64,000 bases of DNA from Bacteroidia bacterium (GTDB lineage: Bacteria; Bacteroidota; Bacteroidia; UKL13-3). The DNA lies in assembly GCA_023151275.1 (NCBI GenBank), contig JAKLJI010000008.1, positions 1 to 64,000 of the forward strand, read 5' to 3'. Shown piece after piece: positions 1-64,000 of this stretch. Both the position numbers and the translations under genes were made by a program. The notes below the pieces were generated by a model. The model did no database searches. It worked only from the letters and a program-made list of their open reading frames with translations, and was not told the DNA's origin. Within the stretch, counting starts at the first letter, position 1. Each line of letters opens with the position of its first letter.

Positions 1-1
1 G

Positions 2-514
2 CATTTATCCGATAAAGAGAAAACAATTTTGGTTGAGTGTATTCATAAAATTCAGCATGAGATTCAGGAGAACATTGATGAATATAGTCAGCATATTCTT
101 GTTTCATCTATTGAATTGTTGTTGAATTATTGTTCGCGTTTTTATGGCAGACAATTGATTACCCGAAGTCAGGTGAATAAATCGGTCATTGCAAGGATTG
201 AGCATATTTTGACGGCTTATTTTGCTGAGAACAGAGCAAAAGAGCAAGGATTACCCAGCGTTAAATTTTTGGCCGATAGCGTTAACTTATCAGCAAGTTA
301 TTTGAGTGATTTGTTGCGCAAAGAAACGGGTAAAAACGCGCAGGAGCATATTCATTTTTACCTCATTGAAGAAGCAAAGAATTCGCTTATGAATACAGAC
401 AAAAACATAAGTGAAATTGCCTTTGATTTGGGATTTGATTACCCTCAGTATTTTGCTAAGCTTTTCAAACAGAAGACAGGTAGAACACCTTTGGAATATA
501 GGAATCTGGCCTAG
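2..514 (+). CDS. AraC-family transcriptional regulator, 5' end cut by window
   Basis: C-terminal part of an AraC/XylS-type transcription factor. The frame is open to the window edge, so the N-terminal sensory domain is mostly missing; a TTG at 29 is not a credible start because coding similarity continues upstream of it. The last ~100 residues form the paired helix-turn-helix DNA-binding domain: a first HTH around 'VKFLADSVNLSASYLSDLLR' and a second around 'ISEIAFDLGFDYPQYFAKLF', ending in the typical 'GRTPLEYR'. Family knowledge says such proteins act as cytoplasmic activators or repressors of nearby or distant genes. No target can be inferred, since the downstream genes are separated by 500 bp holding a repeat element. 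Confidence 0.9.
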   Translation, partial: HLSDKEKTILVECIHKIQHEIQENIDEYSQHILVSSIELLLNYCSRFYGRQLITRSQVNKSVIARIEHILTAYFAENRAKEQGLPSVKFLADSVNLSASYLSDLLRKETGKNAQEHIHFYLIEEAKNSLMNTDKNISEIAFDLGFDYPQYFAKLFKQKTGRTPLEYRNLA

Positions 515-715
515 GCAGTGCTCTGGTGCTTGTGATGATGAGTTGATTTTTGGGGATTACAAATTTCGCTGGTTGTTTGGGTTTTAAATTTGGGTTTCCC
601 TAATGTTAGAACTCCTTGGAGATGATTTTGAGTCTAAGCTCTTGCCACCAGTTTTCCGCGAACCAAGCTATCAATTCGTTGAACATGGATTGGCGGTTTT
701 ACTTCTTTGCACAAT

Positions 716-878
716 CTCCTCCCGCGTTAAGGACAGCAGCGGTACCGCACGGTGGGAGAGGCTAGGGCTTGTAGGTGGCGGCAAGCGACCAGCGGAAGCT
801 CTGCTGCCGCCTTACAAGCCCAGACTCATCCCACCGGGTAGTACAAGCGGATGGCCTGGCGCCGACCCGGCTGCATGC
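716..878 (+). repeat. Structured GC-rich element, copy A (possible ncRNA)
   Basis: One of three diverged copies in this window. It is much richer in G+C than its surroundings. Three conserved motifs occur in order: GCGTTAAGGACAGCAGCGG (724-742), GCGACCAGCGGAAGC (785-799) and AGTACAAGCGGATGGCC (near 839-856). A stem GGGCTTGTA (765-773) pairs with TACAAGCCC (813-821), extended inward by TGGCGGCA with TGCCGCC; an outer CTCCC/GGGAG pairing closes the first motif. The rest of the gap 515-1014 shows nothing recognisable. ORFs read through it are artefacts. Function unknown. Confidence 0.7.
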
Positions 879-1014
879 AATTTTCCTTTCTGAGCAAGGT
901 TTATGCCGGCCGGCGCAACGCCCAATTGCCCTTTTCTTCTCGCCATATATTCTTGTTTTTTGGGGATGGATTTTCAGCGCTTTTCGCCTAAACTTGCACT
1001 CTTTTTTTACGCGC

Positions 1015-2085
1015 ATGGCCAAGCAAATTTTAATTACCGGTGGGGCCGGTTTTGTGGGTTCAACCCTCTGCTTGTACCTGAAATCCAGGTATCCGGGCTA
1101 TCGTGTGCTGGCTTTTGATAACTTGCGTAGGCGTGGCTCTGAGTTGAATATCAATCGCCTCCGGGAAGCCGGTGTGGAGTTTTTGCATGGGGATATCCGC
1201 AACCCCGAAGACTTGTTGGGTTTAGGTGAGCTGGATGTGATTATCGACGCGTCTGCCGATCCTTCGGTGCTTTCGGGCATTAACTCGCCCATTATGCCCT
1301 TAATCAATAGCAACCTGATGGGTACCATCAATGCGCTTGAATTGGCAGATCGTTGCAAGGCGCAGTTCATCTTTTTAAGCACCAGCCGCATTTATCCAAT
1401 TGCCGCTTTGGAACAGGCCAATTGGGAGGAATTGGATACGCGTTTCCGTTGGACAGATTCGCAATCCATTGCAGGCATTAGCTCAAAGGGAATTACAGAG
1501 GCGTTTCCTTTGGAAGGAAGCCGTTCTTTTTACGGTGCCAGCAAATTGGCATCGGAATACCTGATTACGGAATACCATGCGCTTAAGGGCATGAAGACTG
1601 TAATTAATCGATGCGGGGTAATTAGCGGTCCTTGGCAAATGGGCAAGGTTGACCAGGGCGTTTTGGTACTTTGGTTGGCGCGTCATTACTTCAAAGAAAG
1701 TTTGTCGTATATAGGTTATGGTGGTACAGGTAAGCAGATGCGCGATGTGATGCATGCCGCTGATTTGGCCCGCTTGATTGAGATGCAAATTCATGAGCCA
1801 GATTTGTACAATGGACAAATCCTTAATGTGGGTGGTGGCGATGAGGTGAGCTTTAGTTTGCAAGAATTAACGGCGCTTTGTGAAGAGGTAACAGGCAATC
1901 GAATTCCGATTCGAGCTGTAACTGAAAACAGGGTTGCTGATATTCGCATTTATGTAAGTGATTGCAGCAAGTTGCATGCCTTGAGTGGCTGGAAGCCGGA
2001 GAAGGACATGAAAACCTTGGTGAGTGAAACATTTGATTGGATTAAAAACAACGAGCAGCAATTGAAGGCTGTTCTTTCAAGTTGA
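1015..2085 (+). CDS. NAD-dependent epimerase/dehydratase (SDR family)
   Basis: Extended short-chain dehydrogenase/reductase acting on nucleotide sugars, about 356 residues. The start is placed at ATG 1015 because the Rossmann motif '[10 protein letters not shown]' then begins at residue 6; the longer open frame only adds translated repeat sequence. Further marks: 'STSRIYP' (active-site Ser/Thr strand), 'FYGASK' (the Tyr-x3-Lys catalytic pair) and '[19 protein letters not shown]' in the substrate domain. It resembles the CDP-paratose 2-epimerase group, but the substrate is inferred. The next gene, six bases downstream, is a related epimerase, so the two probably act in one sugar-nucleotide pathway or as a heteromer. 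The canonical catalytic Tyr is present here, unlike in its neighbour. Confidence 0.88.
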
Positions 2086-2090
2086 TTGGT

Positions 2091-3170
2091 ATGAATATAG
2101 CTTTAGTAACAGGCAGTAGCGGATTGATTGGCGGAGAATCGGTAGAGTTCTTTGCAGGTAAGTTTGATAAGGTAATTGGCATTGACAATAACCTGCGCTC
2201 GTATTTTTTTGGTCAGGATGGAAGTACCATTTGGAACAAAACCCGCCTGGAGGAAAAGTTTGATAATTTTAGTTCGGAGTCGATAGACATTCGCGATTAT
2301 TCTGCACTTGGTAAAGTGTTTGAACAGTATGGCAAGGACATAAAATTAATTGTTCATACAGCAGCACAACCCAGCCACGACTGGGCTGCAAGGGAGCCTC
2401 TTACCGATTTTGGTGTGAATGCTACCGGTACCTTGAATTTGCTGGAATTAACCCGCTTGCATTGTCCGGATGCGGTATTCATATTTACCTCTACCAACAA
2501 GGTATATGGCGATACGCCCAATTACCTTCCCTTGGTAGAATTGGAGAAACGCTGGGAAATAGATGAGAATCATCCGTTCTTTACATACGGGATTGATGAA
2601 AGCATGAGCATTGACCAAACCAAGCATTCTGTATTTGGAGCAAGTAAGGTGGCTGCAGATATCATGGTGCAGGAATATGGTCGTTATTTCGGGATGAAGA
2701 CCGGCATTTTTCGCGGAGGTTGCCTAACAGGACCTAACCATAGCGGTGCTCAATTGCATGGCTTTTTGGCCTATTTGATGAAATGTGCCATTAGTGGCAC
2801 ACCGTACACCATTTTCGGATACAAAGGCAAGCAGGTTCGCGACAATATTCATTCCTTTGATTTGGTGAATATGTTCTGGCATTTTTATCAGAACCCTCGC
2901 GCAGGGGAGGTGTATAATGCGGGTGGTGGCCGACATGCCAATTGCAGTATGCTTGAAGCCATTGAGTGGTGCGAGAAAATTTCGGGCAAGAAGATGAATT
3001 ACAGCTATGCTGAAACCAATCGCATTGGTGACCATATCTGGTATGTCAGCGATGTGAACAAATTCAAATCGCATTATCCGGGTTGGGATTGGACCTTCAA
3101 TCTGGAGCAAACCCTCATTGAAATGCACGATCGCATGGACGAACGCATGCGAGTTAGCGATTGCAAGTAG
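2091..3170 (+). CDS. NAD-dependent epimerase, CDP-tyvelose/paratose epimerase-like
   Basis: Second extended SDR protein, about 359 residues from ATG 2091, six bases after the previous stop; a TTG at 2082 would overlap the upstream gene and precede the natural N-terminus. NAD-binding motif '[10 protein letters not shown]'; 'TSTNKVYGD' matches the tyvelose-epimerase group; '[11 protein letters not shown]' and '[13 protein letters not shown]' lie in the C-terminal half. At the usual Tyr-x3-Lys position the sequence reads 'SVFGASK', so Phe stands where the catalytic Tyr is expected. I recall homologues with the same Phe, so this may be a subfamily trait and not a loss. Likely role: surface-polysaccharide sugar modification together with the upstream epimerase. 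Confidence 0.87.
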
Positions 3171-3179
3171 GTTTAGTTT

Positions 3180-4380
3180 TGGCTATGGCTATTGGCAATA
3201 GCTATGGCTTTTGGATGCGTGAATGATTTTGAGTAGAGGGCCTTTTGCTTTTGGCCCTTTGCCCTTTGCCCTTTGCCATGAATTCGTGAAGGATTTAGAT
3301 TGATGCGGCTATAGCTTTGAATTACGTTTAAGATTCAACTTGATGAACTATGGCCATTGGCTATGGCTTTCATAGTGCCACCCGCCGGAGGCGGGTTAAA
3401 AGCAGAAATCGGCTTATGGATTCAAATGGTTTATGGATTCAAAAGCCATCGCCAATAGCTATAGCCATGGCTTCCATAGTGCCACCCCTAATGGGGTTTC
3501 AATTTTCATATTCTTACGGCACTATTCTACAATAATGCCACCCGCTGGAGGCGGGTTAAAAAAGCAGAAATCGTTCATGGATTCAAGTGGTTCATGGATT
3601 CAAAAGCCATCGCCAATAGCTATAGCCATGGCTCCCATAGTGCCACCCCTTACGGGGTTTCAATTTTCATATTCTTACGGCACTATTCTACAATAATGCC
3701 ACCCGCCGGAGGCGGGTTAAAAGCAGAAATCGGCTTATGGATTCAAATGGTTTATGGATTCAAAAGCCATCGCCAATAGCTATAGCCATGGCTATCATAG
3801 TTCCACCCCTTACGGGGTTTCAATTTTCATATTCTTACGGCATTATTCTACAATAATGCCACCCGCCGGAGGCGGGTTAAAAGCAGAAATGGTTCATGGA
3901 TTCAAAAGCCATCGCCATCGTTCAACAATTTAAATCGGTTACAAATACTTGCCAATCCGCCATGGGCGGATAAAGCCAAAAAGCAAAAGGCTCACCATTC
4001 AAAATCGGTAACGCTACTAAAGCTATCACCATAGCAAAACCAATTTCAATCGTTCACGACAATGTTGCCAAAGGCCAATTCCTAACGGCTAAAGGCCCAG
4101 AATTGAAAATCGTTCGCAAATCCAAATCCATCGCCATCGTTCAACAAATAAAATCGGTTAAAAATTCGACATTCACATTCGCCTGTCAGCCAAGGGCCAA
4201 TTGCAAATGGCTAAAGGCCCAGAATTGAAAAACGTTCACAAATCCAAATCCATCGTCTTATTAATTTAGATCGCTAAAGGAATCAAAGCAAAAGGCAAAC
4301 GGCAAATGGCCAATGGCCCAGCATTCAAAATCGTTCGAGAAATCAAAGCCATCGCCAATAGCCATCGCCATAGTTCATTA
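3180..4380. repeat. Non-coding block of permuted phrase repeats
   Basis: This 1.2-kb gap has no credible gene. It consists of short phrases reused in different orders, for example GCCATCGCCAATAGC, GGCCCAGAATTGAAAA, AAATCCAAATCCATCG and ATCGTTCAACAA. The left end (3180-3300) carries the phrases in the opposite sense to the right end (4260-4380): 'GGCTATTGGCAATAGC' and 'TTTGCCCTTTGCC' on the left against 'GCCAATAGCCATCGCC' and 'GGCAAATGGCC' on the right, so the block is a loose large inverted repeat. A tandem array sits in its middle. Two near-copies of one long phrase begin near 4067 and 4190. Confidence 0.75.
3376..3912. repeat. Tandem array, ~160-bp unit, 3.3 copies
   Basis: The phrase TGCCACCCGCCGGAGGCGGG recurs at 3376, 3536 (one mismatch), 3697 and 3857, a period of 160-161 bp. 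Each full unit holds two short hairpins: CCCGCCGGAGGCGGG followed by TTAAAA, and CCCCTTACGGGG followed by TTTCAATTTTC. Between them lie AT-rich phrases such as ATATTCTTACGGCACTATT. Units are nearly identical, with scattered single changes, so the expansion is recent. Hairpins with GG-CC arms and a T-rich side suggest REP-type elements, or transcription stops for the epimerase pair and the convergent efflux operon. ORFs of ~60-90 codons here are artefacts. Confidence 0.85.
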
Positions 4381-4383
4381 ACC

Positions 4384-5517
4384 CTATTCCTCTTCTCCGG
4401 CGTTTTTCAATTTCATGAGCAAGGTATATGCTCCCTTCACCACAAATTCTTTATCCAAGAGCGATTTGTTGGCCTCGGCGTCTAACTCGGTATAGCCTTT
4501 TTCTTGAAGTCCGGTTTTTACAAAGACAAGTTCATAGCTTCCATCTGAATTTTTTATGAAGGCCGCATTTCTACCATCGTGCATCACAATAGCTTCGTCG
4601 GGAAGCGCTGCAACCTTGCGTTTGGCCAAGGTTATCATGGCGTTCATGTAAGTTCCGGGAACGAGCGATTTATCGTATTTGTCAAAATGGCAATGCACGC
4701 TGGAAAATCGCTCTGGGCCCAAGTCTTTGCCTATAAGAATAATTTCTCCCGGGTATTTTTTATCGGGATGCGCATTGGTAAATGCAGTAACGCGTTGGCC
4801 AATGTAAAGCGATGGCAAATCGGGTTCAAACACCGTTAGGTTGAGGTGAATATCTTCCGGATTTACCAAGTCGAATAAAACCTCGGTTGGACTCACGTAT
4901 TTTCCAATGTTTACATGCACTTTAGAAACAAATCCGTCAATGGGAGAGCGTAGACTTACACGACGGCTAATGCTTGATGTGCTTAGTTTTTCGGGGTGAA
5001 TACCAATCAGCAAAAGCTTTTCTTCCAAGCCTTTTAGACTAACACGTGCATTTTCATAATCGCGTTGGGTTTGTTGATAAACCTTATCGCTACTGGCTTT
5101 GCTCGCATTTAGTTCTTTCTGGCGGGTTAGTTCTTTTTCCAAAAATTGCATGGAGGCTTTGGCTTGAAGGTACTCTTGTTGCAATTGAATATATTGCTGG
5201 TCTTCCATTACCGCAATCACCTCTCCTTTTTGAATATGCATACCCGGAAGCAGTTTGGTTGCCTCAAGATAACCACCCAGGGGCATGCTGATAGAAACCA
5301 TGTTTTGAGGTGGAACGTCAATTACGCCATTCACGCGAATTTGTCCGGAGAGTTCCTGTTCAACAGGTTTGGAACATACAATAGCAGCTTGTTTGGCCTG
5401 GGCTTCGTTGAGTTCAACCCGATCCTGATTGATTTCTTTGGTAACTGTTTCCTGCTCGTTTTTTCCTCCGCAGGCAAAGAGGCTTATAAGGGCAATTCCT
5501 ATGCTAATTTTTTTCAT
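4384..5517 (-). CDS. RND efflux periplasmic adaptor lipoprotein (CusB/CzcB type)
   Basis: Membrane-fusion protein that links an inner-membrane RND pump to the outer-membrane channel, 377 residues. The N-terminus is a lipoprotein signal with lipobox 'LFAC' (Cys16). Then come a first biotinyl-lipoyl half around 'GGYLEATKLLPGMHIQKGEV', a coiled-coil hairpin (about residues 110-170, rich in Gln/Glu/Lys), the second lipoyl half 'SPIDGFVSKVHVNIGKYVS' and beta-barrel regions. It lies 10 bp downstream of the pump gene in the same direction, so pump and adaptor are co-transcribed. The pump's signature suggests a divalent-metal substrate (Co/Zn/Cd/Ni) more than copper; this is inference. No His/Met-rich metal-binding N-terminus is visible. 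Confidence 0.9.
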   Translation of the reverse strand: MKKISIGIALISLFACGGKNEQETVTKEINQDRVELNEAQAKQAAIVCSKPVEQELSGQIRVNGVIDVPPQNMVSISMPLGGYLEATKLLPGMHIQKGEVIAVMEDQQYIQLQQEYLQAKASMQFLEKELTRQKELNASKASSDKVYQQTQRDYENARVSLKGLEEKLLLIGIHPEKLSTSSISRRVSLRSPIDGFVSKVHVNIGKYVSPTEVLFDLVNPEDIHLNLTVFEPDLPSLYIGQRVTAFTNAHPDKKYPGEIILIGKDLGPERFSSVHCHFDKYDKSLVPGTYMNAMITLAKRKVAALPDEAIVMHDGRNAAFIKNSDGSYELVFVKTGLQEKGYTELDAEANKSLLDKEFVVKGAYTLLMKLKNAGEEE

Positions 5518-5527
5518 GATTTAAGAG

Positions 5528-8500
5528 TTAGGGGTTGAAGAATTGAAGGTCGGCCCAACTTTCACGCAGTTGAAGTTCGGCATCCAGAAAGAGCATCTGG
5601 TTTTGGATGGCTTGTTGAAAGAGCCAGGAGTATTCCAGGTAATTGATTTCACCTTTTTGAAATTGCTCATTGGCTTGTTCAAGCAAGGCAGAAAGTGCAG
5701 ACTCAGCCTGATTCTTATAAAGTGAGTAGGTCTCTGATGCTCTGCTATAGCGGCTTTGTAAAACCTGTATGCGCTGAAGAAGCTCTCGTTCTTTTTGTTT
5801 CAATTGAATTTCGCGAATCTTAACCTGTGTGCTGGCTGCGCGAATGCTGGCCTGCTGTGAGCCAAAGAATAAAGGCAATCCAATGCCAGCTTGAAACGAC
5901 AAGAAGCGATCGCCCGGTCCATATAGTTTTTCATCGGCGCCAAAGCCACGAATGGTTTGTGAAATCATGCCCATGTTCATACCTGGTAACAATCGCTGTT
6001 TATTGGTTCGCAGCGAATACTTAGCTGAAGATAGATAAGCTTGTTCTGCCAATACCAAAGGGTGTGCACTCACTGCATTTTGTTCGGGGGTGGGCAGAAC
6101 GCTTAATCCGGAATCATTGGCGCTGTATGGCTGGCTTGTATTCAGAAGAAACTGGAAGTAGAGTAGGGCCGCTTGTTTTTCTTGCTTGAGTTGAAGAACC
6201 TGCGCACTAAGCTGAACATGTTGAATCTTTGCGAGTGCATATTCCCCTTTATGCGTTTCTCCTTTTTCAAATCGAAGTTTGGCTTGATTTAAAAAGTCGC
6301 TGTATACCGAATCGGCTTTGGCAAACCCAAGGCTTTTTTTATCAAGAGCAAGCAGCTGAAAATAAACTTTGGCTACTTCTGTTTTTAGTTCCTGAGCCTT
6401 CCAGGTTGATTGCCACTTTTGTGCCTTGGCATCTTCACGTAAGGATTTCTTTCTACTTGAGTAAACTCCAGGAAACTCAAAGGCTTGGTTAATGCCCACT
6501 TTATTGTCTTTCAACGCAGAGTTATACGAACCCCATTCAGATTGAATCTGTGTTTGTGGTAAACTCCATGCACTGTTGGCGAGGAGTTGCTGGTACTCGG
6601 TTTCGAGTTTTGCCGAACGCAGGTTCAGGTTATTGGCCAATGCAGAGTCGATTGCTGCATGAAGCGAAATAGGTTCATAATTTTGGGCCATTAATCCTCC
6701 TGAGCTGAATAGCATAAGAAGAAGAGCTGCCAAGCCTTTTCCGGCTTTGTGTTTGGATGGTGTATTGGCCAATACATACAAAGAGGGAAGCACAAACAAA
6801 GTTAGGAAGGTGGCAAGCAATAAGCCGCCAATTACAACCGTTGCCAGTGGACGTTGAACTTCGGCTCCGGAGCCATTGCTGATAGCCATAGGTAAGAAGC
6901 CTAAGGAAGCCACAAATGCAGTCATCAATACCGGACGTAAACGAAGCGAAGTTCCTTGTTTAACAATGCTGTTTAAATCGCGGAGTCCTGTACCCTTTAA
7001 GCGATTAAATTCTGCAAGCAATACAATGCCATTCAGAACCGCTACCCCAAATAAAGCAATGAAGCCAACACCTGCTGAGATAGAAAATGGCATACCACGC
7101 GCTGCCAGAGCAAATATGCCACCAACAGCAGATAATGGAATGGCTGTGAAAATGAGTAAGCCTTGTTTAACCGATTTGAATGCGAAATAAAGCATCATCA
7201 AAATTAAGAGCAGCGATAAAGGAACGGCAATGCTTAAGCGTTGTTTGGCTTCTTCCAGGTTCTTAAAACTACCTCCGTATGTGGTATAATAACCAGGTGC
7301 AAATTTGAGTTGTGATGTAGCTTTGGCCTGCAATTCTTCAACAATGGATTGAACATCTCGTCCACGCACGTTAAAGCCAACTACAATGCGGCGTTTGGCA
7401 TCTTCCCGTTGAATTTGTGCCGGGCCTTCTTGTATAGAAACCTGGGCTACCTGACTCAAAGGAATTTGCGTGCCGCGACTGGTTGGAATAAGCAGGTTTT
7501 GAACATCATTCAGGTTGCTTCGTTTTTCAGAAGCCAGACGAACTACAAGGTCAAAACGACGTTCGCCTTCATAAACCAATCCTGCAACCTGTCCGGCAAA
7601 TGCCGTGTTTACAACTCGGTTTACATCAGAAACAGATAAGCCAAATTGGGCCAGCTGTTGCCTGTTGTAGGAAATAACAATTTGTGGCATTCCTGTAACC
7701 GTTTCAATGTAAAGATCGGTTGCCCCATCTACGGTGCTAACCAAAGCTCCTAGTTGTTTGGCATACAGGGCCAGTGAGTCTAGATTTTCACCAAATATTT
7801 TGCAAACTACATCCTGGCGGGCTCCTGTCATTAATTCATTGAAGCGCATTTGGACAGGATATTGAAATCCGAAGAACACACCGGGAAACTGACTCAGTTC
7901 TTCCGACATTTTTTCTTGCAATTCCGGGAAGGTTTTAGCGCTTACCCATTCCTTTTTGGGTTTCAGAATAATCATTAAGTCTGCAGCTTCAACCGGCATT
8001 GGGTCTGTTGGAATTTCACCACTACCAATTTTGGCAACTACCTTTTCAACCTCCGGAAATTTCTCTTTCAATACCTTAGATGCTTTTGAAACAGCATCAA
8101 TACTTACATTCAGGTTTGAGCCTGTAATTACGCGTGTTTCAACCGCAAAATCGCCTTCTTCCAGACTGGGTATAAACTCACCACCCATAGTTAGCAATAT
8201 GCCCAATGAACCAATGAATAAGATGAAGGCTGCAAGGATAATTTGCTTGGGTTTACGTAACACTTTTTCCAACATGCGCTGGTACAGGTTGCTTATGCGT
8301 TGCATGAACTTATCCGAGAAGTCAGGTTCGTGTCCCAATTTGCGTGATAGCACCCAGGCACTCATCATAGGCACATAGGTAAGTGATAATAGGAACGCAC
8401 CTAACAAGGCAAAGGCAACGGTTTGTGCCATGGGTTTAAACATTTTTCCCTCAATGCCCTGCAGACTGAAAATAGGTAAGTAAACAATCAAAATAATGAT

Positions 8501-9868
8501 TTGACCAAACACGGCAGAGTTCATCATCTTTCCTGCTGCATGTTCAACGGTAGTGTCCATTTCACCTCGACTCAACTGGGTATGTTCGCCTATTACTTTT
8601 CGCCCATGTAGGCCGTGCATTACGGCTTCAACAATAATTACAGCACCATCTACAATCAAACCAAAATCAAGTGCACCTAAACTCATCAGGTTGCCACTTA
8701 CTCCAAACAGGTTCATCAGGATTACAGCAAATAACATGGCTAATGGAATAACCGATGCCACTAGCAACCCTGCACGCATATTGCCAAGGAAAAGCACCAG
8801 CACAAATACCACAATCAAGGCCCCTTCCATCAAATTGGTTTCAACCGTACCAATGGCATTGTTTACCATTTTGGTTCGATCGAGGAAGGCCTCAATTTCT
8901 ACCCCTTCCGGTAGCGTTGCACGTATATGGTCTATGCGTTCTTTTACAAGTTTGATAACCTCATTGCTGTTGGCGCCTTTTAACATCATAACCACTGCAC
9001 CGGCAACTTCTTGTTCACCGTTAAAGGTCATAGCCCCATAGCGTGTGGCAAATCCAAAACGAACATCAGCAACATCGCGAATAAAAACTGGGCTTCCTGA
9101 TGACGTTTGCTTGATAAGCATGGAGGCAATATCAGCCGTAGTATTTACCAAGCCTTCACTGCGTATGTACAAAATAGAAGGGCCTTTTTCAATATAAGCA
9201 CCCCCGGTATTCTGGTTATTGGATTCAAGCGTATGGAAAATATCTTCCATGCTTAGCCCAAAGGCTTGCAGTTTAGCAGCATCTACAGCAATTTCATATT
9301 GCTTGAGTTTGCCCCCAAATGAACTTACATCGGCAACTCCTTTTATGCCTAGCAATTGCCTGCGTACAATCCAGTCTTGAATGGTGCGCAATTGGGTAAC
9401 ATCTATTTTGTTTTCGTAACCTTTGGCTGGTCTTACCACATATTGGTAAATCTCTCCCAATCCTGTTGTTACAGGACCAAGTTCGGGAATGCCAACTCCT
9501 GAAGGAATCTGGTCTTTTACAAATACCAGCTTTTCGCTTACCTGTTGCCTGGCCCAATACACATCGGTTTCATCGCTAAAAACAATGGTAACCAGCGAGA
9601 GCCCAAAGCGTGAGAAACTTCGGATTTCCAGCAATCCGGGAATTGTTGAACAAGCTTGTTCAATGGGAAAAGTAATCAACCGCTCCACATCCGGAGCACC
9701 CAGAGATGGCGAAACCGTGATTACCTGAACCTGGTTATTGGTGATATCAGGAACTGCATCAATGGGCAGTTTCGTAAACTGATACGAACCAAAAAGTATC
9801 AAACCAATTACAGCCAGGCCTATAATAAGTTTGTTTCGGATGGAAAATCCGATGATTGAATTGAGCAT
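5528..9868 (-). CDS. CzcA-type heavy-metal RND transporter fused to a TolC-like domain
   Basis: A 1446-residue fusion. Residues 1-~1040 are a heavy-metal-efflux RND proton antiporter: 12 TM segments, two large periplasmic loops, and a TM4 motif 'DFGLIVDGAVIIVE' typical of CzcA/CnrA-type divalent-cation pumps, unlike the copper/silver type. After the last TM a hydrophobic segment (~1045-1058, 'GLAALLLMLF') precedes 'AQNYEP' at ~1060, which looks like a retained signal peptide. The rest (1060-1446) is a TolC/CusC-like outer-membrane efflux protein with long coiled-coil stretches. I know such fusions from other Bacteroidota. The signal-like joint suggests cleavage that frees the outer-membrane part, but that is inference. 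Operon with the adaptor downstream and a His-rich protein upstream. Confidence 0.93.
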   Translation of the reverse strand: MLNSIIGFSIRNKLIIGLAVIGLILFGSYQFTKLPIDAVPDITNNQVQVITVSPSLGAPDVERLITFPIEQACSTIPGLLEIRSFSRFGLSLVTIVFSDETDVYWARQQVSEKLVFVKDQIPSGVGIPELGPVTTGLGEIYQYVVRPAKGYENKIDVTQLRTIQDWIVRRQLLGIKGVADVSSFGGKLKQYEIAVDAAKLQAFGLSMEDIFHTLESNNQNTGGAYIEKGPSILYIRSEGLVNTTADIASMLIKQTSSGSPVFIRDVADVRFGFATRYGAMTFNGEQEVAGAVVMMLKGANSNEVIKLVKERIDHIRATLPEGVEIEAFLDRTKMVNNAIGTVETNLMEGALIVVFVLVLFLGNMRAGLLVASVIPLAMLFAVILMNLFGVSGNLMSLGALDFGLIVDGAVIIVEAVMHGLHGRKVIGEHTQLSRGEMDTTVEHAAGKMMNSAVFGQIIILIVYLPIFSLQGIEGKMFKPMAQTVAFALLGAFLLSLTYVPMMSAWVLSRKLGHEPDFSDKFMQRISNLYQRMLEKVLRKPKQIILAAFILFIGSLGILLTMGGEFIPSLEEGDFAVETRVITGSNLNVSIDAVSKASKVLKEKFPEVEKVVAKIGSGEIPTDPMPVEAADLMIILKPKKEWVSAKTFPELQEKMSEELSQFPGVFFGFQYPVQMRFNELMTGARQDVVCKIFGENLDSLALYAKQLGALVSTVDGATDLYIETVTGMPQIVISYNRQQLAQFGLSVSDVNRVVNTAFAGQVAGLVYEGERRFDLVVRLASEKRSNLNDVQNLLIPTSRGTQIPLSQVAQVSIQEGPAQIQREDAKRRIVVGFNVRGRDVQSIVEELQAKATSQLKFAPGYYTTYGGSFKNLEEAKQRLSIAVPLSLLLILMMLYFAFKSVKQGLLIFTAIPLSAVGGIFALAARGMPFSISAGVGFIALFGVAVLNGIVLLAEFNRLKGTGLRDLNSIVKQGTSLRLRPVLMTAFVASLGFLPMAISNGSGAEVQRPLATVVIGGLLLATFLTLFVLPSLYVLANTPSKHKAGKGLAALLLMLFSSGGLMAQNYEPISLHAAIDSALANNLNLRSAKLETEYQQLLANSAWSLPQTQIQSEWGSYNSALKDNKVGINQAFEFPGVYSSRKKSLREDAKAQKWQSTWKAQELKTEVAKVYFQLLALDKKSLGFAKADSVYSDFLNQAKLRFEKGETHKGEYALAKIQHVQLSAQVLQLKQEKQAALLYFQFLLNTSQPYSANDSGLSVLPTPEQNAVSAHPLVLAEQAYLSSAKYSLRTNKQRLLPGMNMGMISQTIRGFGADEKLYGPGDRFLSFQAGIGLPLFFGSQQASIRAASTQVKIREIQLKQKERELLQRIQVLQSRYSRASETYSLYKNQAESALSALLEQANEQFQKGEINYLEYSWLFQQAIQNQMLFLDAELQLRESWADLQFFNP

Positions 9869-9908
9869 AAAATTGCGTTAAAGTTGAACCAAAAAAAATA
9901 GCCGGAAA

Positions 9909-10295
9909 TCAGGCCTGGTTCTTGGGAGGCTGAAATATACTTACGCTGGCACTGTAAGAATAATGAAACCTGTAAGTATCTGTATGTTCAATGGGTTCTA
10001 CACGGGTAGAAAATGCCCAGTCCATTTGCTCCTGAACAACCAATACATGGTAATGTGAAAAGCATGAACTAAACAAAGGCAGCTCTTCGTGGTTCTCCTC
10101 CTCTTTGTGCGAAGTATCGTCGATGTAATGAATTTTTAAGAAGCTCAAAAAACTGAGTTGTTCTTTTTCTTCCAGGGTATGATGCTTGTAATGGCTAATG
10201 AGGTTCGGAATGCGTTGCAACTGCTCGAATAGATCCGGCTTCAGGCTATTGAGCCCAAACAAAATCAAAAGCAGAAACAAACAAGCACGTCTCAT
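9909..10295 (-). CDS. Small His-rich secreted protein of a metal-efflux operon
   Basis: About 128 residues from ATG 10295 (a TTG at 10304 would overlap the predicted -7 element). It has an N-terminal hydrophobic signal/anchor 'ACLFLLLILFGLNSL', then a charged region with many His: 'HYKHHTLEEKEQ', 'HKEEENHEELP', 'CFSHYHVLV', and a C-terminus ending in 'FQPPKNQA'. I do not recognise a named domain. It lies 40 bp upstream of the CzcA-TolC gene in the same orientation, and small His-rich proteins at this position are familiar from Bacteroidota metal-resistance operons. A periplasmic metal-binding or sensing role is likely but unproven. Two Cys (one in 'SSCFSHYH') could also contribute to metal binding. 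Confidence 0.75.
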   Translation of the reverse strand: MRRACLFLLLILFGLNSLKPDLFEQLQRIPNLISHYKHHTLEEKEQLSFLSFLKIHYIDDTSHKEEENHEELPLFSSCFSHYHVLVVQEQMDWAFSTRVEPIEHTDTYRFHYSYSASVSIFQPPKNQA

Positions 10296-10301
10296 GAGCT
10301 T

Positions 10302-10330
10302 CAAAGATAGGCAATTCTTATTCCTTGCAA
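10302..10330 (-). promoter_or_regulatory. Promoter of the metal-efflux operon (Bacteroidota type)
   Basis: Read on the minus strand, TATCTTTG (10309 to 10302) matches the -7 consensus TAnnTTTG, with a TTG (10330-10328) 18 bp upstream as a -33 element. The start codon at 10295 lies only a few bases beyond the expected transcription start, so the message would be nearly leaderless. Confidence 0.55.
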
Positions 10331-10337
10331 GTTAATG

Positions 10338-10351
10338 TTGATTTTCATCAA
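10338..10351. promoter_or_regulatory. FNR/CRP-type operator, exact TTGAT-N4-ATCAA
   Basis: TTGATTTTCATCAA is an exact match to the FNR consensus. It sits between the divergent promoters of the metal-efflux operon and the sorbosone-dehydrogenase-like gene. Its centre is about 35 bp upstream of the predicted start for the plus-strand gene. A CRP/FNR-family regulator is encoded at 54194-54904, and a near-identical site occurs upstream of ccoNO. Confidence 0.55.
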
Positions 10352-10367
10352 TTCTGGAACTTAAATG

Positions 10368-10375
10368 TATTTTTG
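10368..10375 (+). promoter_or_regulatory. -7 promoter element for the 10387 gene
   Basis: TATTTTTG matches TAnnTTTG and lies 11 bp before the ATG at 10387. No clear TTG -33 element is seen at the usual spacing; the FNR-like box at 10338-10351 overlaps the region where an activator could replace it. Confidence 0.5.
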
Positions 10376-10386
10376 ACAAACAGGCT

Positions 10387-11925
10387 ATGAAATACGTCAT
10401 TTTCTTTTTTATGCTGATTTCGCTGAGGTCGCTTGCTCAGCCGGGTATTCCAAGGTTCACTCCGCAAGCAAACCTAATTCCCTTGCAAGAGAAAAAAGTG
10501 GAAGTTCCGCAGCCATTCAGGCAACTTACGGATACCAATCGGGTACTTAGGGTTCCAACGGATTACCAGCCTCAGGTTTTTTGGGTGGGTAATCTGGTAA
10601 AGCCCAGAATGCTTAGAATAGGCTTTATTCAAGGAAATCCATATACCCAGTTGTTTGTAACCGATATGGTAAACAACGGTGGGATTTACCGTTTTCAGAT
10701 TTCATCCACGAATCAATTTGGAGATAGCCTTATTCCCGTAGTTTTAGGTGTTAAGGCCAACGATTTTCGCTTTTTAGGATATAGCCTTTTTGTGGCCGAA
10801 GAAACTCGGATTCTGAAGTTTGAAGACTGGAATGATGACGGGTATTACGAAGCTCAACAAGTACTCATTCCCAACCTTATGGAAGGTGCCGATTTTCCTT
10901 TCGGTGGCCATAGCACGCGAAGCATTGAAATTGTAAACAACAAACTTTATGTTTCAATTGGCTCTTATTGCAATGCTTGCCGCGAATCGAATAGGGCAGT
11001 TATTCTGGAGTACAACCTGGATGGAAGCGGCCGGAGGGTATACGCTTCCGGAATACGGAATGCCGTTGGCTTATGCGAGAAGGATGGAAAGTTAGTTGCC
11101 AATAACAATGGTTCCGACTGGCTTGGAAACGATTTACCGGGGGAATGGATTGATGAAATTCGGGATGGTGGCTTCTATGGTTATCCCTATGCATTTGGGA
11201 ATCAGGTTTGGGTTGATTTAGAAGGCCATTCCGATTACCGGAACTTGAAACCAATTACTGCTTCAGATTCGGCAAAAGTTGCAAGCATGCAGCAACCTTT
11301 GGCACTCATACAGGCCCATTCAGCTCCCATGGCCCTGGAATACGTTCCTCAATTGGAAGTACAAAAGGGCTTAGCGCAATTTACCTATCCCGGTTTTCTA
11401 TGTGTATTGCGTGGAAGCTGGAACCGAAGCCCTGCAACCGGTTATAAGGTGGTGTTTCTTCATCAACCTAAACCCGATAGCTTAATTGAATCGGTAAGCG
11501 ATTTCGTTAGCGGCTTTTTAACCGATTCATTAACCGGCAAACATTGGGGTAGACCTGTAGGACTTGCCATTGCCCGCTATGCCGATGCTTCAACCCATTA
11601 CTTCCTAAGCCTGGATGCACCGCAAGGCATGATTTTGCATCTTATCGACCAAAGTCCACAAGTGGGATTAAGTAGGGTGGCCATGGAAAGTTCTTGGGTA
11701 AGCTATCCCAATCCCTTCAGCAATCAATTGTTGCTTGAATGGAAGGGAAGCAGCCCGGCAGTCTTGCGCTTAATCAACTTGGAAGGAAAGGAGCTCCTGA
11801 ATCAGCCGGTAAATGTTGGCCTGAATGAGCTAGTTACCGAAAAGCTTCCAGCTGGCATGTATTTAATTGAACTAAAAACACCTGAACACACGTTGTATAA
11901 GCGTATTATCAAGCAAACGCAATGA
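10387..11925 (+). CDS. Secreted sorbosone-dehydrogenase-like protein with T9SS sorting domain
   Basis: 512 residues. It starts with a Sec signal peptide ending near 'SLAQPG', followed by a beta-propeller of the PQQ-dependent sugar (glucose/sorbosone) dehydrogenase family: 'GGHSTRSIEI', 'SIGSYCNACRESN', 'ASGIRNAVGL', 'GEWIDEIRDGGFYGYPYAFG' and 'AHSAPMALEY'. The C-terminal ~80 residues, from 'SYPNPFSNQLLLEW' to 'GMYLIEL...YKRIIKQ', form a type A sorting domain of the type IX secretion system, so the enzyme should be exported and attached to the cell surface. The stop overlaps the next start by 4 bp, so the two are translationally coupled. Substrate unknown. A -7 element and an FNR-like site precede it. 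Confidence 0.87.
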   Translation: MKYVIFFFMLISLRSLAQPGIPRFTPQANLIPLQEKKVEVPQPFRQLTDTNRVLRVPTDYQPQVFWVGNLVKPRMLRIGFIQGNPYTQLFVTDMVNNGGIYRFQISSTNQFGDSLIPVVLGVKANDFRFLGYSLFVAEETRILKFEDWNDDGYYEAQQVLIPNLMEGADFPFGGHSTRSIEIVNNKLYVSIGSYCNACRESNRAVILEYNLDGSGRRVYASGIRNAVGLCEKDGKLVANNNGSDWLGNDLPGEWIDEIRDGGFYGYPYAFGNQVWVDLEGHSDYRNLKPITASDSAKVASMQQPLALIQAHSAPMALEYVPQLEVQKGLAQFTYPGFLCVLRGSWNRSPATGYKVVFLHQPKPDSLIESVSDFVSGFLTDSLTGKHWGRPVGLAIARYADASTHYFLSLDAPQGMILHLIDQSPQVGLSRVAMESSWVSYPNPFSNQLLLEWKGSSPAVLRLINLEGKELLNQPVNVGLNELVTEKLPAGMYLIELKTPEHTLYKRIIKQTQ

Positions 11926-12854
11926 AAAATATTTTACTAGTTTTATTTAGCTTAAGCCTGCTAACCGCGCAAGCAAGCAGCAAAAAGCCCCGCAAAATTA
12001 AATTGGCAACAGGCAAAAAACATCAACTCGAGTTTGTAGAGTTTAGCCCGGGAAAATTCATGGGCACCACAGAAATCAGCAATTACCATTGGAATCTGTT
12101 TCTTCGCCAATCTTCGCTTTTTCTTAAGGCAGATTCAATAAACAAATTAAGACCCGATAGCAACCTGTGGAGAAGGCCCGGTGTTTTTAATGAACCTTAT
12201 GTGAGGTACTATTACAACCATCCAGCCTACACAGATTATCCCATTTCGGCCATAAGCCCGGCCCAGGCAATGGCTTTCTGCAATTGGCTGAATCGGTATT
12301 ATCAAACAATACCCGAGCTGGCTGGTCTGAAATTGCGATTTCGCTTGCCCACGCTTAGCGAGTGGCGTTTGGCCTACACCGCAAAGCCAGATTCGCTTAA
12401 AGCACCCTTTCCTTGGGGCTATTCCATGTTTCGTAAGCCCGAAAAGGTGCAAATCAATTACTGCGAGTTGGGACAAGAAAACTTCAGGTATCCCATACTC
12501 CACAATGCCAATCAGTATTATGAAAAAAAAGGAACCCTAAATCCTTCACCTTTTTTTGATACCACAGAAACCCATCTCAACCGCGCTGTGGTTTATGCGC
12601 CTGCTTCCAATTGCCGCATCGATGGAAGCTTTTATCAAACAAAAACCGATAACAAAAGCTACACGCAAACAGAATCCGGCTTAATTCACATGTCGGGAAA
12701 TGTAAGCGAGTGGCTCTCGGATGGACGAACCATTGGTGGCAATTGCCTCAGTCCGGGTTACTACCTCCGCGCAGATGCACAAGATGAGTTTGAAGAGAAA
12801 GGACAAGCTTCGGCCCTCATTGGCTTTCGCGTACTGCTTGAGGTAATCGACTAA
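11922..12854 (+). CDS. SUMF1/formylglycine-generating-enzyme-fold secreted protein
   Basis: 310 residues with a signal peptide ending near 'TAQASS'. It has the FGE/SUMF1 fold seen in sulfatase modifiers and in the gliding proteins GldJ/GldK: an N-terminal 'EFVEFSPGKFMGTTEISNYH', then 'PISAISPAQAMAFCNWLNR', 'FRLPTLSEWRLAY' and 'MSGNVSEWLSDG', and a final 'GFRVLLEV'. The usual paired catalytic cysteines near the C-terminus are not evident: only one Cys stands in 'GGNCLSPGYYLR'. It is therefore more likely a structural or binding member than an oxidase. Its start overlaps the stop of the upstream T9SS cargo gene (ATGA), suggesting joint action at the cell envelope, which is inference. Confidence 0.82.
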   Translation: MKNILLVLFSLSLLTAQASSKKPRKIKLATGKKHQLEFVEFSPGKFMGTTEISNYHWNLFLRQSSLFLKADSINKLRPDSNLWRRPGVFNEPYVRYYYNHPAYTDYPISAISPAQAMAFCNWLNRYYQTIPELAGLKLRFRLPTLSEWRLAYTAKPDSLKAPFPWGYSMFRKPEKVQINYCELGQENFRYPILHNANQYYEKKGTLNPSPFFDTTETHLNRAVVYAPASNCRIDGSFYQTKTDNKSYTQTESGLIHMSGNVSEWLSDGRTIGGNCLSPGYYLRADAQDEFEEKGQASALIGFRVLLEVID

Positions 12855-12919
12855 ACCATTGGCAATGCTCGGTTGATGGGCGTTCCCATTGGCTATCCAA
12901 TTGCATCACCAATCTTGTG

Positions 12920-13071
12920 GCATGCAGCCAATGGGTCAGGTCATCCGCATGTACTCCGGTGTCGGCTACTTGTGCTTGTAAGGCGCTGTCAGGGCTTCCT
13001 GCGGTCGCCTGCCCTCGCCAACAAGCACGGGCGTATCCGCCATCCGGGGTACTAGCTCCTGCCCCTAACGC
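12920..13071 (-). repeat. Structured GC-rich element, copy B (inverted)
   Basis: Reverse-strand copy of the element at 716-878. Read on the minus strand it shows GCGTTAGGGGCAGGAGC, GCGACCGCAGGAAGC (13008-12994), GAGTACATGCGGATGACC and the terminal GGCTGCATGC also present in copy A. The central stem is GTGCTTGT with ACAAGCAC (13028-13021 and 12979-12972), which changes base pairs against copies A and C while keeping complementarity. It lies in the 321-bp gap between two plus-strand genes; the rest of the gap holds only a -7-like TAGATTTG (13157-13164). Confidence 0.7.
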
Positions 13072-13175
13072 AACTACGTGTCTTTTCAAACTGTAGCAGA
13101 ATTTGAGGAATACCCTAAGTCTCAAGTCAACAAGCAGAAACAGATACATTAAGTTGTAGATTTGCTAGGTAGGAT

Positions 13176-14405
13176 ATGGACGAAATTTTAATTTTAGCAG
13201 ATAAAGTAAAAAACACTTTAATCCTAGGTGAGAGTCACTTTAGAGAGTTCAAAACTGCTCTTGAAGGAAGACCCGAAAACAAAAAGCCAAGGCTCGTAAA
13301 ATCAATCTGTGCCGACATTGTTGAGGCCTTAGTTTCATTTGCCAATGCCGATGGAGGAGAAGTTCTGATTGGGGTGGAAGATGATGCTACAATTTCAGGT
13401 ATTCCGCACAATGAAGCAGATATTCAAACCATGCTGAATGCGGTTTCATCCCATGTATATCAAAATCAAAAATTGCCATTAAGCGCCGCAAGCAAACTTA
13501 CTATCGATGGAAAGACGATTTTGTTCTTTTCTGTTAATAAGGGAACAACCATGATTTATCAGTTGCCTGACGGACGATGTGTAAGACGCAAAGACAAGGC
13601 CACTGTTCCTGCATCACTTTACCAAATTCAATTTGAACGACAGGAGGTAATATCCAGGGAGTATGATAGTCATTTTGTAGATGGAGCAAGTGTAACAGAC
13701 CTCGATTTAAAATTACTAATGGGGATTGCAGACCAGTACATCAAAGGATTAAGTGTTGAAAGGTATCTTCAACAAATTGGATTAGCTGAGTATGATTTAA
13801 ATGGACTCAGACTACGAAGGGCCGCGATGTTATTGTTTGCATCAGATTGTGATCGTTGGCATCCAAGAAGCCAAGTGAGATTTTTGCGGGTAAATGGAGA
13901 TACTTTAGAAGCGGGAGAGAAGTACAATGTAATTTCAGATGATTCCATTAACGGGAATATTTTTGAACTTGTTTTTAAAGCTTGGGAACATATCAAATCA
14001 TTTCTTGCCTACAAAACAGAATTTGGTATTCATTCAAGATTTGAACAGAAATACATTTATCCCGAAAGCGCAGTAAGGGAGGCCATATTAAATGCAATTG
14101 TCCATAGAGATTATAGTAGTTCAAATGCAATTGAAATTTACTTCTTCTCCAATAGAATGGAAATTAAGAGTCCCGGGGCTTTGCTGTCAACTTTAACCGT
14201 AAACAATTTATACCAGTTAGAAGGTTCTCATGAATCGAGAAATCCTCTTATTGCAAGGGTGTTGAGAGAGAATCAACTTATGCGAGAGTTAGGTGAAGGT
14301 ATGAAGCGAATTTTTAGTTTGATGCATGAGCAGGATCTTGCTAAACCTGAGTTGTATTCAAATCGACTTTGGTTCAGACTTACCTTGTTCAACAAGTCAG
14401 AATAG
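13176..14405 (+). CDS. AlbA_2-domain / GHKL ATPase putative transcriptional regulator
   Basis: 409 residues. The N-terminal AlbA_2 (Schlafen-type) domain shows 'ESHFREFKTAL', 'ALVSFANADGGEVLIGVED' and 'GIPHN', the pattern of divergent-AAA or AlbA-like DNA/RNA-binding proteins. The C-terminal half has a GHKL-type ATPase (HATPase_c_4) signature: 'ESAVREAILNAIVHRDYS', 'RMEIKSPGAL' and 'RELGEGMKRIF'. Proteins of this architecture are usually annotated as transcriptional regulators and are often accessory genes linked to mobile or defence regions; the actual target is unknown. It stands alone, preceded by the inverted structured element and a -7-like TAGATTTG, and is followed by 230 bp in which I see nothing. 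Confidence 0.85.
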   Translation: MDEILILADKVKNTLILGESHFREFKTALEGRPENKKPRLVKSICADIVEALVSFANADGGEVLIGVEDDATISGIPHNEADIQTMLNAVSSHVYQNQKLPLSAASKLTIDGKTILFFSVNKGTTMIYQLPDGRCVRRKDKATVPASLYQIQFERQEVISREYDSHFVDGASVTDLDLKLLMGIADQYIKGLSVERYLQQIGLAEYDLNGLRLRRAAMLLFASDCDRWHPRSQVRFLRVNGDTLEAGEKYNVISDDSINGNIFELVFKAWEHIKSFLAYKTEFGIHSRFEQKYIYPESAVREAILNAIVHRDYSSSNAIEIYFFSNRMEIKSPGALLSTLTVNNLYQLEGSHESRNPLIARVLRENQLMRELGEGMKRIFSLMHEQDLAKPELYSNRLWFRLTLFNKSE

Positions 14406-14639
14406 CCTAATTATATCTGTATTTGGGCATTTTGTGTTCTTTACCGGATAGGATTTTTATTGCTGTTTTTGCTGTAAAGATTCAAGGCTACCCATACCAT
14501 GCAGTACTTATTCAGTTGGTCATTTTGGATTAAATGATAAACGCGGCCTTAAGCCAGTTTCTCAAGGAACTAATTCTTAATTTTTGTCCTCTGTGTTTTT
14601 CTCTTTTGGAGAATCATTAACTTGGCAAAGCTTAATTTT

Positions 14640-15107
14640 ATGAAACAATCATTCCTTTATTTTCTACTGCTCTTTTTACTGAGCTGTTCTACCTCAAACA
14701 AATCCTATAAAGCCAAAAATGGTGAAGGGGATACCCGCACAAAACCCGTTCAATTTTACAACCAAAGTTCCTATTTGCTTACTGAATATGCCTTGGATTC
14801 AACCTATGCATTCAGCCCTTCCAATCCGGTAAAAGTAGGTGGAGTTAAATCCAATCAAGGTCCTTACAACGAACGTATGTACCTGAATGCGCTAGTGGGG
14901 CCGGAAGGCCAGACTGTTAAGTACTTTCGGGCGGGAAGCTGTTGTCATTTTAAAACCCCAAATGGTTTTATTGGCAATGGAGGATTGTTAGATAAATACC
15001 GTGTGTATTGGACAGGCTCTAAAGATACTTTGAATATCTATATCAACATGTACGACGAAGGAGATTTGAGAATCCCACTGGGCTTAAAAGCGCGTGGAAA
15101 CAACTAA
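14640..15107 (+). CDS. Conserved Bacteroidota lipoprotein of unknown function
   Basis: 155 residues from ATG 14640 (the frame opens with a TTG at 14622 that would only lengthen the signal). Lipobox 'LLSC' follows a hydrophobic stretch. The mature part has 'PVQFYNQSSYLLTEYALD', 'NPVKVGG', 'ERMYLNALVGPEG', 'AGSCCHFKTPNG', 'YRVYWTGSKDTLNIYINMY' and 'GDLRIPLG'. I recognise this as a widespread Bacteroidota family that databases sometimes wrongly label 2-dehydro-3-deoxyphosphooctonate aldolase; nothing in the sequence supports that enzyme. The Cys pair in 'SCCHFKTPNG' and the conserved tail suggest a defined fold at the membrane, possibly metal- or disulfide-stabilised. Followed 29 bp later by another small secreted protein. 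Confidence 0.8.
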   Translation: MKQSFLYFLLLFLLSCSTSNKSYKAKNGEGDTRTKPVQFYNQSSYLLTEYALDSTYAFSPSNPVKVGGVKSNQGPYNERMYLNALVGPEGQTVKYFRAGSCCHFKTPNGFIGNGGLLDKYRVYWTGSKDTLNIYINMYDEGDLRIPLGLKARGNN

Positions 15108-15136
15108 ATACAAATCATTTGCAAACCCCTATAATC

Positions 15137-15502
15137 ATGAAAATAAAATTCACCTTACTTAGTTTGCTTGCCAGCCTTTTCTTTTATTCGGCAATGGCTT
15201 CTGATAAGCAAAAAAATCCGGTTGGAACCTATGGTGTTTGCGAATCAGACCCTTCGCGCATCGAACTTAAATTGGATGCCGATCACACCTTTCATTACCG
15301 CGATTTATCAAACCCCAAATCAGGTATTCAGGTAAGCGGAACCTGGATGCAAATTGGGAATAAAGTAGTTCTCCAAAGCCCTAGTTCCGGAAAGGGCTTT
15401 CATCGGGTTTGGAGATTTACAGAGCAAGGTCAAACTGCTAAATCAAGAAAAGGTTTGTGTTTTTATACCCTCAAAAGAATTTCAAACCTAGATGAGCAAT
15501 AG
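15137..15502 (+). CDS. Small secreted protein, lipocalin-like/copper-resistance-type fold suspected
   Basis: 121 residues from ATG 15137, 29 bp after the preceding lipoprotein gene. A signal peptide ends near 'FYSAMASDKQ'. The mature part reads 'VGTYGVCESDPSRIELKL', 'HTFHYRD', 'VSGTWMQIGNKVVLQSP' and 'LCFYTLKRI'. The pattern 'G-T-Y ... H-T-F-x-Y ... G-x-W ... G-x-x-V-x-L' is typical of small beta-barrel proteins that measure or bind a ligand, but I cannot assign a family. Two cysteines ('GVCES' and 'GLCFY') could form a disulfide. Probably co-transcribed with the upstream lipoprotein. Confidence 0.65.
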   Translation: MKIKFTLLSLLASLFFYSAMASDKQKNPVGTYGVCESDPSRIELKLDADHTFHYRDLSNPKSGIQVSGTWMQIGNKVVLQSPSSGKGFHRVWRFTEQGQTAKSRKGLCFYTLKRISNLDEQ

Positions 15503-15861
15503 ACGCTTTATCTGTCCTTTATGCAAATATTGGTACACTTCATGAACAAGCCTTAGGTGCGCTTTATCAGGCTGTATGTTGTGTTTCGCTTAGTTAGGGC
15601 TTGCTGATTAACGCATACTTTAGTGATTGAACAAATTTTAACCTGGAGAAAATGAATTCTTCTGCAAGGTTTTGAAACGATTCTTTTGGGTAAAACTGGA
15701 TTTTACCATGTAGCATTCTTTTAAGAGCGTTAATGCACAGCTGAATTTAACAGCAAACTCCAGTTAGCCATAAAGATATTTGAACAATTCCGAGAAGTCT
15801 GGCAACTAAACACAACTTCACTTACTTTCATGGACAATAAAACACAATCAATTTCAAAATT
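15503..15861. other. Intergenic, nothing recognised
   Basis: A 359-bp AT-rich gap between two plus-strand genes of unknown function. I find no reading frame with recognisable protein, no clear hairpin and no repeat shared with other parts of the window. Confidence 0.5.
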
Positions 15862-16230
15862 ATGAGTTGGGACATCGTTTTAATTTGCTCCACACAGCGA
15901 ATAAATGACTTGGAAGAATTGGATGAAACAAAACTTGTTCCAACTGATTTTTGTACTGTTTTAGAACACCATTTTGAACAGATAATTCAAGATGGAAATC
16001 ACAGAGAGATAAGAGGAAAGAACTTTACGATAGGCTACTTTCTGGATGAAGAAAAGGTGAGCATTAAAATCTTAAACTTACACGTGGAGAATGGGCTCTA
16101 CGAACTGGTTGTTTTAGCCAGAGAATACCAGTGGCAGCTTTTCGATACGGGCCTGGGACAGATGATCGACTTGGATAATCCTTCCAAAAATGGATATGCG
16201 AATTTTAAAAACTACCTGAAACAGATTTAA
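15862..16230 (+). CDS. Hypothetical protein, 122 aa
   Basis: I do not recognise the family. It is a soluble acidic protein beginning 'MSWDIVLICSTQRI', with no signal peptide and no TM segment. Alternating hydrophobic strands ('FTIGYFLDEEKVSIKILNL', 'LYELVVLAREYQWQLFD') suggest an alpha/beta fold. A stretch near the end, 'MIDLDNPSKNGYANFKNYL', resembles the tails of small immunity-like or Imm-type proteins, which is only a hint. Isolated gene, with 358 bp before it and a convergent operon after it. Confidence 0.65.
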   Translation: MSWDIVLICSTQRINDLEELDETKLVPTDFCTVLEHHFEQIIQDGNHREIRGKNFTIGYFLDEEKVSIKILNLHVENGLYELVVLAREYQWQLFDTGLGQMIDLDNPSKNGYANFKNYLKQI

Positions 16231-16293
16231 CCCAAATCAGTCCAAATTTCAGGAAGAGAAATAGTTCCAGGAAAACATCACCTGCAATAAACA

Positions 16294-16327
16294 AAAAATC
16301 CAGATTCAATCGCTTGGTCTGGATTCT
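16294..16327 (-). terminator. Rho-independent terminator of the secA-FAH operon
   Basis: Stem AATCCAGA (16297-16304) with TCTGGATT (16318-16325). On the minus strand the stem is followed by a run of six T, placed 18-20 bp after the FAH hydrolase stop. Confidence 0.8.
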
Positions 16328-16344
16328 CAGGAAGGCCGGTGGCC

Positions 16345-17343
16345 TTATTTTTTCTTCAGTTCAAGGATTGAAAAATCACTTGAATCTTTCACAATGGTAT
16401 TCACCAATCTTCCCAATCCGGTAATTTCCATTTCAACTACATCGCCGGCTTTCAGCCATTGAACAGGATAGTTTTTATCGTTCAGCAATCCGGTTCCGTT
16501 CAATTCCAAAAAGCAACCCGTGCCAACTGTTCCTGAGCCAATAACATCTCCGGGGAGTATATCAGCACCATAAGCGCAACGTTCTAAGATTTCAGCAAAG
16601 GTCCAATCCATATCAGCCACATTGCCTTCACTAACCTGAATTCCATTTACCCAGCATTTCATGTTTAGGTTATGGTTTTTTCCTACGTGGTTCGGTTTTG
16701 CCGGTACTACAAATTGCTCCAATTCATCAGGAGTTACAAACCAGGGGCCAATCACGGTTGAGAAGTCCTTACCTTTTGCAGGTCCAAGGTTGAGCAGCAT
16801 TTCTTCCATCTGAAGTGTGCGCGCACTCATGTCGTTCATTATGGTATAACCTGCGATGTAGGCATCAGCATCTGCCGCTTTGATGTTTCTCCCTTTTTTA
16901 CCAACAACGATGGCTACTTCCAATTCAAAATCCAGCTTTTGAAAATGGTCGGGCATGCACACAATTTCACCGGGTCCCTGAATGGCATTGTGGTTGGTAA
17001 AATAGAAAATGGGGTATTGATCAAACTCCTCAATCATTGGCACTCCGCGGTTGCGGCGAGCTGCAGCCACATGCTGCCTGAATGCATATCCGTCGCGGCA
17101 AGAGGTAGGATTTGGAATTGGTGCCTCAAGTTTGACGTCCGACTCGTTCAGGCTCGCTATGCCGCTGGTTGGCAAAGCTGCATAAATTTTTTTCGCCTGT
17201 TCCATGGCATCATCTCCTGCTTTAACAAGCTCGAGAATGCTGCCTGGTAAGTTGCCATCTACTGCACTGAATGGCCATATTTTTCCGTCGAGGTAAAAAC
17301 CTGCCGACTGTTTTCCCTGGTGGGTATAGGTTACTAATTTCAT
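16345..17343 (-). CDS. Fumarylacetoacetate hydrolase family protein
   Basis: 332 residues. It belongs to the FAH superfamily, which cleaves C-C bonds in beta-diketo acids using a divalent metal. Metal-ligand motif 'DFELEVAIVVGKKG' (Glu-x-Glu), then 'AGYTIMNDMSARTLQ' (metal Asp), 'FSTVIGPWFVTPDEL' and 'DVIGSGTVGTGC' near the C-terminus. The length fits the single-domain fumarylacetoacetase-like group active in tyrosine or homogentisate degradation, but no other tyrosine-pathway gene is nearby, so the substrate is open. It is the last gene of a tight minus-strand operon (secA, deoC, SPOR protein, this gene), with 5 bp separating it from the SPOR gene and a clear terminator after it. Confidence 0.92.
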   Translation of the reverse strand: MKLVTYTHQGKQSAGFYLDGKIWPFSAVDGNLPGSILELVKAGDDAMEQAKKIYAALPTSGIASLNESDVKLEAPIPNPTSCRDGYAFRQHVAAARRNRGVPMIEEFDQYPIFYFTNHNAIQGPGEIVCMPDHFQKLDFELEVAIVVGKKGRNIKAADADAYIAGYTIMNDMSARTLQMEEMLLNLGPAKGKDFSTVIGPWFVTPDELEQFVVPAKPNHVGKNHNLNMKCWVNGIQVSEGNVADMDWTFAEILERCAYGADILPGDVIGSGTVGTGCFLELNGTGLLNDKNYPVQWLKAGDVVEMEITGLGRLVNTIVKDSSDFSILELKKK

Positions 17344-17348
17344 ATCGT

Positions 17349-17750
17349 TTAAGGTTGGATTATCGGATAATTGATTTTGTCGGGAACGATTAATACTTCA
17401 ACATAATCCTTTATTAATTTGTGGTAAAGGTTTTGGGCTTCGGTACGTGTTCTGAAATCGCCAGCCCTAAGTTTAAAAAAGGGTTGTTGGTAGCTTAAGT
17501 ACACAGGTACTTCGGGGTATTGCCTCAGGAATTGCGCCTTCAATTGGTTGGCATTGTTTCGTTCACTTCCCGAAAACAATTGGATTCTGAATCCATCCAG
17601 GGTATTGCGATTTTTGTTGTTTTCTGCGTGCTGATAAATGAGGCTATCCAAGTCTTCATCTCGCTCTACAACAATGTTTTTTCGTTGTGCTTGTGCTTGA
17701 AACAAGCTTCCAACCAGAAGTAGTAAAACAACTAACAATCCTTTATTCAT
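17349..17750 (-). CDS. SPOR-domain secreted protein
   Basis: 133 residues: an N-terminal signal peptide ('GLLVVLLLLVGSLFQAQAQ'), a short charged linker, and a C-terminal SPOR (sporulation-related repeat) domain from 'DGFRIQLFSGSERNNANQLK' through 'YQQPFFKLRAGDFRTRTEA' to the end. SPOR domains bind denuded glycan strands of peptidoglycan, so this is probably a periplasmic cell-wall-associated protein. It lacks any catalytic domain. It lies 1 bp after deoC and 5 bp before the FAH hydrolase gene in one minus-strand operon; the functional link to these neighbours is unclear. Confidence 0.85.
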   Translation of the reverse strand: MNKGLLVVLLLLVGSLFQAQAQRKNIVVERDEDLDSLIYQHAENNKNRNTLDGFRIQLFSGSERNNANQLKAQFLRQYPEVPVYLSYQQPFFKLRAGDFRTRTEAQNLYHKLIKDYVEVLIVPDKINYPIIQP

Positions 17751-17751
17751 G

Positions 17752-18411
17752 TTAAATCAGTTTTGGTCCCGATGAAGTGCCAATGCGATTAGCTCCGGCT
17801 TGAATAAGAGCATCTGCAAGTTCCTTGGTGCGAATGCCACCTGCGGCTTTTATTTTGATTTTGGCAGGTAAGCATTTGCGCATCAGTTGAACGGCTTCTA
17901 CCGTGGCTCCGGCAGTTCCATATCCTGTTGATGTTTTCACATAATCGGCTTCGCAATCAGCGCAAATTTTACAGGCAAGCTTTATCTCATCTTCAGTTAA
18001 GTAACAGGTTTCTATAATCACTTTGCACTGCTTGTTTTGAAGATGGCAGGCCGTAACTACACTTTGAATATCGTTTTGAACCGTTGCAATATCGCCGTTC
18101 TTTAAAGCAGCAATATTTATTACCATATCAATCTCATGTGCTCCGGCATTGATGGCTTTTTTGGTTTCTTCAACTTTGCTTGATACAGTGCTGTATCCCA
18201 AAGGAAATCCAACTACAGTTACAATGCGGGTTTCAGCCTGCTTCAATATTTTTTTGGCATGTTGCACATAATAAGGAGGAACGCATACACCTGCAAAATT
18301 AAACTGCAAGGCCTCTTCGCACAGCTGCGTAATTTGGTCGCCGGTGCAGTCCGGTTTAAGCAGGGTATGTTCAATATGCTCGGGTAGAACGTGATTTGCA
18401 GGGGTACTCAT
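17752..18411 (-). CDS. deoC: Deoxyribose-phosphate aldolase
   Basis: 219 residues, the usual DeoC length. It catalyses reversible cleavage of 2-deoxyribose-5-phosphate into glyceraldehyde-3-phosphate and acetaldehyde, in deoxynucleoside catabolism in the cytoplasm. Active-site marks: Schiff-base Lys159 in 'DYVKTSTGYG', Asp95 in 'AHEIDMVINI', and Lys188 before 'AAGGIRT'. 'TLLKPDCT' near the N-terminus is the standard family start. The gene sits 3 bp downstream of secA and 1 bp upstream of the SPOR gene, so it is transcribed with secA; no other deo gene is in view. Confidence 0.95.
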   Translation of the reverse strand: MSTPANHVLPEHIEHTLLKPDCTGDQITQLCEEALQFNFAGVCVPPYYVQHAKKILKQAETRIVTVVGFPLGYSTVSSKVEETKKAINAGAHEIDMVINIAALKNGDIATVQNDIQSVVTACHLQNKQCKVIIETCYLTEDEIKLACKICADCEADYVKTSTGYGTAGATVEAVQLMRKCLPAKIKIKAAGGIRTKELADALIQAGANRIGTSSGPKLI

Positions 18412-18414
18412 AAC

Positions 18415-21400
18415 TTAATTCAATTCGTCTTTACCGTGACAGGATTTGTATTTCTTACCACTTCCGCAAGGACAAGGATCGTTGCGTCCGATTTTTACCA
18501 CGCCTTTTACCTGTTGCACTTTAGGGGCTTCTGAAACCTGGGCTGCTGCCTCCTGATTCATACGGGTAGCTTCTCCGGGTTCATCCGGACGAGAAGTTTT
18601 GAGCTTGCTCATGTCCTGACGTTTCGGTTCATCTGCCTGCTTCACTTCTTCCGGACGTTCAACCGGAATAAATGCCTTGAACAACATGCCCAGAATTTGT
18701 TTGTTCATGCGTGATAGCATGCTGTTGAATAGCTTGAACGATTCAAGTTTGTAAATCAACAAAGGATCTTTTTGTTCAAACACCGCATTTTGAGAAGATT
18801 GTTTCAAATCATCCATCTCACGCAAATGCTCTTTCCACTCGTTATCAATCATCCAAAGTGAGCTGAATTTTTCGAGGGTGCGTGCAATTTCGCGGCTTTC
18901 TGTTTCGTAAGCTTTCTTCAAAGGAACAGGTATGTTCATCTGATGAAGTCCGTCTGAAATAGGCACATTGATGTTTTCGTACATGTTGCCATGTTGCTCA
19001 TACACCGATTTGATAACCGGATGTGCCATGTGCGCCATTTCTTCGCTCTTGTGGCGGTAATGGGCCATTAGCTCATCAAATAAAGTGGAAACTAAATCCT
19101 CGTGTTTTTTGTTCAGAAAATCATCCTCTGTAATCTTGGTTTGATGGGTGAAAACACGCATCAATTCAAAGGTGAACTCCTTGTAGTTCTTTTGTTCTTT
19201 GTAGTCTTCAACCAGCTCTTCGCAGGTATCTGCAATCATGTTTTGCACATCCAACTGAAGCTTTTCGCCATACAAGGCATTTCTTCTACGGGTATAAACT
19301 ACTTCCCGCTGCGAGTTCATAACGTCGTCGTATTCCAACAAACGTTTACGTGTTCCAAAGTGGTTTTGTTCGACGCGTTTCTGAGCTCGTTCAATGTTTT
19401 TAGTAATCAGGCTGTGTTCAATGTTTTCACCTTCTTTCATGCCCAATTTGTCCATCACTCCGGCAATCCGCTCAGAGCCGAATAAGCGCATCAAGTCATC
19501 TTCAAGAGAAACAAAGAAGCGAGAACTTCCCGGATCGCCCTGACGTCCGGCACGTCCCCTCAACTGCCTGTCAACACGGCGACTTTCGTGGCGTTCTGTA
19601 CCGATAATTGCTAAACCTCCTACTTCCTTAACGCCTTCTCCCAGCTTAATGTCGGTACCACGACCTGCCATATTGGTTGCAATGGTAACAGCCGATTTTT
19701 GACCGGCTTCGGCAACAATTTCAGCTTCACGTTGGTGCTGTTTTGCGTTGAGTACATTGTGTTTGATTTTGCGCATGGTAAGCATGCGACTTAGCAATTC
19801 ACTTACTTCAACGGAGGTTGTACCTACAAGCACAGGTCTTCCTGCTTCTGAAAGTTTTACGACCTCATCAATTACAGCATTGTATTTTTCACGCTTGGTT
19901 TTGTAAACTACATCGTCTTCGTCTTTGCGGGAGATAGGCCTGTTTGTTGGAATTTCAACTACTTCCAGTTTGTAGATTTCCCAGAATTCAGAAGCTTCAG
20001 TAGTAGCTGTACCGGTCATACCCGCCAATTTGTGGTACATGCGGAAGAAGTTCTGGAGTGTAATGGTTGCATAGGTTTGCGTAGCAGCCTCAACCTTTAC
20101 GTTTTCTTTGGCTTCAATGGCCTGGTGCAAACCGTCTGAATAACGGCGTCCATCCAATACACGACCAGTTTGTTCATCCACAATTTTAACCTTGCCTTCT
20201 TGAATGATGTATTCCACATCACGTTCAAACATGCAATAGGCTTTCAGCAATTGGTTAACGGTATGAATGCGCTCCGACTTAATGGTAAAGTCGAGCATCA
20301 ATTGTTCTTTGTGTTTGGCTTTTTCTTCTTCGTTCAGGTCTGATTTTTCAATCTCAGCAATGTAGGTTCCTACATCCGGAATGATGAAGAAATGCGGGTC
20401 TTCACCGGATGCAGTAATCAGTTCAATACCTTTTTCGGTAAGGTCAACTGTATTCAGTTTTTCGTCGATAACAAAGTACAAATCGGCATCTACTTTATGC
20501 ATTTCCTTTTGCTGGTCTTGCAGGTAGAAGTTTTCTGTTTTTGTAAGTATTTGACGGATTCCTTGTTCGCTTAAGAATTTAATTACTGATGAATTTTTGG
20601 GCATGCCTCTGTATGCCTGCAATAACTTAAATCCACCATCTTTATCATTACCCTGGCCAATCAGTTTTTTCGCATCGGCAAGAGCAGTGTTAATATAAGC
20701 CCGTTGAGCAGCAACTAATTTTTCAATTCTGGGTTTAAGGGCATAAAACTGTTGGTCTTCTCCACGTGGTACAGGTCCCGAAATAATCAAAGGAGTTCGG
20801 GCATCGTCAATCAATACAGAGTCAACCTCATCCACCATGGCATAATGGTGTTTGCGCTGAACCAGTTCATCAATTGAGCTGGCCATGTTATCGCGGAGGT
20901 AATCAAAACCAAATTCGTTATTGGTTCCATAGGTTATGTCAGCCAAATATGCATTTCTACGCTGTGCCGAATTGGGTTGGTGGTAGTCGATACAATCTAC
21001 GCGCAATCCGTGAAATTCAAAAAGAGGAGCATTCCATTCCGCATCCCGGCGTGCAAGGTAATCGTTTACGGTAACAATATGTACACCACGGCCGGCAAGG
21101 GCATTTAGGTAAGAAGGTAAGGTTGATACCAGGGTTTTACCTTCACCGGTTGCCATTTCAGAAATTCTTCCTTTGTGCAATACAATACCGCCAATCAGCT
21201 GTACATCATAATGCACCATGTTCCAGGTAATTTGGTTGCCGGCAGCTTCCCAGCTATTGGCCCAAATGGCTTTGTCGCCTTCAATGGTAACGGGCTTTTT
21301 GGGTTTTGTACGGGCAGAAAGCTCACGGTCCCAATCGGTAGCGCTAACCACCAATTGCTTGTTCTCGGTTAAGCGGCGAGCGGTTTCTTTCACCACGGCA

Positions 21401-21744
21401 AAGGCTTGAGGCAGAATGTCTAATAGGATTTTTTCCAATTCTTCATTCCGTTCTTTTTCCAACTTATCAATCTTGCGAAAAAGTTGGTCCTTTTCATTCA
21501 GGTCAATTCCTTCCTGATTGGCTTCCTGACGAATTTCATCTATTTCGGTGTCGATAGATTTTAGTCCCTCGGCTATGATTTGCTTGAATTCTGCGGTTTT
21601 GGCCCTCAATTGGTCATCAGAAATTGAGCTTAGTAACGCATACTCTTTTTTAATTTCCTCAACAATGGGCAATAGTTCCTTCAGGTCGCGATCTGATTTG
21701 CTTCCGAAGATTTTTGTCAATCCTTTTAAAATGTTTCCTATCAT
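18415..21744 (-). CDS. secA: Preprotein translocase ATPase SecA
   Basis: About 1109 residues from ATG 21744; the frame stays open upstream, but the conserved N-terminus '[20 protein letters not shown]' begins here, so a 36-residue extension is rejected. SecA is the cytosolic motor that drives unfolded preproteins through SecYEG. Visible: Walker A 'MATGEGKTL', '[20 protein letters not shown]', the helicase motifs '[13 protein letters not shown]', '[14 protein letters not shown]' and '[14 protein letters not shown]', and the C-terminal zinc-binding SEC-C motif '[14 protein letters not shown]'. It is longer than E. coli SecA (about 900), with extra sequence in the first nucleotide-binding region, as usual in Bacteroidota. 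It leads the secA-deoC-SPOR-FAH operon. Confidence 0.97.
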
Positions 21745-21968
21745 GTGAATGCTATGATGCACCAAAAAGTGCGGCGGTAAATTTAGGGTTTTTCGGCGGA
21801 TTCCCCTTTTCTTTGAGTGGCTTTCAAACCGCTTTTTGATCCTGGAAATCAATCCAGACTCCTTTTGTCAGGAATCAGACCGTTTTTTAAACCAAGCCAT
21901 TTTGGCCAGATTTGAATCGAATTTGTAAATAAAACAGGAAATGAGTAGGTGGTTTACTGACAAAATGT

Positions 21969-22643
21969 TCAGTCTTCTTTTTCCATACGGAATCCAAGGC
22001 GCTTGGCGGTTGGAATTCCACTGGAGAAGCTCATGAAATTTTTTTGTTCAACCGAAAGCAGGCTAACTGCTTCTACAGGTGGAGCCTGTAGGTCGAAGTT
22101 GAGGCAGAATTTCATAGATTCTGTAATCAGATTCGAGAATAGCTCCTTACTGGCCATGCATGTTGAAAAATCTGAATATAAAAAGGAAAGGGGCCGCTTT
22201 CCTTCAACAAACAAATGCTCTTCGCTATTGATGAAGATGCGTCCAACCAGGTAGCCCAAATCACTTTCACGGTTGTATTTTAAGGAGTCTGCCAGGAAAT
22301 TATAAATCTGAATCATACCGCAAAACTCCCGCAGCGGATTCTGCTGAACATAGGGTAGCTGATGAAGAAAATGCGATGACTCGAAGTCGAACACATTGGT
22401 ATGCATCATGAACACCAGCGTATCGCCCGAAAATTTGAGGTGGAACTCGAATTCAGATTTTTCATAAAACTTCACTTCCACATTCGGGTCTTCTGCGCTC
22501 ACCAATTGACTCAACTCATGGGCAGTCTGTGAGGCAAGTTCCCTGAGTATGTTAAAATTATCGCGCGTTTTACGGTAGGCTAATTGCTTAACAGATGACT
22601 TCTTCAATAGCGTTTGGCGTAGTTCTTCGAGTTGTTGGTTCAT
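21969..22643 (-). CDS. Conserved hypothetical protein, 224 aa
   Basis: Start taken at ATG 22643, since the earlier TTG at 22658 adds only five residues. The protein begins with a helical, charged region ('NQQLEELRQTLLKKSS'), then a beta-rich part including 'VEVKFYEKSEFEFHLKFSGD', 'LVFMMHTNVFDFE', 'REFCGMIQIYNFLADSLK', 'DLGYLVGRIFINSEEHLFVEG' and 'GFRMEKED' at the end. No signal peptide or TM segment. It looks like a conserved Bacteroidota protein of unknown function; I cannot name a family. Not coupled to secA, whose start lies about 220 bp away in the same orientation. Confidence 0.75.
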   Translation of the reverse strand: MNQQLEELRQTLLKKSSVKQLAYRKTRDNFNILRELASQTAHELSQLVSAEDPNVEVKFYEKSEFEFHLKFSGDTLVFMMHTNVFDFESSHFLHQLPYVQQNPLREFCGMIQIYNFLADSLKYNRESDLGYLVGRIFINSEEHLFVEGKRPLSFLYSDFSTCMASKELFSNLITESMKFCLNFDLQAPPVEAVSLLSVEQKNFMSFSSGIPTAKRLGFRMEKED

Positions 22644-22722
22644 GGCTACAATATACAAATGCCCTGATTAATCTTTAGCTTCAGAATTATTTTCAAATCT
22701 TAACCAAAATAAACGGGAATCG

Positions 22723-22753
22723 TTTTGCACTTTAAACATTTCGGCTATTTTTG
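22723..22753 (+). promoter_or_regulatory. Promoter of the TPR/transglutaminase gene
   Basis: -33 TTTTG (22723-22727), 18-bp spacer, -7 TATTTTTG (22746-22753), a full match to the Bacteroidota consensus. Transcription would start near 22758-22760, before both candidate ATG codons (22767 and 22782). Confidence 0.65.
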
Positions 22754-22781
22754 GAAATGCCTGTGAATGGCTTTTCCCTTT

Positions 22782-25700
22782 ATGAAAAAACAACTCTTAT
22801 CCTTCTTGTTGCTCTTGACCGGTTTCATCAGCAGCACCATCACTTCGGCTCAAACCCTCCAAGAGGGTTGGGAGCAATTCAAAGTAAACAAAATTCCCGA
22901 TGCTATTGCCAGTTTTCAAGCAGCCTCTGCAAACCCCCAGCAGGCCGGTGAAGCATTTCTGGGATTGAGTTTATGCCATGCCCAAAATGAGGCTTATGAT
23001 AAAGCCTTTGAAGCATTTGTTAAGTTCTACGACCAAAGTCCAAACCCTTATCCTTATGTGTACGCCTTGTGGACAACAGGAATCATTTTTGAAGATTACG
23101 ATAAAAAGGATGAAGCACATTTGAAATTTTTGAAGCGGATTCTTGAAGACCCCAAGGCCAATGGCACCATGAAGGGGCTTGCAAACTACATGATGGCTAA
23201 GCATTTTGGAGATTCAAACAAGCCCGAAAAGGAATTGGAACATTTTGCCAAATTCGGAGCCGTAGACAAATGGCAGGTTTTGGGTTTGTTTGATAATATA
23301 TCAGCTTCAGGTTACGATAAAGATTGGGGTGCACTAGAGAAATCAGGTCCCAATGAAGAGTTTACCAACAATGTGGGTGCTAAAGTGAAATGGTTCAAAG
23401 CGGTTAATACCCGTAACGACAAATGGATGGACTTTGAATACCATTTTGAGGTGGACAATGCCATTATGTATGCTCAAACCTGGGTGAACTCGGCCACTGC
23501 GCAAAATTTATACTTGTATTCAGGTTCAAGTGGATCAATGAAAATCTGGGTGAATGACCAGTTGGTTACAGAAGTAGAAGAAGAGCGCAATTGCGATATG
23601 GACATGTACGCTGTTCCGGTTCAACTCAATGCCGGTTTTAACCGTGTGCTTGTGCAAATTGGAGAAAGTGAAGCAGGGAATGCCAATTTCATGATTCGTT
23701 TCTGCGATAAAGATGCCAATCCTGTTTCAGGCCTCACCTGGACCAACGACAATCAAGCCTATACCAAAGCGAAGCCTTTTACCGGAAAAATGATTCCATT
23801 TTTTGCGGAGGCCTTCTTTGAAGAGCAAGTTAAGACAAGTCCCAGCTTGTTGAATTATCTTTTGTTGGCAGAAGTTTATCTCCGCAATGATAAACCTTAT
23901 GAATCACGCAAGGCCATGCAGCAAGCAACCAAACTGGCCCCACAAAATTGCTTGGTTGCCATCAAACAAATTCAAGCCTATTCACGTGATAAGAATTATC
24001 CTGAGATGACCAAAACGCAAGAGCGCTTGAAGGCTGAGTTTCCGGATGAAATGTATAGTTTGAAATTGCGTATTGGCGATGAACAACGCAAAGAAAATTT
24101 TGAAGAGCAAGAGAAATTGGTTAAGCTCATGGAGCGCTATTATGGAGTGTCCAAGTACACTGAAATGATTCGCTTGGGCTTGTTAGCCAATCGCAAGGAA
24201 TATGAAGAGCTCATCAAGTTTGCGAGTGAGTTGTACAAAAAATATCCAAACGATTACAACCTGATGATGCTTCAATACAATATTGTACAAAGCACACGTA
24301 AAGACCTTTCTGTAGCTAATGTTATTCTTCAAAATTACTTAAGAAATAACCGCAGCGACAATGCTTCAACAACACTTGCAAACAACTATATGCAAATGGG
24401 ACGTGAAGCAGATGCCAGCAAGATTTACCTTAAGCGCATAGAGAATAGTCCTTATGCAATAGGCTACATGAATGATATGGCGGAGTTTTATTTTGATAAG
24501 CGTGATTATGAAAACGCTTTAAAATGGCAACAAAAATGCCGGGAAATGGCCCCATATCATTCGTTTTATTACGATAAGATTGGCAAGATTTACGAGGCCA
24601 TGGACAAGCCCGAAGAAGCTAAGAAAGCCTATGCCAACGCCATTTATTATTCGCCTAGCGATTACGATGCCAGAAAGCAATTGAGAAAGTTGGAAAAGAA
24701 AGCTGATTTGTTTGAGGGTTTTGATTGCCCGGATCCGGTTAAAGTGCTGAAGAATGCCCCGAAAGCTGAAGAGTATCCGGAAGACAATTGCATCATCCTG
24801 TTGAATAACCGTCAGCGTGTGGTGTACCAACCGGGAAGTACCGAAGAAAAGGTAGAATTGATTGTTAAGATTTTCAATAAATCAGGCATTGATACCTGGA
24901 AAGAATACAATGTGGGTTATAACAGTTATACCCAACGCTTGATTGTTGAGAAAGTAGAAGTATTGAAGAAAGATGGTAGCAGACTGAAGGCAGAAACCAA
25001 TCACAACGAGATGGTATTTCCAAATCTTGAAGAAGGAGATGGCATTCACTTGATTTACCGTCTTGAAAATTATGGTCATGGTAAACTGGCTCAGCATTTC
25101 TGGGATGAGTTTAACTTCAATTACTTCTTCCCTGTAAAAAGTTGTTCTTATACCCTTATTGCTCCAAAAGAGTTGGAGTATCAAACCAAAATCAGAAACA
25201 TTGATGTTGAGGTTGCTGAAGTAATGCTCGACAACATGAAGAAAGTAAGTTGGTCAGCTTCTAACCTGGCAGCATTCAAAACAGAACCTTATATGCCACC
25301 CTTGGATGATATCGGTGGAATTCTTGAGATTACCTCAATGCCTAATTGGAACTTCGTTGCCAATTGGTATTCTGATTTAGCTTCAACAAAAGCCAAAGCC
25401 AAGTTTGAAGTAAAAGAAACCGTAGCTGAATTGTTTAAAGGCAAAACCAACTTGAGTGATTTTGAAAAAGGGAAATTGATTTATACCTATATCGCTGATA
25501 ATTTCAGATACAGCAATGTGCCATTCTTGCATTCTGCTTTGGTACCTCAAACTGCTGCACGTACCATCAGTACCCGCTTAGGAGATTGCAAGGATTTGTC
25601 AACGCTGTTTGTGGCCATGTGTAAGGAAGTAGGCTTAAGATCTAACCTGGTTTTGGTTGATACACGTAACAACGGAGATTTTGATTTTACCCTTCCAGCC

Positions 25701-26531
25701 ATTGGTTTCAACCATTGTATTGCTCGCTTTTATGCAGGTGGAAAAGATTACTACGTTGAATTAACCGATTCCAAACTATCCTTTGGAACCTTGCCTTCCA
25801 ACCTTTTGGGTTCATTGGCATTGAATATTCCTACGAAAACGGATACCAGCTCCAGAGATTTGATTCGCCTAAGCTCTAAGAATCGTTTTCCAAATGCCAT
25901 TCACCGGGATTCAAAAGTGAAATTTGAGAGCAACGATATGGTGCTCGAGCGCAAGAATTACCGCATGGGTGCTTATGCCAGCGGATTCAGAAATAACTAT
26001 TGTGATATCGGAAAAGAGAAGCAAGAAAAACAAATTCTTGAATCCGTTTCATCTGATTTCTCAAACTCTGTAAAACTTCAAAATCTAAGCATTCCTGACT
26101 TGCATAACTTGTCGGATACTGTAACCTATATCTACAAAATAAAAGTGTCGAATGAGCTGAAAGAAGTAATCGGCATTAAGCTCTTTAAGATGCCATGGAC
26201 AGATGCATACTCAGGCCTTGACTTTGTGTCTGCAGATGAACGTAAGTTTCCGTTTAGCACCTGGCAGTTTGATGGCTCAGATGAGTTGAAAGAATCATTG
26301 CTTATTGAGTTACCTGCGGGAAAAACCCTGGCAGAGATTCCAAAGAATGTTGTATTGAATACACCTTTCTATGAATACAAACTTACCTTTACCGTATCTC
26401 CCGGAAAGTTGAGTGCAGTGCGTCAAATCAAAATGAAACAAGATCGTATTGAACCGAAAGATTATGCCGCATTTAAAGACTTTATGGTTAAGATATCAGA
26501 AGCCGATAACAAGCAAATTGGTTTCAAATAA
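22782..26531 (+). CDS. Large secreted TPR, DUF3857 and transglutaminase-like protein
   Basis: About 1249 residues from ATG 22782, chosen because a standard signal peptide ('KKQLLSFLLLLTGF', ending near 'TSAQTLQ') starts there; ATG 22767 is possible. The N-terminal half holds tetratricopeptide repeats ('GEAFLGLSLCHAQNEAYDKA', later 'ALKWQQKCREMAPYHSFYY'). DUF3857 follows at roughly 650-800. The C-terminal part has a transglutaminase-like core: Cys936 in 'RLGDCKDLSTLF', His ~977 in 'FNHCIARFY' and Asp ~995 in 'YYVELTDSKLSFG', a plausible Cys-His-Asp triad. Such proteins are common in Bacteroidota envelopes; the reaction (crosslinking or peptidase) is not known. Single gene with its own promoter and terminator. 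Confidence 0.85.
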   Translation: MKKQLLSFLLLLTGFISSTITSAQTLQEGWEQFKVNKIPDAIASFQAASANPQQAGEAFLGLSLCHAQNEAYDKAFEAFVKFYDQSPNPYPYVYALWTTGIIFEDYDKKDEAHLKFLKRILEDPKANGTMKGLANYMMAKHFGDSNKPEKELEHFAKFGAVDKWQVLGLFDNISASGYDKDWGALEKSGPNEEFTNNVGAKVKWFKAVNTRNDKWMDFEYHFEVDNAIMYAQTWVNSATAQNLYLYSGSSGSMKIWVNDQLVTEVEEERNCDMDMYAVPVQLNAGFNRVLVQIGESEAGNANFMIRFCDKDANPVSGLTWTNDNQAYTKAKPFTGKMIPFFAEAFFEEQVKTSPSLLNYLLLAEVYLRNDKPYESRKAMQQATKLAPQNCLVAIKQIQAYSRDKNYPEMTKTQERLKAEFPDEMYSLKLRIGDEQRKENFEEQEKLVKLMERYYGVSKYTEMIRLGLLANRKEYEELIKFASELYKKYPNDYNLMMLQYNIVQSTRKDLSVANVILQNYLRNNRSDNASTTLANNYMQMGREADASKIYLKRIENSPYAIGYMNDMAEFYFDKRDYENALKWQQKCREMAPYHSFYYDKIGKIYEAMDKPEEAKKAYANAIYYSPSDYDARKQLRKLEKKADLFEGFDCPDPVKVLKNAPKAEEYPEDNCIILLNNRQRVVYQPGSTEEKVELIVKIFNKSGIDTWKEYNVGYNSYTQRLIVEKVEVLKKDGSRLKAETNHNEMVFPNLEEGDGIHLIYRLENYGHGKLAQHFWDEFNFNYFFPVKSCSYTLIAPKELEYQTKIRNIDVEVAEVMLDNMKKVSWSASNLAAFKTEPYMPPLDDIGGILEITSMPNWNFVANWYSDLASTKAKAKFEVKETVAELFKGKTNLSDFEKGKLIYTYIADNFRYSNVPFLHSALVPQTAARTISTRLGDCKDLSTLFVAMCKEVGLRSNLVLVDTRNNGDFDFTLPAIGFNHCIARFYAGGKDYYVELTDSKLSFGTLPSNLLGSLALNIPTKTDTSSRDLIRLSSKNRFPNAIHRDSKVKFESNDMVLERKNYRMGAYASGFRNNYCDIGKEKQEKQILESVSSDFSNSVKLQNLSIPDLHNLSDTVTYIYKIKVSNELKEVIGIKLFKMPWTDAYSGLDFVSADERKFPFSTWQFDGSDELKESLLIELPAGKTLAEIPKNVVLNTPFYEYKLTFTVSPGKLSAVRQIKMKQDRIEPKDYAAFKDFMVKISEADNKQIGFK

Positions 26532-26553
26532 TCCGGGATAAATGCAGTCCAAT

Positions 26554-26588
26554 AAAAAACGCTTGCTCATTTGACAAGCGTTTTTTTT
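26554..26588. terminator. Bidirectional Rho-independent terminator
   Basis: AAAAAACGCTTG (26554-26565) pairs with CAAGCGTTTTTT (26575-26586) around a 9-nt loop. T-runs on both strands serve the convergent TPR gene and proS. Confidence 0.9.
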
Positions 26589-26624
26589 ATAGCTAATGCA
26601 TTCAGGTGAAGAACTTCAATTCAA

Positions 26625-28100
26625 TCAATAGGCTTTTGCAAATAAAACACGCTGTGTAGAAGGCTTTCCTGAGTAAACACAAGTTCCTGCTTCTTCCGGG
26701 TTGTTCAATGGAATGCAACGAATGGTAGCTTTAGTTTCCTCTTTTATTTTCAATTCAGTTTCTGTGCTTCCATCCCAATGTGCCGACACAAAACCGGTTT
26801 TGTTTTCAAGCACATCTTTAAATTCTTCCCAGCTATTTACGGCAGTAATATGCTCGCTGCGGTAATCAAGGGCGCGTTGGAACAGGTTGTTTTGAATCTG
26901 TTCGAGCAGGTGTTCAATCTTGTGCACCAAATCCGTTTCTGCCATCGACTGCTTTTCTTTGGTATCGCGACGTGCAACCTCAAGGGCTCCATTTTGAACA
27001 TCGCGTGGACCAATCGCAATTCTCACGGGCACACCTTTCAATTCGTATTCTGCAAATTTGAATCCGGGACTTTGGGTATCTCTATCGTCAAGTTTAACCC
27101 GAATACCGGCTTTTTTCAAGGCGAAGAAATACTCTTCCGCTTTTTTCAAAACGGCTTCATTGGCATCCCCTTTTTTAAGAATGGGAACTATCACCACTTG
27201 AATTGGAGCCAGGCGAGGAGGAAGCACAAGTCCTTCATCATCGGAATGACTCATAATCAAAGCGCCCATTAAGCGAGTTGAAACCCCCCAACTGGTAGCC
27301 CAAACATATTCTTGTTTGTTTTCGCGGGTTACGTATTTCACATCAAATGCCTTGGCAAAATTCTGCCCAAGGAAATGAGATGTTCCCATTTGAAGTGCCT
27401 TTCCGTCTTGCATCAAGCCTTCAATGCAATAGGTATCCAAAGCACCAGCAAAACGCTCATTGGGAGTTTTTACTCCTTTTATCACAGGAACGGCAAGCAC
27501 ATTCTCCGCAAAATCAGCGTACACATCCAGCATTTTACGTGTTTCTTCAATGGCCTCTTCAGCAGTCGCATGTGCAGTATGACCTTCCTGCCACAAGAAT
27601 TCAGCAGTTCTTAAAAACAATCGGGTACGCATTTCCCAACGCACCACATTGGCCCATTGGTTAACCAAAATCGGAAGATCGCGGTAACTTTGAATCCAAT
27701 CGCGGTAGGTATTCCAAATAATGGTTTCGGAGGTTGGGCGAACAATTAACTCTTCTTCCAAACGGGCTTCGGGGTCAACCACAATTTCGCGGCTATCCTC
27801 ATCCACCTTGAGGCGGTAATGCGTTACAACGGCGCATTCCTTCGCAAATCCATCCACGTGGCTGGCTTCTTTGCTGAAGAAACTTTTAGGGATGAAAAGT
27901 GGGAAATAGGCATTCACGTGTCCTGTTTCCTTGAATCGTCTGTCTAATTCTGCCTGCATGGTTTCCCAAATGGCGTATCCATAAGGTTTGATTACCATGC
28001 AGCCTTTAACGGCCGAATGCTCTGCCAAGTCGGCGTATTTAACGAGATTATTGTACCAGGCGCTATAATCTTCGCTGCGTTTTACTTTTTTTATGTCCAT
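26625..28100 (-). CDS. proS: Proline--tRNA ligase, archaeal/eukaryotic type
   Basis: 491 residues. It charges tRNA-Pro with proline in the cytoplasm. The short form without the bacterial editing insertion starts '[20 protein letters not shown]', with class II motif 2 around '[20 protein letters not shown]', '[11 protein letters not shown]', and motif 3 region '[20 protein letters not shown]'. The anticodon-binding domain ('[10 protein letters not shown]', '[19 protein letters not shown]') and the C-terminal zinc-type domain ending in Tyr ('VLFAKAY') identify the ProS3/archaeal-like class, the usual form in Bacteroidota. The gene is divergent from the lipoprotein gene at 28196; a minus-strand -7-like TATTTTTG lies at 28152-28145. 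Confidence 0.96.
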
Positions 28101-28195
28101 GAGTGAAAAAGTGGAACAGTATTTGTTTACTGATTGTTAAGTCGCAAAAATACTTTTTAGTTGTTACTTTGTATGAGCAATCAAACGGCCTTTTT

Positions 28196-29644
28196 ATGAA
28201 AAACCCTGTAATTCTATTAACAGGCTTGGTTTTGACAGGATTAGCTTCCTGCACAAGCCAAAAGCCATTCCAGGTAAATGTTGCTGAAGATGACGTTTAC
28301 TGGTCGAAAAAAAGCGCCTCAGACAAGCTTGTAATGCTTGATGATGTAAATTTTGACAAGGGAAAAGACCATCGGGGAGGAGGAACAAACAACGAAGGTG
28401 GAAATGCGGGTAATTTATCCAATTCCGATTCCTACGATCCTTCCAGGGCTGATGCGGCTTATCAAGCATGGAATTCAAAGCGCGGCTATCAAACCGAGCA
28501 AGACCAAAACAATCAACAGACCCCACTTTCAACGCTTTCAGATGATACAGATGGAAGGCGGCTAGGCTCAACTAGAACCTTGTATTACGACGATCCCTAT
28601 TACAATGCATTGGCTCCAAGCTGGGGCTGGACAAACTGGTATACACCACACATGTACCGTCCCGGGTTTTACAATTGGGCTCCGGGTTGGAATATTGGTT
28701 TTGGCTGGAATTCAAGACGCGGATGGGGAACTTCCATCGGTTACAACTGGGGATGGGGTGGAATGTATTATGCCGACCCTTTCTGGGGCCCTTCTCCTTA
28801 CTACGGCTGGGGTTCAGGTTGGGGCTTTGGAGGTGGTTGGTATGATCCCTTCTGGGGACCTTACGGATACAATCCCTGGTATTCACCTTGGTATGGATAC
28901 AACTGCTGGAACTGCAATCCGTATGCGTATGGATGCCGAACCTGCTACGGTAGGAACGATGTAGTTACCAATCGGAAATTCTTTAAACCCCGCGAAGCTT
29001 TGGGAGGAACAGGCTCAGGAAGTCGCCCGGGAAGTGTAAATACCGGAGGTCAGATTGGAAGACCATTCCAGGCCAATCAACAAGGTGCAGCTCCCAATTC
29101 AAATGCAACACCAACACAAGCGGGTCCTTCCAGACCAGTGCGCAGAGATTTGGACAATGGTCAGCAAGCTGGCAATGCTCAAGACATGAATCCGGCCCGA
29201 CCAGCGAATCAAAATTACATACCGGTTCGTCAGCGTCCTGCCTCTGATTATAGCTCAGCACCGGATGCGGGTTCACCAAAACCCGGAGGAGATTTGCAAC
29301 GTCAGCCTGATGGTTCACAGCGGTATGTGCCACCTAGGAATCGCATCATTGAACCCTCTCAAGATGCAGGCAGCAGCATGCCATCGCGAGGCAATTACGA
29401 CGGAGGCAATTATGTACCAGCCAGAAACAGGTACACCGAAAGACCTCAAGCTCCTACTCAGGATTTCAGGCCCAGACAGAACGATGCGCCAAGCAGACCC
29501 AACAATTCAGCACCGGCTAGAGAATACAGATCTGCTCCCTCGCAAGGCTATTCTCCATCTGCTTTACCAAGCCGTTCCGGTGGTGGAAGCTCAGGAGGTT
29601 CTGGTGGTGGTGGAAGTTCTGCGCCAAGGTCAAGACCACGTTAA
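28196..29644 (+). CDS. Lipoprotein with Trp/Gly/Tyr-rich and Pro/Arg-rich low-complexity regions
   Basis: 482 residues from ATG 28196. Lipobox 'LASC' follows the hydrophobic start 'KNPVILLTGLVLTG'. Residues ~20-140 are Asn/Asp/Gln-rich. The middle (about 140-265) is dominated by Trp, Gly, Tyr and Pro ('YYGWGSGWGFGGGWYDPFWG'), with a cluster of Cys ('YNCWNCNPYAYGCRTC'). The last 200 residues are disordered, rich in Pro, Arg, Gln and Ser, ending in a Gly-Ser run. No enzymatic motif. It is likely an exported envelope protein; similar Trp/Gly-rich lipoproteins occur in other Bacteroidota beside outer-membrane proteins. The next gene, a FadL/OmpP1-like protein, starts 12 bp later, so the two are probably co-transcribed. 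Confidence 0.8.
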   Translation: MKNPVILLTGLVLTGLASCTSQKPFQVNVAEDDVYWSKKSASDKLVMLDDVNFDKGKDHRGGGTNNEGGNAGNLSNSDSYDPSRADAAYQAWNSKRGYQTEQDQNNQQTPLSTLSDDTDGRRLGSTRTLYYDDPYYNALAPSWGWTNWYTPHMYRPGFYNWAPGWNIGFGWNSRRGWGTSIGYNWGWGGMYYADPFWGPSPYYGWGSGWGFGGGWYDPFWGPYGYNPWYSPWYGYNCWNCNPYAYGCRTCYGRNDVVTNRKFFKPREALGGTGSGSRPGSVNTGGQIGRPFQANQQGAAPNSNATPTQAGPSRPVRRDLDNGQQAGNAQDMNPARPANQNYIPVRQRPASDYSSAPDAGSPKPGGDLQRQPDGSQRYVPPRNRIIEPSQDAGSSMPSRGNYDGGNYVPARNRYTERPQAPTQDFRPRQNDAPSRPNNSAPAREYRSAPSQGYSPSALPSRSGGGSSGGSGGGGSSAPRSRPR

Positions 29645-29656
29645 CTTGAAGTTTTT

Positions 29657-31156
29657 ATGAAGAAGATAAGTATTGCCATTCTGGCCCTGGTTGGAATGAG
29701 TAGAATGGGTATTGCCCAATCTCATGAAGATGTGCTTCGCTATTCCCGCAGCAATTACCAAGGTTCTGTGCGTTCTATGGGACTTGCTGGTGCCTGGGGT
29801 GCTGTTGGAGCAGATGTAAGTTCTGCGAGCATTAATCCCGCAGGCTTGGGCTTGTACCGCAGAAATGAAGTGATGGCTTCGCTTGGTGTAAATCCTTTTT
29901 CAGCATCCACAACTTATGGAGGAAGTGAACAAAACTCTTTCAGGATGGGACTCAATATTCCCAACTTTGGCGTGGTGCTAAGCCAGGTTAATCAATACAA
30001 AGGCAAGCCGGCTTCAAGTGGTTTGGTGAATTACAATTTTGCATTTGGCTTGAATCGGTTAAGCGATTACCAACAAAACATTCGCTTTGAAGGTCAAAAC
30101 CGAAATTCAACGGTTGCAGATTACCTGGCCAGAGCTGCCGGTGGAAACGATAGTTCCGGTTTTTGGAATTCCGATTACGACAATACCTTATCAGTCCTGG
30201 CTTGGCGATTGGCATTGATTGATAATTTTAACGGCAAAGAAAATTATGCCTCGGCTCAAAAACTGCAAGGAGATACCAACTACTTCATGAATCAATTTCA
30301 GGAAATGAAGCTTAGAGGCAGAATGCAGGAGTGGTATGTTTCCGGTGCCATGAATTTTAGCAATACCCTTTACCTGGGCGCCAGTATTGTTTTTCAAGAT
30401 GTTAATTATACCTCTACAATTACCTACAAAGAGAATCTAACATCAAGCACTGTAAAAGATAACTACTACGTTGGATCAACCATCAATCAGTATTTGAATA
30501 CCAAAGGCAGTGGAGCCGGTGCTAAATTGGGTGTAATTTTCAGACCACTTGATTTTATTCGTGTTGGAGCAACCTGGCATACTCCGGTTTTGTTGCGACT
30601 CACCGATTTTTACCGAAACTCGATGTCTGTAACCTATATCGATGGTAAAACCTATTCAGAGCCCTTGGAGAACAGAGAGGATTATTTTGAATACACCATT
30701 CGTACACCGGGCAGGTATTCGCTTAGTGCATGTGCAACCATTCTTCAAAATGCTGTAGTGTCTTTGGATTATGAGCAGACTGATTTCAGCAAAGGGGAGA
30801 TTAGAGCCGAGGGCTATAGTTTCGCACCTGAAAATTCGAGAATGCGAACCCTGTATGGTACAGCAACTACTATTCGTGGTGGTGTTGAAATAAAAGCGGA
30901 GAATTTGCGCTTTAGAGCAGGTTATGCGCATTTGGGAAGTCCATACAAGGAGAACTATATCAGCAAAGAAGATGGAAATCGTCAACTGTTTAGCGCAGGT
31001 TTTGGTTGGATTCAGGATCAGGATTACTTCTTTGATTTGGGTGTAAATTATGTCAAAGGAAAAGACTTATATAGCCCTTACGACGGGGCAGGACAGAACG
31101 CTACAATATCATTCAACCGATTAATGATTGCTGTGGGCGCTGGTGTTAGGTTTTGA
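29657..31156 (+). CDS. Outer-membrane beta-barrel protein, OmpP1/FadL-like
   Basis: 499 residues, signal peptide ending near 'MGIAQSHED'. The mature N-terminus 'SVRSMGLAGAWGAVGADVSS' followed by 'ASINPAGLGLYRRNE' is the hallmark of the OmpP1/FadL/TodX family of outer-membrane transporters for hydrophobic molecules. The rest is beta-strand-rich, e.g. 'VRVGATWHTPVLLRL'-like strands and a closing 'RLMIAVGAGVRF' with the C-terminal Phe needed for BAM insertion. Substrate unknown. Located 12 bp after the Trp/Gly-rich lipoprotein gene and upstream of another beta-barrel gene with its own promoter. Confidence 0.87.
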   Translation: MKKISIAILALVGMSRMGIAQSHEDVLRYSRSNYQGSVRSMGLAGAWGAVGADVSSASINPAGLGLYRRNEVMASLGVNPFSASTTYGGSEQNSFRMGLNIPNFGVVLSQVNQYKGKPASSGLVNYNFAFGLNRLSDYQQNIRFEGQNRNSTVADYLARAAGGNDSSGFWNSDYDNTLSVLAWRLALIDNFNGKENYASAQKLQGDTNYFMNQFQEMKLRGRMQEWYVSGAMNFSNTLYLGASIVFQDVNYTSTITYKENLTSSTVKDNYYVGSTINQYLNTKGSGAGAKLGVIFRPLDFIRVGATWHTPVLLRLTDFYRNSMSVTYIDGKTYSEPLENREDYFEYTIRTPGRYSLSACATILQNAVVSLDYEQTDFSKGEIRAEGYSFAPENSRMRTLYGTATTIRGGVEIKAENLRFRAGYAHLGSPYKENYISKEDGNRQLFSAGFGWIQDQDYFFDLGVNYVKGKDLYSPYDGAGQNATISFNRLMIAVGAGVRF

Positions 31157-31167
31157 TAAATTAATTG

Positions 31168-31198
31168 TTTGCTAAAAAAACTTCAATCCGTACATTTA
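31168..31198 (+). promoter_or_regulatory. Promoter upstream of the 31203 barrel gene
   Basis: -33 TTTG (31168-31171), 19-bp spacer, -7 TACATTTA (31191-31198; one mismatch to TAnnTTTG). The ATG at 31203 is so close that the transcript would be nearly leaderless. Confidence 0.5.
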
Positions 31199-31202
31199 TC
31201 CG

Positions 31203-31844
31203 ATGAAAAAAATTGTCTTGTCTCTGCTCCTGGGAGTTGGAATGCTTCCAGCTTTCGCACAGGAATTTGAAATGGGTGTTAAATTGGGCGTGCATACCGG
31301 TCGCACCAGTTTGGATGCTATTCAAAATTATTCACTCAACAGTGATTCAGAAGCCAAACTTCATGGCGGGATTTATGCCAATTTGAAATTGAAAGGTTTG
31401 GGTTGGTTTATACAACCGGAAGCCCTAATTACCACACGTGCTGCCGATTTAAAGGTGAGCGGAGCTAATTTGAGTTCTACCAACCCTTCGCTAACCGATG
31501 TAACTGTTCATCACAGTGCTTTGTATGCAGATGTTCCGGTATTGGTGGGCATGAAGTTTATCAAACTCATACGCGTATATGGCGGACCTAATTTTCAATT
31601 TCTGTTAAATCAGGATACCCATATTCCAAGTACAGCAGATCAAATCAAAGCCATGGATTTGAAAAAGAATACCACCGGAGTTATTCTGGGTGCAGGGTTG
31701 GATTTCTGGAAAATCAGAGCTGATGTTCGTTGGAATTATGCGCCTTCATTGGGTGCCAATATTCAGTTCAACAATGGTCAACCGGAGCTAAAAAGCTCAA
31801 TGATTTCCATTCAGGTTGCTTACCAGCTTTTTGGTATTCTATAA
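31203..31844 (+). CDS. Porin-family outer-membrane beta-barrel protein (PorT-like)
   Basis: 213 residues. The signal peptide ends at 'LPAFAQEF'. An eight-stranded small barrel is suggested by 'EMGVKLGVHTGRTSL', 'LKGLGWFIQPEALITTRA', 'HHSALYADVPVLVGMKF', 'RVYGGPNFQFLL', 'GVILGAGLDFWKIRADVRWN' and the closing 'MISIQVAYQLFGIL'. This matches the PorT/OmpA-like 'outer membrane protein beta-barrel' domain common in Bacteroidota, where members support secretion or envelope stability; the specific role is unknown. Its stop overlaps the start of the next gene by 1 bp. Confidence 0.83.
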   Translation: MKKIVLSLLLGVGMLPAFAQEFEMGVKLGVHTGRTSLDAIQNYSLNSDSEAKLHGGIYANLKLKGLGWFIQPEALITTRAADLKVSGANLSSTNPSLTDVTVHHSALYADVPVLVGMKFIKLIRVYGGPNFQFLLNQDTHIPSTADQIKAMDLKKNTTGVILGAGLDFWKIRADVRWNYAPSLGANIQFNNGQPELKSSMISIQVAYQLFGIL

Positions 31845-32200
31845 TGAATGCAGAGGACTTCAGGGAGCTGTGCATTTCATTGCCCGGAGTTGAAGAAACT
31901 TTCCCTTTCGATGAAACCACCCTGGTGTTTAAGGTAGCAGGTAAGATGTTTGCACTAATTGGGTTAAATCAAGCCAACAAGGTCAACTTGAAATGCAATC
32001 CTGAACGTTCGCTGGAATTGAGAGGAACCTATTCGGGGATTGAACCCGGATACCACATGAATAAAACGCATTGGAATACGGTTCATTTTTTTGAAGATGT
32101 ACCTGAGCCTCTGATTCGCGAGTTAACTATTCATTCCTATGAATTGGTGCGGGCTAGTTTGCCGAAGAAAGTACGAGATACTTTGGCTGAATTGGAATGA
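31844..32200 (+). CDS. MmcQ/YjbR family protein
   Basis: 118 residues from ATG 31844, which overlaps the previous stop by one base; an open frame continues upstream but lies within the barrel gene. Family marks: 'MNAEDFRELCISLPGVEETF', 'FDETTLVFKVAGKMFALIGL', 'VNLKCNPERSLELRG', 'EPGYHMNKTHWNTV' and 'SYELVRASLPKKVRDTL'. MmcQ/YjbR proteins have a CyaY-like fold; DNA binding has been proposed for them, but their function is not settled. The coupling to the barrel gene is probably only transcriptional. Confidence 0.92.
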   Translation: MNAEDFRELCISLPGVEETFPFDETTLVFKVAGKMFALIGLNQANKVNLKCNPERSLELRGTYSGIEPGYHMNKTHWNTVHFFEDVPEPLIRELTIHSYELVRASLPKKVRDTLAELE

Positions 32201-32344
32201 AGGCTTGATTAACTCCAATCGGTATTGGTTAACAGTCCAATACAGCGTAGGTTACTTGAAATAATGCCGTATTGATTTTTTTGAGGAAAGCTTCCTTAAG
32301 ATTTTTTCTATTTGTTCCTGCGGATTGCTTTCTTTGCCCAAGCC

Positions 32345-33361
32345 ATGCATATTTTTCAAAACAAATCGCTTAAGCCATACAATACGTTCGGACTGGATGC
32401 TGTAGCTGAACAGTTTGTGGAAGTGAATACCGTTGAGGAAGTTCAAGTTCTCTGTCAGACCTTTAACCTGGTTGACAGGAAGGTATTGGTGCTTGGTGGC
32501 GGTTCGAATATTTTGCTAACCCAGGATTTCAAGGGGATGGTTATCAAAATGAATATCAAAGGCAAGGATGTTATTCGTGAAGATGAGTCGCAGGTTTGGG
32601 TGAAAGCCATGGCCGGCGAAATCTGGCATGAGTTTGTAAGCTTTTGTGTTGAAAGAAATTACGGTGGACTTGAAAACTTATCGCTTATTCCGGGTTGTGT
32701 AGGAGCAGCTCCAATGCAGAATATTGGCGCTTATGGTGTTGAGTTGAAGCATTGTTTTGAAGAACTTTTTGCCATTGAAATTGCCACAGGTAAATTGGTG
32801 AAATTTAATAATCAAGACTGTCGCTTTGGATACCGCGAGAGTGTATTCAAAAACGAACTCAAGGGAAAATACATCATTGTTTCGGTTACTTTTCGCTTAG
32901 ATAAGCAGCCCAAACTGAATACCAGTTATGGTGCCATTCAGGAAACCTTACATGCCAATGGAATTCAAAAGCCGGGCATTAAAGAAATCCGTGAAGCGGT
33001 AATTGCCATTCGGCAGAGCAAGTTGCCAGACCCGGCAGTATTGGGCAATTCGGGAAGCTTTTTCAAAAATCCCGAAATACCTGCCGAGAAATACCATGCC
33101 TTGAAGGAACAGTATCCCGATATGCCCGGTTATCCTGCTCCCGGCTCTCGCATTAAAGTGGCTGCGGGTTGGTTAATTGAACAATGCGGCTGGAAAGGAA
33201 AGCGGGTTGGAGAAACAGGAGCACATGCCAAGCAAGCACTTGTTTTGGTAAATTACGGCGCTGCCACCGGAAACGAAGTTCTTCAGTTGGCAAAGGCTAT
33301 TCAAAATTCTGTGTACGACAAATTCGGTATTGAAATTCAACCCGAGGTAAATATTGTTTAA
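32345..33361 (+). CDS. murB: UDP-N-acetylenolpyruvoylglucosamine reductase
   Basis: 338 residues from ATG 32345 (the frame opens at TTG 32312, but 'FQNKSLKPYNTFGLDA' is the natural N-terminus). MurB reduces UDP-GlcNAc-enolpyruvate to UDP-MurNAc with FAD and NADPH in peptidoglycan precursor synthesis. FAD-binding marks: 'VLVLGGGSNILLTQDF', 'GLENLSLIPGCVGAAPMQNI' and 'GAYGVEL'. The proton-donor Ser is in 'GNSGSFFKNPEI', and the terminal acidic residue is in 'IQPEVNIV'. The length and the Tyr loop fit the E. coli-like type I enzyme. It stands alone between a 144-bp gap and rlmD. Confidence 0.96.
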   Translation: MHIFQNKSLKPYNTFGLDAVAEQFVEVNTVEEVQVLCQTFNLVDRKVLVLGGGSNILLTQDFKGMVIKMNIKGKDVIREDESQVWVKAMAGEIWHEFVSFCVERNYGGLENLSLIPGCVGAAPMQNIGAYGVELKHCFEELFAIEIATGKLVKFNNQDCRFGYRESVFKNELKGKYIIVSVTFRLDKQPKLNTSYGAIQETLHANGIQKPGIKEIREAVIAIRQSKLPDPAVLGNSGSFFKNPEIPAEKYHALKEQYPDMPGYPAPGSRIKVAAGWLIEQCGWKGKRVGETGAHAKQALVLVNYGAATGNEVLQLAKAIQNSVYDKFGIEIQPEVNIV

Positions 33362-33411
33362 TCCTTCCGGTTTGGTGCTCTCGGTCCATGGGCCCATATT
33401 TGTGGGTTCAA

Positions 33412-34821
33412 ATGGGAAGAAAAAAGAAAACGCCAAAATTTTATCCGGAACTTTTGATAACCAATGCAGGAAGTGAAGGCAAATCCATTGCACGCGTAGA
33501 TGGAAAGGTTATCATGGTTGATTATGCCGTACCGGGCGATGTTGCTGATGTACTTACTACCTTTCATAAGCACAAGTTTGAAACCGGCCATATTCAGCGG
33601 CTGGTGCAGGCTAGTCCCGACCGTGTAGATACCTTTTGCGGGCATTTTGGAACCTGTGGAGGTTGCAAATGGCAACAAATGAGCTACGAGGCTCAACTGC
33701 GTTACAAACAGCAACAAGTTTTGGATGCCTTTCAACGCATCGGAAAATTTCCTTTTCCCGATTTGCTTCCCATTGCCGGCTCTGCACAAACCCGCTATTA
33801 CAGGAATAAACTCGAATATTCGTTTACCGATCGCAAGTGGTTAAGCAGTTTAGAAGACAAAGAAACCATGGCAGAAGAAGACCATGCCGGATTGGGTTAT
33901 CATATTCCGGGTAGGTTTGATAAGATTTTTGATGTAGACACCTGCTACCTGATGGATGATTTGCACAATCAAATCAGGAATGAAGTGCGGGATTATGCAA
34001 AGGCCCACCAATTGAGTTTTTTCAATGCCTACAGTCAGGAAGGCTTGTTGCGAACCATGATGCTCCGTAACAATAGCCGGGGAGAGTGGATGGTGTTAAT
34101 TAGCTTTACCAAAGACGACCAGGAAACCATACAGCCTTTGATGAACCATATTCAGCAGAAGTTTCCGGCCATTACATCCTTGTTGTATGTTATCAATTCA
34201 AAACGAAACGATACCATTTTTGATTTGGATGTACGAGTACATTCGGGCAATGCCTTTTTGGAAGAGCACTTGGAGGAAAGTAAATTCAGAATTGGACCGA
34301 AATCTTTTTTTCAAACCAATACCCTTCAAACCCTTACCCTATACAGCATAGCCAGAGAGATGGCTGGTTTAAGCGGAAATGAAATTGTGTACGACCTCTA
34401 CACCGGCGTGGGAACAATTGCGCTGTTTATGGCCAAGAAAGCAGCCAAGGTTATTGGTATTGAATACGTGCCCCAGGCCATTGAAGATGCAAAGGCAAAT
34501 GCAAGTTTGAACGAAGCCGGGCATACCCATTTTTATGCCGGCGATATGAAGGATATGCTTACCGATGATTTGTTTGCTTTACACGGTAAACCCGATGTTG
34601 TAATAACAGATCCTCCACGAGCAGGAATGCATGAAGATGTTTGCAGGAAACTGATGGAATTACGGGTGCCTAGAATTGTTTATGTAAGTTGCAATCCTGC
34701 CACACAAGCCAGAGATATTGCGCTGATGCAAGAGCTTTATGAGGTGAAGAAAGTACAACCGGTAGATATGTTCCCGCATACCCACCACGTTGAGAATATT
34801 GCATTATTGGAATTGAAATAA
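33412..34821 (+). CDS. rlmD: 23S rRNA (uracil-5-)-methyltransferase, RlmD/RumA type
   Basis: 469 residues from ATG 33412; the first ATG (33388) adds eight residues before the conserved 'GRKKKTPKFYP'. An N-terminal TRAM-like domain is followed by Fe-S cysteines 'CGHFGTCGGCKW' and 'DTCYL', and a C-terminal Rossmann methyltransferase: 'VYDLYTGVGTIALFMAKKA' (SAM), 'VITDPPRAGMHEDV' and catalytic 'VYVSCNPATQARDI'. It methylates C5 of a uridine in 23S rRNA; whether the target is U1939 is inferred from the family. It is the first of three closely packed genes, with 1 bp before the next. Confidence 0.93.
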   Translation: MGRKKKTPKFYPELLITNAGSEGKSIARVDGKVIMVDYAVPGDVADVLTTFHKHKFETGHIQRLVQASPDRVDTFCGHFGTCGGCKWQQMSYEAQLRYKQQQVLDAFQRIGKFPFPDLLPIAGSAQTRYYRNKLEYSFTDRKWLSSLEDKETMAEEDHAGLGYHIPGRFDKIFDVDTCYLMDDLHNQIRNEVRDYAKAHQLSFFNAYSQEGLLRTMMLRNNSRGEWMVLISFTKDDQETIQPLMNHIQQKFPAITSLLYVINSKRNDTIFDLDVRVHSGNAFLEEHLEESKFRIGPKSFFQTNTLQTLTLYSIAREMAGLSGNEIVYDLYTGVGTIALFMAKKAAKVIGIEYVPQAIEDAKANASLNEAGHTHFYAGDMKDMLTDDLFALHGKPDVVITDPPRAGMHEDVCRKLMELRVPRIVYVSCNPATQARDIALMQELYEVKKVQPVDMFPHTHHVENIALLELK

Positions 34822-34822
34822 G

Positions 34823-35209
34823 ATGAACCAGGAAGAAGTATTTGAAAAGCTGCTTGAGACACTTAAAAAGGACTTGGCCTTTTATTCAGAAATGATAAAA
34901 GAAGTTTCGCGCGATTTAATCCGCGAAGGGTTTACCAAGTATCCTGTATTTGTTGCGCATCAGCATGAGGTGAAATTGGGAGAGCAGATTCTGAATGGTC
35001 CTGAATTGGCCAGAGATTTCAGCATCAATGCCACAACCTTGGAAGAGCTGATTGAAAAAAGGCTCATTCTGATGGAGCGGAAAACTGAATTTTTGAATAG
35101 CTATAAAAATCCGGTAACGCACATGTGTGTGTTGCTGATTACGGTTGGAGGAGCTCATTTTATTTACGTGCCCTACAAACTAAAAGTACAGGAAAATGAG
35201 CCATCCTAA
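34823..35209 (+). CDS. Conserved hypothetical protein, 128 aa
   Basis: A small soluble protein, helical N-terminus ('EVFEKLLETLKKDLAFYSEM'), then 'FTKYPVFVAHQHEVKLGEQI', 'INATTLEELIEKRLI' and a beta-type C-terminus 'VCVLLITVGGAHFIYVPY' (read 'MCVLLITVGGAHFIYVPYK'). The family appears conserved in Bacteroidota, with the same 'F.KYPVFVAH' and 'GAHFIYVPY' signatures, but I do not know a function. It begins 1 bp after rlmD and overlaps the glycosyltransferase gene by 14 bp, so translation of the three is probably coupled. Confidence 0.8.
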   Translation: MNQEEVFEKLLETLKKDLAFYSEMIKEVSRDLIREGFTKYPVFVAHQHEVKLGEQILNGPELARDFSINATTLEELIEKRLILMERKTEFLNSYKNPVTHMCVLLITVGGAHFIYVPYKLKVQENEPS

Positions 35210-36242
35210 GGTTGCTGTGGTCATAATCCATTGGAATAACCGCCACCTTTTGGAGACCTTTTTGCCCGGCGTATTCAAAAGCACCTGGCCCAATTTAGAC
35301 ATTTACTTGGCTGATAATGCTTCTACAGACGATAGTGTTGCCTACGCGCGCGCGCATTTTCCCGGATTGAAAATCATTCAGCTTGAAAAAAATCTGGGTT
35401 ATGCAGGCGGATACAATGAGGCACTGAAGCAAGTGAATGCCGACTACTTTATTCTCCTGAACAACGATGTACAGGTTGAACCCAATTGGATAGAACCGGT
35501 AATTGCCAGTATGGAAGCCGATTCACGGATTGCAGCAGCTCAACCCAAATTGTTGCAATTTAAGTATCCCGAGTACTTTGAATATGCAGGAGCTGCTGGC
35601 GGCTATATGGACCATTTGGGTTATGTGTTTTGCAAGGGACGTGTGTTTGAAACCCAGGAAGAAGACCATGGACAATACAACCAGCAGGATGATATTTTCT
35701 GGGCAAGTGGCGCATGTCTCTTTATTCGGAAAAATGCTTTTGAAGAGGCAGGCGGGTTTGATGCCGACTATTTTGCCCACATGGAAGAAGTTGACCTGTG
35801 TTGGCGCTTGCAATTGATGGGTTATAGGATTGTTGCGCAACCTGCTTCGGTGGTGTACCATTTGGGTGGAAGCACGCTTAAGAAAGCCAGTCCACAAAAG
35901 ACCTATCTCAACTTTAGAAACAGCTTGATTATGTTGTTAAAGAACATGCCTGCATCCAAGTTGTGGTGGTTTATTCCCTGGCGTTCATTTTTGGATTTAT
36001 TGAGTTCAATATTTTTTCTTCTCAATGAAGAGCCGCGTCACAGTTGGGCTATACACAGGGCACATGCCGATTTCTTTTTCAATTTTGGGAAATGGTGGAA
36101 GAAACGTAAGGATGTCAAGCGATTGACGAATCCTATGGATTCTGCGGTGTGTTATCGGGGAAGTATAGTTTGGGCACATTTTGTGCTAAGGAAGAAGCAT
36201 TTTAGTCAGTTGCATTTTCACGAGAAGAGTGTAAGAAAGTAG
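35196..36242 (+). CDS. Family 2 glycosyltransferase
   Basis: 348 residues. A GT-A fold inverting glycosyltransferase: 'VAVVIIHWNNRHLLETFLPG', nucleotide-sugar Asp motifs 'LADNASTDD' and 'FILLNNDVQVEPNW', and an acceptor/base region 'WASGACLFIRKNAFEEAGGF' with 'HMEEVDLCWRLQ' (ED/DxCW). After ~290 residues a helical amphipathic C-terminus follows ('WWFIPWRSFLDLLSSIFFLL'), suggesting membrane association. Rhamnosyl-transferase-like proteins share this layout; the sugar is not predictable. It overlaps the preceding small gene by 14 bp and is followed by a strong terminator. Confidence 0.92.
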   Translation: MSHPKVAVVIIHWNNRHLLETFLPGVFKSTWPNLDIYLADNASTDDSVAYARAHFPGLKIIQLEKNLGYAGGYNEALKQVNADYFILLNNDVQVEPNWIEPVIASMEADSRIAAAQPKLLQFKYPEYFEYAGAAGGYMDHLGYVFCKGRVFETQEEDHGQYNQQDDIFWASGACLFIRKNAFEEAGGFDADYFAHMEEVDLCWRLQLMGYRIVAQPASVVYHLGGSTLKKASPQKTYLNFRNSLIMLLKNMPASKLWWFIPWRSFLDLLSSIFFLLNEEPRHSWAIHRAHADFFFNFGKWWKKRKDVKRLTNPMDSAVCYRGSIVWAHFVLRKKHFSQLHFHEKSVRK

Positions 36243-36256
36243 AATAAGTAAGCCAT

Positions 36257-36294
36257 AAAAAAAGCCCCGAAAGATTGCTCTCTCGGGGCTTTTT
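36257..36294. terminator. Bidirectional Rho-independent terminator
   Basis: AAGCCCCGA (36262-36270) pairs with TCGGGGCTT (36283-36291); A-run before and T-run after. It serves the glycosyltransferase gene and the convergent T9SS-protein gene. Confidence 0.9.
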
Positions 36295-36310
36295 AATGTG
36301 TTAAGACAGC

Positions 36311-36982
36311 TTATTCGTTTTTGGTAAACGACTTCGATACGGTAGTATTACCATCTTTGAATCGGATGAAGTAAATGCCATTTTGCAAATCACCCAGGTT
36401 GATTTCACTTTCATTACCGCTGTGGATGATGGTTTTAACTCGAACACCCAGGATATTGTAAATGGAAATAGCAATAGGCTCTTTTACGCTGTAACGAATA
36501 GACAAACGCTCTTTAGCAGGATTTGGAAACATGCTGAACTCGTTGTTCTTCACAGTTTCTTTTACGCTAACCGGCCATGCACTAACGATGAAAGTTACAG
36601 TATCGGAGAAGTCTGAGTTTTTGGCGGTGATAATCACACGAACAGTTCCGTTTCCGGGAATGCTGTTTGCGGTAAAATCGCCTCTCATTTCTCCGCTCTT
36701 GTTTTTACCCAGGGTAAAACCGCTTCTGCGTCCAACAGTTACATTGTCCAAGCAATTGAATGGATCGCAAAGGCTGAAGTTCCATCCACTTGGAATGTTA
36801 ACTTCAATCACTTCCCATTCAAAAACAGAATCGCTGCCCGAATTGGTGAAAACTGATTTCGCTTCGATGAGAAATTTATTGCTGGTGGCTTGATTTTTAG
36901 CCACTTTCGGGTTGAGTTCAAACTGTGCAAAAGCACCGTTTAAGCTTAGAATCAAACCTATAAGTAGTAGTAGTTTTTTCAT
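36311..36982 (-). CDS. Secreted protein with type IX sorting domain
   Basis: 223 residues from ATG 36982 (an upstream TTG adds 14 residues before the signal). Signal peptide 'KKLLLLIGLILSLNGAFAQ'. The body (~20-145) is an immunoglobulin-like beta domain ('FLIEAKSVFTNSGSDS', 'VNIPSGWNFSLCDPFNCLD', 'GTVRVIITAKNSDFSDTVTF') of the kind found in surface-displayed proteins. The last ~80 residues ('FSMFPNPAKERLSIRYSV' to 'GIYFIRFKDGNTTVSKSFT') are a type A T9SS C-terminal sorting domain. The Cys pair in 'SLCDPFNCLD' probably forms a disulfide. Cargo of type IX secretion; ligand unknown. Single gene with a shared terminator. Confidence 0.87.
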   Translation of the reverse strand: MKKLLLLIGLILSLNGAFAQFELNPKVAKNQATSNKFLIEAKSVFTNSGSDSVFEWEVIEVNIPSGWNFSLCDPFNCLDNVTVGRRSGFTLGKNKSGEMRGDFTANSIPGNGTVRVIITAKNSDFSDTVTFIVSAWPVSVKETVKNNEFSMFPNPAKERLSIRYSVKEPIAISIYNILGVRVKTIIHSGNESEINLGDLQNGIYFIRFKDGNTTVSKSFTKNE

Positions 36983-37198
36983 ATACATTAATTCGACTGC
37001 AACAAAATTAGTGATAATTTTCAAAAAATCCGCTCATTGTCAAAGATTTCCCTGTTCGGAATCAAAAAGGGTTAAGCGGAATAAGTTGAGGATTATCCAA
37101 GGTAAGTCGGATTTTAGGCCAAAAAGGTTGACTGAAATTTGTTTTTGACCAATACTTCCTGATTTTTCGCAAATTGCAGGCTTAAACCCAAACACCCA

Positions 37199-37633
37199 AT
37201 GCGCGTGCTCATTGTCAATGGTCCCAATTTGAACTTGTTGGGCGAGCGGCAACCCGAGATATACGGGGCCCAAAGTTTTGAAGAATTTTTACAGGAGCTA
37301 AGGGAGAAGTTTAGGGGCATTCAAATTGCTTATTACCAAAGCAATGTGGAAGGCGAGTTGATAAATGCGCTGCATGCCGCCCGATTAAACCAGGATGCGG
37401 TTATTTTGAATGCAGGCGGCTACACCCATACCTCGGTAGCCCTAGGAGATGCGGTAGCTGCGATTTCAATTCCGGTTGTTGAAGTGCATATTTCAAATAT
37501 CCTTGCCCGAGAAGAGTTCAGGCATAAATCGTTCATTTCGCAGCATGCCGCCGGTATCATCAGTGGTTTTGGTTTGATTGGATACGAGTTGGCTTTGAAT
37601 TACTTGGAGAGAAGGCCTAACGGCAGGCAGTAA
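37199..37633 (+). CDS. aroQ: 3-dehydroquinate dehydratase, type II
   Basis: 144 residues. It catalyses the third step of the shikimate pathway, dehydrating 3-dehydroquinate to 3-dehydroshikimate. N-terminal motif 'VLIVNGPNLNLLGERQPEIYG' is typical of the dodecameric type II enzyme; the catalytic Tyr lies in 'EIYGAQSF', and the His in 'VVEVHISNI' is the acid. 'NAGGYTHTSVAL' forms the substrate pocket. Single gene; a 174-bp gap separates it from a convergent protein gene, with an inverted repeat near 37724. Confidence 0.96.
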   Translation: MRVLIVNGPNLNLLGERQPEIYGAQSFEEFLQELREKFRGIQIAYYQSNVEGELINALHAARLNQDAVILNAGGYTHTSVALGDAVAAISIPVVEVHISNILAREEFRHKSFISQHAAGIISGFGLIGYELALNYLERRPNGRQ

Positions 37634-37723
37634 GCATTTATGCAAAGAGTTTCTTACACAGTGAAACATTTAGGTTCGCAAATTGGGTGAGATTGACAAT
37701 GTATTGGTACCTGCGTTAGAATA

Positions 37724-37758
37724 TCGAGAGCCAGGCATTGTATAATCCTGACTCTCGA
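37724..37758. terminator. Inverted repeat between aroQ and a DUF937 gene
   Basis: TCGAGAGCCAGG pairs with CCTGACTCTCGA around an 11-nt loop, with one G-T mismatch. No strong T-run follows, so it may be a weak bidirectional terminator or an mRNA-end structure. Confidence 0.5.
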
Positions 37759-37783
37759 AATAAGTATTAATTGGATAGAGAAT

Positions 37784-38224
37784 TTATTTCCCAAACAATC
37801 CACCTAGGTTATTCAGGATTCCGCCCAGGTTGCCACCGGCAAGACTTTGGGTTATGGAACCCAGGTCGAAGCTGGAATCGTTGGGGTCGTTGGTTTTGGA
37901 TACCAATTGATTCATCACCGTTGGAACCAGTTGCTGCACCATGTTGTTGGCCGTAGAGGGGTCGAGTCCGAAGCGACTAGCCAATTGGCCCGCCACTTGA
38001 TTGCCAATTTGCGAAACCATGGGGTGACTTCCAATTTGTCCTTGTTGGAACAAGCTGCTGAGGTTTTCGATTCCGCCCTCAGCGAGTTGGCCTTTTAGTG
38101 CATCCAGGATACCACCGGCAGTGGTTTGAATGGCCTCATCGTTGTTTTCGTTGGGGATGGCAGCATTGTTGATGATGGCCTCTCCGGCATTTTCTTTGAC
38201 GAGATTGATTAATTGATCAAGCAT
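37784..38224 (-). CDS. DUF937/YidB-like protein
   Basis: 146 residues. Typical Gly/Asn/Leu-rich helical protein: 'MLDQLINLVKENAGEAI', 'TTAGGILDALKGQLAEGGIE', 'SLFQQGQIGSHPMVSQIG', 'SRFGLDPSTANNMVQQLVP' and the ending 'GGNLGGILNNLGGLFGK'. Matches the DUF937/YidB group, small soluble proteins of unknown role that recur in genomes of many phyla. No signal peptide. It stands alone and is convergent with aroQ. Confidence 0.88.
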   Translation of the reverse strand: MLDQLINLVKENAGEAIINNAAIPNENNDEAIQTTAGGILDALKGQLAEGGIENLSSLFQQGQIGSHPMVSQIGNQVAGQLASRFGLDPSTANNMVQQLVPTVMNQLVSKTNDPNDSSFDLGSITQSLAGGNLGGILNNLGGLFGK

Positions 38225-38703
38225 GGTTTGTTATGGGTTTGATGAAATGGGAAAGAATGAACTTTAAAAGTTAAGTGCCAATTTATGGAATATCCGGCTG
38301 TTCTAGAAAATGGAAATAGCATGGCAAGCCGCTTTGGCTTTAATTTTGCGAAGCAACTCCCAATTTTTAGGATTCAGGTTTCTGGATTCATGCACCTAAA
38401 GCTCCCGGGAGTATGCAAATGTCTGGACCTGATAAACAATTTTTTCAGGCCAAATTATTTTTTCATGAAATTTCCGAAGCTAAAATTTTGCAATCTTCAA
38501 GGTAGTTCTTTTTAGTAAAAGCAGATTTACTCCTCAAGGAATTGGATAGCTCCAAAGAACTAAGCGGATTTTTGAAAATTTCGGGGAGATAAAAGCCTCT
38601 CATTATAGCCTTGTTTTACTCGCAGATGCCTCTGGTCATCTGCTTATTGAAGGTGATAAGATGCGTTTATCAAATTGCAAAGTTTTGTACATCTGAATTA
38701 ATC
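38225..38703. other. Intergenic, mostly unassigned
   Basis: A 479-bp AT-rich gap between the DUF937 gene and the DUF4160 remnant. I see only a 7-bp stem GCAGATG/CATCTGC at 38622-38643 and a CTCCCGGGAG palindrome near 38403. No protein frame is convincing. Confidence 0.4.
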
Positions 38704-39017
38704 ATGAGAAAATCCCTAAAATTTTAGAATACCTTGGAATCCTCATCTTTTTCTATTCAAATGAGCATGAGCCAATTCATGTTCATGCAAAATACAATGG
38801 ATGTGAAAGTAAGGCTGAGTTTTACATTGTTGAAGGAAAAATTATTGAGGTCAAAATTAAACCAGTTAAAGGTTTAGTTCCATTGACAGGAGCAAAGTTG
38901 AAGGATTTTGAAGATTTTCTTGAGAAGTTTTCAGAGAGGATAGTCGAAAAATGGGTTGATTATTTTGTATATCACAAAAATGTTGAGTTTGAGAAAATCA
39001 CAAAACGTATCAAATGA
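38704..39017 (+). pseudogene. DUF4160 gene disrupted by a 1-nt frameshift at codon 3
   Basis: From 38706 to the TGA at 39015 a frame encodes a full DUF4160 protein: 'KIPKILEYLGILIFFYSNE', 'HEPIHVHAKYNGCESKAEFY', 'GLVPLTGAKLKDFEDFLEKF' and 'WVDYFVYHKN'. It lacks an in-frame ATG: the only ATG (38704) is one base out of frame. If the A-run in ATGAGAAAATCCC had one more A, translation would start 'MRKIPKILEY', the natural N-terminus. So this is either a one-base deletion or slippage in a homopolymer, or a sequencing error. The stop overlaps the start of the DUF2442 gene by 4 bp (ATGA). DUF4160 and DUF2442 pairs are common and suspected of being toxin-antitoxin-like. Confidence 0.85.
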
Positions 39018-39298
39018 AAATAGTTGAAGAGTATCAAGGAGATTATTCAGATTTGATTGAGATCAAGTCGGCTACCTATATGGGTGATTTTACCATTCGA
39101 ATTGATTTTAATGACGGAGTTACTAAGCTGGTTAATTTTAAATCATTCCTAGAAACATCCTATCACCCATCGATAAGAAAATACTTGGATGAGTATAAGT
39201 TCAAAGAATTTGAAATCATTGATGGGAATTTGAATTGGAACGATTATGAGTTGATATTCCCGGTTTATGACCTATACCAGGGAAAAGTTAAAAAATAG
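39014..39298 (+). CDS. DUF2442-domain protein
   Basis: 94 residues. Family signature 'IKSATYMGDFTIRIDFNDGV', followed by 'LVNFKSFLETSYHPSIRKYL' and 'LNWNDYELIFPVYDLYQ'. DUF2442 proteins are small and often co-occur with DUF4160 genes, a pairing suspected to be a toxin-antitoxin-like module. Here the ATG overlaps the stop of the broken DUF4160 gene (ATGA), so translational coupling would be lost or weak if the frameshift is real. Start of the defence island. Confidence 0.88.
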   Translation: MKIVEEYQGDYSDLIEIKSATYMGDFTIRIDFNDGVTKLVNFKSFLETSYHPSIRKYLDEYKFKEFEIIDGNLNWNDYELIFPVYDLYQGKVKK

Positions 39299-39554
39299 GA
39301 TTGAGCTTAGTGGAATAAGCCATTTAAACTAGGAAACCATATAGACAATCTATTACTGCAAAATAACTTTAACAATTGCACTATTCAGGTTGAATGGCTA
39401 CGAAGCTCAGTTTCCCTCACTCACGATAAAGGTGCATTTGCTATGCTCGAGAAAAGCCAATTTCTTGGGCCTTTTGGATATCCTAATGAAGTTCAAATGC
39501 CTTTGCCGTGTTAAAGTTAACTTATTTTTTTGTTTCACTTTAGGGAAACATGGT

Positions 39555-39562
39555 TAAATTTG
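39555..39562 (+). promoter_or_regulatory. -7 promoter element of the HigB-type gene
   Basis: TAAATTTG matches TAnnTTTG. A T-rich TTTTTTTG lies about 20 bp upstream as a -33 element. Transcription would begin almost at the GTG start codon (39567), giving a leaderless message. Confidence 0.5.
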
Positions 39563-39566
39563 TAGC

Positions 39567-39914
39567 GTGGGCAAGGTTCAGAAATACAGAAAGATAGTGT
39601 TCTATAAAAACTACTTTCAAGATTTTTTTATCAAACAAAACAAGAAAGTAAAAGCAAAGATTGTTTGGACTTTTGATTTGGTTGAGGATTTGGAAAGAGT
39701 TCCGGAGACCTATCTAAAACACCTAGAAAATACGGAAGGGCTTTATGAAATCCGAGTTCAATTTGGGAGCGATATTTTTAGAATTTTCTGTTTTTTCGAT
39801 CAGGGACAGCTTGTTGTTTTGGCAAATGGCTTTCAAAAGAAATCCCAGAAGACACCCCAAAAAGAAATTGAAATGGCAGTTAAAATAAAGGCAGAATATG
39901 AAAACGAAAAATAA
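39567..39914 (+). CDS. HigB/Gp49-like toxin of a toxin-antitoxin pair
   Basis: 115 residues from GTG 39567, the first start in the frame, matching the expected N-terminus 'KVQKYRKIVFYKNYFQDFF'. Signature of the RelE-superfamily Gp49/HigB group: 'VKAKIVWTFDLVEDLERVPE', 'LKHLENTEGLYEIRVQFGSD', 'FRIFCFFDQGQLVVLANGFQ' and 'KKSQKTPQKEIEMA'. Such toxins cleave mRNA at the ribosome. The gene overlaps the antitoxin by 17 bp, toxin first, the usual HigBA order. Immediately upstream lies a 268-bp stretch with nothing convincing. Chromosomal TA module at the edge of the restriction island. Confidence 0.92.
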   Translation: MGKVQKYRKIVFYKNYFQDFFIKQNKKVKAKIVWTFDLVEDLERVPETYLKHLENTEGLYEIRVQFGSDIFRIFCFFDQGQLVVLANGFQKKSQKTPQKEIEMAVKIKAEYENEK

Positions 39915-40203
39915 GAACTTGATATCCTTGGAGGAGTTTAAAGAAAAGAATTACGGAAAGCGAGGAACTAAAGAGCGAGATGAACTCGAGGCAGGTTACG
40001 AGGCATTTAAAATTGGTGCTTTGATACATGATACACGCGTGGAAATGGGAATGACCCAAGAGCAACTAGCAGAGAAGGTTGGCACAACGAAATCGTATAT
40101 TTCAAAAATTGAGAACAACATCAAAGAAGCTCGCCTTTCGACCCTTCAAAAAATCATTGAGCTAGGGTTTGGCGGTCGTCTTGAGCTAAACATAAAAATC
40201 TAG
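39898..40203 (+). CDS. Xre-family antitoxin of the HigBA-type pair
   Basis: 101 residues. It carries a helix-turn-helix of the Xre/Cro type: 'IHDTRVEMGMTQEQLAEKVG' and 'TTKSYISKIENNIKEARLST', and an N-terminal extension ('SLEEFKEKNYGKRGTKERDE') that usually contacts the toxin. It overlaps the toxin gene by 17 bp, so the two are co-translated; family knowledge says it neutralises the toxin and represses its own promoter. The downstream 900 bp contain nothing clearly coding. Confidence 0.92.
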   Translation: MKTKNKNLISLEEFKEKNYGKRGTKERDELEAGYEAFKIGALIHDTRVEMGMTQEQLAEKVGTTKSYISKIENNIKEARLSTLQKIIELGFGGRLELNIKI

Positions 40204-41124
40204 CATACCTTTTAAATCCGAAAATTGAGCCTGAATTTTTCTGCTCCTTATTCAAAAGGGGATTTCAAAAGCAATGCTTCACACTTCATTTAGGCTGTTC
40301 TGTTTCCTATAAACCTGGCTTATCGAATATTAAGCTTGCCAATCAGGTGCGTGGATTTCCCACAAATTTCGCTGATGCCCACAGATTAGTTGCTGGGAAA
40401 ATTTAGAAGAGATAGAGAGCCTCAAGCCCGTTGCATACCAAACTAAGTTTAGCTAGAGCTGCAGGGTAAAAAGGAAATCAGTTAATTCTATTTCCAGCAA
40501 TTTCCTGGGCAAATTTCCATGAGTAAGGCTTTGTTGAGTTGCAGCTAGGGCAGCTTAAATCAATATTGTTGCATAGCGCTTTCTTGTAGTTGGGAATTGG
40601 ATTCTCCCAAGCCTTTCATCCGAAAGAAACTGGTGCAATTGAAAGCGAACCGGGGATATTGGTTGAACCGAACTATTCAAAACAAGTCGATATTCCTACA
40701 AAAAGCATGGTCTATGTATGACATTTCGGTCATCGTTCATCCTTTTCGGGAGGAACTTGCTACTTTTAGTATCCTTGTTCTTGCATAAAGTAGCAGCTAT
40801 GTATAGCAATCCGGACAGCGCTTCTAGTTTTTAGGAGGATTGACGAACTGTTTTCTATACATGCGCTTCATGTAGGAATGGGCTATGTATAGTTTGCAAT
40901 ACGTTGCATCCTCATCCAGGCAAGAAGATTCATTGTTTTTGGTGGAGCTTGTTCAGGTTGGCTAAGGTATTGAGCAAAATCGACGAAAGGGGGCAGGGAT
41001 TCCTGTGGTTGCTTGATGGCTTTTGGAACTGGTTTTCTAAATTCAATTAGCATTATTGTTGCAACTAGCAGTTGAGAACTGGTTTTTTTGCTTAATTTGA
41101 ACAACTGTAAATTTTTAGGCAATA
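40204..41124. other. Long intergenic, nothing recognised
   Basis: A 921-bp gap between the HigBA pair and hsdR. ORFs of 60-90 codons occur on both strands but show no domain or start context and no composition like coding sequence. It may be decayed mobile DNA, but I see no readable remnant. Confidence 0.4.
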
Positions 41125-43938
41125 GTGAAGAACGAGAAACTGACAAGGAAGGAAATCATTGACAATCGCTTATTGCAAGCGGGTTGGAATGTTCCTGATC
41201 CAACTCAGGTGATAGAGGAGTTTGATATTCACTTGTTTGCTGTGGAAGACCCTTTGCAACATCCTTATGCGGGTCACCAATACAGTGATTATGTGTTGTT
41301 GGGAAGAGATGGAAAACCGCTTGCTGTGGTTGAAGCCAAAAAAACGTCGGTAGATGCGGCCTTGGGCCGCGAGCAGGCTAAACAATATTGCTACAATATT
41401 CAGAAGACACAAGGAGGTGAATTGCCTTTTTGCTTCTATACCAATGGACACGATATCTTCTTTTGGGATTTGGATAACTATCCTCCCAAAAAGGTCTTTG
41501 GCTTTCCAACTCGCGACGATCTTGAGCGCTATGCCTATATCCGCAAGGCGAGAAAGCAATTGGCCGGAGATTTTATCAATACCAAAATTGCAGGAAGAAG
41601 CTACCAGATTCAAGCCATACGTGCTGTGATGGAGGCGATTGAAAAACGGAAGAGGAAGTTTTTATTGGTAATGGCAACGGGTACAGGCAAAACCAGAACT
41701 TGCATTGCTTTGGTTGATGCACTCATGCGAGCCGGTTGGGCAGAACGGGTTTTATTTCTTGTTGACCGCATTGCACTTCGCGACCAAACTCTGGAAGCTT
41801 TCAAAGAGCATTTGCCGCATGAGCCGCGTTGGCCCAAACAAGGGGAGAAAGAAATTGCCAACGACAGGCGCATTTATGTTTCTACCTATCCAACCATGCT
41901 GAATGTGATTCGCAATGAAGACAAGCGTTTGAGTCCCCATTTCTTTGACCTAATTGTGGTGGATGAAAGTCACAGAAGCATTTACAATACCTACCAGGAA
42001 ATTCTGGATTACTTCAATACCATTACGCTTGGTTTAACTGCAACGCCGACCGATGTGATAGACCACAACACCTTTCAATTGTTTGAATGTGAAGATGGCG
42101 TTCCAACTTTCGCTTATTCGTATGAAGAGGCAGTAAATCATGTGCCACCCTTCCTGAGCAATTTTCAGGTAATGAAAATCAAAACCAAGTTTCAGGATGA
42201 AGGCATAAACAAACGAACCATTTCACTGGAAGACCAGCAGAAATTAATTTTAGAAGGCAAGGAAATTGAAGAGATTAATTACGAAGGAACCGAGATTGAA
42301 AAGAAGGTAATCAACCGTGGTACAAATGCTTTGATTGTCCGTGAGTTCATGGAAGAATGCATCAAAGATGCCAATGGCGTTTTACCCGGAAAGACCATAT
42401 TCTTCTGCATCAGCAAGGCTCATGCAAGGCGAGTGGAAGAGATTTTTGATTCGCTGTACCCGCAATACAAAGGCGAGTTAGCCAAAGTTTTGGTGAGTGA
42501 AGATCCGCGTGTTTATGGCAAAGGCGGTTTGCTCGACCAGTTTGTTCACAACGATATGCCACGCATTGCCATTAGTGTTGATATGCTCGACACCGGAATT
42601 GATGTGCGTGAATTGGTAAATTTGGTTTTTGCAAAACCCGTTTACAGCTATACCAAGTTTTGGCAAATGATAGGTCGAGGAACCCGCTTGTTGGAGCCGG
42701 AAAAAAGTAAACCCTGGTGTACCGAGAAAAACAATTTTCTGATTCTTGACTGCTGGGACAATTTTGAGTATTTCAAAATTAATCCGAAAGGAAAAGAGCC
42801 AAAGCCTCAAATTCCGTTGCCAGTGCGCCTGTTTGGTTTGCGCTTGGAGAAAATTGAAGAAGCCCAAGAACAGGGAGTTTGGACTATTGTAGAAAACGAA
42901 ATTCAGAAAGTCAGAAGGCAACTAGAAGCGCTTCCAAAAAATTCAGTTGTGGTTATGGAAGCCCGAAATGAATTGCAGCGCATGGACGATGAAAACTTTT
43001 GGAATAAACTCAGCTCCGATAAAATGGAGTTTTTAGACTCGGTTGTTAAACCTCTCTTGCGCTCCGTTTCGGATGTTGACTTCAAGGCTATGCGTTTTGA
43101 AAAAGACATGGTTGAAGTATCGTTGGCACATTTGGCAGGTGAAACCGAGAAGTTTGAAACCTTGAAGGAAAGCATCATCGAAGTAATTGGTGAACTGCCT
43201 TTGAGCATTAACGTTGTAGCGCGTGAAGAAGCCTTGATACGGCAAGCGCAAACCAATCATTTTTGGGCAAGCCCGCCTGATGCTGGTGTTGATTTTCTTG
43301 AGGCCAGGTTTGAAGAATTGATTCAGAAACTATCGCCCCTGATGAAATTCCGAGAAGCCGTAATTCCCTTAGCTCCTGCAAAATTTAACCTGAAGGATAT
43401 TCTCGTTGAAAAGGAATATGTAGAGTTTGGTCCACAGCACGAAGCCTTGAGTGTGGCCAAATACCGTGAATTGGTTGAGCAGAAAATCAATGAACTGGTT
43501 TCTAGCAGTCCGATTTTGCAAAAACTAAAACAAGGTCAAGAAATCACCAAAGAAGAAACCGAGCAATTAGCCGAGGAATTGCACAACGAGCATCCCCATA
43601 TTACCATTGATTTGCTTCGCAAGGTTTACAATCATCGCAAAGCAGCATTGGTGCAATTTATCAAACATATTTTAGGCATTGAGCAATTAGAAACCTTTGC
43701 CGAAACAGTTACCAAGGCTTTTGATGACTTTGTTTCAAATCACAGTTACCTTTCTGGCCGGCAACTTCAATTTCTTGATTTGCTAAAGAATTACGTATTG
43801 GAAAAAGGCGAGGTGAGCAAACGTAATTTGATAGAATCACCCTTTACCATGCTTCATCCCGAAGGAATACGCGGGGTTTTCACGCAAAGAGAGATTGATG
43901 AAATTCTAAGTTTAACCGAAAAAGTATTAGCTGCATGA
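41125..43938 (+). CDS. hsdR: Type I restriction endonuclease subunit R
   Basis: 937 residues from GTG 41125. The motor and nuclease of a type I restriction system, cutting DNA far from the site after ATP-driven translocation. N-terminal PD-(D/E)XK nuclease with Asp55 ('QYSDYVLLG') and 'VVEAKK' (Glu70-Ala-Lys72), then a superfamily 2 helicase: Walker A 'MATGTGKTRTCIAL', Walker B variant 'VVDESHRSIYNTY', motif III 'LGLTATP' and 'QMIGRGTRL'. The C-terminal third (~600-937) is helical, like the EcoEI/EcoR124 R-subunit tail that contacts the methylase. The stop overlaps the next start by 4 bp (ATGA), so the unusual Bro-N gene is coupled to it. Confidence 0.96.
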   Translation: MKNEKLTRKEIIDNRLLQAGWNVPDPTQVIEEFDIHLFAVEDPLQHPYAGHQYSDYVLLGRDGKPLAVVEAKKTSVDAALGREQAKQYCYNIQKTQGGELPFCFYTNGHDIFFWDLDNYPPKKVFGFPTRDDLERYAYIRKARKQLAGDFINTKIAGRSYQIQAIRAVMEAIEKRKRKFLLVMATGTGKTRTCIALVDALMRAGWAERVLFLVDRIALRDQTLEAFKEHLPHEPRWPKQGEKEIANDRRIYVSTYPTMLNVIRNEDKRLSPHFFDLIVVDESHRSIYNTYQEILDYFNTITLGLTATPTDVIDHNTFQLFECEDGVPTFAYSYEEAVNHVPPFLSNFQVMKIKTKFQDEGINKRTISLEDQQKLILEGKEIEEINYEGTEIEKKVINRGTNALIVREFMEECIKDANGVLPGKTIFFCISKAHARRVEEIFDSLYPQYKGELAKVLVSEDPRVYGKGGLLDQFVHNDMPRIAISVDMLDTGIDVRELVNLVFAKPVYSYTKFWQMIGRGTRLLEPEKSKPWCTEKNNFLILDCWDNFEYFKINPKGKEPKPQIPLPVRLFGLRLEKIEEAQEQGVWTIVENEIQKVRRQLEALPKNSVVVMEARNELQRMDDENFWNKLSSDKMEFLDSVVKPLLRSVSDVDFKAMRFEKDMVEVSLAHLAGETEKFETLKESIIEVIGELPLSINVVAREEALIRQAQTNHFWASPPDAGVDFLEARFEELIQKLSPLMKFREAVIPLAPAKFNLKDILVEKEYVEFGPQHEALSVAKYRELVEQKINELVSSSPILQKLKQGQEITKEETEQLAEELHNEHPHITIDLLRKVYNHRKAALVQFIKHILGIEQLETFAETVTKAFDDFVSNHSYLSGRQLQFLDLLKNYVLEKGEVSKRNLIESPFTMLHPEGIRGVFTQREIDEILSLTEKVLAA

Positions 43939-44786
43939 GCAAACAAACCGATATTAAACTCTTCGAGGATAAAAAAGTTAGAACGCTTTGGGATGAGGAG
44001 AAAGAAAAATGGTATTTATCAATTGTAGATGTGATTGCTGTTTTAACCGATAGCCCGAATCCAAGAAAATATTGGAGCGTGCTTAAAACAAGACTAAAAG
44101 CAGAGGGAAGCCAGTTGGCTACAAATTGTAGTCAACTGAAAATGCAATCAGCAGATGGCAAATATTATCTTACCGATGTAGCGGATACCGAGCAGCTTTT
44201 TCGCCTTATTCAATCTATTCCTTCACCCAAGGCCGAACCTTTTAAACAATGGTTGGCACAGGTAGCTGCTGAACGCTTAGATGAAATGCAAGATCCGGAA
44301 TTAAGCATTGATAGGGCACTCGAACAGTATATGAAACTTGGCTATTCAGAAAACTGGATAAACCAACGCCTTAAAAGTATTGAAGTTAGAAAGGAACTTA
44401 CAGACGAATGGAAAAAACGGGGATTGAAAGAGGGCGTTCAGTTTGCTACATTAACCGATATTATCACTAAAGCCTGGAGCGATAGAACCACCAAGGAATA
44501 CAAAGTGCTGAAGGGTTTGAAGAAAGAAAACTTGCGGGATAATATGACAAACACCGAACTCATTTTAAATATGCTTGCCGAGGCATCCACAAAAGACATA
44601 TCCGCAGCAACCAATCCGAAAGATTTTGAAGCAAGCAAGAAAGTAGCCAAACAAGGCGGAAATGTTGCAAAGGTGGCGCGCAAAGAACTGGAAGCTAAAA
44701 CAGGTAAGAGTGTAGTAAGCTCGTTAAATGCCAAAACCACATTGCAAGTGAATGCGGGAAATAAGAAAAAACTCAAGAAGAAATAA
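43935..44786 (+). CDS. Bro-N/DinD-like protein in the type I restriction operon
   Basis: 283 residues. N-terminal Bro-N-type DNA-binding domain ('VRTLWDEEKEKWYLSIVDVI', 'LTDSPNPRKYWSVLKTRLK', 'YYLTDVADTEQLFRLIQSI'), as in phage antirepressors and baculovirus BRO proteins. The C-terminal part ('LKEGVQFATLTDIITKAWS', 'NTELILNMLAEASTKDI', 'GGNVAKVARKELEAKTGKSV') resembles the C-terminus of the SOS protein DinD. It has ATGA overlap with hsdR and its TAA abuts the ATG of hsdM, so it is translated between R and M subunits. Genes like this do appear in Bacteroidota type I loci; a control or anti-phage sensing role is inferred, not shown. A decayed second copy follows hsdS. Confidence 0.88.
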   Translation: MSKQTDIKLFEDKKVRTLWDEEKEKWYLSIVDVIAVLTDSPNPRKYWSVLKTRLKAEGSQLATNCSQLKMQSADGKYYLTDVADTEQLFRLIQSIPSPKAEPFKQWLAQVAAERLDEMQDPELSIDRALEQYMKLGYSENWINQRLKSIEVRKELTDEWKKRGLKEGVQFATLTDIITKAWSDRTTKEYKVLKGLKKENLRDNMTNTELILNMLAEASTKDISAATNPKDFEASKKVAKQGGNVAKVARKELEAKTGKSVVSSLNAKTTLQVNAGNKKKLKKK

Positions 44787-46463
44787 ATGCTCCAAAACAA
44801 TACACAACTAAAATCACTAATCGATAAGCTCTGGCAGAACTTTTGGGAAGGCGGCATTGCTAACCCCTTAACAGCTATTGAGCAAATTACCTACTTCATT
44901 TTCATGAAACGTTTGGATGATTTGGAAGCCAAACGTGAACGAGATGCAGAATGGACAGGCGAAAAGTATGTTTCTCGCTTTTCGGGTAAGTTTCAAATTC
45001 CGGGAAGTAATGAAAGCATAGATAAAAACGATTTGCGTTGGAGTGTATTCAAGCACAAGCCCGCAGACGAAATGCTACTGCATGTGCAAATGAAGGTGTT
45101 TCCGTTTTTGAAGGAAATAAATAGTCAGAACCATGATTCGAGTGATTCAAGGATTACTAGGATTAGTTCAAGTACCGAACAAAAGAATCAAGAAAAGCAA
45201 AATCAAGACAATCAGCTAAATCACATAAATCAAGGTTCAGACAGTTTTACCAAACACATGGCCAATGCGGTGTTTATTATGCCAAAGGCCAGTTTATTGG
45301 TTTCCGCCATTGCCATTGTAGAAGATATTTTCAAAGAGATTGAAAAAGATGCCACCGAAGGCGGACATGCTTTTCAGGATATACAAGGCGATGTGTATGA
45401 AATGTTGTTGAGTGAGATTGCAACAGCAGGTAAAAACGGACAATTCCGAACGCCAAGGCATATCATTAAACTGATGGCTGAGTTGGTAGCTCCGCAATTG
45501 GGACAACGCATTGCCGACCCAGCTTGCGGAACAGGCGGTTTCTTGTTGGGTGCTTATCAATACATCCTCACCGATTTGGTAAGGAAGAAAGACCCGGCCA
45601 AGTTGCAAAAAGATGAGGATGGATTTGAGCGTGCCGCGATAAGTGCTGTATTGACCCAAGAAGTGAAAAGCATTTTGGACACCAGTTTTGTGGGCTATGA
45701 TATTGATACCACCATGGTGCGTTTGGGTTTGATGAACATGATGATGCATGGCATTGATGAACCCAAAATTGACTACAAAGACACCCTCAGCAAAAGCTAC
45801 AATGAAAACAGCCAGTTTGATATTGTATTAGCCAATCCACCCTTTACGGGCAATATTGACAAAGGCGATATTAACGAAGGCTTGAAACTGCCCACCACCA
45901 AGACAGAATTGCTTTTTGTGGAACGCATTTTTAACATGCTGAAAATGGGCGGCACGGCAGCGGTGATTGTACCCAGCGGGGTGATACAAAACAGTGGCAA
46001 GGCCTTTGAAGCTGTGCGAAAATTGATGATTGAACAGGCAGAACTGAAAGCGGTAATTGCAGTGCCTAGCGGAGCCTTTAAACCCTATGCAGGAGTAAGT
46101 ACAGCCATTTTGATTTTTACCAAAGGCGGAGAAACCAATAACGTTTGGTTTTACGATATGCAAGCCGATGGTTATACCTTGGATGACAAGCGAAACAAGA
46201 TAGCCGAAAGCGATTTGCCGGATATTGTAGCGCGTTACAAATCCAGAGATGCCAAGAAAGATGGCGATAGAAAGTTGAAGTTCTTTATGGTTCCGAAAAA
46301 GGAAATTGTAGAAAACAACTACGACCTGAACCTAAGCACCTACAAAGAAGAAGTGTATGAAGAGGTGGTGTATGAAAAGCCGGATGTGATTTTCGAGAAG
46401 TTGGAAAGTATTGAAGGGCAAATTCAAATTGGGTTGAAGGAATTGAAGGGACTGGTTAATTGA
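44787..46463 (+). CDS. hsdM: Type I restriction-modification DNA methyltransferase subunit M
   Basis: 558 residues, starting directly after the Bro-N stop. N6-adenine methylase of the type I system. N-terminal helical domain 'LIDKLWQNFWEGGIANPLTA' with 'EQITYFIFMKRLDDLE', SAM motif I 'IADPACGTGGFLLGAYQYI', catalytic NPPF motif 'FDIVLANPPFTGNIDKGDIN', and the C-terminal S-subunit interface. Residues ~113-152, between 'VFPFLKEI' and 'SFTKHMANAVFIMP', form a hydrophilic Asn/Gln/Ser-rich insert with no counterpart in the family; it is encoded by an inverted-repeat-bounded DNA element (45124-45242) that keeps the reading frame. Methylation competence with this insert is untested. Confidence 0.96.
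   Translation: MLQNNTQLKSLIDKLWQNFWEGGIANPLTAIEQITYFIFMKRLDDLEAKRERDAEWTGEKYVSRFSGKFQIPGSNESIDKNDLRWSVFKHKPADEMLLHVQMKVFPFLKEINSQNHDSSDSRITRISSSTEQKNQEKQNQDNQLNHINQGSDSFTKHMANAVFIMPKASLLVSAIAIVEDIFKEIEKDATEGGHAFQDIQGDVYEMLLSEIATAGKNGQFRTPRHIIKLMAELVAPQLGQRIADPACGTGGFLLGAYQYILTDLVRKKDPAKLQKDEDGFERAAISAVLTQEVKSILDTSFVGYDIDTTMVRLGLMNMMMHGIDEPKIDYKDTLSKSYNENSQFDIVLANPPFTGNIDKGDINEGLKLPTTKTELLFVERIFNMLKMGGTAAVIVPSGVIQNSGKAFEAVRKLMIEQAELKAVIAVPSGAFKPYAGVSTAILIFTKGGETNNVWFYDMQADGYTLDDKRNKIAESDLPDIVARYKSRDAKKDGDRKLKFFMVPKKEIVENNYDLNLSTYKEEVYEEVVYEKPDVIFEKLESIEGQIQIGLKELKGLVN
45124..45242. repeat. Inverted-repeat element inserted in frame in hsdM
   Basis: 119 bp with imperfect terminal inverted repeats GTCAGAACCATGATT (45124-45138) and AATCAAGGTTCAGAC (45228-45242), 13 of 15 positions complementary. 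Inside, GATT words on the left mirror AATC words on the right at 8-9-bp spacing, so the whole element could fold as a long loose hairpin. It encodes an Asn/Gln/Ser-rich linker in HsdM. Similar noncoding repeats are familiar in Bacteroidota genomes; coding insertions parallel the Rickettsia palindromic elements. Confidence 0.7.
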
Positions 46464-46482
46464 AATTTGCGTAAGTGAAGAG

Positions 46483-46800
46483 TTAACCGCAAAGAGCGCA
46501 GAGTTTAGCGCAGAGAACGCGAAGAGAAAATGCTTAGCGGCCTTTGCGAAAACCCTTAGCGACCTTAGCGGTAAAAAAGGATTAACCGCAAAGAGCGCGA
46601 AGTTTAGCGCAGAGAACGCGAAGAGAAAATGCTTAGCGGCCTTTGCGAAAACCCTTAGCGACCTTAGCGGTAAAAAAGGATTAACCGCAAAGAGCGCGAA
46701 GTTTAGCGCGAAGAACGCCAAGAAGAGCTGCTTAGCGGCCTTTGCGAAAACCCTTAACGAACTCTGCGGTAAAAAGGGTAACCGCAAAGAGCACGAAGTA
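46483..46800. repeat. Left AACCGC repeat array (3 units of 99 bp)
   Basis: TTAACCGCAAAGAGCGC begins units at 46483, 46582 and 46681, exactly 99 bp apart; a fourth start (TAACCGC at 46779) is truncated. Each unit ends with the inverted counterpart GCGGTAA, so units are partly self-complementary, and each carries CTTAGCG words. It lies directly after the hsdM stop. A minus-strand ORF of 151 codons is only translated repeat. Confidence 0.9.
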
Positions 46801-46835
46801 TTTTTTGTTTGGAATTAGTATTTTAGAGTGCATTC

Positions 46836-46843
46836 AAAGGAGG
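46836..46843 (+). promoter_or_regulatory. Strong ribosome-binding site of the GxxExxY gene
   Basis: AAAGGAGG seven bases upstream of the ATG at 46848 (AGGAACA spacing included). A full Shine-Dalgarno sequence like this is unusual among the genes of this window, most of which have none. Confidence 0.75.
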
Positions 46844-46847
46844 AACA

Positions 46848-47225
46848 ATGACAGAAAACGAATTGTCGAATAAGATAATCGGGGCGGCCATTAAAGTACA
46901 TAGTGCACTTGGACCTGGGTTGCTTGAAAGCGCATACCAAGAGTGCTTGTATTATGTGCTAAAAAAGGAAGGGTTGAAAGTGGAGCGGGAGAAGCCCATG
47001 CCTTTGGTATTTGAAGAGGTGAAACTAGATTGTGGATACAGGATAGATTTGTTGGTTGAGAATAAAGTTGTTGTTGAACTTAAAAGCGTTGAAGCATTGA
47101 ATGATGTCCACATGGCGCAAGTGTTGACTTATTTGAAACTTGGAGAATTTAAACTCGGCTTACTAATCAATTTCAATGTGACATTGATAAAGCAGGGGGT
47201 AAGAAGGGTTGTTAATGGAATATAA
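46848..47225 (+). CDS. GxxExxY protein, PD-(D/E)XK nuclease-like
   Basis: 125 residues. Signature 'GLLESAY' (the GxxExxY motif) in 'HSALGPGLLESAYQECLYY'. PD-(D/E)XK-type core: Asp in 'DCGYRIDLLVENKVVVELKS', with 'ELK' as the E-x-K pair, then 'HMAQVLTYLKLGEFKLGLLI' and 'NFNVTLIKQGVRRVVN'. The fold is that of restriction-like nucleases, but the activity has not been defined for this family as far as I know. The gene sits between hsdM and hsdS with AACCGC repeat arrays on both sides and has a strong Shine-Dalgarno. The arrangement looks like a repeat-bounded cassette that split the restriction operon. Confidence 0.9.
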   Translation: MTENELSNKIIGAAIKVHSALGPGLLESAYQECLYYVLKKEGLKVEREKPMPLVFEEVKLDCGYRIDLLVENKVVVELKSVEALNDVHMAQVLTYLKLGEFKLGLLINFNVTLIKQGVRRVVNGI

Positions 47226-47232
47226 AAAAAGT

Positions 47233-47367
47233 TTAACCGCAAAGAGCGCGGAGTTTGATGCGAAGAGAATATGCTTAGCGACCTTAGCGAAATACTTAGC
47301 GAACTCTGCGGTAAAGAAGGCGAACCGCAAAGAGCGCGGAGTTTAGCGCAAAGAACGCGAAGGAGGA
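47233..47367. repeat. Right AACCGC repeat array
   Basis: Unit starts TTAACCGCAAAGAGCGC at 47233 and GAACCGCAAAGAGCGC at 47322, with the internal words CTTAGCGACC and GCGGTAA seen in the left array. It ends near 47367 in GCGAAGGAGG, which could also serve as a ribosome-binding site for hsdS 24 bp farther on. Confidence 0.85.
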
Positions 47368-47390
47368 TTTGTAACTAAAATGTTGATGTG

Positions 47391-48596
47391 ATGAAATTTG
47401 AAAAACTAACAGAATTAATAGATGAACGAATCACCGGAGAATGGGGCCAGGAGGCAGATTTTTCAGGTGTTAGTGTGATAAGAACAACAAATTTTACAAA
47501 TGAGGGGAAGCTTGATTTGTCAAATGTTGTTAAGCGAAATATTGAAAAAAAGAAGATTGAGAAAAAGTCTTTGAAAAAGGGAGATATTATCATTGAAAAG
47601 TCAGGAGGCGGCCCAACTCAGCCAGTGGGAAGGGTAGTTTATTTTGATGTTGAATCAGATGGAATTTTTTTGTGTAATAATTTCACAACCATTTTAAGAC
47701 CAAAGTTGAATTTGGTTAATTCTAAGTACCTGCTTTATCAAATGCTCTATTTGCATAAATCAGGAAGGTCAAAACGGTATCAAAATAAAACGACGGGGAT
47801 TCATAATTTGAATCTTGAAAAGTATCTTCAAGAGAAAATTGCACTTCCCCCACTTCCCGAGCAACTCCACATTGCCAACATACTTAGCAAAGCCGAAAAC
47901 CTGATTGCCCAACGGAAAGAAAGCATTCACCTGCTGGATGAATTTTTGAAAAGCACGTTTTTGGAGATGTTTGGGGATCCTGAAAAGAATCCAAAGAATT
48001 TGCCATTTACAGAACTTGAAAAACTATGTGCGATTATTGTTGATTGCCCTCATTCCACACCTGTAAAATCCAAAGAGGCAACGAATTATCCTTGTATCAG
48101 AACATCCGAATTAACTAAAGGATACATTTCATGGGATTCAATGCAATATCTGGATGAAGAAGAATATATTAAACGAATACAGCGTCTAATTCCTGAGGCT
48201 GGTGACATAGTTTACGGAAGAGAAGGGACTTATGGGGAAGCAATACGAATTCCTAAAACACATAAATTTTCATTAGGTCAACGAACAATGCTATTTAGAC
48301 CTGATTACACAAGAACAAATAGCATATTTCTGTGGGCAATGGTTCGTTCTGAATTTGTTTACAGACAAGCCAAAAAGAAGAACAGTGGTTCAACAGTTGG
48401 TCATGTTAATGTTAAAGACATAAAGCAATTCAGAGTTTATTATCCCCCCATCGAACTCCAAAACCAATTTGCCCAAATCGTAGAAAAAACAGAAGCCCTC
48501 AAAAGCCAATACCAACAAAGCTTGCAGGAGTTAGAGAACTTGTATGGCAGTTTGAGCCAAAAGGCGTTTAGAGGGGAGTTGCGCGTGAATGCTTGA
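47391..48596 (+). CDS. hsdS: Type I restriction-modification specificity subunit S
   Basis: 401 residues from ATG 47391. It recognises the two halves of the methylation/restriction site. Two target-recognition domains are separated by conserved helical linkers: TRD1 ~1-150 (ending 'LNLEKYLQEKIALPPLPEQL'), linker 'HIANILSKAENLIAQRKESI', TRD2 ~195-340 (ending 'VKDIKQFRVYYPPIELQNQF'), and the second linker 'VEKTEALKSQYQQSLQELEN'. The ending 'LYGSLSQKAFRGEL' is the usual family tail. Predicted sequence specificity cannot be read off. It is separated from hsdM by the repeat-flanked GxxExxY cassette, yet all three subunits appear intact. Confidence 0.95.
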   Translation: MKFEKLTELIDERITGEWGQEADFSGVSVIRTTNFTNEGKLDLSNVVKRNIEKKKIEKKSLKKGDIIIEKSGGGPTQPVGRVVYFDVESDGIFLCNNFTTILRPKLNLVNSKYLLYQMLYLHKSGRSKRYQNKTTGIHNLNLEKYLQEKIALPPLPEQLHIANILSKAENLIAQRKESIHLLDEFLKSTFLEMFGDPEKNPKNLPFTELEKLCAIIVDCPHSTPVKSKEATNYPCIRTSELTKGYISWDSMQYLDEEEYIKRIQRLIPEAGDIVYGREGTYGEAIRIPKTHKFSLGQRTMLFRPDYTRTNSIFLWAMVRSEFVYRQAKKKNSGSTVGHVNVKDIKQFRVYYPPIELQNQFAQIVEKTEALKSQYQQSLQELENLYGSLSQKAFRGELRVNA

Positions 48597-48730
48597 GCAT
48601 TTGTTGAATTCGGTAATCCAAGCCAACCTGTTTGAGGATAGCTAGGAAGTTTCTTTTTTTGGTCCCTAGCTCCTTAGATGGCTATTCCGGCACAATTTGA
48701 TAAATTTAGCGTATCAGCCACATAAATGTA

Positions 48731-48936
48731 GTTGAAAGCAAACAAGTTCGAACGCAATGGGATTAAGAAGGGGAAATACGGTATTTTTCAGTGATAGATG
48801 TTGTAGAAATTTTAACTGATAGTTCAAATACACGAGATTATTGGTTTATAATGATAAAATGAGTTAGAACTGAAGATGGGCTTGAACTGTCGACAATTTG
48901 TCGACAGTTGAAAATGAAAGCAGATTCCGGCACAAA
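48731..48936 (+). pseudogene. Decayed second copy of the Bro-N gene
   Basis: One continuous frame encodes 'KQVRTQWD', a TAA stop at 48764, 'EGEIRYFSVIDVVEILTD', 'SSNTRDYWFIMIK', a TGA stop at 48860, then 'VRTEDGLELSTICRQLKMK'. This aligns residue for residue with the N-terminus of the intact Bro-N gene ('KKVRTLWDEEKEKWYLSIVD...LTDSPNPRKYW...CSQLKM'). Two in-frame stops and no intact start show it is dead. Only the Bro-N domain remains; the DinD-like part is missing. It directly follows hsdS, so the locus once had a Bro-N gene at both ends or exchanged one. Confidence 0.85.
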
Positions 48937-49080
48937 CTGACCTCACATTAATCCAACTTGGAAAGTTACCTAGGGACAAATTATCCCCAGGTAGATATGA
49001 TTGAAATTGGACTACTTCCAATTTATTGCGGCTTTTTCCATCCTGCCTTTTGATTTCCATTGAATTTTTAATTGATGCAG

Positions 49081-49239
49081 CCCCCCGCGTGAGGGACAGA
49101 AGCGGATACCCCGCAAGCGGTGGGGGCTGGCGAGCCTTGGTTTTGGGTGGCGACCAGCGGAAGCCCAGCCAAAACCTTTAGGCCCGCCTGTCAACCCACC
49201 GCGCGGAGTAGCAGCGGATGGCCCGGCCTGGTTGGGCTG
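49081..49239 (+). repeat. Structured GC-rich element, copy C
   Basis: Third copy of the element: CCGCGTGAGGGACAGAAGCGG, GCGACCAGCGGAAGC (49150-49164) and GAGTAGCAGCGGATGGCC near 49206. The central stem is GGTTTTGG (49139-49146) with CCAAAACC (49169-49176), entirely different bases from copy A yet fully paired; an outer CCCCC/GGGGG stem closes the first motif. It lies at the end of the defence island, downstream of the Bro-N remnant; the ~100 bp to the terminator of the next gene are low-complexity, with GCTTGTGTATGCACTTGTGC words. Confidence 0.7.
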
Positions 49240-49346
49240 TAGTAATTTTTTTTGATGCACCCTGTTGATGCCCAACAAGGCCACGCCCAAATTTGCTTGT
49301 GTATGCACTTGTGCTTCTGCATGTGCTTTTGCTTGAGTTTGCCCAT

Positions 49347-49386
49347 AAAAAAAAGGCTGCCTTATTGTGACAGCCTTTCTTTTTGT
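49347..49386 (-). terminator. Rho-independent terminator of the peptidase III gene
   Basis: AAAGGCTG (49352-49359) pairs with CAGCCTTT (49371-49378). On the minus strand the stem is followed by a run of eight T, 12-20 bp after the peptidase stop. Confidence 0.85.
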
Positions 49387-49397
49387 TTTTTGTTAGC

Positions 49398-51458
49398 CTA
49401 GTTTTTTACGGGCAGGTAGCCGTAGTTTTTGCCAAGCTCCAATTGGTTGGATAGGAAGTCTTTGGCGTATTCTACTTTTACGTCCACAATTTTATCTCCT
49501 TCTTTTACAGGCACCAATTTTGGTTGTACAAAGCCTTTGTATGGGGCCACGTTCAATTTCTCGAAACGGGCTTTTACTTCTTTCAACAATTCCTGGTCAA
49601 CTTTTACGCCATAGCCTTCTACGAGTGCAGTTGCTGCTTTGAAATCGCCTTCCGATTTGATGCGTTGAATTTCTTTAAGCAGTTGTCCGAAGAGCTCACG
49701 CAGTTTGTCGTAATTGTTCACCTTTACATAGGTTTTGCCGTCTTTCTTTACAAACTCAATTACATTGTCTTTCTTGCCCATTTCGTAAGCCCATTTGGCA
49801 TTGAGCTGGCGGTTGCGCATGTGTGCTTCTTCCAGGTTTTCGCCAATGTTTAAGCGGGTTAATTGGGTAATTAAACCGTTGCGGATGTAGTTGTCGTATT
49901 CGGTTTTGCCTACTTCCAGGCTAGGCATTACGCCCATTTCAACCAATTTAGGGTCCATGATATAGTACAGGGCAACCAAATCGGCACGTGCTTCTTCCAA
50001 GGTGCTGGCGTAATTTTTCAGGGTTTGGTCGGGATCGCCAACTCCGGGATTGATAACTCCCGATGCATGACCAATTACTTCGTGCATATCGGTATGCAAA
50101 TCGCTGGCCAGTGCACCAAATTCAGCATTGCGTTTTACTTCGTCTTCGGTAAGCGCAAACTCTTTCATCATCGGGCTTTTTGCACCTACTACATTGTAGG
50201 AATGCACAATGTTTCCGAGTGAAACGGATTTAGAGCCGTGTTGCTGGCGAATCCAGTTGGCGTTTGGCAGGTTAATTCCAATAGGAGTTGAAGGAGCGGC
50301 ATCGCCGGCTTCTTGAATAACGGTAATCACTTTGGCGGTAATGCCTTTTACGTTTTTCTTTTTGTGGTTATCGGCAATGGTAGAATGGTCTTCAAACCAC
50401 TGCGCTTCTTTGGCAATGGCTGCAATGCGTTTGGTGGCTTCCATGTCTTTTAGCGAAACTACCGATTCAAAAGAAGCACGTTTGCCAATGGCATCGCCAT
50501 ACACTTCAATAAAACCATTTACCACATCCAGGCGCGATTCGGTATCGTTTACCCAAGCGATATTGTATTCGTCCCATTTCTTTAAATCGCCGGTTTTGTA
50601 GTATTCAACCAACAATTCCAAGGCTTTTTTCTGCTTGTCGTTTTCGGCAACAGTTATTGCTTTTTCTAACCAGAATACAATTTTTTCGATGGCAGCGCTG
50701 TACATGCCGCCTACTTTCCAAACCTTTTCAGTTACCTGTCCATTTTCCTTCACCATTTTGGAGTTAAGTCCCCAGGAGATAGGTTGGGCATCGTTTGGAT
50801 TGATGCGAGAAGCATAGTAGGCTTCTACTTCGGCTTGTGTTACACCTTCGTAGAAGTTATTGGCAGAAGCTACCACATTGTCGATACCGGTAGAAAGGTC
50901 AACCCCTTTGGCATCCAATTTGGCATCGAAAATAATCGGCGTAATAAAGGCGCTGAATTCGTCGATTGATTTTCCTTCCAAAGGCAATTGAGTTGCATCG
51001 GAAGCTTTGAGCAGGCTGGCGAAGAACTCGCTGCTGCACTCAGGAACAAATTTGATATTGCTGTAGTGGTGGTGAATGCCGTTTGAGAAGAACACGCGTT
51101 TGGCATAGGTTTCAAACTGCTTGAATTCGGCAGAAGATTTATCGCCGGAAAAGCTAGTGAGAATGCCTTCGAGGGTTTTGCGAATGGCCAGGTTATGGCG
51201 GTATTTTTGGTCGTAGATAATATCGCGACCGGCATTGGCGGCCTCATAGAGGTAATAGGCCAATTCTTTCTGTTGCGGAGTAAGTTCATTGAATCCCGGA
51301 ATGTCGTAACGCAACACTTCCAGGTCGGCAAACCTGTCGCATTCCACATTGAATTCGGAGGAAGCCGTTTCGGCCTTTTGTTTGTTGTCGCTGCTGCAAG
51401 CATTGAGCGCCAAACCGGCACCAACTACGCCAAGCATCATCATGTTTTTAATTTTCAT
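49398..51458 (-). CDS. Dipeptidyl peptidase III, family M49
   Basis: 686 residues. A zinc metallopeptidase that removes dipeptides from the N-terminus of oligopeptides. Lipoprotein signal 'MLGVVGAGLALNACSSDN' (Cys ~21) places it in the periplasm or on the outer membrane. The M49-specific six-residue zinc site 'HEVIGHASG' (HExxGH) lies near 'SDLHTDMHEVIGH', and the second-site motif 'EEARADLVALYY' (EExRAD) follows ~45 residues later. The length matches family members in Bacteroidota. Single gene with a clear terminator downstream; in this phylum such enzymes are usually part of peptide scavenging. Confidence 0.95.
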   Translation of the reverse strand: MKIKNMMMLGVVGAGLALNACSSDNKQKAETASSEFNVECDRFADLEVLRYDIPGFNELTPQQKELAYYLYEAANAGRDIIYDQKYRHNLAIRKTLEGILTSFSGDKSSAEFKQFETYAKRVFFSNGIHHHYSNIKFVPECSSEFFASLLKASDATQLPLEGKSIDEFSAFITPIIFDAKLDAKGVDLSTGIDNVVASANNFYEGVTQAEVEAYYASRINPNDAQPISWGLNSKMVKENGQVTEKVWKVGGMYSAAIEKIVFWLEKAITVAENDKQKKALELLVEYYKTGDLKKWDEYNIAWVNDTESRLDVVNGFIEVYGDAIGKRASFESVVSLKDMEATKRIAAIAKEAQWFEDHSTIADNHKKKNVKGITAKVITVIQEAGDAAPSTPIGINLPNANWIRQQHGSKSVSLGNIVHSYNVVGAKSPMMKEFALTEDEVKRNAEFGALASDLHTDMHEVIGHASGVINPGVGDPDQTLKNYASTLEEARADLVALYYIMDPKLVEMGVMPSLEVGKTEYDNYIRNGLITQLTRLNIGENLEEAHMRNRQLNAKWAYEMGKKDNVIEFVKKDGKTYVKVNNYDKLRELFGQLLKEIQRIKSEGDFKAATALVEGYGVKVDQELLKEVKARFEKLNVAPYKGFVQPKLVPVKEGDKIVDVKVEYAKDFLSNQLELGKNYGYLPVKN

Positions 51459-51535
51459 ATAGGTTTAATTAAGATTGCAAACCAATGGAAGCGGCAAATG
51501 AAGGGCATCCGGATAATTAAACAAAATGCAAGGTG

Positions 51536-52318
51536 ATGAACGGAAAGAAAATCAGGGAATTGAAGCTTGAATTAGATGCTTTGGTGGGTAGATTTAATCG
51601 GCTTGAGTTTATTGAAAAGGATCCTATTTCTATTCCGCATCGCTTTAAGAACAGGTTGGATATTGAAATTAGCGGGTTGTTTGCTGCGCTTTTTTCGTGG
51701 GGACAGCGGAAAACGATTATTCAAAAGTGTTTGGATTTGCTGGAGCGTATGGATAATGCTCCCCATGCTTTTTTAGTAAGTTCATCCGAGCCGGAATGGA
51801 GTAGGCTGGAAGGCTTTGTTCATCGCACCTTTAATGATACAGATTTGCTTTATATCTGTTGGTTTTTGCGGGATTGGTATAGCAAGCATGCGAGTCTTGA
51901 AGAAGCTTTTTTAGTAAGAGGAGCACCTGAAAATTCTGTAGTTGAATATGGATTCATTCAGTTCCATAAATTGGTTTTTTCAATGGAGCCTGTTTCGGAA
52001 CGAAGCAAGAAGCATGTTGCAAATCCGGAAACCGGCTCGGCTTGCAAGCGCTTGAATATGTTTTTACGCTGGATGGTTAGAAAAGATGATTCCGGGGTAG
52101 ATTTTGGCATTTGGAAAAACATACCCATGGATGAATTGATTTGTCCCTTGGATGTGCATTCGGGAAGAGTAGCTAGGAAATTTGGTTTATTGGAGCGGCC
52201 TCAAAACGATTGGAAGGCAGCCCTTGAATTGAGTAATAATCTGAAGCTATTGGATACTGCAGATCCTGTGAAGTATGATTTTGCCCTATTCGGGGCAGGA
52301 GTTGAAGGGATAATGTAG
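51536..52318 (+). CDS. TIGR02757 (DUF2400) family protein
   Basis: 260 residues from ATG 51536 (the GTG at 51533 adds one residue). Family pattern: 'LVGRFNRLEFIEKDPISIPH', 'KNRLDIEISGLFAALFSWGQ', 'KTIIQKCLDLLERMD', 'NMFLRWMVRKDDSGVDFGIW', 'LICPLDVHSGRVARKFGLL' and 'DPVKYDFALFGAGVEG'. These proteins have a helical fold like DNA glycosylases of the HhH-GPD type and are widespread in Bacteroidota, but their activity is not established. Divergent from the peptidase gene, with 77 bp between their starts. Confidence 0.9.
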   Translation: MNGKKIRELKLELDALVGRFNRLEFIEKDPISIPHRFKNRLDIEISGLFAALFSWGQRKTIIQKCLDLLERMDNAPHAFLVSSSEPEWSRLEGFVHRTFNDTDLLYICWFLRDWYSKHASLEEAFLVRGAPENSVVEYGFIQFHKLVFSMEPVSERSKKHVANPETGSACKRLNMFLRWMVRKDDSGVDFGIWKNIPMDELICPLDVHSGRVARKFGLLERPQNDWKAALELSNNLKLLDTADPVKYDFALFGAGVEGIM

Positions 52319-52414
52319 GTAGTGTTGGTTAAAGGATTTAAACCAGTTCTTTTCTAATCGCTGTTTTATCACCTATTGGTTATCCGGCCTGAAATTCATT
52401 AATTAAACGGGCAA

Positions 52415-52660
52415 CTAAAGATGTTTTCTTATTTCTAAGACTTTGCTAATTACAAAAACAAGTAACAAACCGGGCCAAATTAAGGCGCTTTTGGAAGTGT
52501 AGTTTACCAAAATCAGGCTGCTTAGGATGCCAATATTTATGGAAGCAACCAGAACAAACCAAAGTTGAAAACGAAGGTCTTGGCTGCGGAAAAAGGATAG
52601 TGCAGAAAAAGCCAATAAAAAAAGTACCGAAACAATGGAAACGATATAAGCAATGTTCAT
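52415..52660 (-). CDS. Small membrane protein, two or three TM segments
   Basis: 81 residues. Two or three hydrophobic stretches ('YIVSIVSVLFLLAFSALSFF', 'LWFVLVASINIGILSSLILV', 'LIWPGLLLVFVISKVLEI') with short charged loops. No family recognised. It is divergent from the M61 peptidase gene, its ATG (52660) lying 11 bp from the other start, which leaves little room for promoters; it may be real but unsupported by context. Confidence 0.55.
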   Translation of the reverse strand: MNIAYIVSIVSVLFLLAFSALSFFRSQDLRFQLWFVLVASINIGILSSLILVNYTSKSALIWPGLLLVFVISKVLEIRKHL

Positions 52661-52671
52661 ATTTGTGCAAT

Positions 52672-54144
52672 ATGCAGTACAAGCTTCTTATTTCAAACCT
52701 CGACCCCGGATTCATTCGTATTGAAAGTCGAATTGAAACCCGTGGTGAAAGCAAATTGAATCTTCAATTGCCCAGCTGGAGGCCCGGCAGATACGAATTG
52801 GCAAATTATGCTAAAAATGTACGAAGCTTTGCCGCTTTCGACTCACAGGGAAATTCCTTGAACTGGCGCAAATTGAGTAAGGATTTGTGGGAAATAAACT
52901 GCGTTGGTCATGCTCAGATTGTAGTGACTTATGAATATTGGGCGCAACAATACGATGCAGGAGCTTCTTATATCAATGCAGATATGGTTTATGTGAATCC
53001 GGTGAATTGCTTCATGTATGTGGAAGGCCGCATCAGCGAGGCCTGCACACTTGAATTGGATGTTCCCGATTCCTACCAAATTGCTTGTCAGCTTGAATCT
53101 GATGGCAAACTGCTGAAGGCTGAAAGCTTTGATCGTTTGGCGGATAGTCCTTTCATTGCATCTTCTGCTTTGTTGCACCATCAATTTGAACAGCAGGGAT
53201 GTTGTTATCATTTTTGGGTTTATGGAGTAAGCAGCTTTCCCTTTGCCCAGCTCGAGAAAGATACCAGAGCTTATGCAGAGTTTCAGGTAAACTTGTTTGG
53301 TGATATGCCTTGCAAAGACTACCATTTTTTGTACCATATCCTGGAGAACAGATTCAGGCATGGTGTTGAGCATGCAGACTCTACGGTAATCGCCATGGGT
53401 CCCGCAACGGAATTGGAGCAGCCCTCGTTTTACAACGATTTTCTGGCAATCAGTTCGCACGAATTGTTTCACTTGTGGAATGTGAAGCGCATTCGTCCTG
53501 CCGAGATGTGGCCGTATGATTTTACGCGTGAGAATTACGCCGAAACCGGATACATGTACGAAGGAGTAACCACCTATTATGGCGATTTAGCCTTGGTTCG
53601 TTCGGGCGTTTGGACAGAGGAGCAATACCTGGAAAGCCTGAGTGGTGATATCACGAGGCACTTGAACAATCCCGGAAAAGACAACTATTCGCTTGCCATG
53701 TCGAGTTACGATACCTGGCTTGACGGTTATGTTCCCGGAGTCCCCGGTAGGAAAGTTTCCATTTATACCGAAGGATTGGTAGCGGCTTGGATTGCTGATG
53801 TTTTCATCTTGCAAAGTACGCATGGCAAGCACCGCATGGACCATGTGATGCAGGCCTTGTATGAAAGCACCTGGAAGCAAGGGAGAGGGTATAGGCACAA
53901 GGACATCAAGCATCTAATGGAGGAAATGTCGGGCTTGAATTTTGAGGATTATTTCAAGGATATCATTTTTGGGGTAGGCAAGTTTGGAGATTACCTTACC
54001 AAAGTACTGAACCTGTTGGGCTTGGTAATTGAAAGGCAAGTTGATGATTTGCAAGGAATCAGTTATCGGGTTGCAAAGAATGCGGAAGCAGGATTGGCGG
54101 AGCAGGAATTGTTTGCAAAATGGCTGGTGAAAGCGAAAATTTGA
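52672..54144 (+). CDS. M61-family (glycyl aminopeptidase-like) metallopeptidase
   Basis: 490 residues from ATG 52672 (open frame starts earlier, but 'MQYKLLISNLDPGFIRIES' is the natural N-terminal beta domain). N-terminal beta-sandwich, then the catalytic domain with the zinc motif 'SSHELFHLWNVKRIRP' (HExxH) and the distal Glu in 'GYMYEGVTTYYGDLALVR'. The C-terminal region 'EEMSGLNFEDYFKDIIFG' is typical of M61, but the PDZ domain that usually ends the protein is shortened. Without a signal peptide it is predicted to act in the cytoplasm. Neighbours give no clue to substrate. Confidence 0.88.
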   Translation: MQYKLLISNLDPGFIRIESRIETRGESKLNLQLPSWRPGRYELANYAKNVRSFAAFDSQGNSLNWRKLSKDLWEINCVGHAQIVVTYEYWAQQYDAGASYINADMVYVNPVNCFMYVEGRISEACTLELDVPDSYQIACQLESDGKLLKAESFDRLADSPFIASSALLHHQFEQQGCCYHFWVYGVSSFPFAQLEKDTRAYAEFQVNLFGDMPCKDYHFLYHILENRFRHGVEHADSTVIAMGPATELEQPSFYNDFLAISSHELFHLWNVKRIRPAEMWPYDFTRENYAETGYMYEGVTTYYGDLALVRSGVWTEEQYLESLSGDITRHLNNPGKDNYSLAMSSYDTWLDGYVPGVPGRKVSIYTEGLVAAWIADVFILQSTHGKHRMDHVMQALYESTWKQGRGYRHKDIKHLMEEMSGLNFEDYFKDIIFGVGKFGDYLTKVLNLLGLVIERQVDDLQGISYRVAKNAEAGLAEQELFAKWLVKAKI

Positions 54145-54193
54145 CTTTTATCATAAATTGCTAATCCCTTTCTTTGCTGCAAAGCCCCTGCAT

Positions 54194-54904
54194 ATGCAAA
54201 AGATTTACCTTGAATGCCAACATTGCAATTCGGGAAACATCTCGTTTCTGAAGTATTGCACTGAAGAGGAAAAAGAGAAGATTACGATGGCAAAGACCTG
54301 TTCTCATTACAAAAAAGGTCAGTCCATTTTTTACGAAGATAATATTCCTCTCGGAATCCACTGTATCAGCAAAGGATCGGTTAAATTAACCCGGTCAAAC
54401 AAAGACGGTAAAGAACAAATTATCCGCTTTGCACGCGATGGAGAATTTTTGGGTTACAGGGCATTGATAGCAGACGAGCCATTGGTTGCAACAGCAACTT
54501 GCATAGAAGATACCATTTCTTGTTTTATTCCTAAGACCGTATTTCTGGACTTGTTGGAGCGCAATCCACAAGTAAATAAAATGATGTTGAAGGCGCTTTG
54601 CCACGATCTTGGTATAGCCGATGAGAAGATTCAGAGTCTTGCTCAGAAATCGGTTCGTGAGCGTTTGGCTGAGACCTTGTTGTTCTTGCACCAAACGTTC
54701 CACTACGATGATCAGCAGCAGGATAATCTGATTGCAGTTACCTTGCCCCGTGAAGACATTGCAAACATTGTTGGAACCGCAACTGAAACTGTAATTCGTT
54801 TATTGTCTGAATTCAAGAGCGATAAGCTGATTGATATGGAAGGCAAGAAAATCCGTATTCTGAACAGAGCGGCATTGGAGAAAATTTCACACGCATCGGT
54901 ATAA
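54194..54904 (+). CDS. CRP/FNR-family regulator with N-terminal Cys cluster
   Basis: 236 residues from ATG 54194 (first residues 'QKIYLECQHCNSGNI'). Cyclic-nucleotide-like sensory domain followed by a C-terminal winged HTH ('LPREDIANIVGTATETVIRL' with 'LLSEFKSDKLI'). Four cysteines stand near the N-terminus ('ECQHC', 'LKYCTEEE' and 'AKTCSHY'), a layout that could hold an Fe-S cluster for oxygen sensing as in FNR, although the spacing differs from E. coli FNR. The gene precedes the cbb3 oxidase cluster by about 5 kb; FNR-like boxes occur upstream of ccoNO (59351) and at 10338, so it is the likely regulator of both, by inference. The next gene starts 2 bp later. Confidence 0.88.
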   Translation: MQKIYLECQHCNSGNISFLKYCTEEEKEKITMAKTCSHYKKGQSIFYEDNIPLGIHCISKGSVKLTRSNKDGKEQIIRFARDGEFLGYRALIADEPLVATATCIEDTISCFIPKTVFLDLLERNPQVNKMMLKALCHDLGIADEKIQSLAQKSVRERLAETLLFLHQTFHYDDQQQDNLIAVTLPREDIANIVGTATETVIRLLSEFKSDKLIDMEGKKIRILNRAALEKISHASV

Positions 54905-54906
54905 TC

Positions 54907-55668
54907 TTGAAGCCTGAATTTGGGTTTGCCCTATCGGGAGGAGGAGTTCGCGGCTTTGCGCATCTTGGTGTCATTAAGGCCCTTTCTGAGCGCGGCATTG
55001 AACCCGGAATGATTTCCGGAGTTAGTGCAGGAGCCATTGTTGGTGTTTTGTTGGCCGATGGTTACAGCGCAGATGAGGTTTTGCGGATGTTGTCGGAGCT
55101 GGACCTTTTTAAGATGCTTAAAATTAAGGCTCGTCCATTGGGCCTGCTAAAACCGGAAGGCTTTCAACAAAAGCTCAATGAAATGTTGCGGGCCAAATCC
55201 TTTGAGGAACTCAAAATACCCTTTTTTGTAACGGCGACCAATTTGCATAAAGCCCAGGCTGAAGTGTTCTCGACTGGGAATTTAATAGACCCGGTAATTG
55301 CCTCGATGTCGTTTCCATTGGTAATTCGACCGCATAAATTGAATGGGGAGTTGTATGTGGATGGAGGATTGATGGATAATTTGCCGGTACATCCGCTGGA
55401 GGAAAAGGTGGAACGGATTATTGGGGTGTATGTAAACCCGGTGAAGGATATTCCTGAAAAATTCAAAACCCGGAACTATGCAGACAGATTGGTTCATATT
55501 GCCTTGCGTGCGAATATTATGTCGAGCATAGAAAAGTGTTATTGGTTTATTGAGCCACCTGGATTGTTAGATAATCATCTGTTTAAGTTAACCAATGCGC
55601 GGAGCATTTTTACGGTTGGCTACGATTACGCAAATTATTTTCTTGATAGTCAATTAATTCAGGACTAG
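54907..55668 (+). CDS. Patatin-like phospholipase
   Basis: 253 residues. Ser-Asp hydrolase: oxyanion-hole motif 'SGGGVRGFAHLG', nucleophile Ser40 in 'GVSAG', catalytic Asp152 in 'YVDGGLMDNLP'. The start is a TTG at 54907, three bases after the stop of the regulator; no ATG is available before the glycine-rich loop. No signal peptide, so the enzyme is probably cytoplasmic. Cytosolic bacterial patatin-like esterases often stand alone; here it is tied to the FNR-type regulator gene, suggesting common transcription, though the substrate is unknown. Confidence 0.92.
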   Translation: MKPEFGFALSGGGVRGFAHLGVIKALSERGIEPGMISGVSAGAIVGVLLADGYSADEVLRMLSELDLFKMLKIKARPLGLLKPEGFQQKLNEMLRAKSFEELKIPFFVTATNLHKAQAEVFSTGNLIDPVIASMSFPLVIRPHKLNGELYVDGGLMDNLPVHPLEEKVERIIGVYVNPVKDIPEKFKTRNYADRLVHIALRANIMSSIEKCYWFIEPPGLLDNHLFKLTNARSIFTVGYDYANYFLDSQLIQD

Positions 55669-55676
55669 ATTTCAGC

Positions 55677-55742
55677 CTGACTTAAATCATAGCCGCGTCT
55701 GAGGTTCGTCATTTTTAGGGGATAGATGGGAAGCTATTTTTG
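55677..55742 (+). promoter_or_regulatory. Promoter of the usp-cco genes with a possible degenerate FNR half-site
   Basis: -7 element TATTTTTG at 55735-55742 (full match to TAnnTTTG), 20 bp before ATG 55763. About 50 bp upstream, CTGACTTAAATCAT (55677-55690) matches TTGAT-N4-ATCAA at only 7 of 10 positions and is a weak candidate. Confidence 0.4.
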
Positions 55743-55762
55743 GTACATAAAAAGAATATCCC

Positions 55763-56599
55763 ATGATACGCAACATGCTCATTTTAATGGATGGAACGCC
55801 AAAAGCCGAAGGTCTTTTGGATTGTTCGCTCCGGCTGTTTCGTTCGGAAGAAAATCATTATCAGGGCGCGTTTGTGGAAGGGATCAGTACCCGTAACCTC
55901 AATCAGGTTTTTGATACTCCCGAGCTAATTGCCAACCAATATACCCGTTCAGAAATTATCGAAAAGATTCTGCATGCCAATATTGAAAACAGTACTGAAT
56001 TCATTGAACGTTTTATCCATAAATGCGATGAATTGGAGCTGAAAACCAAGGTGTATTTGTCGCCACAGGATGTAGATTTGAACTTAATCAATCAAAGCAT
56101 TTACAGCGATTTGTTTTTGGTAGGAAAAGAAATTTTCACCAAAGAGAATATCGATAAGTATTCCTTTTCAACCATCAAAGCGCTGCTTAGAAATACCCGT
56201 TGTCCGGTGTTGTTGTTGTCGTGTGAAGTTGAGAAATTCAACAATATTGTTTTGCTGTTTGATGGAAGCAAGCGCTCATTTGAAGCCATAAAATTGTTTA
56301 TGTACTTGATGGCTGATCAGGTTGCAGAAAACAGAATTTTATTAAATGTGGTGGTAACTGAAGAGAGTTCGGGACAAGAGAAGCATGTGATAGATTACCT
56401 TAAAAATTACAAGCAGCATTTCTCTATACACCGTGTTTATCCGGAGAATTATTACCGTGAATTGTTAACGCTATTGGCAGGGCTTGAAGGCTTCTTGCTG
56501 GTATCAGGTGTAAATAAAGATGAAATTATTGACGACATGTTGTTGAACAAGCAAGGTTCGTTTTTTATGAGTCCAAACCGGTCTGTATTTCTAGGATAA
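55763..56599 (+). CDS. Universal stress protein-like tandem UspA-domain protein
   Basis: 278 residues, two diverged UspA-type halves. First half: 'MLILMDGTPKAEGLLDCSLR', 'NQSIYSDLFLVGKEIF' and 'ALLRNTRCPVLLLSCEV'; second half: 'NIVLLFDGSKRSFEAIKLFM', 'NRILLNVVVTEE', 'GLEGFLLVSGVN' and 'SFFMSPNRSVFLG'. UspA proteins respond to stress and bind ATP in some members; here the ATP-binding 'GxxGS' signature is weak. The gene is 3 bp upstream of ccoI and thus part of the cbb3 oxidase cluster; Bacteroidota often place a Usp gene there. Confidence 0.85.
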   Translation: MIRNMLILMDGTPKAEGLLDCSLRLFRSEENHYQGAFVEGISTRNLNQVFDTPELIANQYTRSEIIEKILHANIENSTEFIERFIHKCDELELKTKVYLSPQDVDLNLINQSIYSDLFLVGKEIFTKENIDKYSFSTIKALLRNTRCPVLLLSCEVEKFNNIVLLFDGSKRSFEAIKLFMYLMADQVAENRILLNVVVTEESSGQEKHVIDYLKNYKQHFSIHRVYPENYYRELLTLLAGLEGFLLVSGVNKDEIIDDMLLNKQGSFFMSPNRSVFLG

Positions 56600-56602
56600 A
56601 CA

Positions 56603-59029
56603 ATGGTGAAATCGAAACAGGCAACAGGAATAAGCTGTTACCACTGCGGAGATAAGATTCAACAAACACATCTCGTATTTGACGAAAAAGACTTTTGCTG
56701 CAATGGCTGTCAGCAAGTGTATGAATTGTTATCGGCAAATAACCTTTGCGATTATTATTCATTGGAAGACACCCCTGGAATTCAACGGAGGAATCCGGTG
56801 TCGGGAGTGAAATACAATTTTCTCGACGACGAGCAAATACAGAACCAATTAATTCAATTTCGCGATGAAAAGATTTCCAGGATTACTTTTCATATTCCAA
56901 CTATGCACTGCAGCAGTTGCATTTGGTTGTTGGAGAGTTTATTCAAGCTTGAGAAAGGCATCAAATCAAGCCGTGTAGATTTTTTGAAAAAACAAGTACT
57001 CATCACCTTCGCACACCAGGAAGTATCCTTAAAAGGAGTGGTTGAGTTGTTAAGTTCATTGGGGTATGAGCCAGCCTTAAACCTAAATGATATTGAAGGT
57101 CGGAAAAAAAGCGCCACCAATAACCGGTTGTTGTATCGCCTGGGTGTTGCCGGGTTCAGCTTCGGGAACATCATGCTCATCAGCTTTCCCGAGTATTTTG
57201 GTTTGGATGCATTTTCACGTTCCGATTTTTCGAGGTTGTTTGGTTACCTGAATTTTATTTTAGCCATTCCAACCTTTGTTTACAGTTCAAGCGATTACTT
57301 TATATCAGCTTACAGAAGCTTGAGGAAGAAGATAATCAATATTGATTTTCCGCTTGCATTGGGCATTTTGGTCATGTTCCTCCGAAGTTCGTATGAGATT
57401 TTCTCGCATTCCGGAATAGGTTATTTTGATACATTGGCTGGATTGGTTTTCTTCTTGCTCTTGGGCAAATGGGTTCAGCAGCGTACTGTTGATACCATTT
57501 CCTTTGAAAGGGATTATAAATCTTATTTTCCGGTTGCGGTTTCAGTCCTTTTACCGGAAGGAGAGACTACAGTTCCAGTAAGTCAGTTGAAGGTAGGTGA
57601 TCGCATTCTTATCCGCAACAATGAAATTATCCCTGCAGACTCTATTCTATTGGCAGGTGAGGCCAAAATTGATTTCAGTTTTGTAACCGGAGAAAGTCTT
57701 CCCATTCAGAAAGTATTGGGAGAGCAGATTTATGCAGGAGGCAGGCAAACCGGTGGAAACATAGAGCTTGAAGTAGCTAAACATGTTTCACAAAGTTACC
57801 TGACACAACTGTGGAATTCGGAGCAATTTGGCAAAGAAGGAAAGAGCAATCTGGAAAGCTTCCAGACCATGGTAAGCAAGTACTTTACCTTTTTCTTATT
57901 GGCAGTTGCAATCAGTTCAGCCGTATTTTGGTTGATTGTGAATCCTGCACATAGTTTAAATGCCTTTACAGCCGTACTTATTATAGCATGTCCTTGTGCA
58001 TTGGCCTTATCAAGTCCGTTTGCTTTGGGAAATGCCATGCGTTTGTTGGGCAGGGCGCGTTTGTATTTAAAAGGTCCGGAAGTGGTAGAACGCATGGCTC
58101 ATGTTAACCATGTTGTATTTGACAAAACCGGAACATTAACCAGTTCTTCGGAAGCTGTTATTGAATGGCATGGCCGCGAGTTGAAAGAAGAAGAGCAATT
58201 CCAAATTGGTGCTTTGTGTAACCAATCGGTTCATCCATTAAGCAGGAAAATTGCAGGTTATTTGCCACATTCGAGCAAGCAGCTCAGTGTTTCCGATTTT
58301 CATGAACTAACAGGCAGAGGATTGAGCGGACGAGTTCAAGGAAAGGAAGTAAAAGCCGGGAGTGCAAGTTATCTGGAAGTGCCAAGTCAGCAGGAACAAA
58401 ATTTGTTGGCCAGTAGGGTTTATATCTCGCTTGAAAACGAGTTGGCTGGTTACTTCGAAATTAAGCATGCGTACCGCGAAAGTTTGAAGTCGGTTCTAAC
58501 ATCTTTGTCGGAAGGACGGAAATTGAGTTTGCTTAGTGGAGATAAGGATACTGAGCGAGCCATCATGCAAGATTTTTTTCCATCGGGTTCGGCTTTGCAT
58601 TTCAATCAAACTCCGGCAGATAAAATGCTTTACATCGACAGGTTGCATGCCAATGGTGCGGTAAGTGCTATGATAGGAGATGGACTGAATGATGCGGGGG
58701 CATTGAAAGTTTCAACGGTGGGCATTTCGGTATCTGAGAATACTGCGCATTTTTCACCAGCCAGTGATGCCATTATGGATGCCTCGGTGTTTGGGAAGTC
58801 GGGTAATTTCTTCCGCTTTGCCAAACACACCTTACTCACTATCCATATGAGTTTTGTAATTTCGTTCTTATACAACTTGGTTGGATTGAGCTTTGCGGTT
58901 CAAGGAACATTGTCGCCATTGGTAGCAGCCATATTGATGCCCATCAGTTCCATAACCGTCATTGTTTTTACCACAGGTATGACCACTTATTTTGCCTTTA
59001 AGGATAGATTGTTTCAACCCGAAAATTAG
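56603..59029 (+). CDS. ccoI: Copper-translocating P-type ATPase for cbb3 oxidase assembly
   Basis: 808 residues. It pumps copper across the inner membrane for CuB of the cbb3 oxidase. From the N-terminus: a Cys-rich zinc-ribbon-like part ('ISCYHCGDKI', 'FCCNGCQQVY'), a heavy-metal-associated domain with 'MHCSSC' (101-106), TM helices, actuator 'TGES', 'CPCALALSSPF' (463-, copper-binding TM6), phosphorylation site 'DKTGT' (507-511) and hinge 'GDGLNDAGAL'. The order and the ccoS gene six bases later identify the FixI/CcoI group. The extra Cys-rich N-terminal segment (MCxxC plus CCxxC) is common in the group and probably holds metal. Third gene of the cluster. Confidence 0.95.
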   Translation: MVKSKQATGISCYHCGDKIQQTHLVFDEKDFCCNGCQQVYELLSANNLCDYYSLEDTPGIQRRNPVSGVKYNFLDDEQIQNQLIQFRDEKISRITFHIPTMHCSSCIWLLESLFKLEKGIKSSRVDFLKKQVLITFAHQEVSLKGVVELLSSLGYEPALNLNDIEGRKKSATNNRLLYRLGVAGFSFGNIMLISFPEYFGLDAFSRSDFSRLFGYLNFILAIPTFVYSSSDYFISAYRSLRKKIINIDFPLALGILVMFLRSSYEIFSHSGIGYFDTLAGLVFFLLLGKWVQQRTVDTISFERDYKSYFPVAVSVLLPEGETTVPVSQLKVGDRILIRNNEIIPADSILLAGEAKIDFSFVTGESLPIQKVLGEQIYAGGRQTGGNIELEVAKHVSQSYLTQLWNSEQFGKEGKSNLESFQTMVSKYFTFFLLAVAISSAVFWLIVNPAHSLNAFTAVLIIACPCALALSSPFALGNAMRLLGRARLYLKGPEVVERMAHVNHVVFDKTGTLTSSSEAVIEWHGRELKEEEQFQIGALCNQSVHPLSRKIAGYLPHSSKQLSVSDFHELTGRGLSGRVQGKEVKAGSASYLEVPSQQEQNLLASRVYISLENELAGYFEIKHAYRESLKSVLTSLSEGRKLSLLSGDKDTERAIMQDFFPSGSALHFNQTPADKMLYIDRLHANGAVSAMIGDGLNDAGALKVSTVGISVSENTAHFSPASDAIMDASVFGKSGNFFRFAKHTLLTIHMSFVISFLYNLVGLSFAVQGTLSPLVAAILMPISSITVIVFTTGMTTYFAFKDRLFQPEN

Positions 59030-59034
59030 AAGTT

Positions 59035-59214
59035 ATGAGTATCATGTATTTATTAATAGGCTGTAGTTTGATAATGGCCATTGGATTTTTGGCAGCCTTT
59101 ATCTGGTCGGTAAAATCGGGGCAATTGGAAGACGATTATACACCTTCAGTCAGAATATTATTTGAAGATAAAGTAAGCGATGCTGGAGGGACTGAGAAAA
59201 AGTCGGATAAGTAA
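59035..59214 (+). CDS. ccoS: cbb3-type oxidase assembly protein CcoS
   Basis: 59 residues, missed by length-based ORF calling. Sequence starts 'MSIMYLLIGCSLIMAIGFLA' and continues 'AFIWSVKSGQLEDDYTP', the usual CcoS layout: one TM helix with the tail motif W-x-x-x-S-G-Q-x-D-D. It assists incorporation of cofactors into the CcoN subunit. It lies five bases after ccoI and is followed by a strong terminator. Confidence 0.93.
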   Translation: MSIMYLLIGCSLIMAIGFLAAFIWSVKSGQLEDDYTPSVRILFEDKVSDAGGTEKKSDK

Positions 59215-59222
59215 ACACCTAG

Positions 59223-59250
59223 AAAATCACCCAATTGGGTGATTTTTTTT
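59223..59250 (+). terminator. Rho-independent terminator after ccoS
   Basis: ATCACCC with GGGTGAT around AATT, perfect palindrome, followed by a run of eight T. It separates the Usp-ccoI-ccoS unit from the ccoNO unit, so ccoNO needs its own promoter. Confidence 0.9.
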
Positions 59251-59255
59251 ATTTC

Positions 59256-59310
59256 ATGAGTTAACTCATATTCATGAAAATGGGGTTAAATTTTACAATT
59301 CAAATTGTAA
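59256..59310. promoter_or_regulatory. Two palindromic operator candidates upstream of ccoNO
   Basis: ATGAGTTAACTCAT (59256-59269) is a perfect 14-bp palindrome, and TTACAATTCAAATTGTAA (59293-59310) is a perfect inverted repeat with a 2-bp centre. They lie 41 bp or more upstream of the FNR-like box and are not part of a terminator, so they are candidate sites for one or two other regulators. Confidence 0.45.
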
Positions 59311-59350
59311 GTTATTGAAATTCAATATGCGGAACGCTTGTTAGGTAATC

Positions 59351-59364
59351 TTGATAAAAATCAG
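59351..59364. promoter_or_regulatory. FNR-type box upstream of ccoNO
   Basis: TTGATAAAAATCAG matches TTGAT-N4-ATCAA at nine of ten conserved positions. Its centre is about 64 bp upstream of the predicted ccoNO transcription start, a usual position for activation by a CRP/FNR-type protein. The likely ligand protein is encoded at 54194-54904. Confidence 0.6.
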
Positions 59365-59387
59365 GTAGCTAACTAATTCCGGTCATA

Positions 59388-59416
59388 TTTTGGTCATAAG
59401 GGTGGGGATATTTTTG
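59388..59416 (+). promoter_or_regulatory. Promoter of ccoNO
   Basis: -33 TTTTG (59388-59392), 16-bp spacer, -7 TATTTTTG (59409-59416). The ATG of ccoNO follows 28 bp later. Confidence 0.6.
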
Positions 59417-59444
59417 ATTCATTCAATTCAATTCTAGTACCCCC

Positions 59445-61574
59445 ATGCAAGTAGAACAATTCTCGTATGACAACCGGATAGTCCGGAACTTCATGATTGC
59501 ATCAGTAGTTTTTGCAGTCATTGGCATGCTGGTAGGTGTGATCATAGCTATTCAGCTTTACCTTCCTGCATTAAATTTGGGTCTTCCGTTCACCACGTTT
59601 GGACGTTTGAGGCCACTTCACACCAACGCCGTAATTTTTGCCTTTGTGGGCAATGCTATTTTTGCCGGCGTTTACTATTCATTGCAGCGCCTTACGAAAG
59701 CAAGATTATTCAGCGATTTGCTGAGTAATATTCACTTTTGGGGCTGGCAGTTAATTATTCTGTCTGCGGCTATTACTTTGCCACTTGGTTTAACCTCTTC
59801 AAAAGAGTATGCCGAGTTAGAATGGCCAATTGATATTGCTATTGCCCTAATCTGGGTGGTATTTGGTATCAATATGATTGGAACCATTATCAAGCGTAGG
59901 GAACGTCACATGTATGTGGCACTTTGGTTTTACATTGCTACGTTTGTTACGGTTGCCGTTCTCCATATTGTAAACTCTATTGAATTACCTGTAGGTATGT
60001 TCAAAAGTTATATGGTTTACGCAGGTGTTCAGGATGCTTTGGTGCAATGGTGGTATGGTCACAATGCGGTGGCATTTTTCTTAACTACACCTTATTTAGG
60101 TTTGATGTATTATTTCTTGCCAAAAGCAGTTAATCGTCCGGTTTATTCGTATAAGCTTTCAATTCTTCACTTTTGGACTTTGATATTCTTGTATATCTGG
60201 GCAGGTCCTCACCACTTGTTGTATTCTTCATTGCCAGATTGGGCTCAATCATTGGGTGTAGTATTTTCAATCATGTTGATTGCGCCATCTTGGGGTGGTA
60301 TGATCAATGGTTTGTTAACCCTTCGTGGAGCTTGGGATCGTGTTCGTGATGAACCGGTATTGAAGTTCTTCGCTGTAGGTGTAACTGCTTATGGTATGGC
60401 AACCTTTGAAGGTCCAATGCTTTCTTTGAAAAACGTAAATGCAATTGCTCACTTTACCGATTGGATTGTAGCTCACGTACACACAGGTGCATTGGGTTGG
60501 AATGGATTGATGACCTTTGGTATGTTCTACTGGATTGTTCCAAAAATTTATGGAACAAACTTGTACAGCAAATCCTTGGCAAATGTTCACTTCTGGATTT
60601 CAACCTTGGGTATTTTGTTCTATGCCATTCCTATGTACTGGTCGGGCTTTGCACAAGGTATGATGTGGAAAGAGTTCTTGCCAGAAGGTATGTTGAAGTA
60701 TCCAAACTTCTTGGAAACTACTTTGCAATTGTTGCCTATGCACATGATGCGTTCAGTTGGTGGAACCTTGTTCCTGAGCGGTGTATTCATCATGGCTTAT
60801 AACTTGATTAAAACTGCTGCAAGTGGCAAATTGATAGCCAATGAAGCAGCTGAAGCTCCAGCATTGGAGAAAAATTATACTCCTCACGGTTCACACAGCT
60901 ACTGGCACAAAGCCTTGGAGCGTAAGCCAATGACTTTAACCATTCTTTCGGTATTGGTTATCTTAATTGGAGGTATGATTGAGATTATTCCAATGTTGAC
61001 TGTTAAAGACAATATCCCAACCATTAGCAGTGTTAAACCTTATACACCGCTTGAGCTTGAAGGACGTGATATTTACATCCGTGAAGGTTGCGTAAGCTGT
61101 CACTCCCAAATGATTCGTCCATTCCGTAGTGAAACCGAGCGTTATGGTGAATATGCCAAAGCAGGGGAGTTTGTGTATGACCATCCATTCTTGTGGGGTT
61201 CAAAAAGAACAGGTCCGGACTTGTTGCGTGTAGGTGGTAAATATCCAGACAGCTGGCATTACAACCACATGATGGATCCAACTTCTATGTCGCCAAATTC
61301 AATCATGCCACCTTATCCTTGGTTGATGGAGAATTCGATGAACACAGGAGATATCGTTGGAAAAATCTCAGCCATGCGTTCTTTGGGCGTTCCCTATGAA
61401 GAAGGTTATGAAACCAAAGCTGAGGGCGATATGAAAGCACAAGCCGAGAAGATTGCAACAGGTTTGACCAAAGAAGGTTATCCGGTTGATTCAGACAAGG
61501 AAATCATTGCTCTGATTGCATATCTGCAACGTTTAGGAACCGATATCAAACTAAGCAAAACCGCAAGTAAATAA
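59445..61574 (+). CDS. ccoNO: Fused cbb3-type cytochrome c oxidase subunits I and II
   Basis: 709 residues. CcoN part (1-~470): 12 TM helices and conserved His ligands in 'RLRPLHTNAVIF' (low-spin heme), 'WWYGHNAVAFF' and 'AGPHHLLYSSLPDW' (CuB), 'VAHVHTGALGWNGL' (hemes). A TM linker ('TLTILSVLVILIGGMIEIIP') leads into the CcoO part with one c-type heme site 'EGCVSCHSQ' (Cys549-His553) and downstream Met candidates. The enzyme reduces O2 with high affinity and pumps protons. Separate genes are the rule in Proteobacteria; the fusion is typical of Bacteroidota. It is first in a unit of ccoNO, ccoQ, ccoP and ccoG, with its own promoter and FNR-like box. Confidence 0.96.
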   Translation: MQVEQFSYDNRIVRNFMIASVVFAVIGMLVGVIIAIQLYLPALNLGLPFTTFGRLRPLHTNAVIFAFVGNAIFAGVYYSLQRLTKARLFSDLLSNIHFWGWQLIILSAAITLPLGLTSSKEYAELEWPIDIAIALIWVVFGINMIGTIIKRRERHMYVALWFYIATFVTVAVLHIVNSIELPVGMFKSYMVYAGVQDALVQWWYGHNAVAFFLTTPYLGLMYYFLPKAVNRPVYSYKLSILHFWTLIFLYIWAGPHHLLYSSLPDWAQSLGVVFSIMLIAPSWGGMINGLLTLRGAWDRVRDEPVLKFFAVGVTAYGMATFEGPMLSLKNVNAIAHFTDWIVAHVHTGALGWNGLMTFGMFYWIVPKIYGTNLYSKSLANVHFWISTLGILFYAIPMYWSGFAQGMMWKEFLPEGMLKYPNFLETTLQLLPMHMMRSVGGTLFLSGVFIMAYNLIKTAASGKLIANEAAEAPALEKNYTPHGSHSYWHKALERKPMTLTILSVLVILIGGMIEIIPMLTVKDNIPTISSVKPYTPLELEGRDIYIREGCVSCHSQMIRPFRSETERYGEYAKAGEFVYDHPFLWGSKRTGPDLLRVGGKYPDSWHYNHMMDPTSMSPNSIMPPYPWLMENSMNTGDIVGKISAMRSLGVPYEEGYETKAEGDMKAQAEKIATGLTKEGYPVDSDKEIIALIAYLQRLGTDIKLSKTASK

Positions 61575-61586
61575 AACATTGATAAG

Positions 61587-61616
61587 CCCCGGAGTTTGGC
61601 TTGCTGAATTCCGGGG
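61587..61616 (+). other. Intercistronic stem-loop between ccoNO and ccoQ
   Basis: CCCCGGA (61587-61593) with TCCGGGG (61610-61616) around a 16-nt loop. No T-run follows and the ccoQ ATG is 15 bp away, so it is more likely an mRNA processing or stability element than a terminator. Confidence 0.5.
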
Positions 61617-61630
61617 ATAATAAAAAACAT

Positions 61631-61792
61631 ATGTTTAAGCAACACATATCCAGCATGACAGGGATTGAGAATGGATACCTGATCTTCTCCCTGGTAGTTT
61701 TTATGGCCTTTTTTACCGGTGTTCTGATTTGGACCTGGAAAGCCAATAAGACCTATATCGACGATATGAAAAACAAACCTTTTGATCAATAA
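61631..61792 (+). CDS. ccoQ: cbb3-type oxidase subunit CcoQ-like
   Basis: 53 residues from ATG 61631. One TM helix, 'GYLIFSLVVFMAFFTGVLIW', followed by a short charged tail 'TWKANKTYIDDMKNKPF' that fits the W-x-x-x...Y-x-x-x-x pattern of CcoQ/FixQ, a small subunit stabilising the complex. Position between ccoNO and ccoP supports it. Its stop is 4 bp before the ccoP ATG. Confidence 0.85.
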   Translation: MFKQHISSMTGIENGYLIFSLVVFMAFFTGVLIWTWKANKTYIDDMKNKPFDQ

Positions 61793-61796
61793 ACCC

Positions 61797-62657
61797 ATGC
61801 AACTCATGAACAAAAAATATAGCATACTGGCGGCCCTGTTCCTCTTAGGGAACTTGGTAAATGCCGAAGCAACTTCAGAGCCCCTGAGTCTTTCAACCAT
61901 TCTGATTGTTGTAAATGTTGTCCTACTCCTTTTCCTATTTTTCTTATTGGCAATTCTTTCCAATGCCATTAAAGGCTTGAAAAGCGAGCCTGGTCGACCA
62001 CAGCTTAGCTGGTGGGATAGATTCGCGGCTGTTAAATCAGAAAAAACGGAAGAAGAACTTCGTTTGGATGAAGATTTTGATGGCATTTCTGAGCTTGATA
62101 ATCCAACTCCACCTTGGTTTAACTTTATTTTCTATTCAACTATCATCTTTGCGGTAATTTACTTGTTTAATTACCACTATTTCCGCATTAGCAAATTGCA
62201 GGATGATGAATACAAAGAGCAGGTTGCTGTTGCTGAAGAAGCTAAGCAAGCTTATTTGAAAACAACCGGTAATTTAATTGATGAAAACAATGTTACACTC
62301 TTAACAGATGCAAAAGCATTTGAACCGGGTGTGGTTATTTTCAAAGAGAAATGTGCGGTTTGCCACGGCGAATTGGGCGAAGGAAAAGTTGGTCCTAACC
62401 TAACAGATGAATTCTGGATTCATGGTGGTTCTGTAAACGATATCTTCAAAACCATCAAGTATGGTGTACCTGCAAAAGGTATGGTTCCATGGCAGAATTC
62501 ACTAACCGGTAAACAGATTCAGGAAGTTGCTTCCTATATCAAATCACTAAAAGGAACTAATCCTCCAAATCCGAAAGAAGCTCAAGGCGATAAGTACGAA
62601 GAGGGTGGTGCAGCTCCGGCAGACACAGCTTCTGCTAAGGCAACAGCCTTGAATTAA
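61797..62657 (+). CDS. ccoP: cbb3-type oxidase diheme-family subunit CcoP, single heme
   Basis: 286 residues from ATG 61797 (ATG 61806 is an alternative). Signal-like N-terminus 'NKKYSILAALFLLGNLVNA', then a first TM helix 'TILIVVNVVLLLFLFFLLAI', a CcoP N-terminal domain ('NPTPPWFNFIFYSTIIFAVI') with a second TM, and a C-terminal cytochrome c domain with one motif 'KCAVCHGELGEGKVGPNL' (CxxCH near residue 186) and Met candidate 'VPAKGMVPW'. Proteobacterial CcoP normally has two heme c sites; only one is seen here, which I believe is usual for the phylum. Function: electron entry from cytochrome c to CcoO. Confidence 0.92.
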   Translation: MQLMNKKYSILAALFLLGNLVNAEATSEPLSLSTILIVVNVVLLLFLFFLLAILSNAIKGLKSEPGRPQLSWWDRFAAVKSEKTEEELRLDEDFDGISELDNPTPPWFNFIFYSTIIFAVIYLFNYHYFRISKLQDDEYKEQVAVAEEAKQAYLKTTGNLIDENNVTLLTDAKAFEPGVVIFKEKCAVCHGELGEGKVGPNLTDEFWIHGGSVNDIFKTIKYGVPAKGMVPWQNSLTGKQIQEVASYIKSLKGTNPPNPKEAQGDKYEEGGAAPADTASAKATALN

Positions 62658-62682
62658 TCATTAATTTGCTTATTTTTATCAG

Positions 62683-62731
62683 ACCTGAATGGAATGATTG
62701 TTACTAAAAAAGACAATCATTTTGTTCAGGT
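62683..62731. promoter_or_regulatory. Long two-part stem-loop between ccoP and ccoG
   Basis: ACCTGAA (62683-62689) with TTCAGGT (62725-62731) and AATGATTGT (62693-62701) with ACAATCATT (62713-62721), separated by a symmetric 3/3 internal loop; apical loop of 11 nt. It could attenuate or terminate transcription before ccoG, or protect the 3' end of the ccoP message. The run of Ts after it is weak. Confidence 0.55.
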
Positions 62732-62754
62732 TTGTTCGTATAAAAAGACCCCCC

Positions 62755-64000
62755 ATGGAAAGTGCTAAAATTATAGACCAGCAGCAGTTTAGAGATAAGC
62801 TGGCCAATGTTGATAGAAGCGGAAAACGACTCTGGATTTTCCCTAAGAAACCCAAAGGACCTTTGTACAATTACAGAACCTGGTTTAGCTGGTTGCTGAT
62901 GGGTTTGATGTTTGTTGGTCCCTGGATAAAATTTCATGATAAGCCACTGCTCATGCTCAATGTGCTTGATCGCAAGTTTATCATTTTTGGAATGGTATTC
63001 TGGCCACAAGACTTGAACTTGTTCGCCTTGTTGATGCTCACTTTTGTGTTGTTTATCATTCTATTTACTGTTGTGTTTGGAAGGGTTTGGTGCGGTTGGG
63101 CTTGTCCGCAAACGGTTTTCATGGAAATGCTGTTTCGCAAAGTGGAGTATTTGATTGAAGGCGATGCCAATCAACAAAAGAAACTTCAAGAAGCCGATTG
63201 GACCTTTGAAAAGATTTGGAAGAAAGGCTTGAAGCATGGTTTGTTTTGGGTATTGTCGTTTATCATAGCCAATACATTCCTCGCTTACATCATTAGCATT
63301 GATGAATTGAAGCTTTTGGTTGAAGATGGGCCAGCCAGGCATTTGGGAAAATTCATGGCACTGATACTATTTACTACAGTGTTTTATTTTGTGTTTGCCC
63401 GATTGAGAGAGCTGGTTTGTATTTTCATTTGTCCTTATGGCCGCTTGCAAGGATTGATGCTTGATAAAAACTCCATTGTGGTCGCTTATGATTTTGTGCG
63501 CGGAGAACCCAGAGGACGGATGGTGAAAGACGATCCTGAAAAGAAAGGGGATTGCGTTGATTGCAAATTGTGCGTTCAAGTTTGTCCTACCGGAATTGAT
63601 ATTCGAAATGGAACCCAATTGGAATGTGTAAACTGCACAGCTTGTATAGATGCCTGCGATGAGGTGATGGTGAAAATTAACAAGCCAAAAGGATTGGTTC
63701 GATTTGCCTCTTTAAATGGAATTACCCGTGGCAAGAAGTTTTCATTCAATCCGCGCAATATTGCCTATTCAGCAGTGTTAACCTTGTTGTTTTCGGTGTT
63801 TTTATTTGCATTGATAACCCGCTCGGATATTGAAACTACTTTGTTGAGAACACCGGGCATGTTGTATCAAAAACAAGAGAACAATCAAATTTCGAACCTG
63901 TACAATATTGAGTTTGTAAATAAAACCTTTAAGGATTTGGATGTAAAGCTGAAATTGATTGAGCCAAAAGGAACCATCAAAATGGTTGAAAATGACCAAA
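62755..64000 (+). CDS. ccoG: cbb3 oxidase accessory protein CcoG, 3' end cut by window
   Basis: At least 415 residues, open to the window edge. Starts at ATG 62755 ('MESAKIIDQQQFRDKLANV'). It has TM helices ('WFSWLLMGLMFVGPWI', 'LLMLTFVLFIILFTVVFG'), a membrane-embedded 'RVWCGWACPQTVFME', 'CIFICPYGRLQGLMLDKNS' and two 4Fe-4S ferredoxin-type clusters 'GDCVDCKLCVQVCPTGIDI' and 'LECVNCTACIDACDE'. These are the marks of CcoG/RdxA/FixG, a copper reductase that helps deliver Cu(I) during cbb3 assembly. It follows ccoP with a stem-loop between them. The C-terminal periplasmic domain (Ig-like in the family) begins before the cut. Confidence 0.95.
   Translation, partial: MESAKIIDQQQFRDKLANVDRSGKRLWIFPKKPKGPLYNYRTWFSWLLMGLMFVGPWIKFHDKPLLMLNVLDRKFIIFGMVFWPQDLNLFALLMLTFVLFIILFTVVFGRVWCGWACPQTVFMEMLFRKVEYLIEGDANQQKKLQEADWTFEKIWKKGLKHGLFWVLSFIIANTFLAYIISIDELKLLVEDGPARHLGKFMALILFTTVFYFVFARLRELVCIFICPYGRLQGLMLDKNSIVVAYDFVRGEPRGRMVKDDPEKKGDCVDCKLCVQVCPTGIDIRNGTQLECVNCTACIDACDEVMVKINKPKGLVRFASLNGITRGKKFSFNPRNIAYSAVLTLLFSVFLFALITRSDIETTLLRTPGMLYQKQENNQISNLYNIEFVNKTFKDLDVKLKLIEPKGTIKMVENDQ

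Follow-up and report, generated by a model that had tools for sequence, protein, structure and literature searches.

A GxxExxY gene and palindromic word arms inserted between hsdM and hsdS of a Bacteroidia type I restriction operon

Described systems and how the element compares

Palindromic inserts in bacteria include the Rickettsia palindromic elements and the MITEs. In the genomes examined here we likewise found inserts of palindromic DNA, including one that keeps the reading frame of hsdM, together with gene-less derivatives; terminal inverted repeats (TTAACC..GGTTAA) and empty sites are further features shared with DNA transposons and MITEs. Unlike in those elements, our searches found no transposase partner and no general target duplication.

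The closest described logic is that of the REPINs and their RAYT transposases (PMC3116915). In both systems, short palindromic repeats are dispersed and mostly extragenic, a partner gene is flanked by them, and repeat type and partner co-vary. The partner there is a Y1 tyrosine HUH transposase, whereas the sole family match of the gene studied here is PF13366, a PD-(D/E)XK family; moreover, this gene, annotated GxxExxY, lies within the palindrome, the arms consist of 7-bp words spaced by 9 or 21 bp, and copies per genome are few. Intervening sequences of 23S rRNA, with their S23 open reading frame (TIGR02436), also place a small ORF between inverted arms, but GxxExxY is an unrelated protein, its words are different, and its arms bear no signature of RNA pairing. 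With Cas4, solo-Cas4 and RecB-type nucleases (PMC5704561), GxxExxY shares a predicted PD-(D/E)XK fold, the QxxxY motif and a weak match to Cas4 sequences, and a GxxExxY call has been reported where another tool called cas4 (PMC8934634). It differs from Cas4 in its length of 125 aa, in the lack of conserved Fe-S cysteines and of accompanying cas genes, and in having its own palindromic array. Free-standing homing endonucleases, as described in PMC3943268, are small nuclease genes that form their own mobile units at intergenic sites, a likeness to the GxxExxY element, which in turn carries its own recognition-like array and for which homing-like cutting is putative. A description of the association between GxxExxY and repeats was not found in the open-licence literature, and papers outside it could hold one.

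The insert between hsdM and hsdS

The window, that is, the whole 64,000-nucleotide stretch of DNA analysed, contains a type I restriction operon on its forward strand, as are all features given below. It comprises hsdR (41125–43938; ResIII and EcoEI_R_C domains), an ORF with a BRO-N domain (43935–44786; PF02498, E = 4e-11), hsdM (44787–46463; N6_Mtase and HsdM_N) and hsdS (47391–48596; Methylase_S, start set by homology to locus L287). An apparent broken BRO-N-like fragment, recognised by eye only, lies 3′ of hsdS at about 48740–48900. Between hsdM and hsdS is the GxxExxY gene (46848–47225), which matches TIGR04256 (E = 4e-45; 152.9 bits, cut-off 35) and PF13366 (PDDEXK_3; E = 6e-44; 149.6 bits, cut-off 22). 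These matches, the catalytic residues and the fold model bear out the PD-(D/E)XK-like core that had been read from the bare sequence in an earlier note. A full Shine-Dalgarno sequence, AAAGGAGG, is indeed present at 46836–46843, 4 nt 5′ of the ATG; its proposed value as a sign of foreign origin was not supported, as inspection of upstream sequences found it not to be general among these genes.

The gene is accompanied by repeats of the AACCGCAAAG type, which a search of the whole 3.9-Mb genome confined to this locus. On the left there are three units, as the earlier note had said, abutting head to tail (46483–46581, 46582–46680 and 46681–46778), but they are not exact copies of a 99-bp sequence: their lengths are 99, 99 and 98 bp, and comparison with the middle unit gives identities of 98%, 100% and 88%. 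They are followed by a left half unit (GTAACCGCAAAGAGCACGAAG; 46779–46799) directly 5′ of the gene. On the right, where two units had been counted, there is one complete but shorter unit (47233–47320; 78% identical to the middle left unit), and the second is a truncated left half unit only (47323–47362). Each unit is an imperfect palindrome without a gene, in which the 7-bp words CGCAAAG, CGCGAAG and CGCAGAG (in general, CRCDRAG) return inverted in the opposite half (for instance as CTTTGCG). Three single-strand folds of left-array units gave z scores of −4.3 to −2.3 against shuffles. A CRISPR array was rejected, as the left units abut without spacers. Elsewhere in the window, at positions 3372–3906, a 160-bp unit is repeated in tandem 3.3 times.

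That this segment is an insert follows from a relative (genome G091, locus L287) that has the same operon with nothing between hsdM and hsdS, the hsdM stop overlapping the hsdS ATG; the two operons are 86% identical along 1.7 kb of hsdM and 82% identical along hsdS. The earlier note had proposed just this comparison and had taken 46464–47390 as the segment separating hsdM from hsdS, which it is; alignment to the empty site (blastn) sets the insert at 46470–47400, a length of 931 bp. A 9-bp direct repeat, TGAAATTTG, brackets it, the left copy (46461–46469) including the hsdM stop and the right copy (47392–47400), which is counted within the insert, overlapping the hsdS start ATG at 47391; the empty site holds it once, as TGAAGTTTG. 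By its sequence, this repeat resembles a target duplication, and it could be a single case. We hold that reading to the window only, because no direct repeats above chance were found at 21 isolated gene-less copies. A possible duplication of about 28 bp at the right junction (p = 0.016 against random window segments) is not claimed.

The same operon harbors a second palindromic element, gene-less and in frame within hsdM, at 45124–45242. Its words belong to a different family (GTCAGAACCATGATT..AATCAAGGTTCAGAC), and its arms are those that also bracket the GxxExxY genes L002 and L003 of this genome. This GTCTGAAC-family palindrome adds about 36 codons that are missing in 16 of 17 HsdM homologues, and hsdM of G091 carries a diverged copy of it. 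The special link to type I restriction suggested by the position of the gene was not borne out: most GxxExxY loci lie elsewhere, between unrelated genes such as hemW and arylformamidase, ScpB, fabD and fabG, or radA. With these contexts and the empty operon of G091, a role of GxxExxY as a type I restriction accessory was rejected.

Gene, arms and turnover across genomes

The source genome encodes three further GxxExxY genes, each with its own palindromic repeat of the same plan, as judged from their arms: L002 and L003 sit between inverted arms GTCTGAACCATGATT..AATCAAGGTTCAGAC, and at L004 ATGAAG words form a 98-bp array 5′ of the gene. We surveyed 198 genomes of the phylum, of which 101 carry GxxExxY in 1–12 copies each. 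In all, 113 GxxExxY loci were collected. Nearly all loci inspected have word arms beside the gene, mostly pointing at it from both sides. Spaced CRCDRAG words occur within 300 bp of 94/113 GxxExxY genes versus 7/141 control ORFs at the same loci (p = 5e-41), so that the claim that gene and repeats belong together stands. Similarly, an inverted repeat above the 99th percentile of shuffles brackets 58/110 GxxExxY genes but only 4/154 other ORFs of these loci. Chance repeats were rejected by the shuffles and the control ORFs, and a control with the reversed pattern was near zero. Word offsets peak at 9, 21 and 30 bp, the word nearest the gene points inward in ratios of 75:22 upstream and 74:18 downstream, and within one locus nearly all words are of the CGC type or nearly all of the CAC type. 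Loci without CRCDRAG often have other words (for example L002–L004, L039, L046 and L055). The gene and its palindromic word arms are thus one unit. The earlier view of the repeats as what is left of a small mobile unit, or as its target, is not supported: at most loci the gene forms the palindrome's loop, which makes the arms part of the unit.

Arms of the same kind accompany distant plasmid-borne relatives in Gemmatimonadota, Spirochaetota, Fusobacteriota and Bacteroides, while a Sphingomonas plasmid relative has an upstream (left) arm only. On a Sphingomonas megaplasmid (L212), a GxxExxY gene stands between fabD and fabG of a fatty acid operon. Overall, there were 8 matches to GxxExxY among 72,556 plasmid records and none among 50,697 phage records.

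The element has been inserted and lost repeatedly, in line with the mobile-unit-like behavior that had been proposed. We classed the intergenic site between hemW and arylformamidase in 46 species of one genus (that of G025), presumably Flavobacterium to judge from the named loci L089, L113 and L127 that share this site. It is empty in 11 species, holds GxxExxY with arms in 7 and a gene-less CRCDRAG palindrome in 14 (two of these, L217 and L262, moved by eye from the class "other"); the remainder are 9 palindromes of other words, 3 GIY-YIG genes (PF01541; L216, L242 and L260) between inverted arms, which at L216 are of the ATGCTGAACTAGTTTCAGCATC type, and 2 other states. On a tree of the flanking proteins, this distribution requires at least 19 state changes, part of which could be explained by host recombination of the flanks. 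A second site, preceding scpB in genus g48, is occupied in four species and empty in three, and in one further species it holds a decayed remnant with its arms. Two GxxExxY genes are decaying in place, one a remnant with arms (L145 in G038) and one with a frameshift (L219 in G250).

Gene-less copies follow the gene as well. The two-word pattern was found in 57/101 genomes with GxxExxY versus 7/97 without (p = 3e-14). Repeats occurring apart from the gene, which the earlier note had named as evidence against a link, do occur, but 57 of the 64 pattern-positive genomes carry the gene, and of the seven exceptions four are chance matches within coding sequence and three are real palindromes in genomes in which no gene was detected. 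The chromosome of one genome (G170) has some 29 matches to the pattern scattered along it. Copies that share a genome resemble one another no more closely than those of sister species do (0.66 and 0.65, respectively); the copies are old, and no recent burst of transposition was caught. In sum, the observation made at this locus is confirmed and extends well beyond the window, and the interpretation first given to it is partly supported.

The predicted nuclease and competing explanations

Residues E27, D67, E77-x-K79, Q91 and Y95 of the window protein are invariant in 46 relatives. An AlphaFold2 model (pLDDT 95) has as its nearest solved fold the Cas4 protein SSO0001 (Z = 9.8; 101 residues superposed with an rmsd of 4.3) and also resembles other PD-(D/E)XK nucleases of the RecB and Hjc types; Foldseek returned no match below E = 0.001 for this model, and a sequence search returned no solved relative. 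Cas4 sequence models match the protein weakly (E = 7e-4). The four cysteines of the Cas4 Fe-S cluster are absent, as no cysteine is invariant or nearly so in the 46 GxxExxY sequences. As modelled, GxxExxY has a Cas4/RecB-like PD-(D/E)XK fold whose catalytic residues are conserved, and is a predicted nuclease. With dN/dS of 0.02–0.09 for orthologous copies, the intact catalytic site is under purifying selection. Divergence between proteins goes with divergence in word spectrum (Mantel r = 0.23, p < 0.001; 0.22 after allowing for GC). V/A or I at residue 122 goes with CGC or CAC words (Fisher 1e-16), and T or S at residue 7 with word position 5 (Fisher 2e-13); the supported independent contrasts number only four (3:0 and 2:0). 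As both residues adjoin the arms and independent contrasts are few, physical linkage explains this tracking as well as recognition does.

We lean towards the reading, drawn from sequence patterns, that the insert is a copy of a widespread, selfish palindromic element whose predicted nuclease recognises its own word array. In its full form, the element consists of a CRCDRAG arm with 9- and 21-bp spacing, the GxxExxY gene, the same words inverted, and TTAACC..GGTTAA ends, the gene typically forming the loop of the palindrome; gene-less palindromes would be deletion or trans-mobilised derivatives of it. The small Cas4/RecB-like nuclease would most likely recognise the words as duplex DNA and may cut or process DNA at the arrays, with the element spreading or being retained through host repair, as in homing-like copying. 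Here we infer word binding, cleavage and a nuclease that moves the element, and a nuclease that both reads the words and drives the unit would be the simplest account. Several findings weigh against this reading: the copies show no recent burst, gene-less copies in general lack a target duplication, host recombination could account for some of the turnover at hemW, linkage to the arms can stand in for recognition at residues 7 and 122, and three genomes have real palindromes but no detected gene. A bolder form of this reading seems to us possible rather than probable, namely that autonomous elements occurring across phyla are moved by a 125-residue Cas4-like nuclease reading phased 7-bp words that form the element's own ends, with no known transposase or recombinase, and that S23 and GIY-YIG elements are parallel classes with words of their own.

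Outside rRNA, four-helix S23 genes (TIGR02436; L181–L210) lie in palindromes of the same plan at 19/30 loci versus 2/60 shifted controls, each between inverted arms of short tandem words that are particular to the locus and unlike those of GxxExxY. The same plan with wholly different words suggests either that several such classes exist in parallel or that one mobiliser serves them all and the genes are its passengers. Under the latter, the palindrome would be non-autonomous and moved in trans by another enzyme (a transposase, a reverse transcriptase or recombination), with GxxExxY, S23 and GIY-YIG genes caught in its loop. Two unrelated small gene families in similarly built palindromes, and several word families sharing the hemW site, are what one would expect of it. 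We nevertheless consider it unlikely: the words differ from one gene family to the next, with CRCDRAG pairs at 94/113 GxxExxY versus 0/30 S23 loci, palindromes are almost restricted to gene-bearing genomes, and selection on the GxxExxY gene is strongly purifying. The last of these, measured at orthologous sites, would equally suit a domesticated-like nuclease that, with its chromosomal sites, serves the host in repair, chromosome upkeep or defence and owes its spread chiefly to horizontal transfer and to homologous recombination of the flanking DNA; the near absence from phage and plasmid records and the age and divergence of the copies agree with this. Such a host function is, however, difficult to square with the patchy presence of the gene (about half of the genomes, in varying copy number), its decay in place and by frameshift, and the repeated gain or loss at single sites, and we regard it as quite improbable.

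An explanation at the level of RNA, modelled on the intervening sequences of 23S rRNA, would have the arms pair in the transcript and the looped ORF processed out, for example by RNase III, leaving the insert harmless within operons. Single units fold well, with z scores reaching −4.3, the insert lies between co-directional operon genes, and S23 genes, known from intervening sequences according to a paper cited in PMC3936711, have the same layout. If the hairpin were maintained, the spacers between words should pair, and in an RNA stem G·U should be tolerated more than A·C on the transcribed strand. Word position 2 agrees between arms in 90% of 42 gene-less units and in 100% of 16 gene-bracketing pairs (null about 50%), whereas spacers agree in only 19% and 6%, respectively (null 8–10%), the former slightly above chance (p = 0.02). 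G·U is not in excess over A·C in arm pairing (158:205; 29:38 in gene-less units), and the element has no match in Rfam. As the words match, the spacers hardly do and G·U is not in excess, selection appears to act on DNA words and not on a hairpin RNA, so that an RNA-level account is very unlikely. The arm pattern is consistent with the words being recognised in duplex DNA, as in the selfish-element reading that we prefer.

For annotation, these findings suggest that small operon genes labelled "GxxExxY protein" are often inserts and not members of the operon. Sequenced genomes commonly contain repeats of the AACCGCAAAGAACGCAAAG or ACCACAGAGGACACAGAG type, for which we found no assigned partner. 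Should GxxExxY be that partner, a family present in half of the sampled genomes of the phylum would acquire a role that can be tested, experiments could address where a class of intergenic palindromes comes from, and a minimal nuclease whose word target is modular could represent a new kind of element mobilisation.
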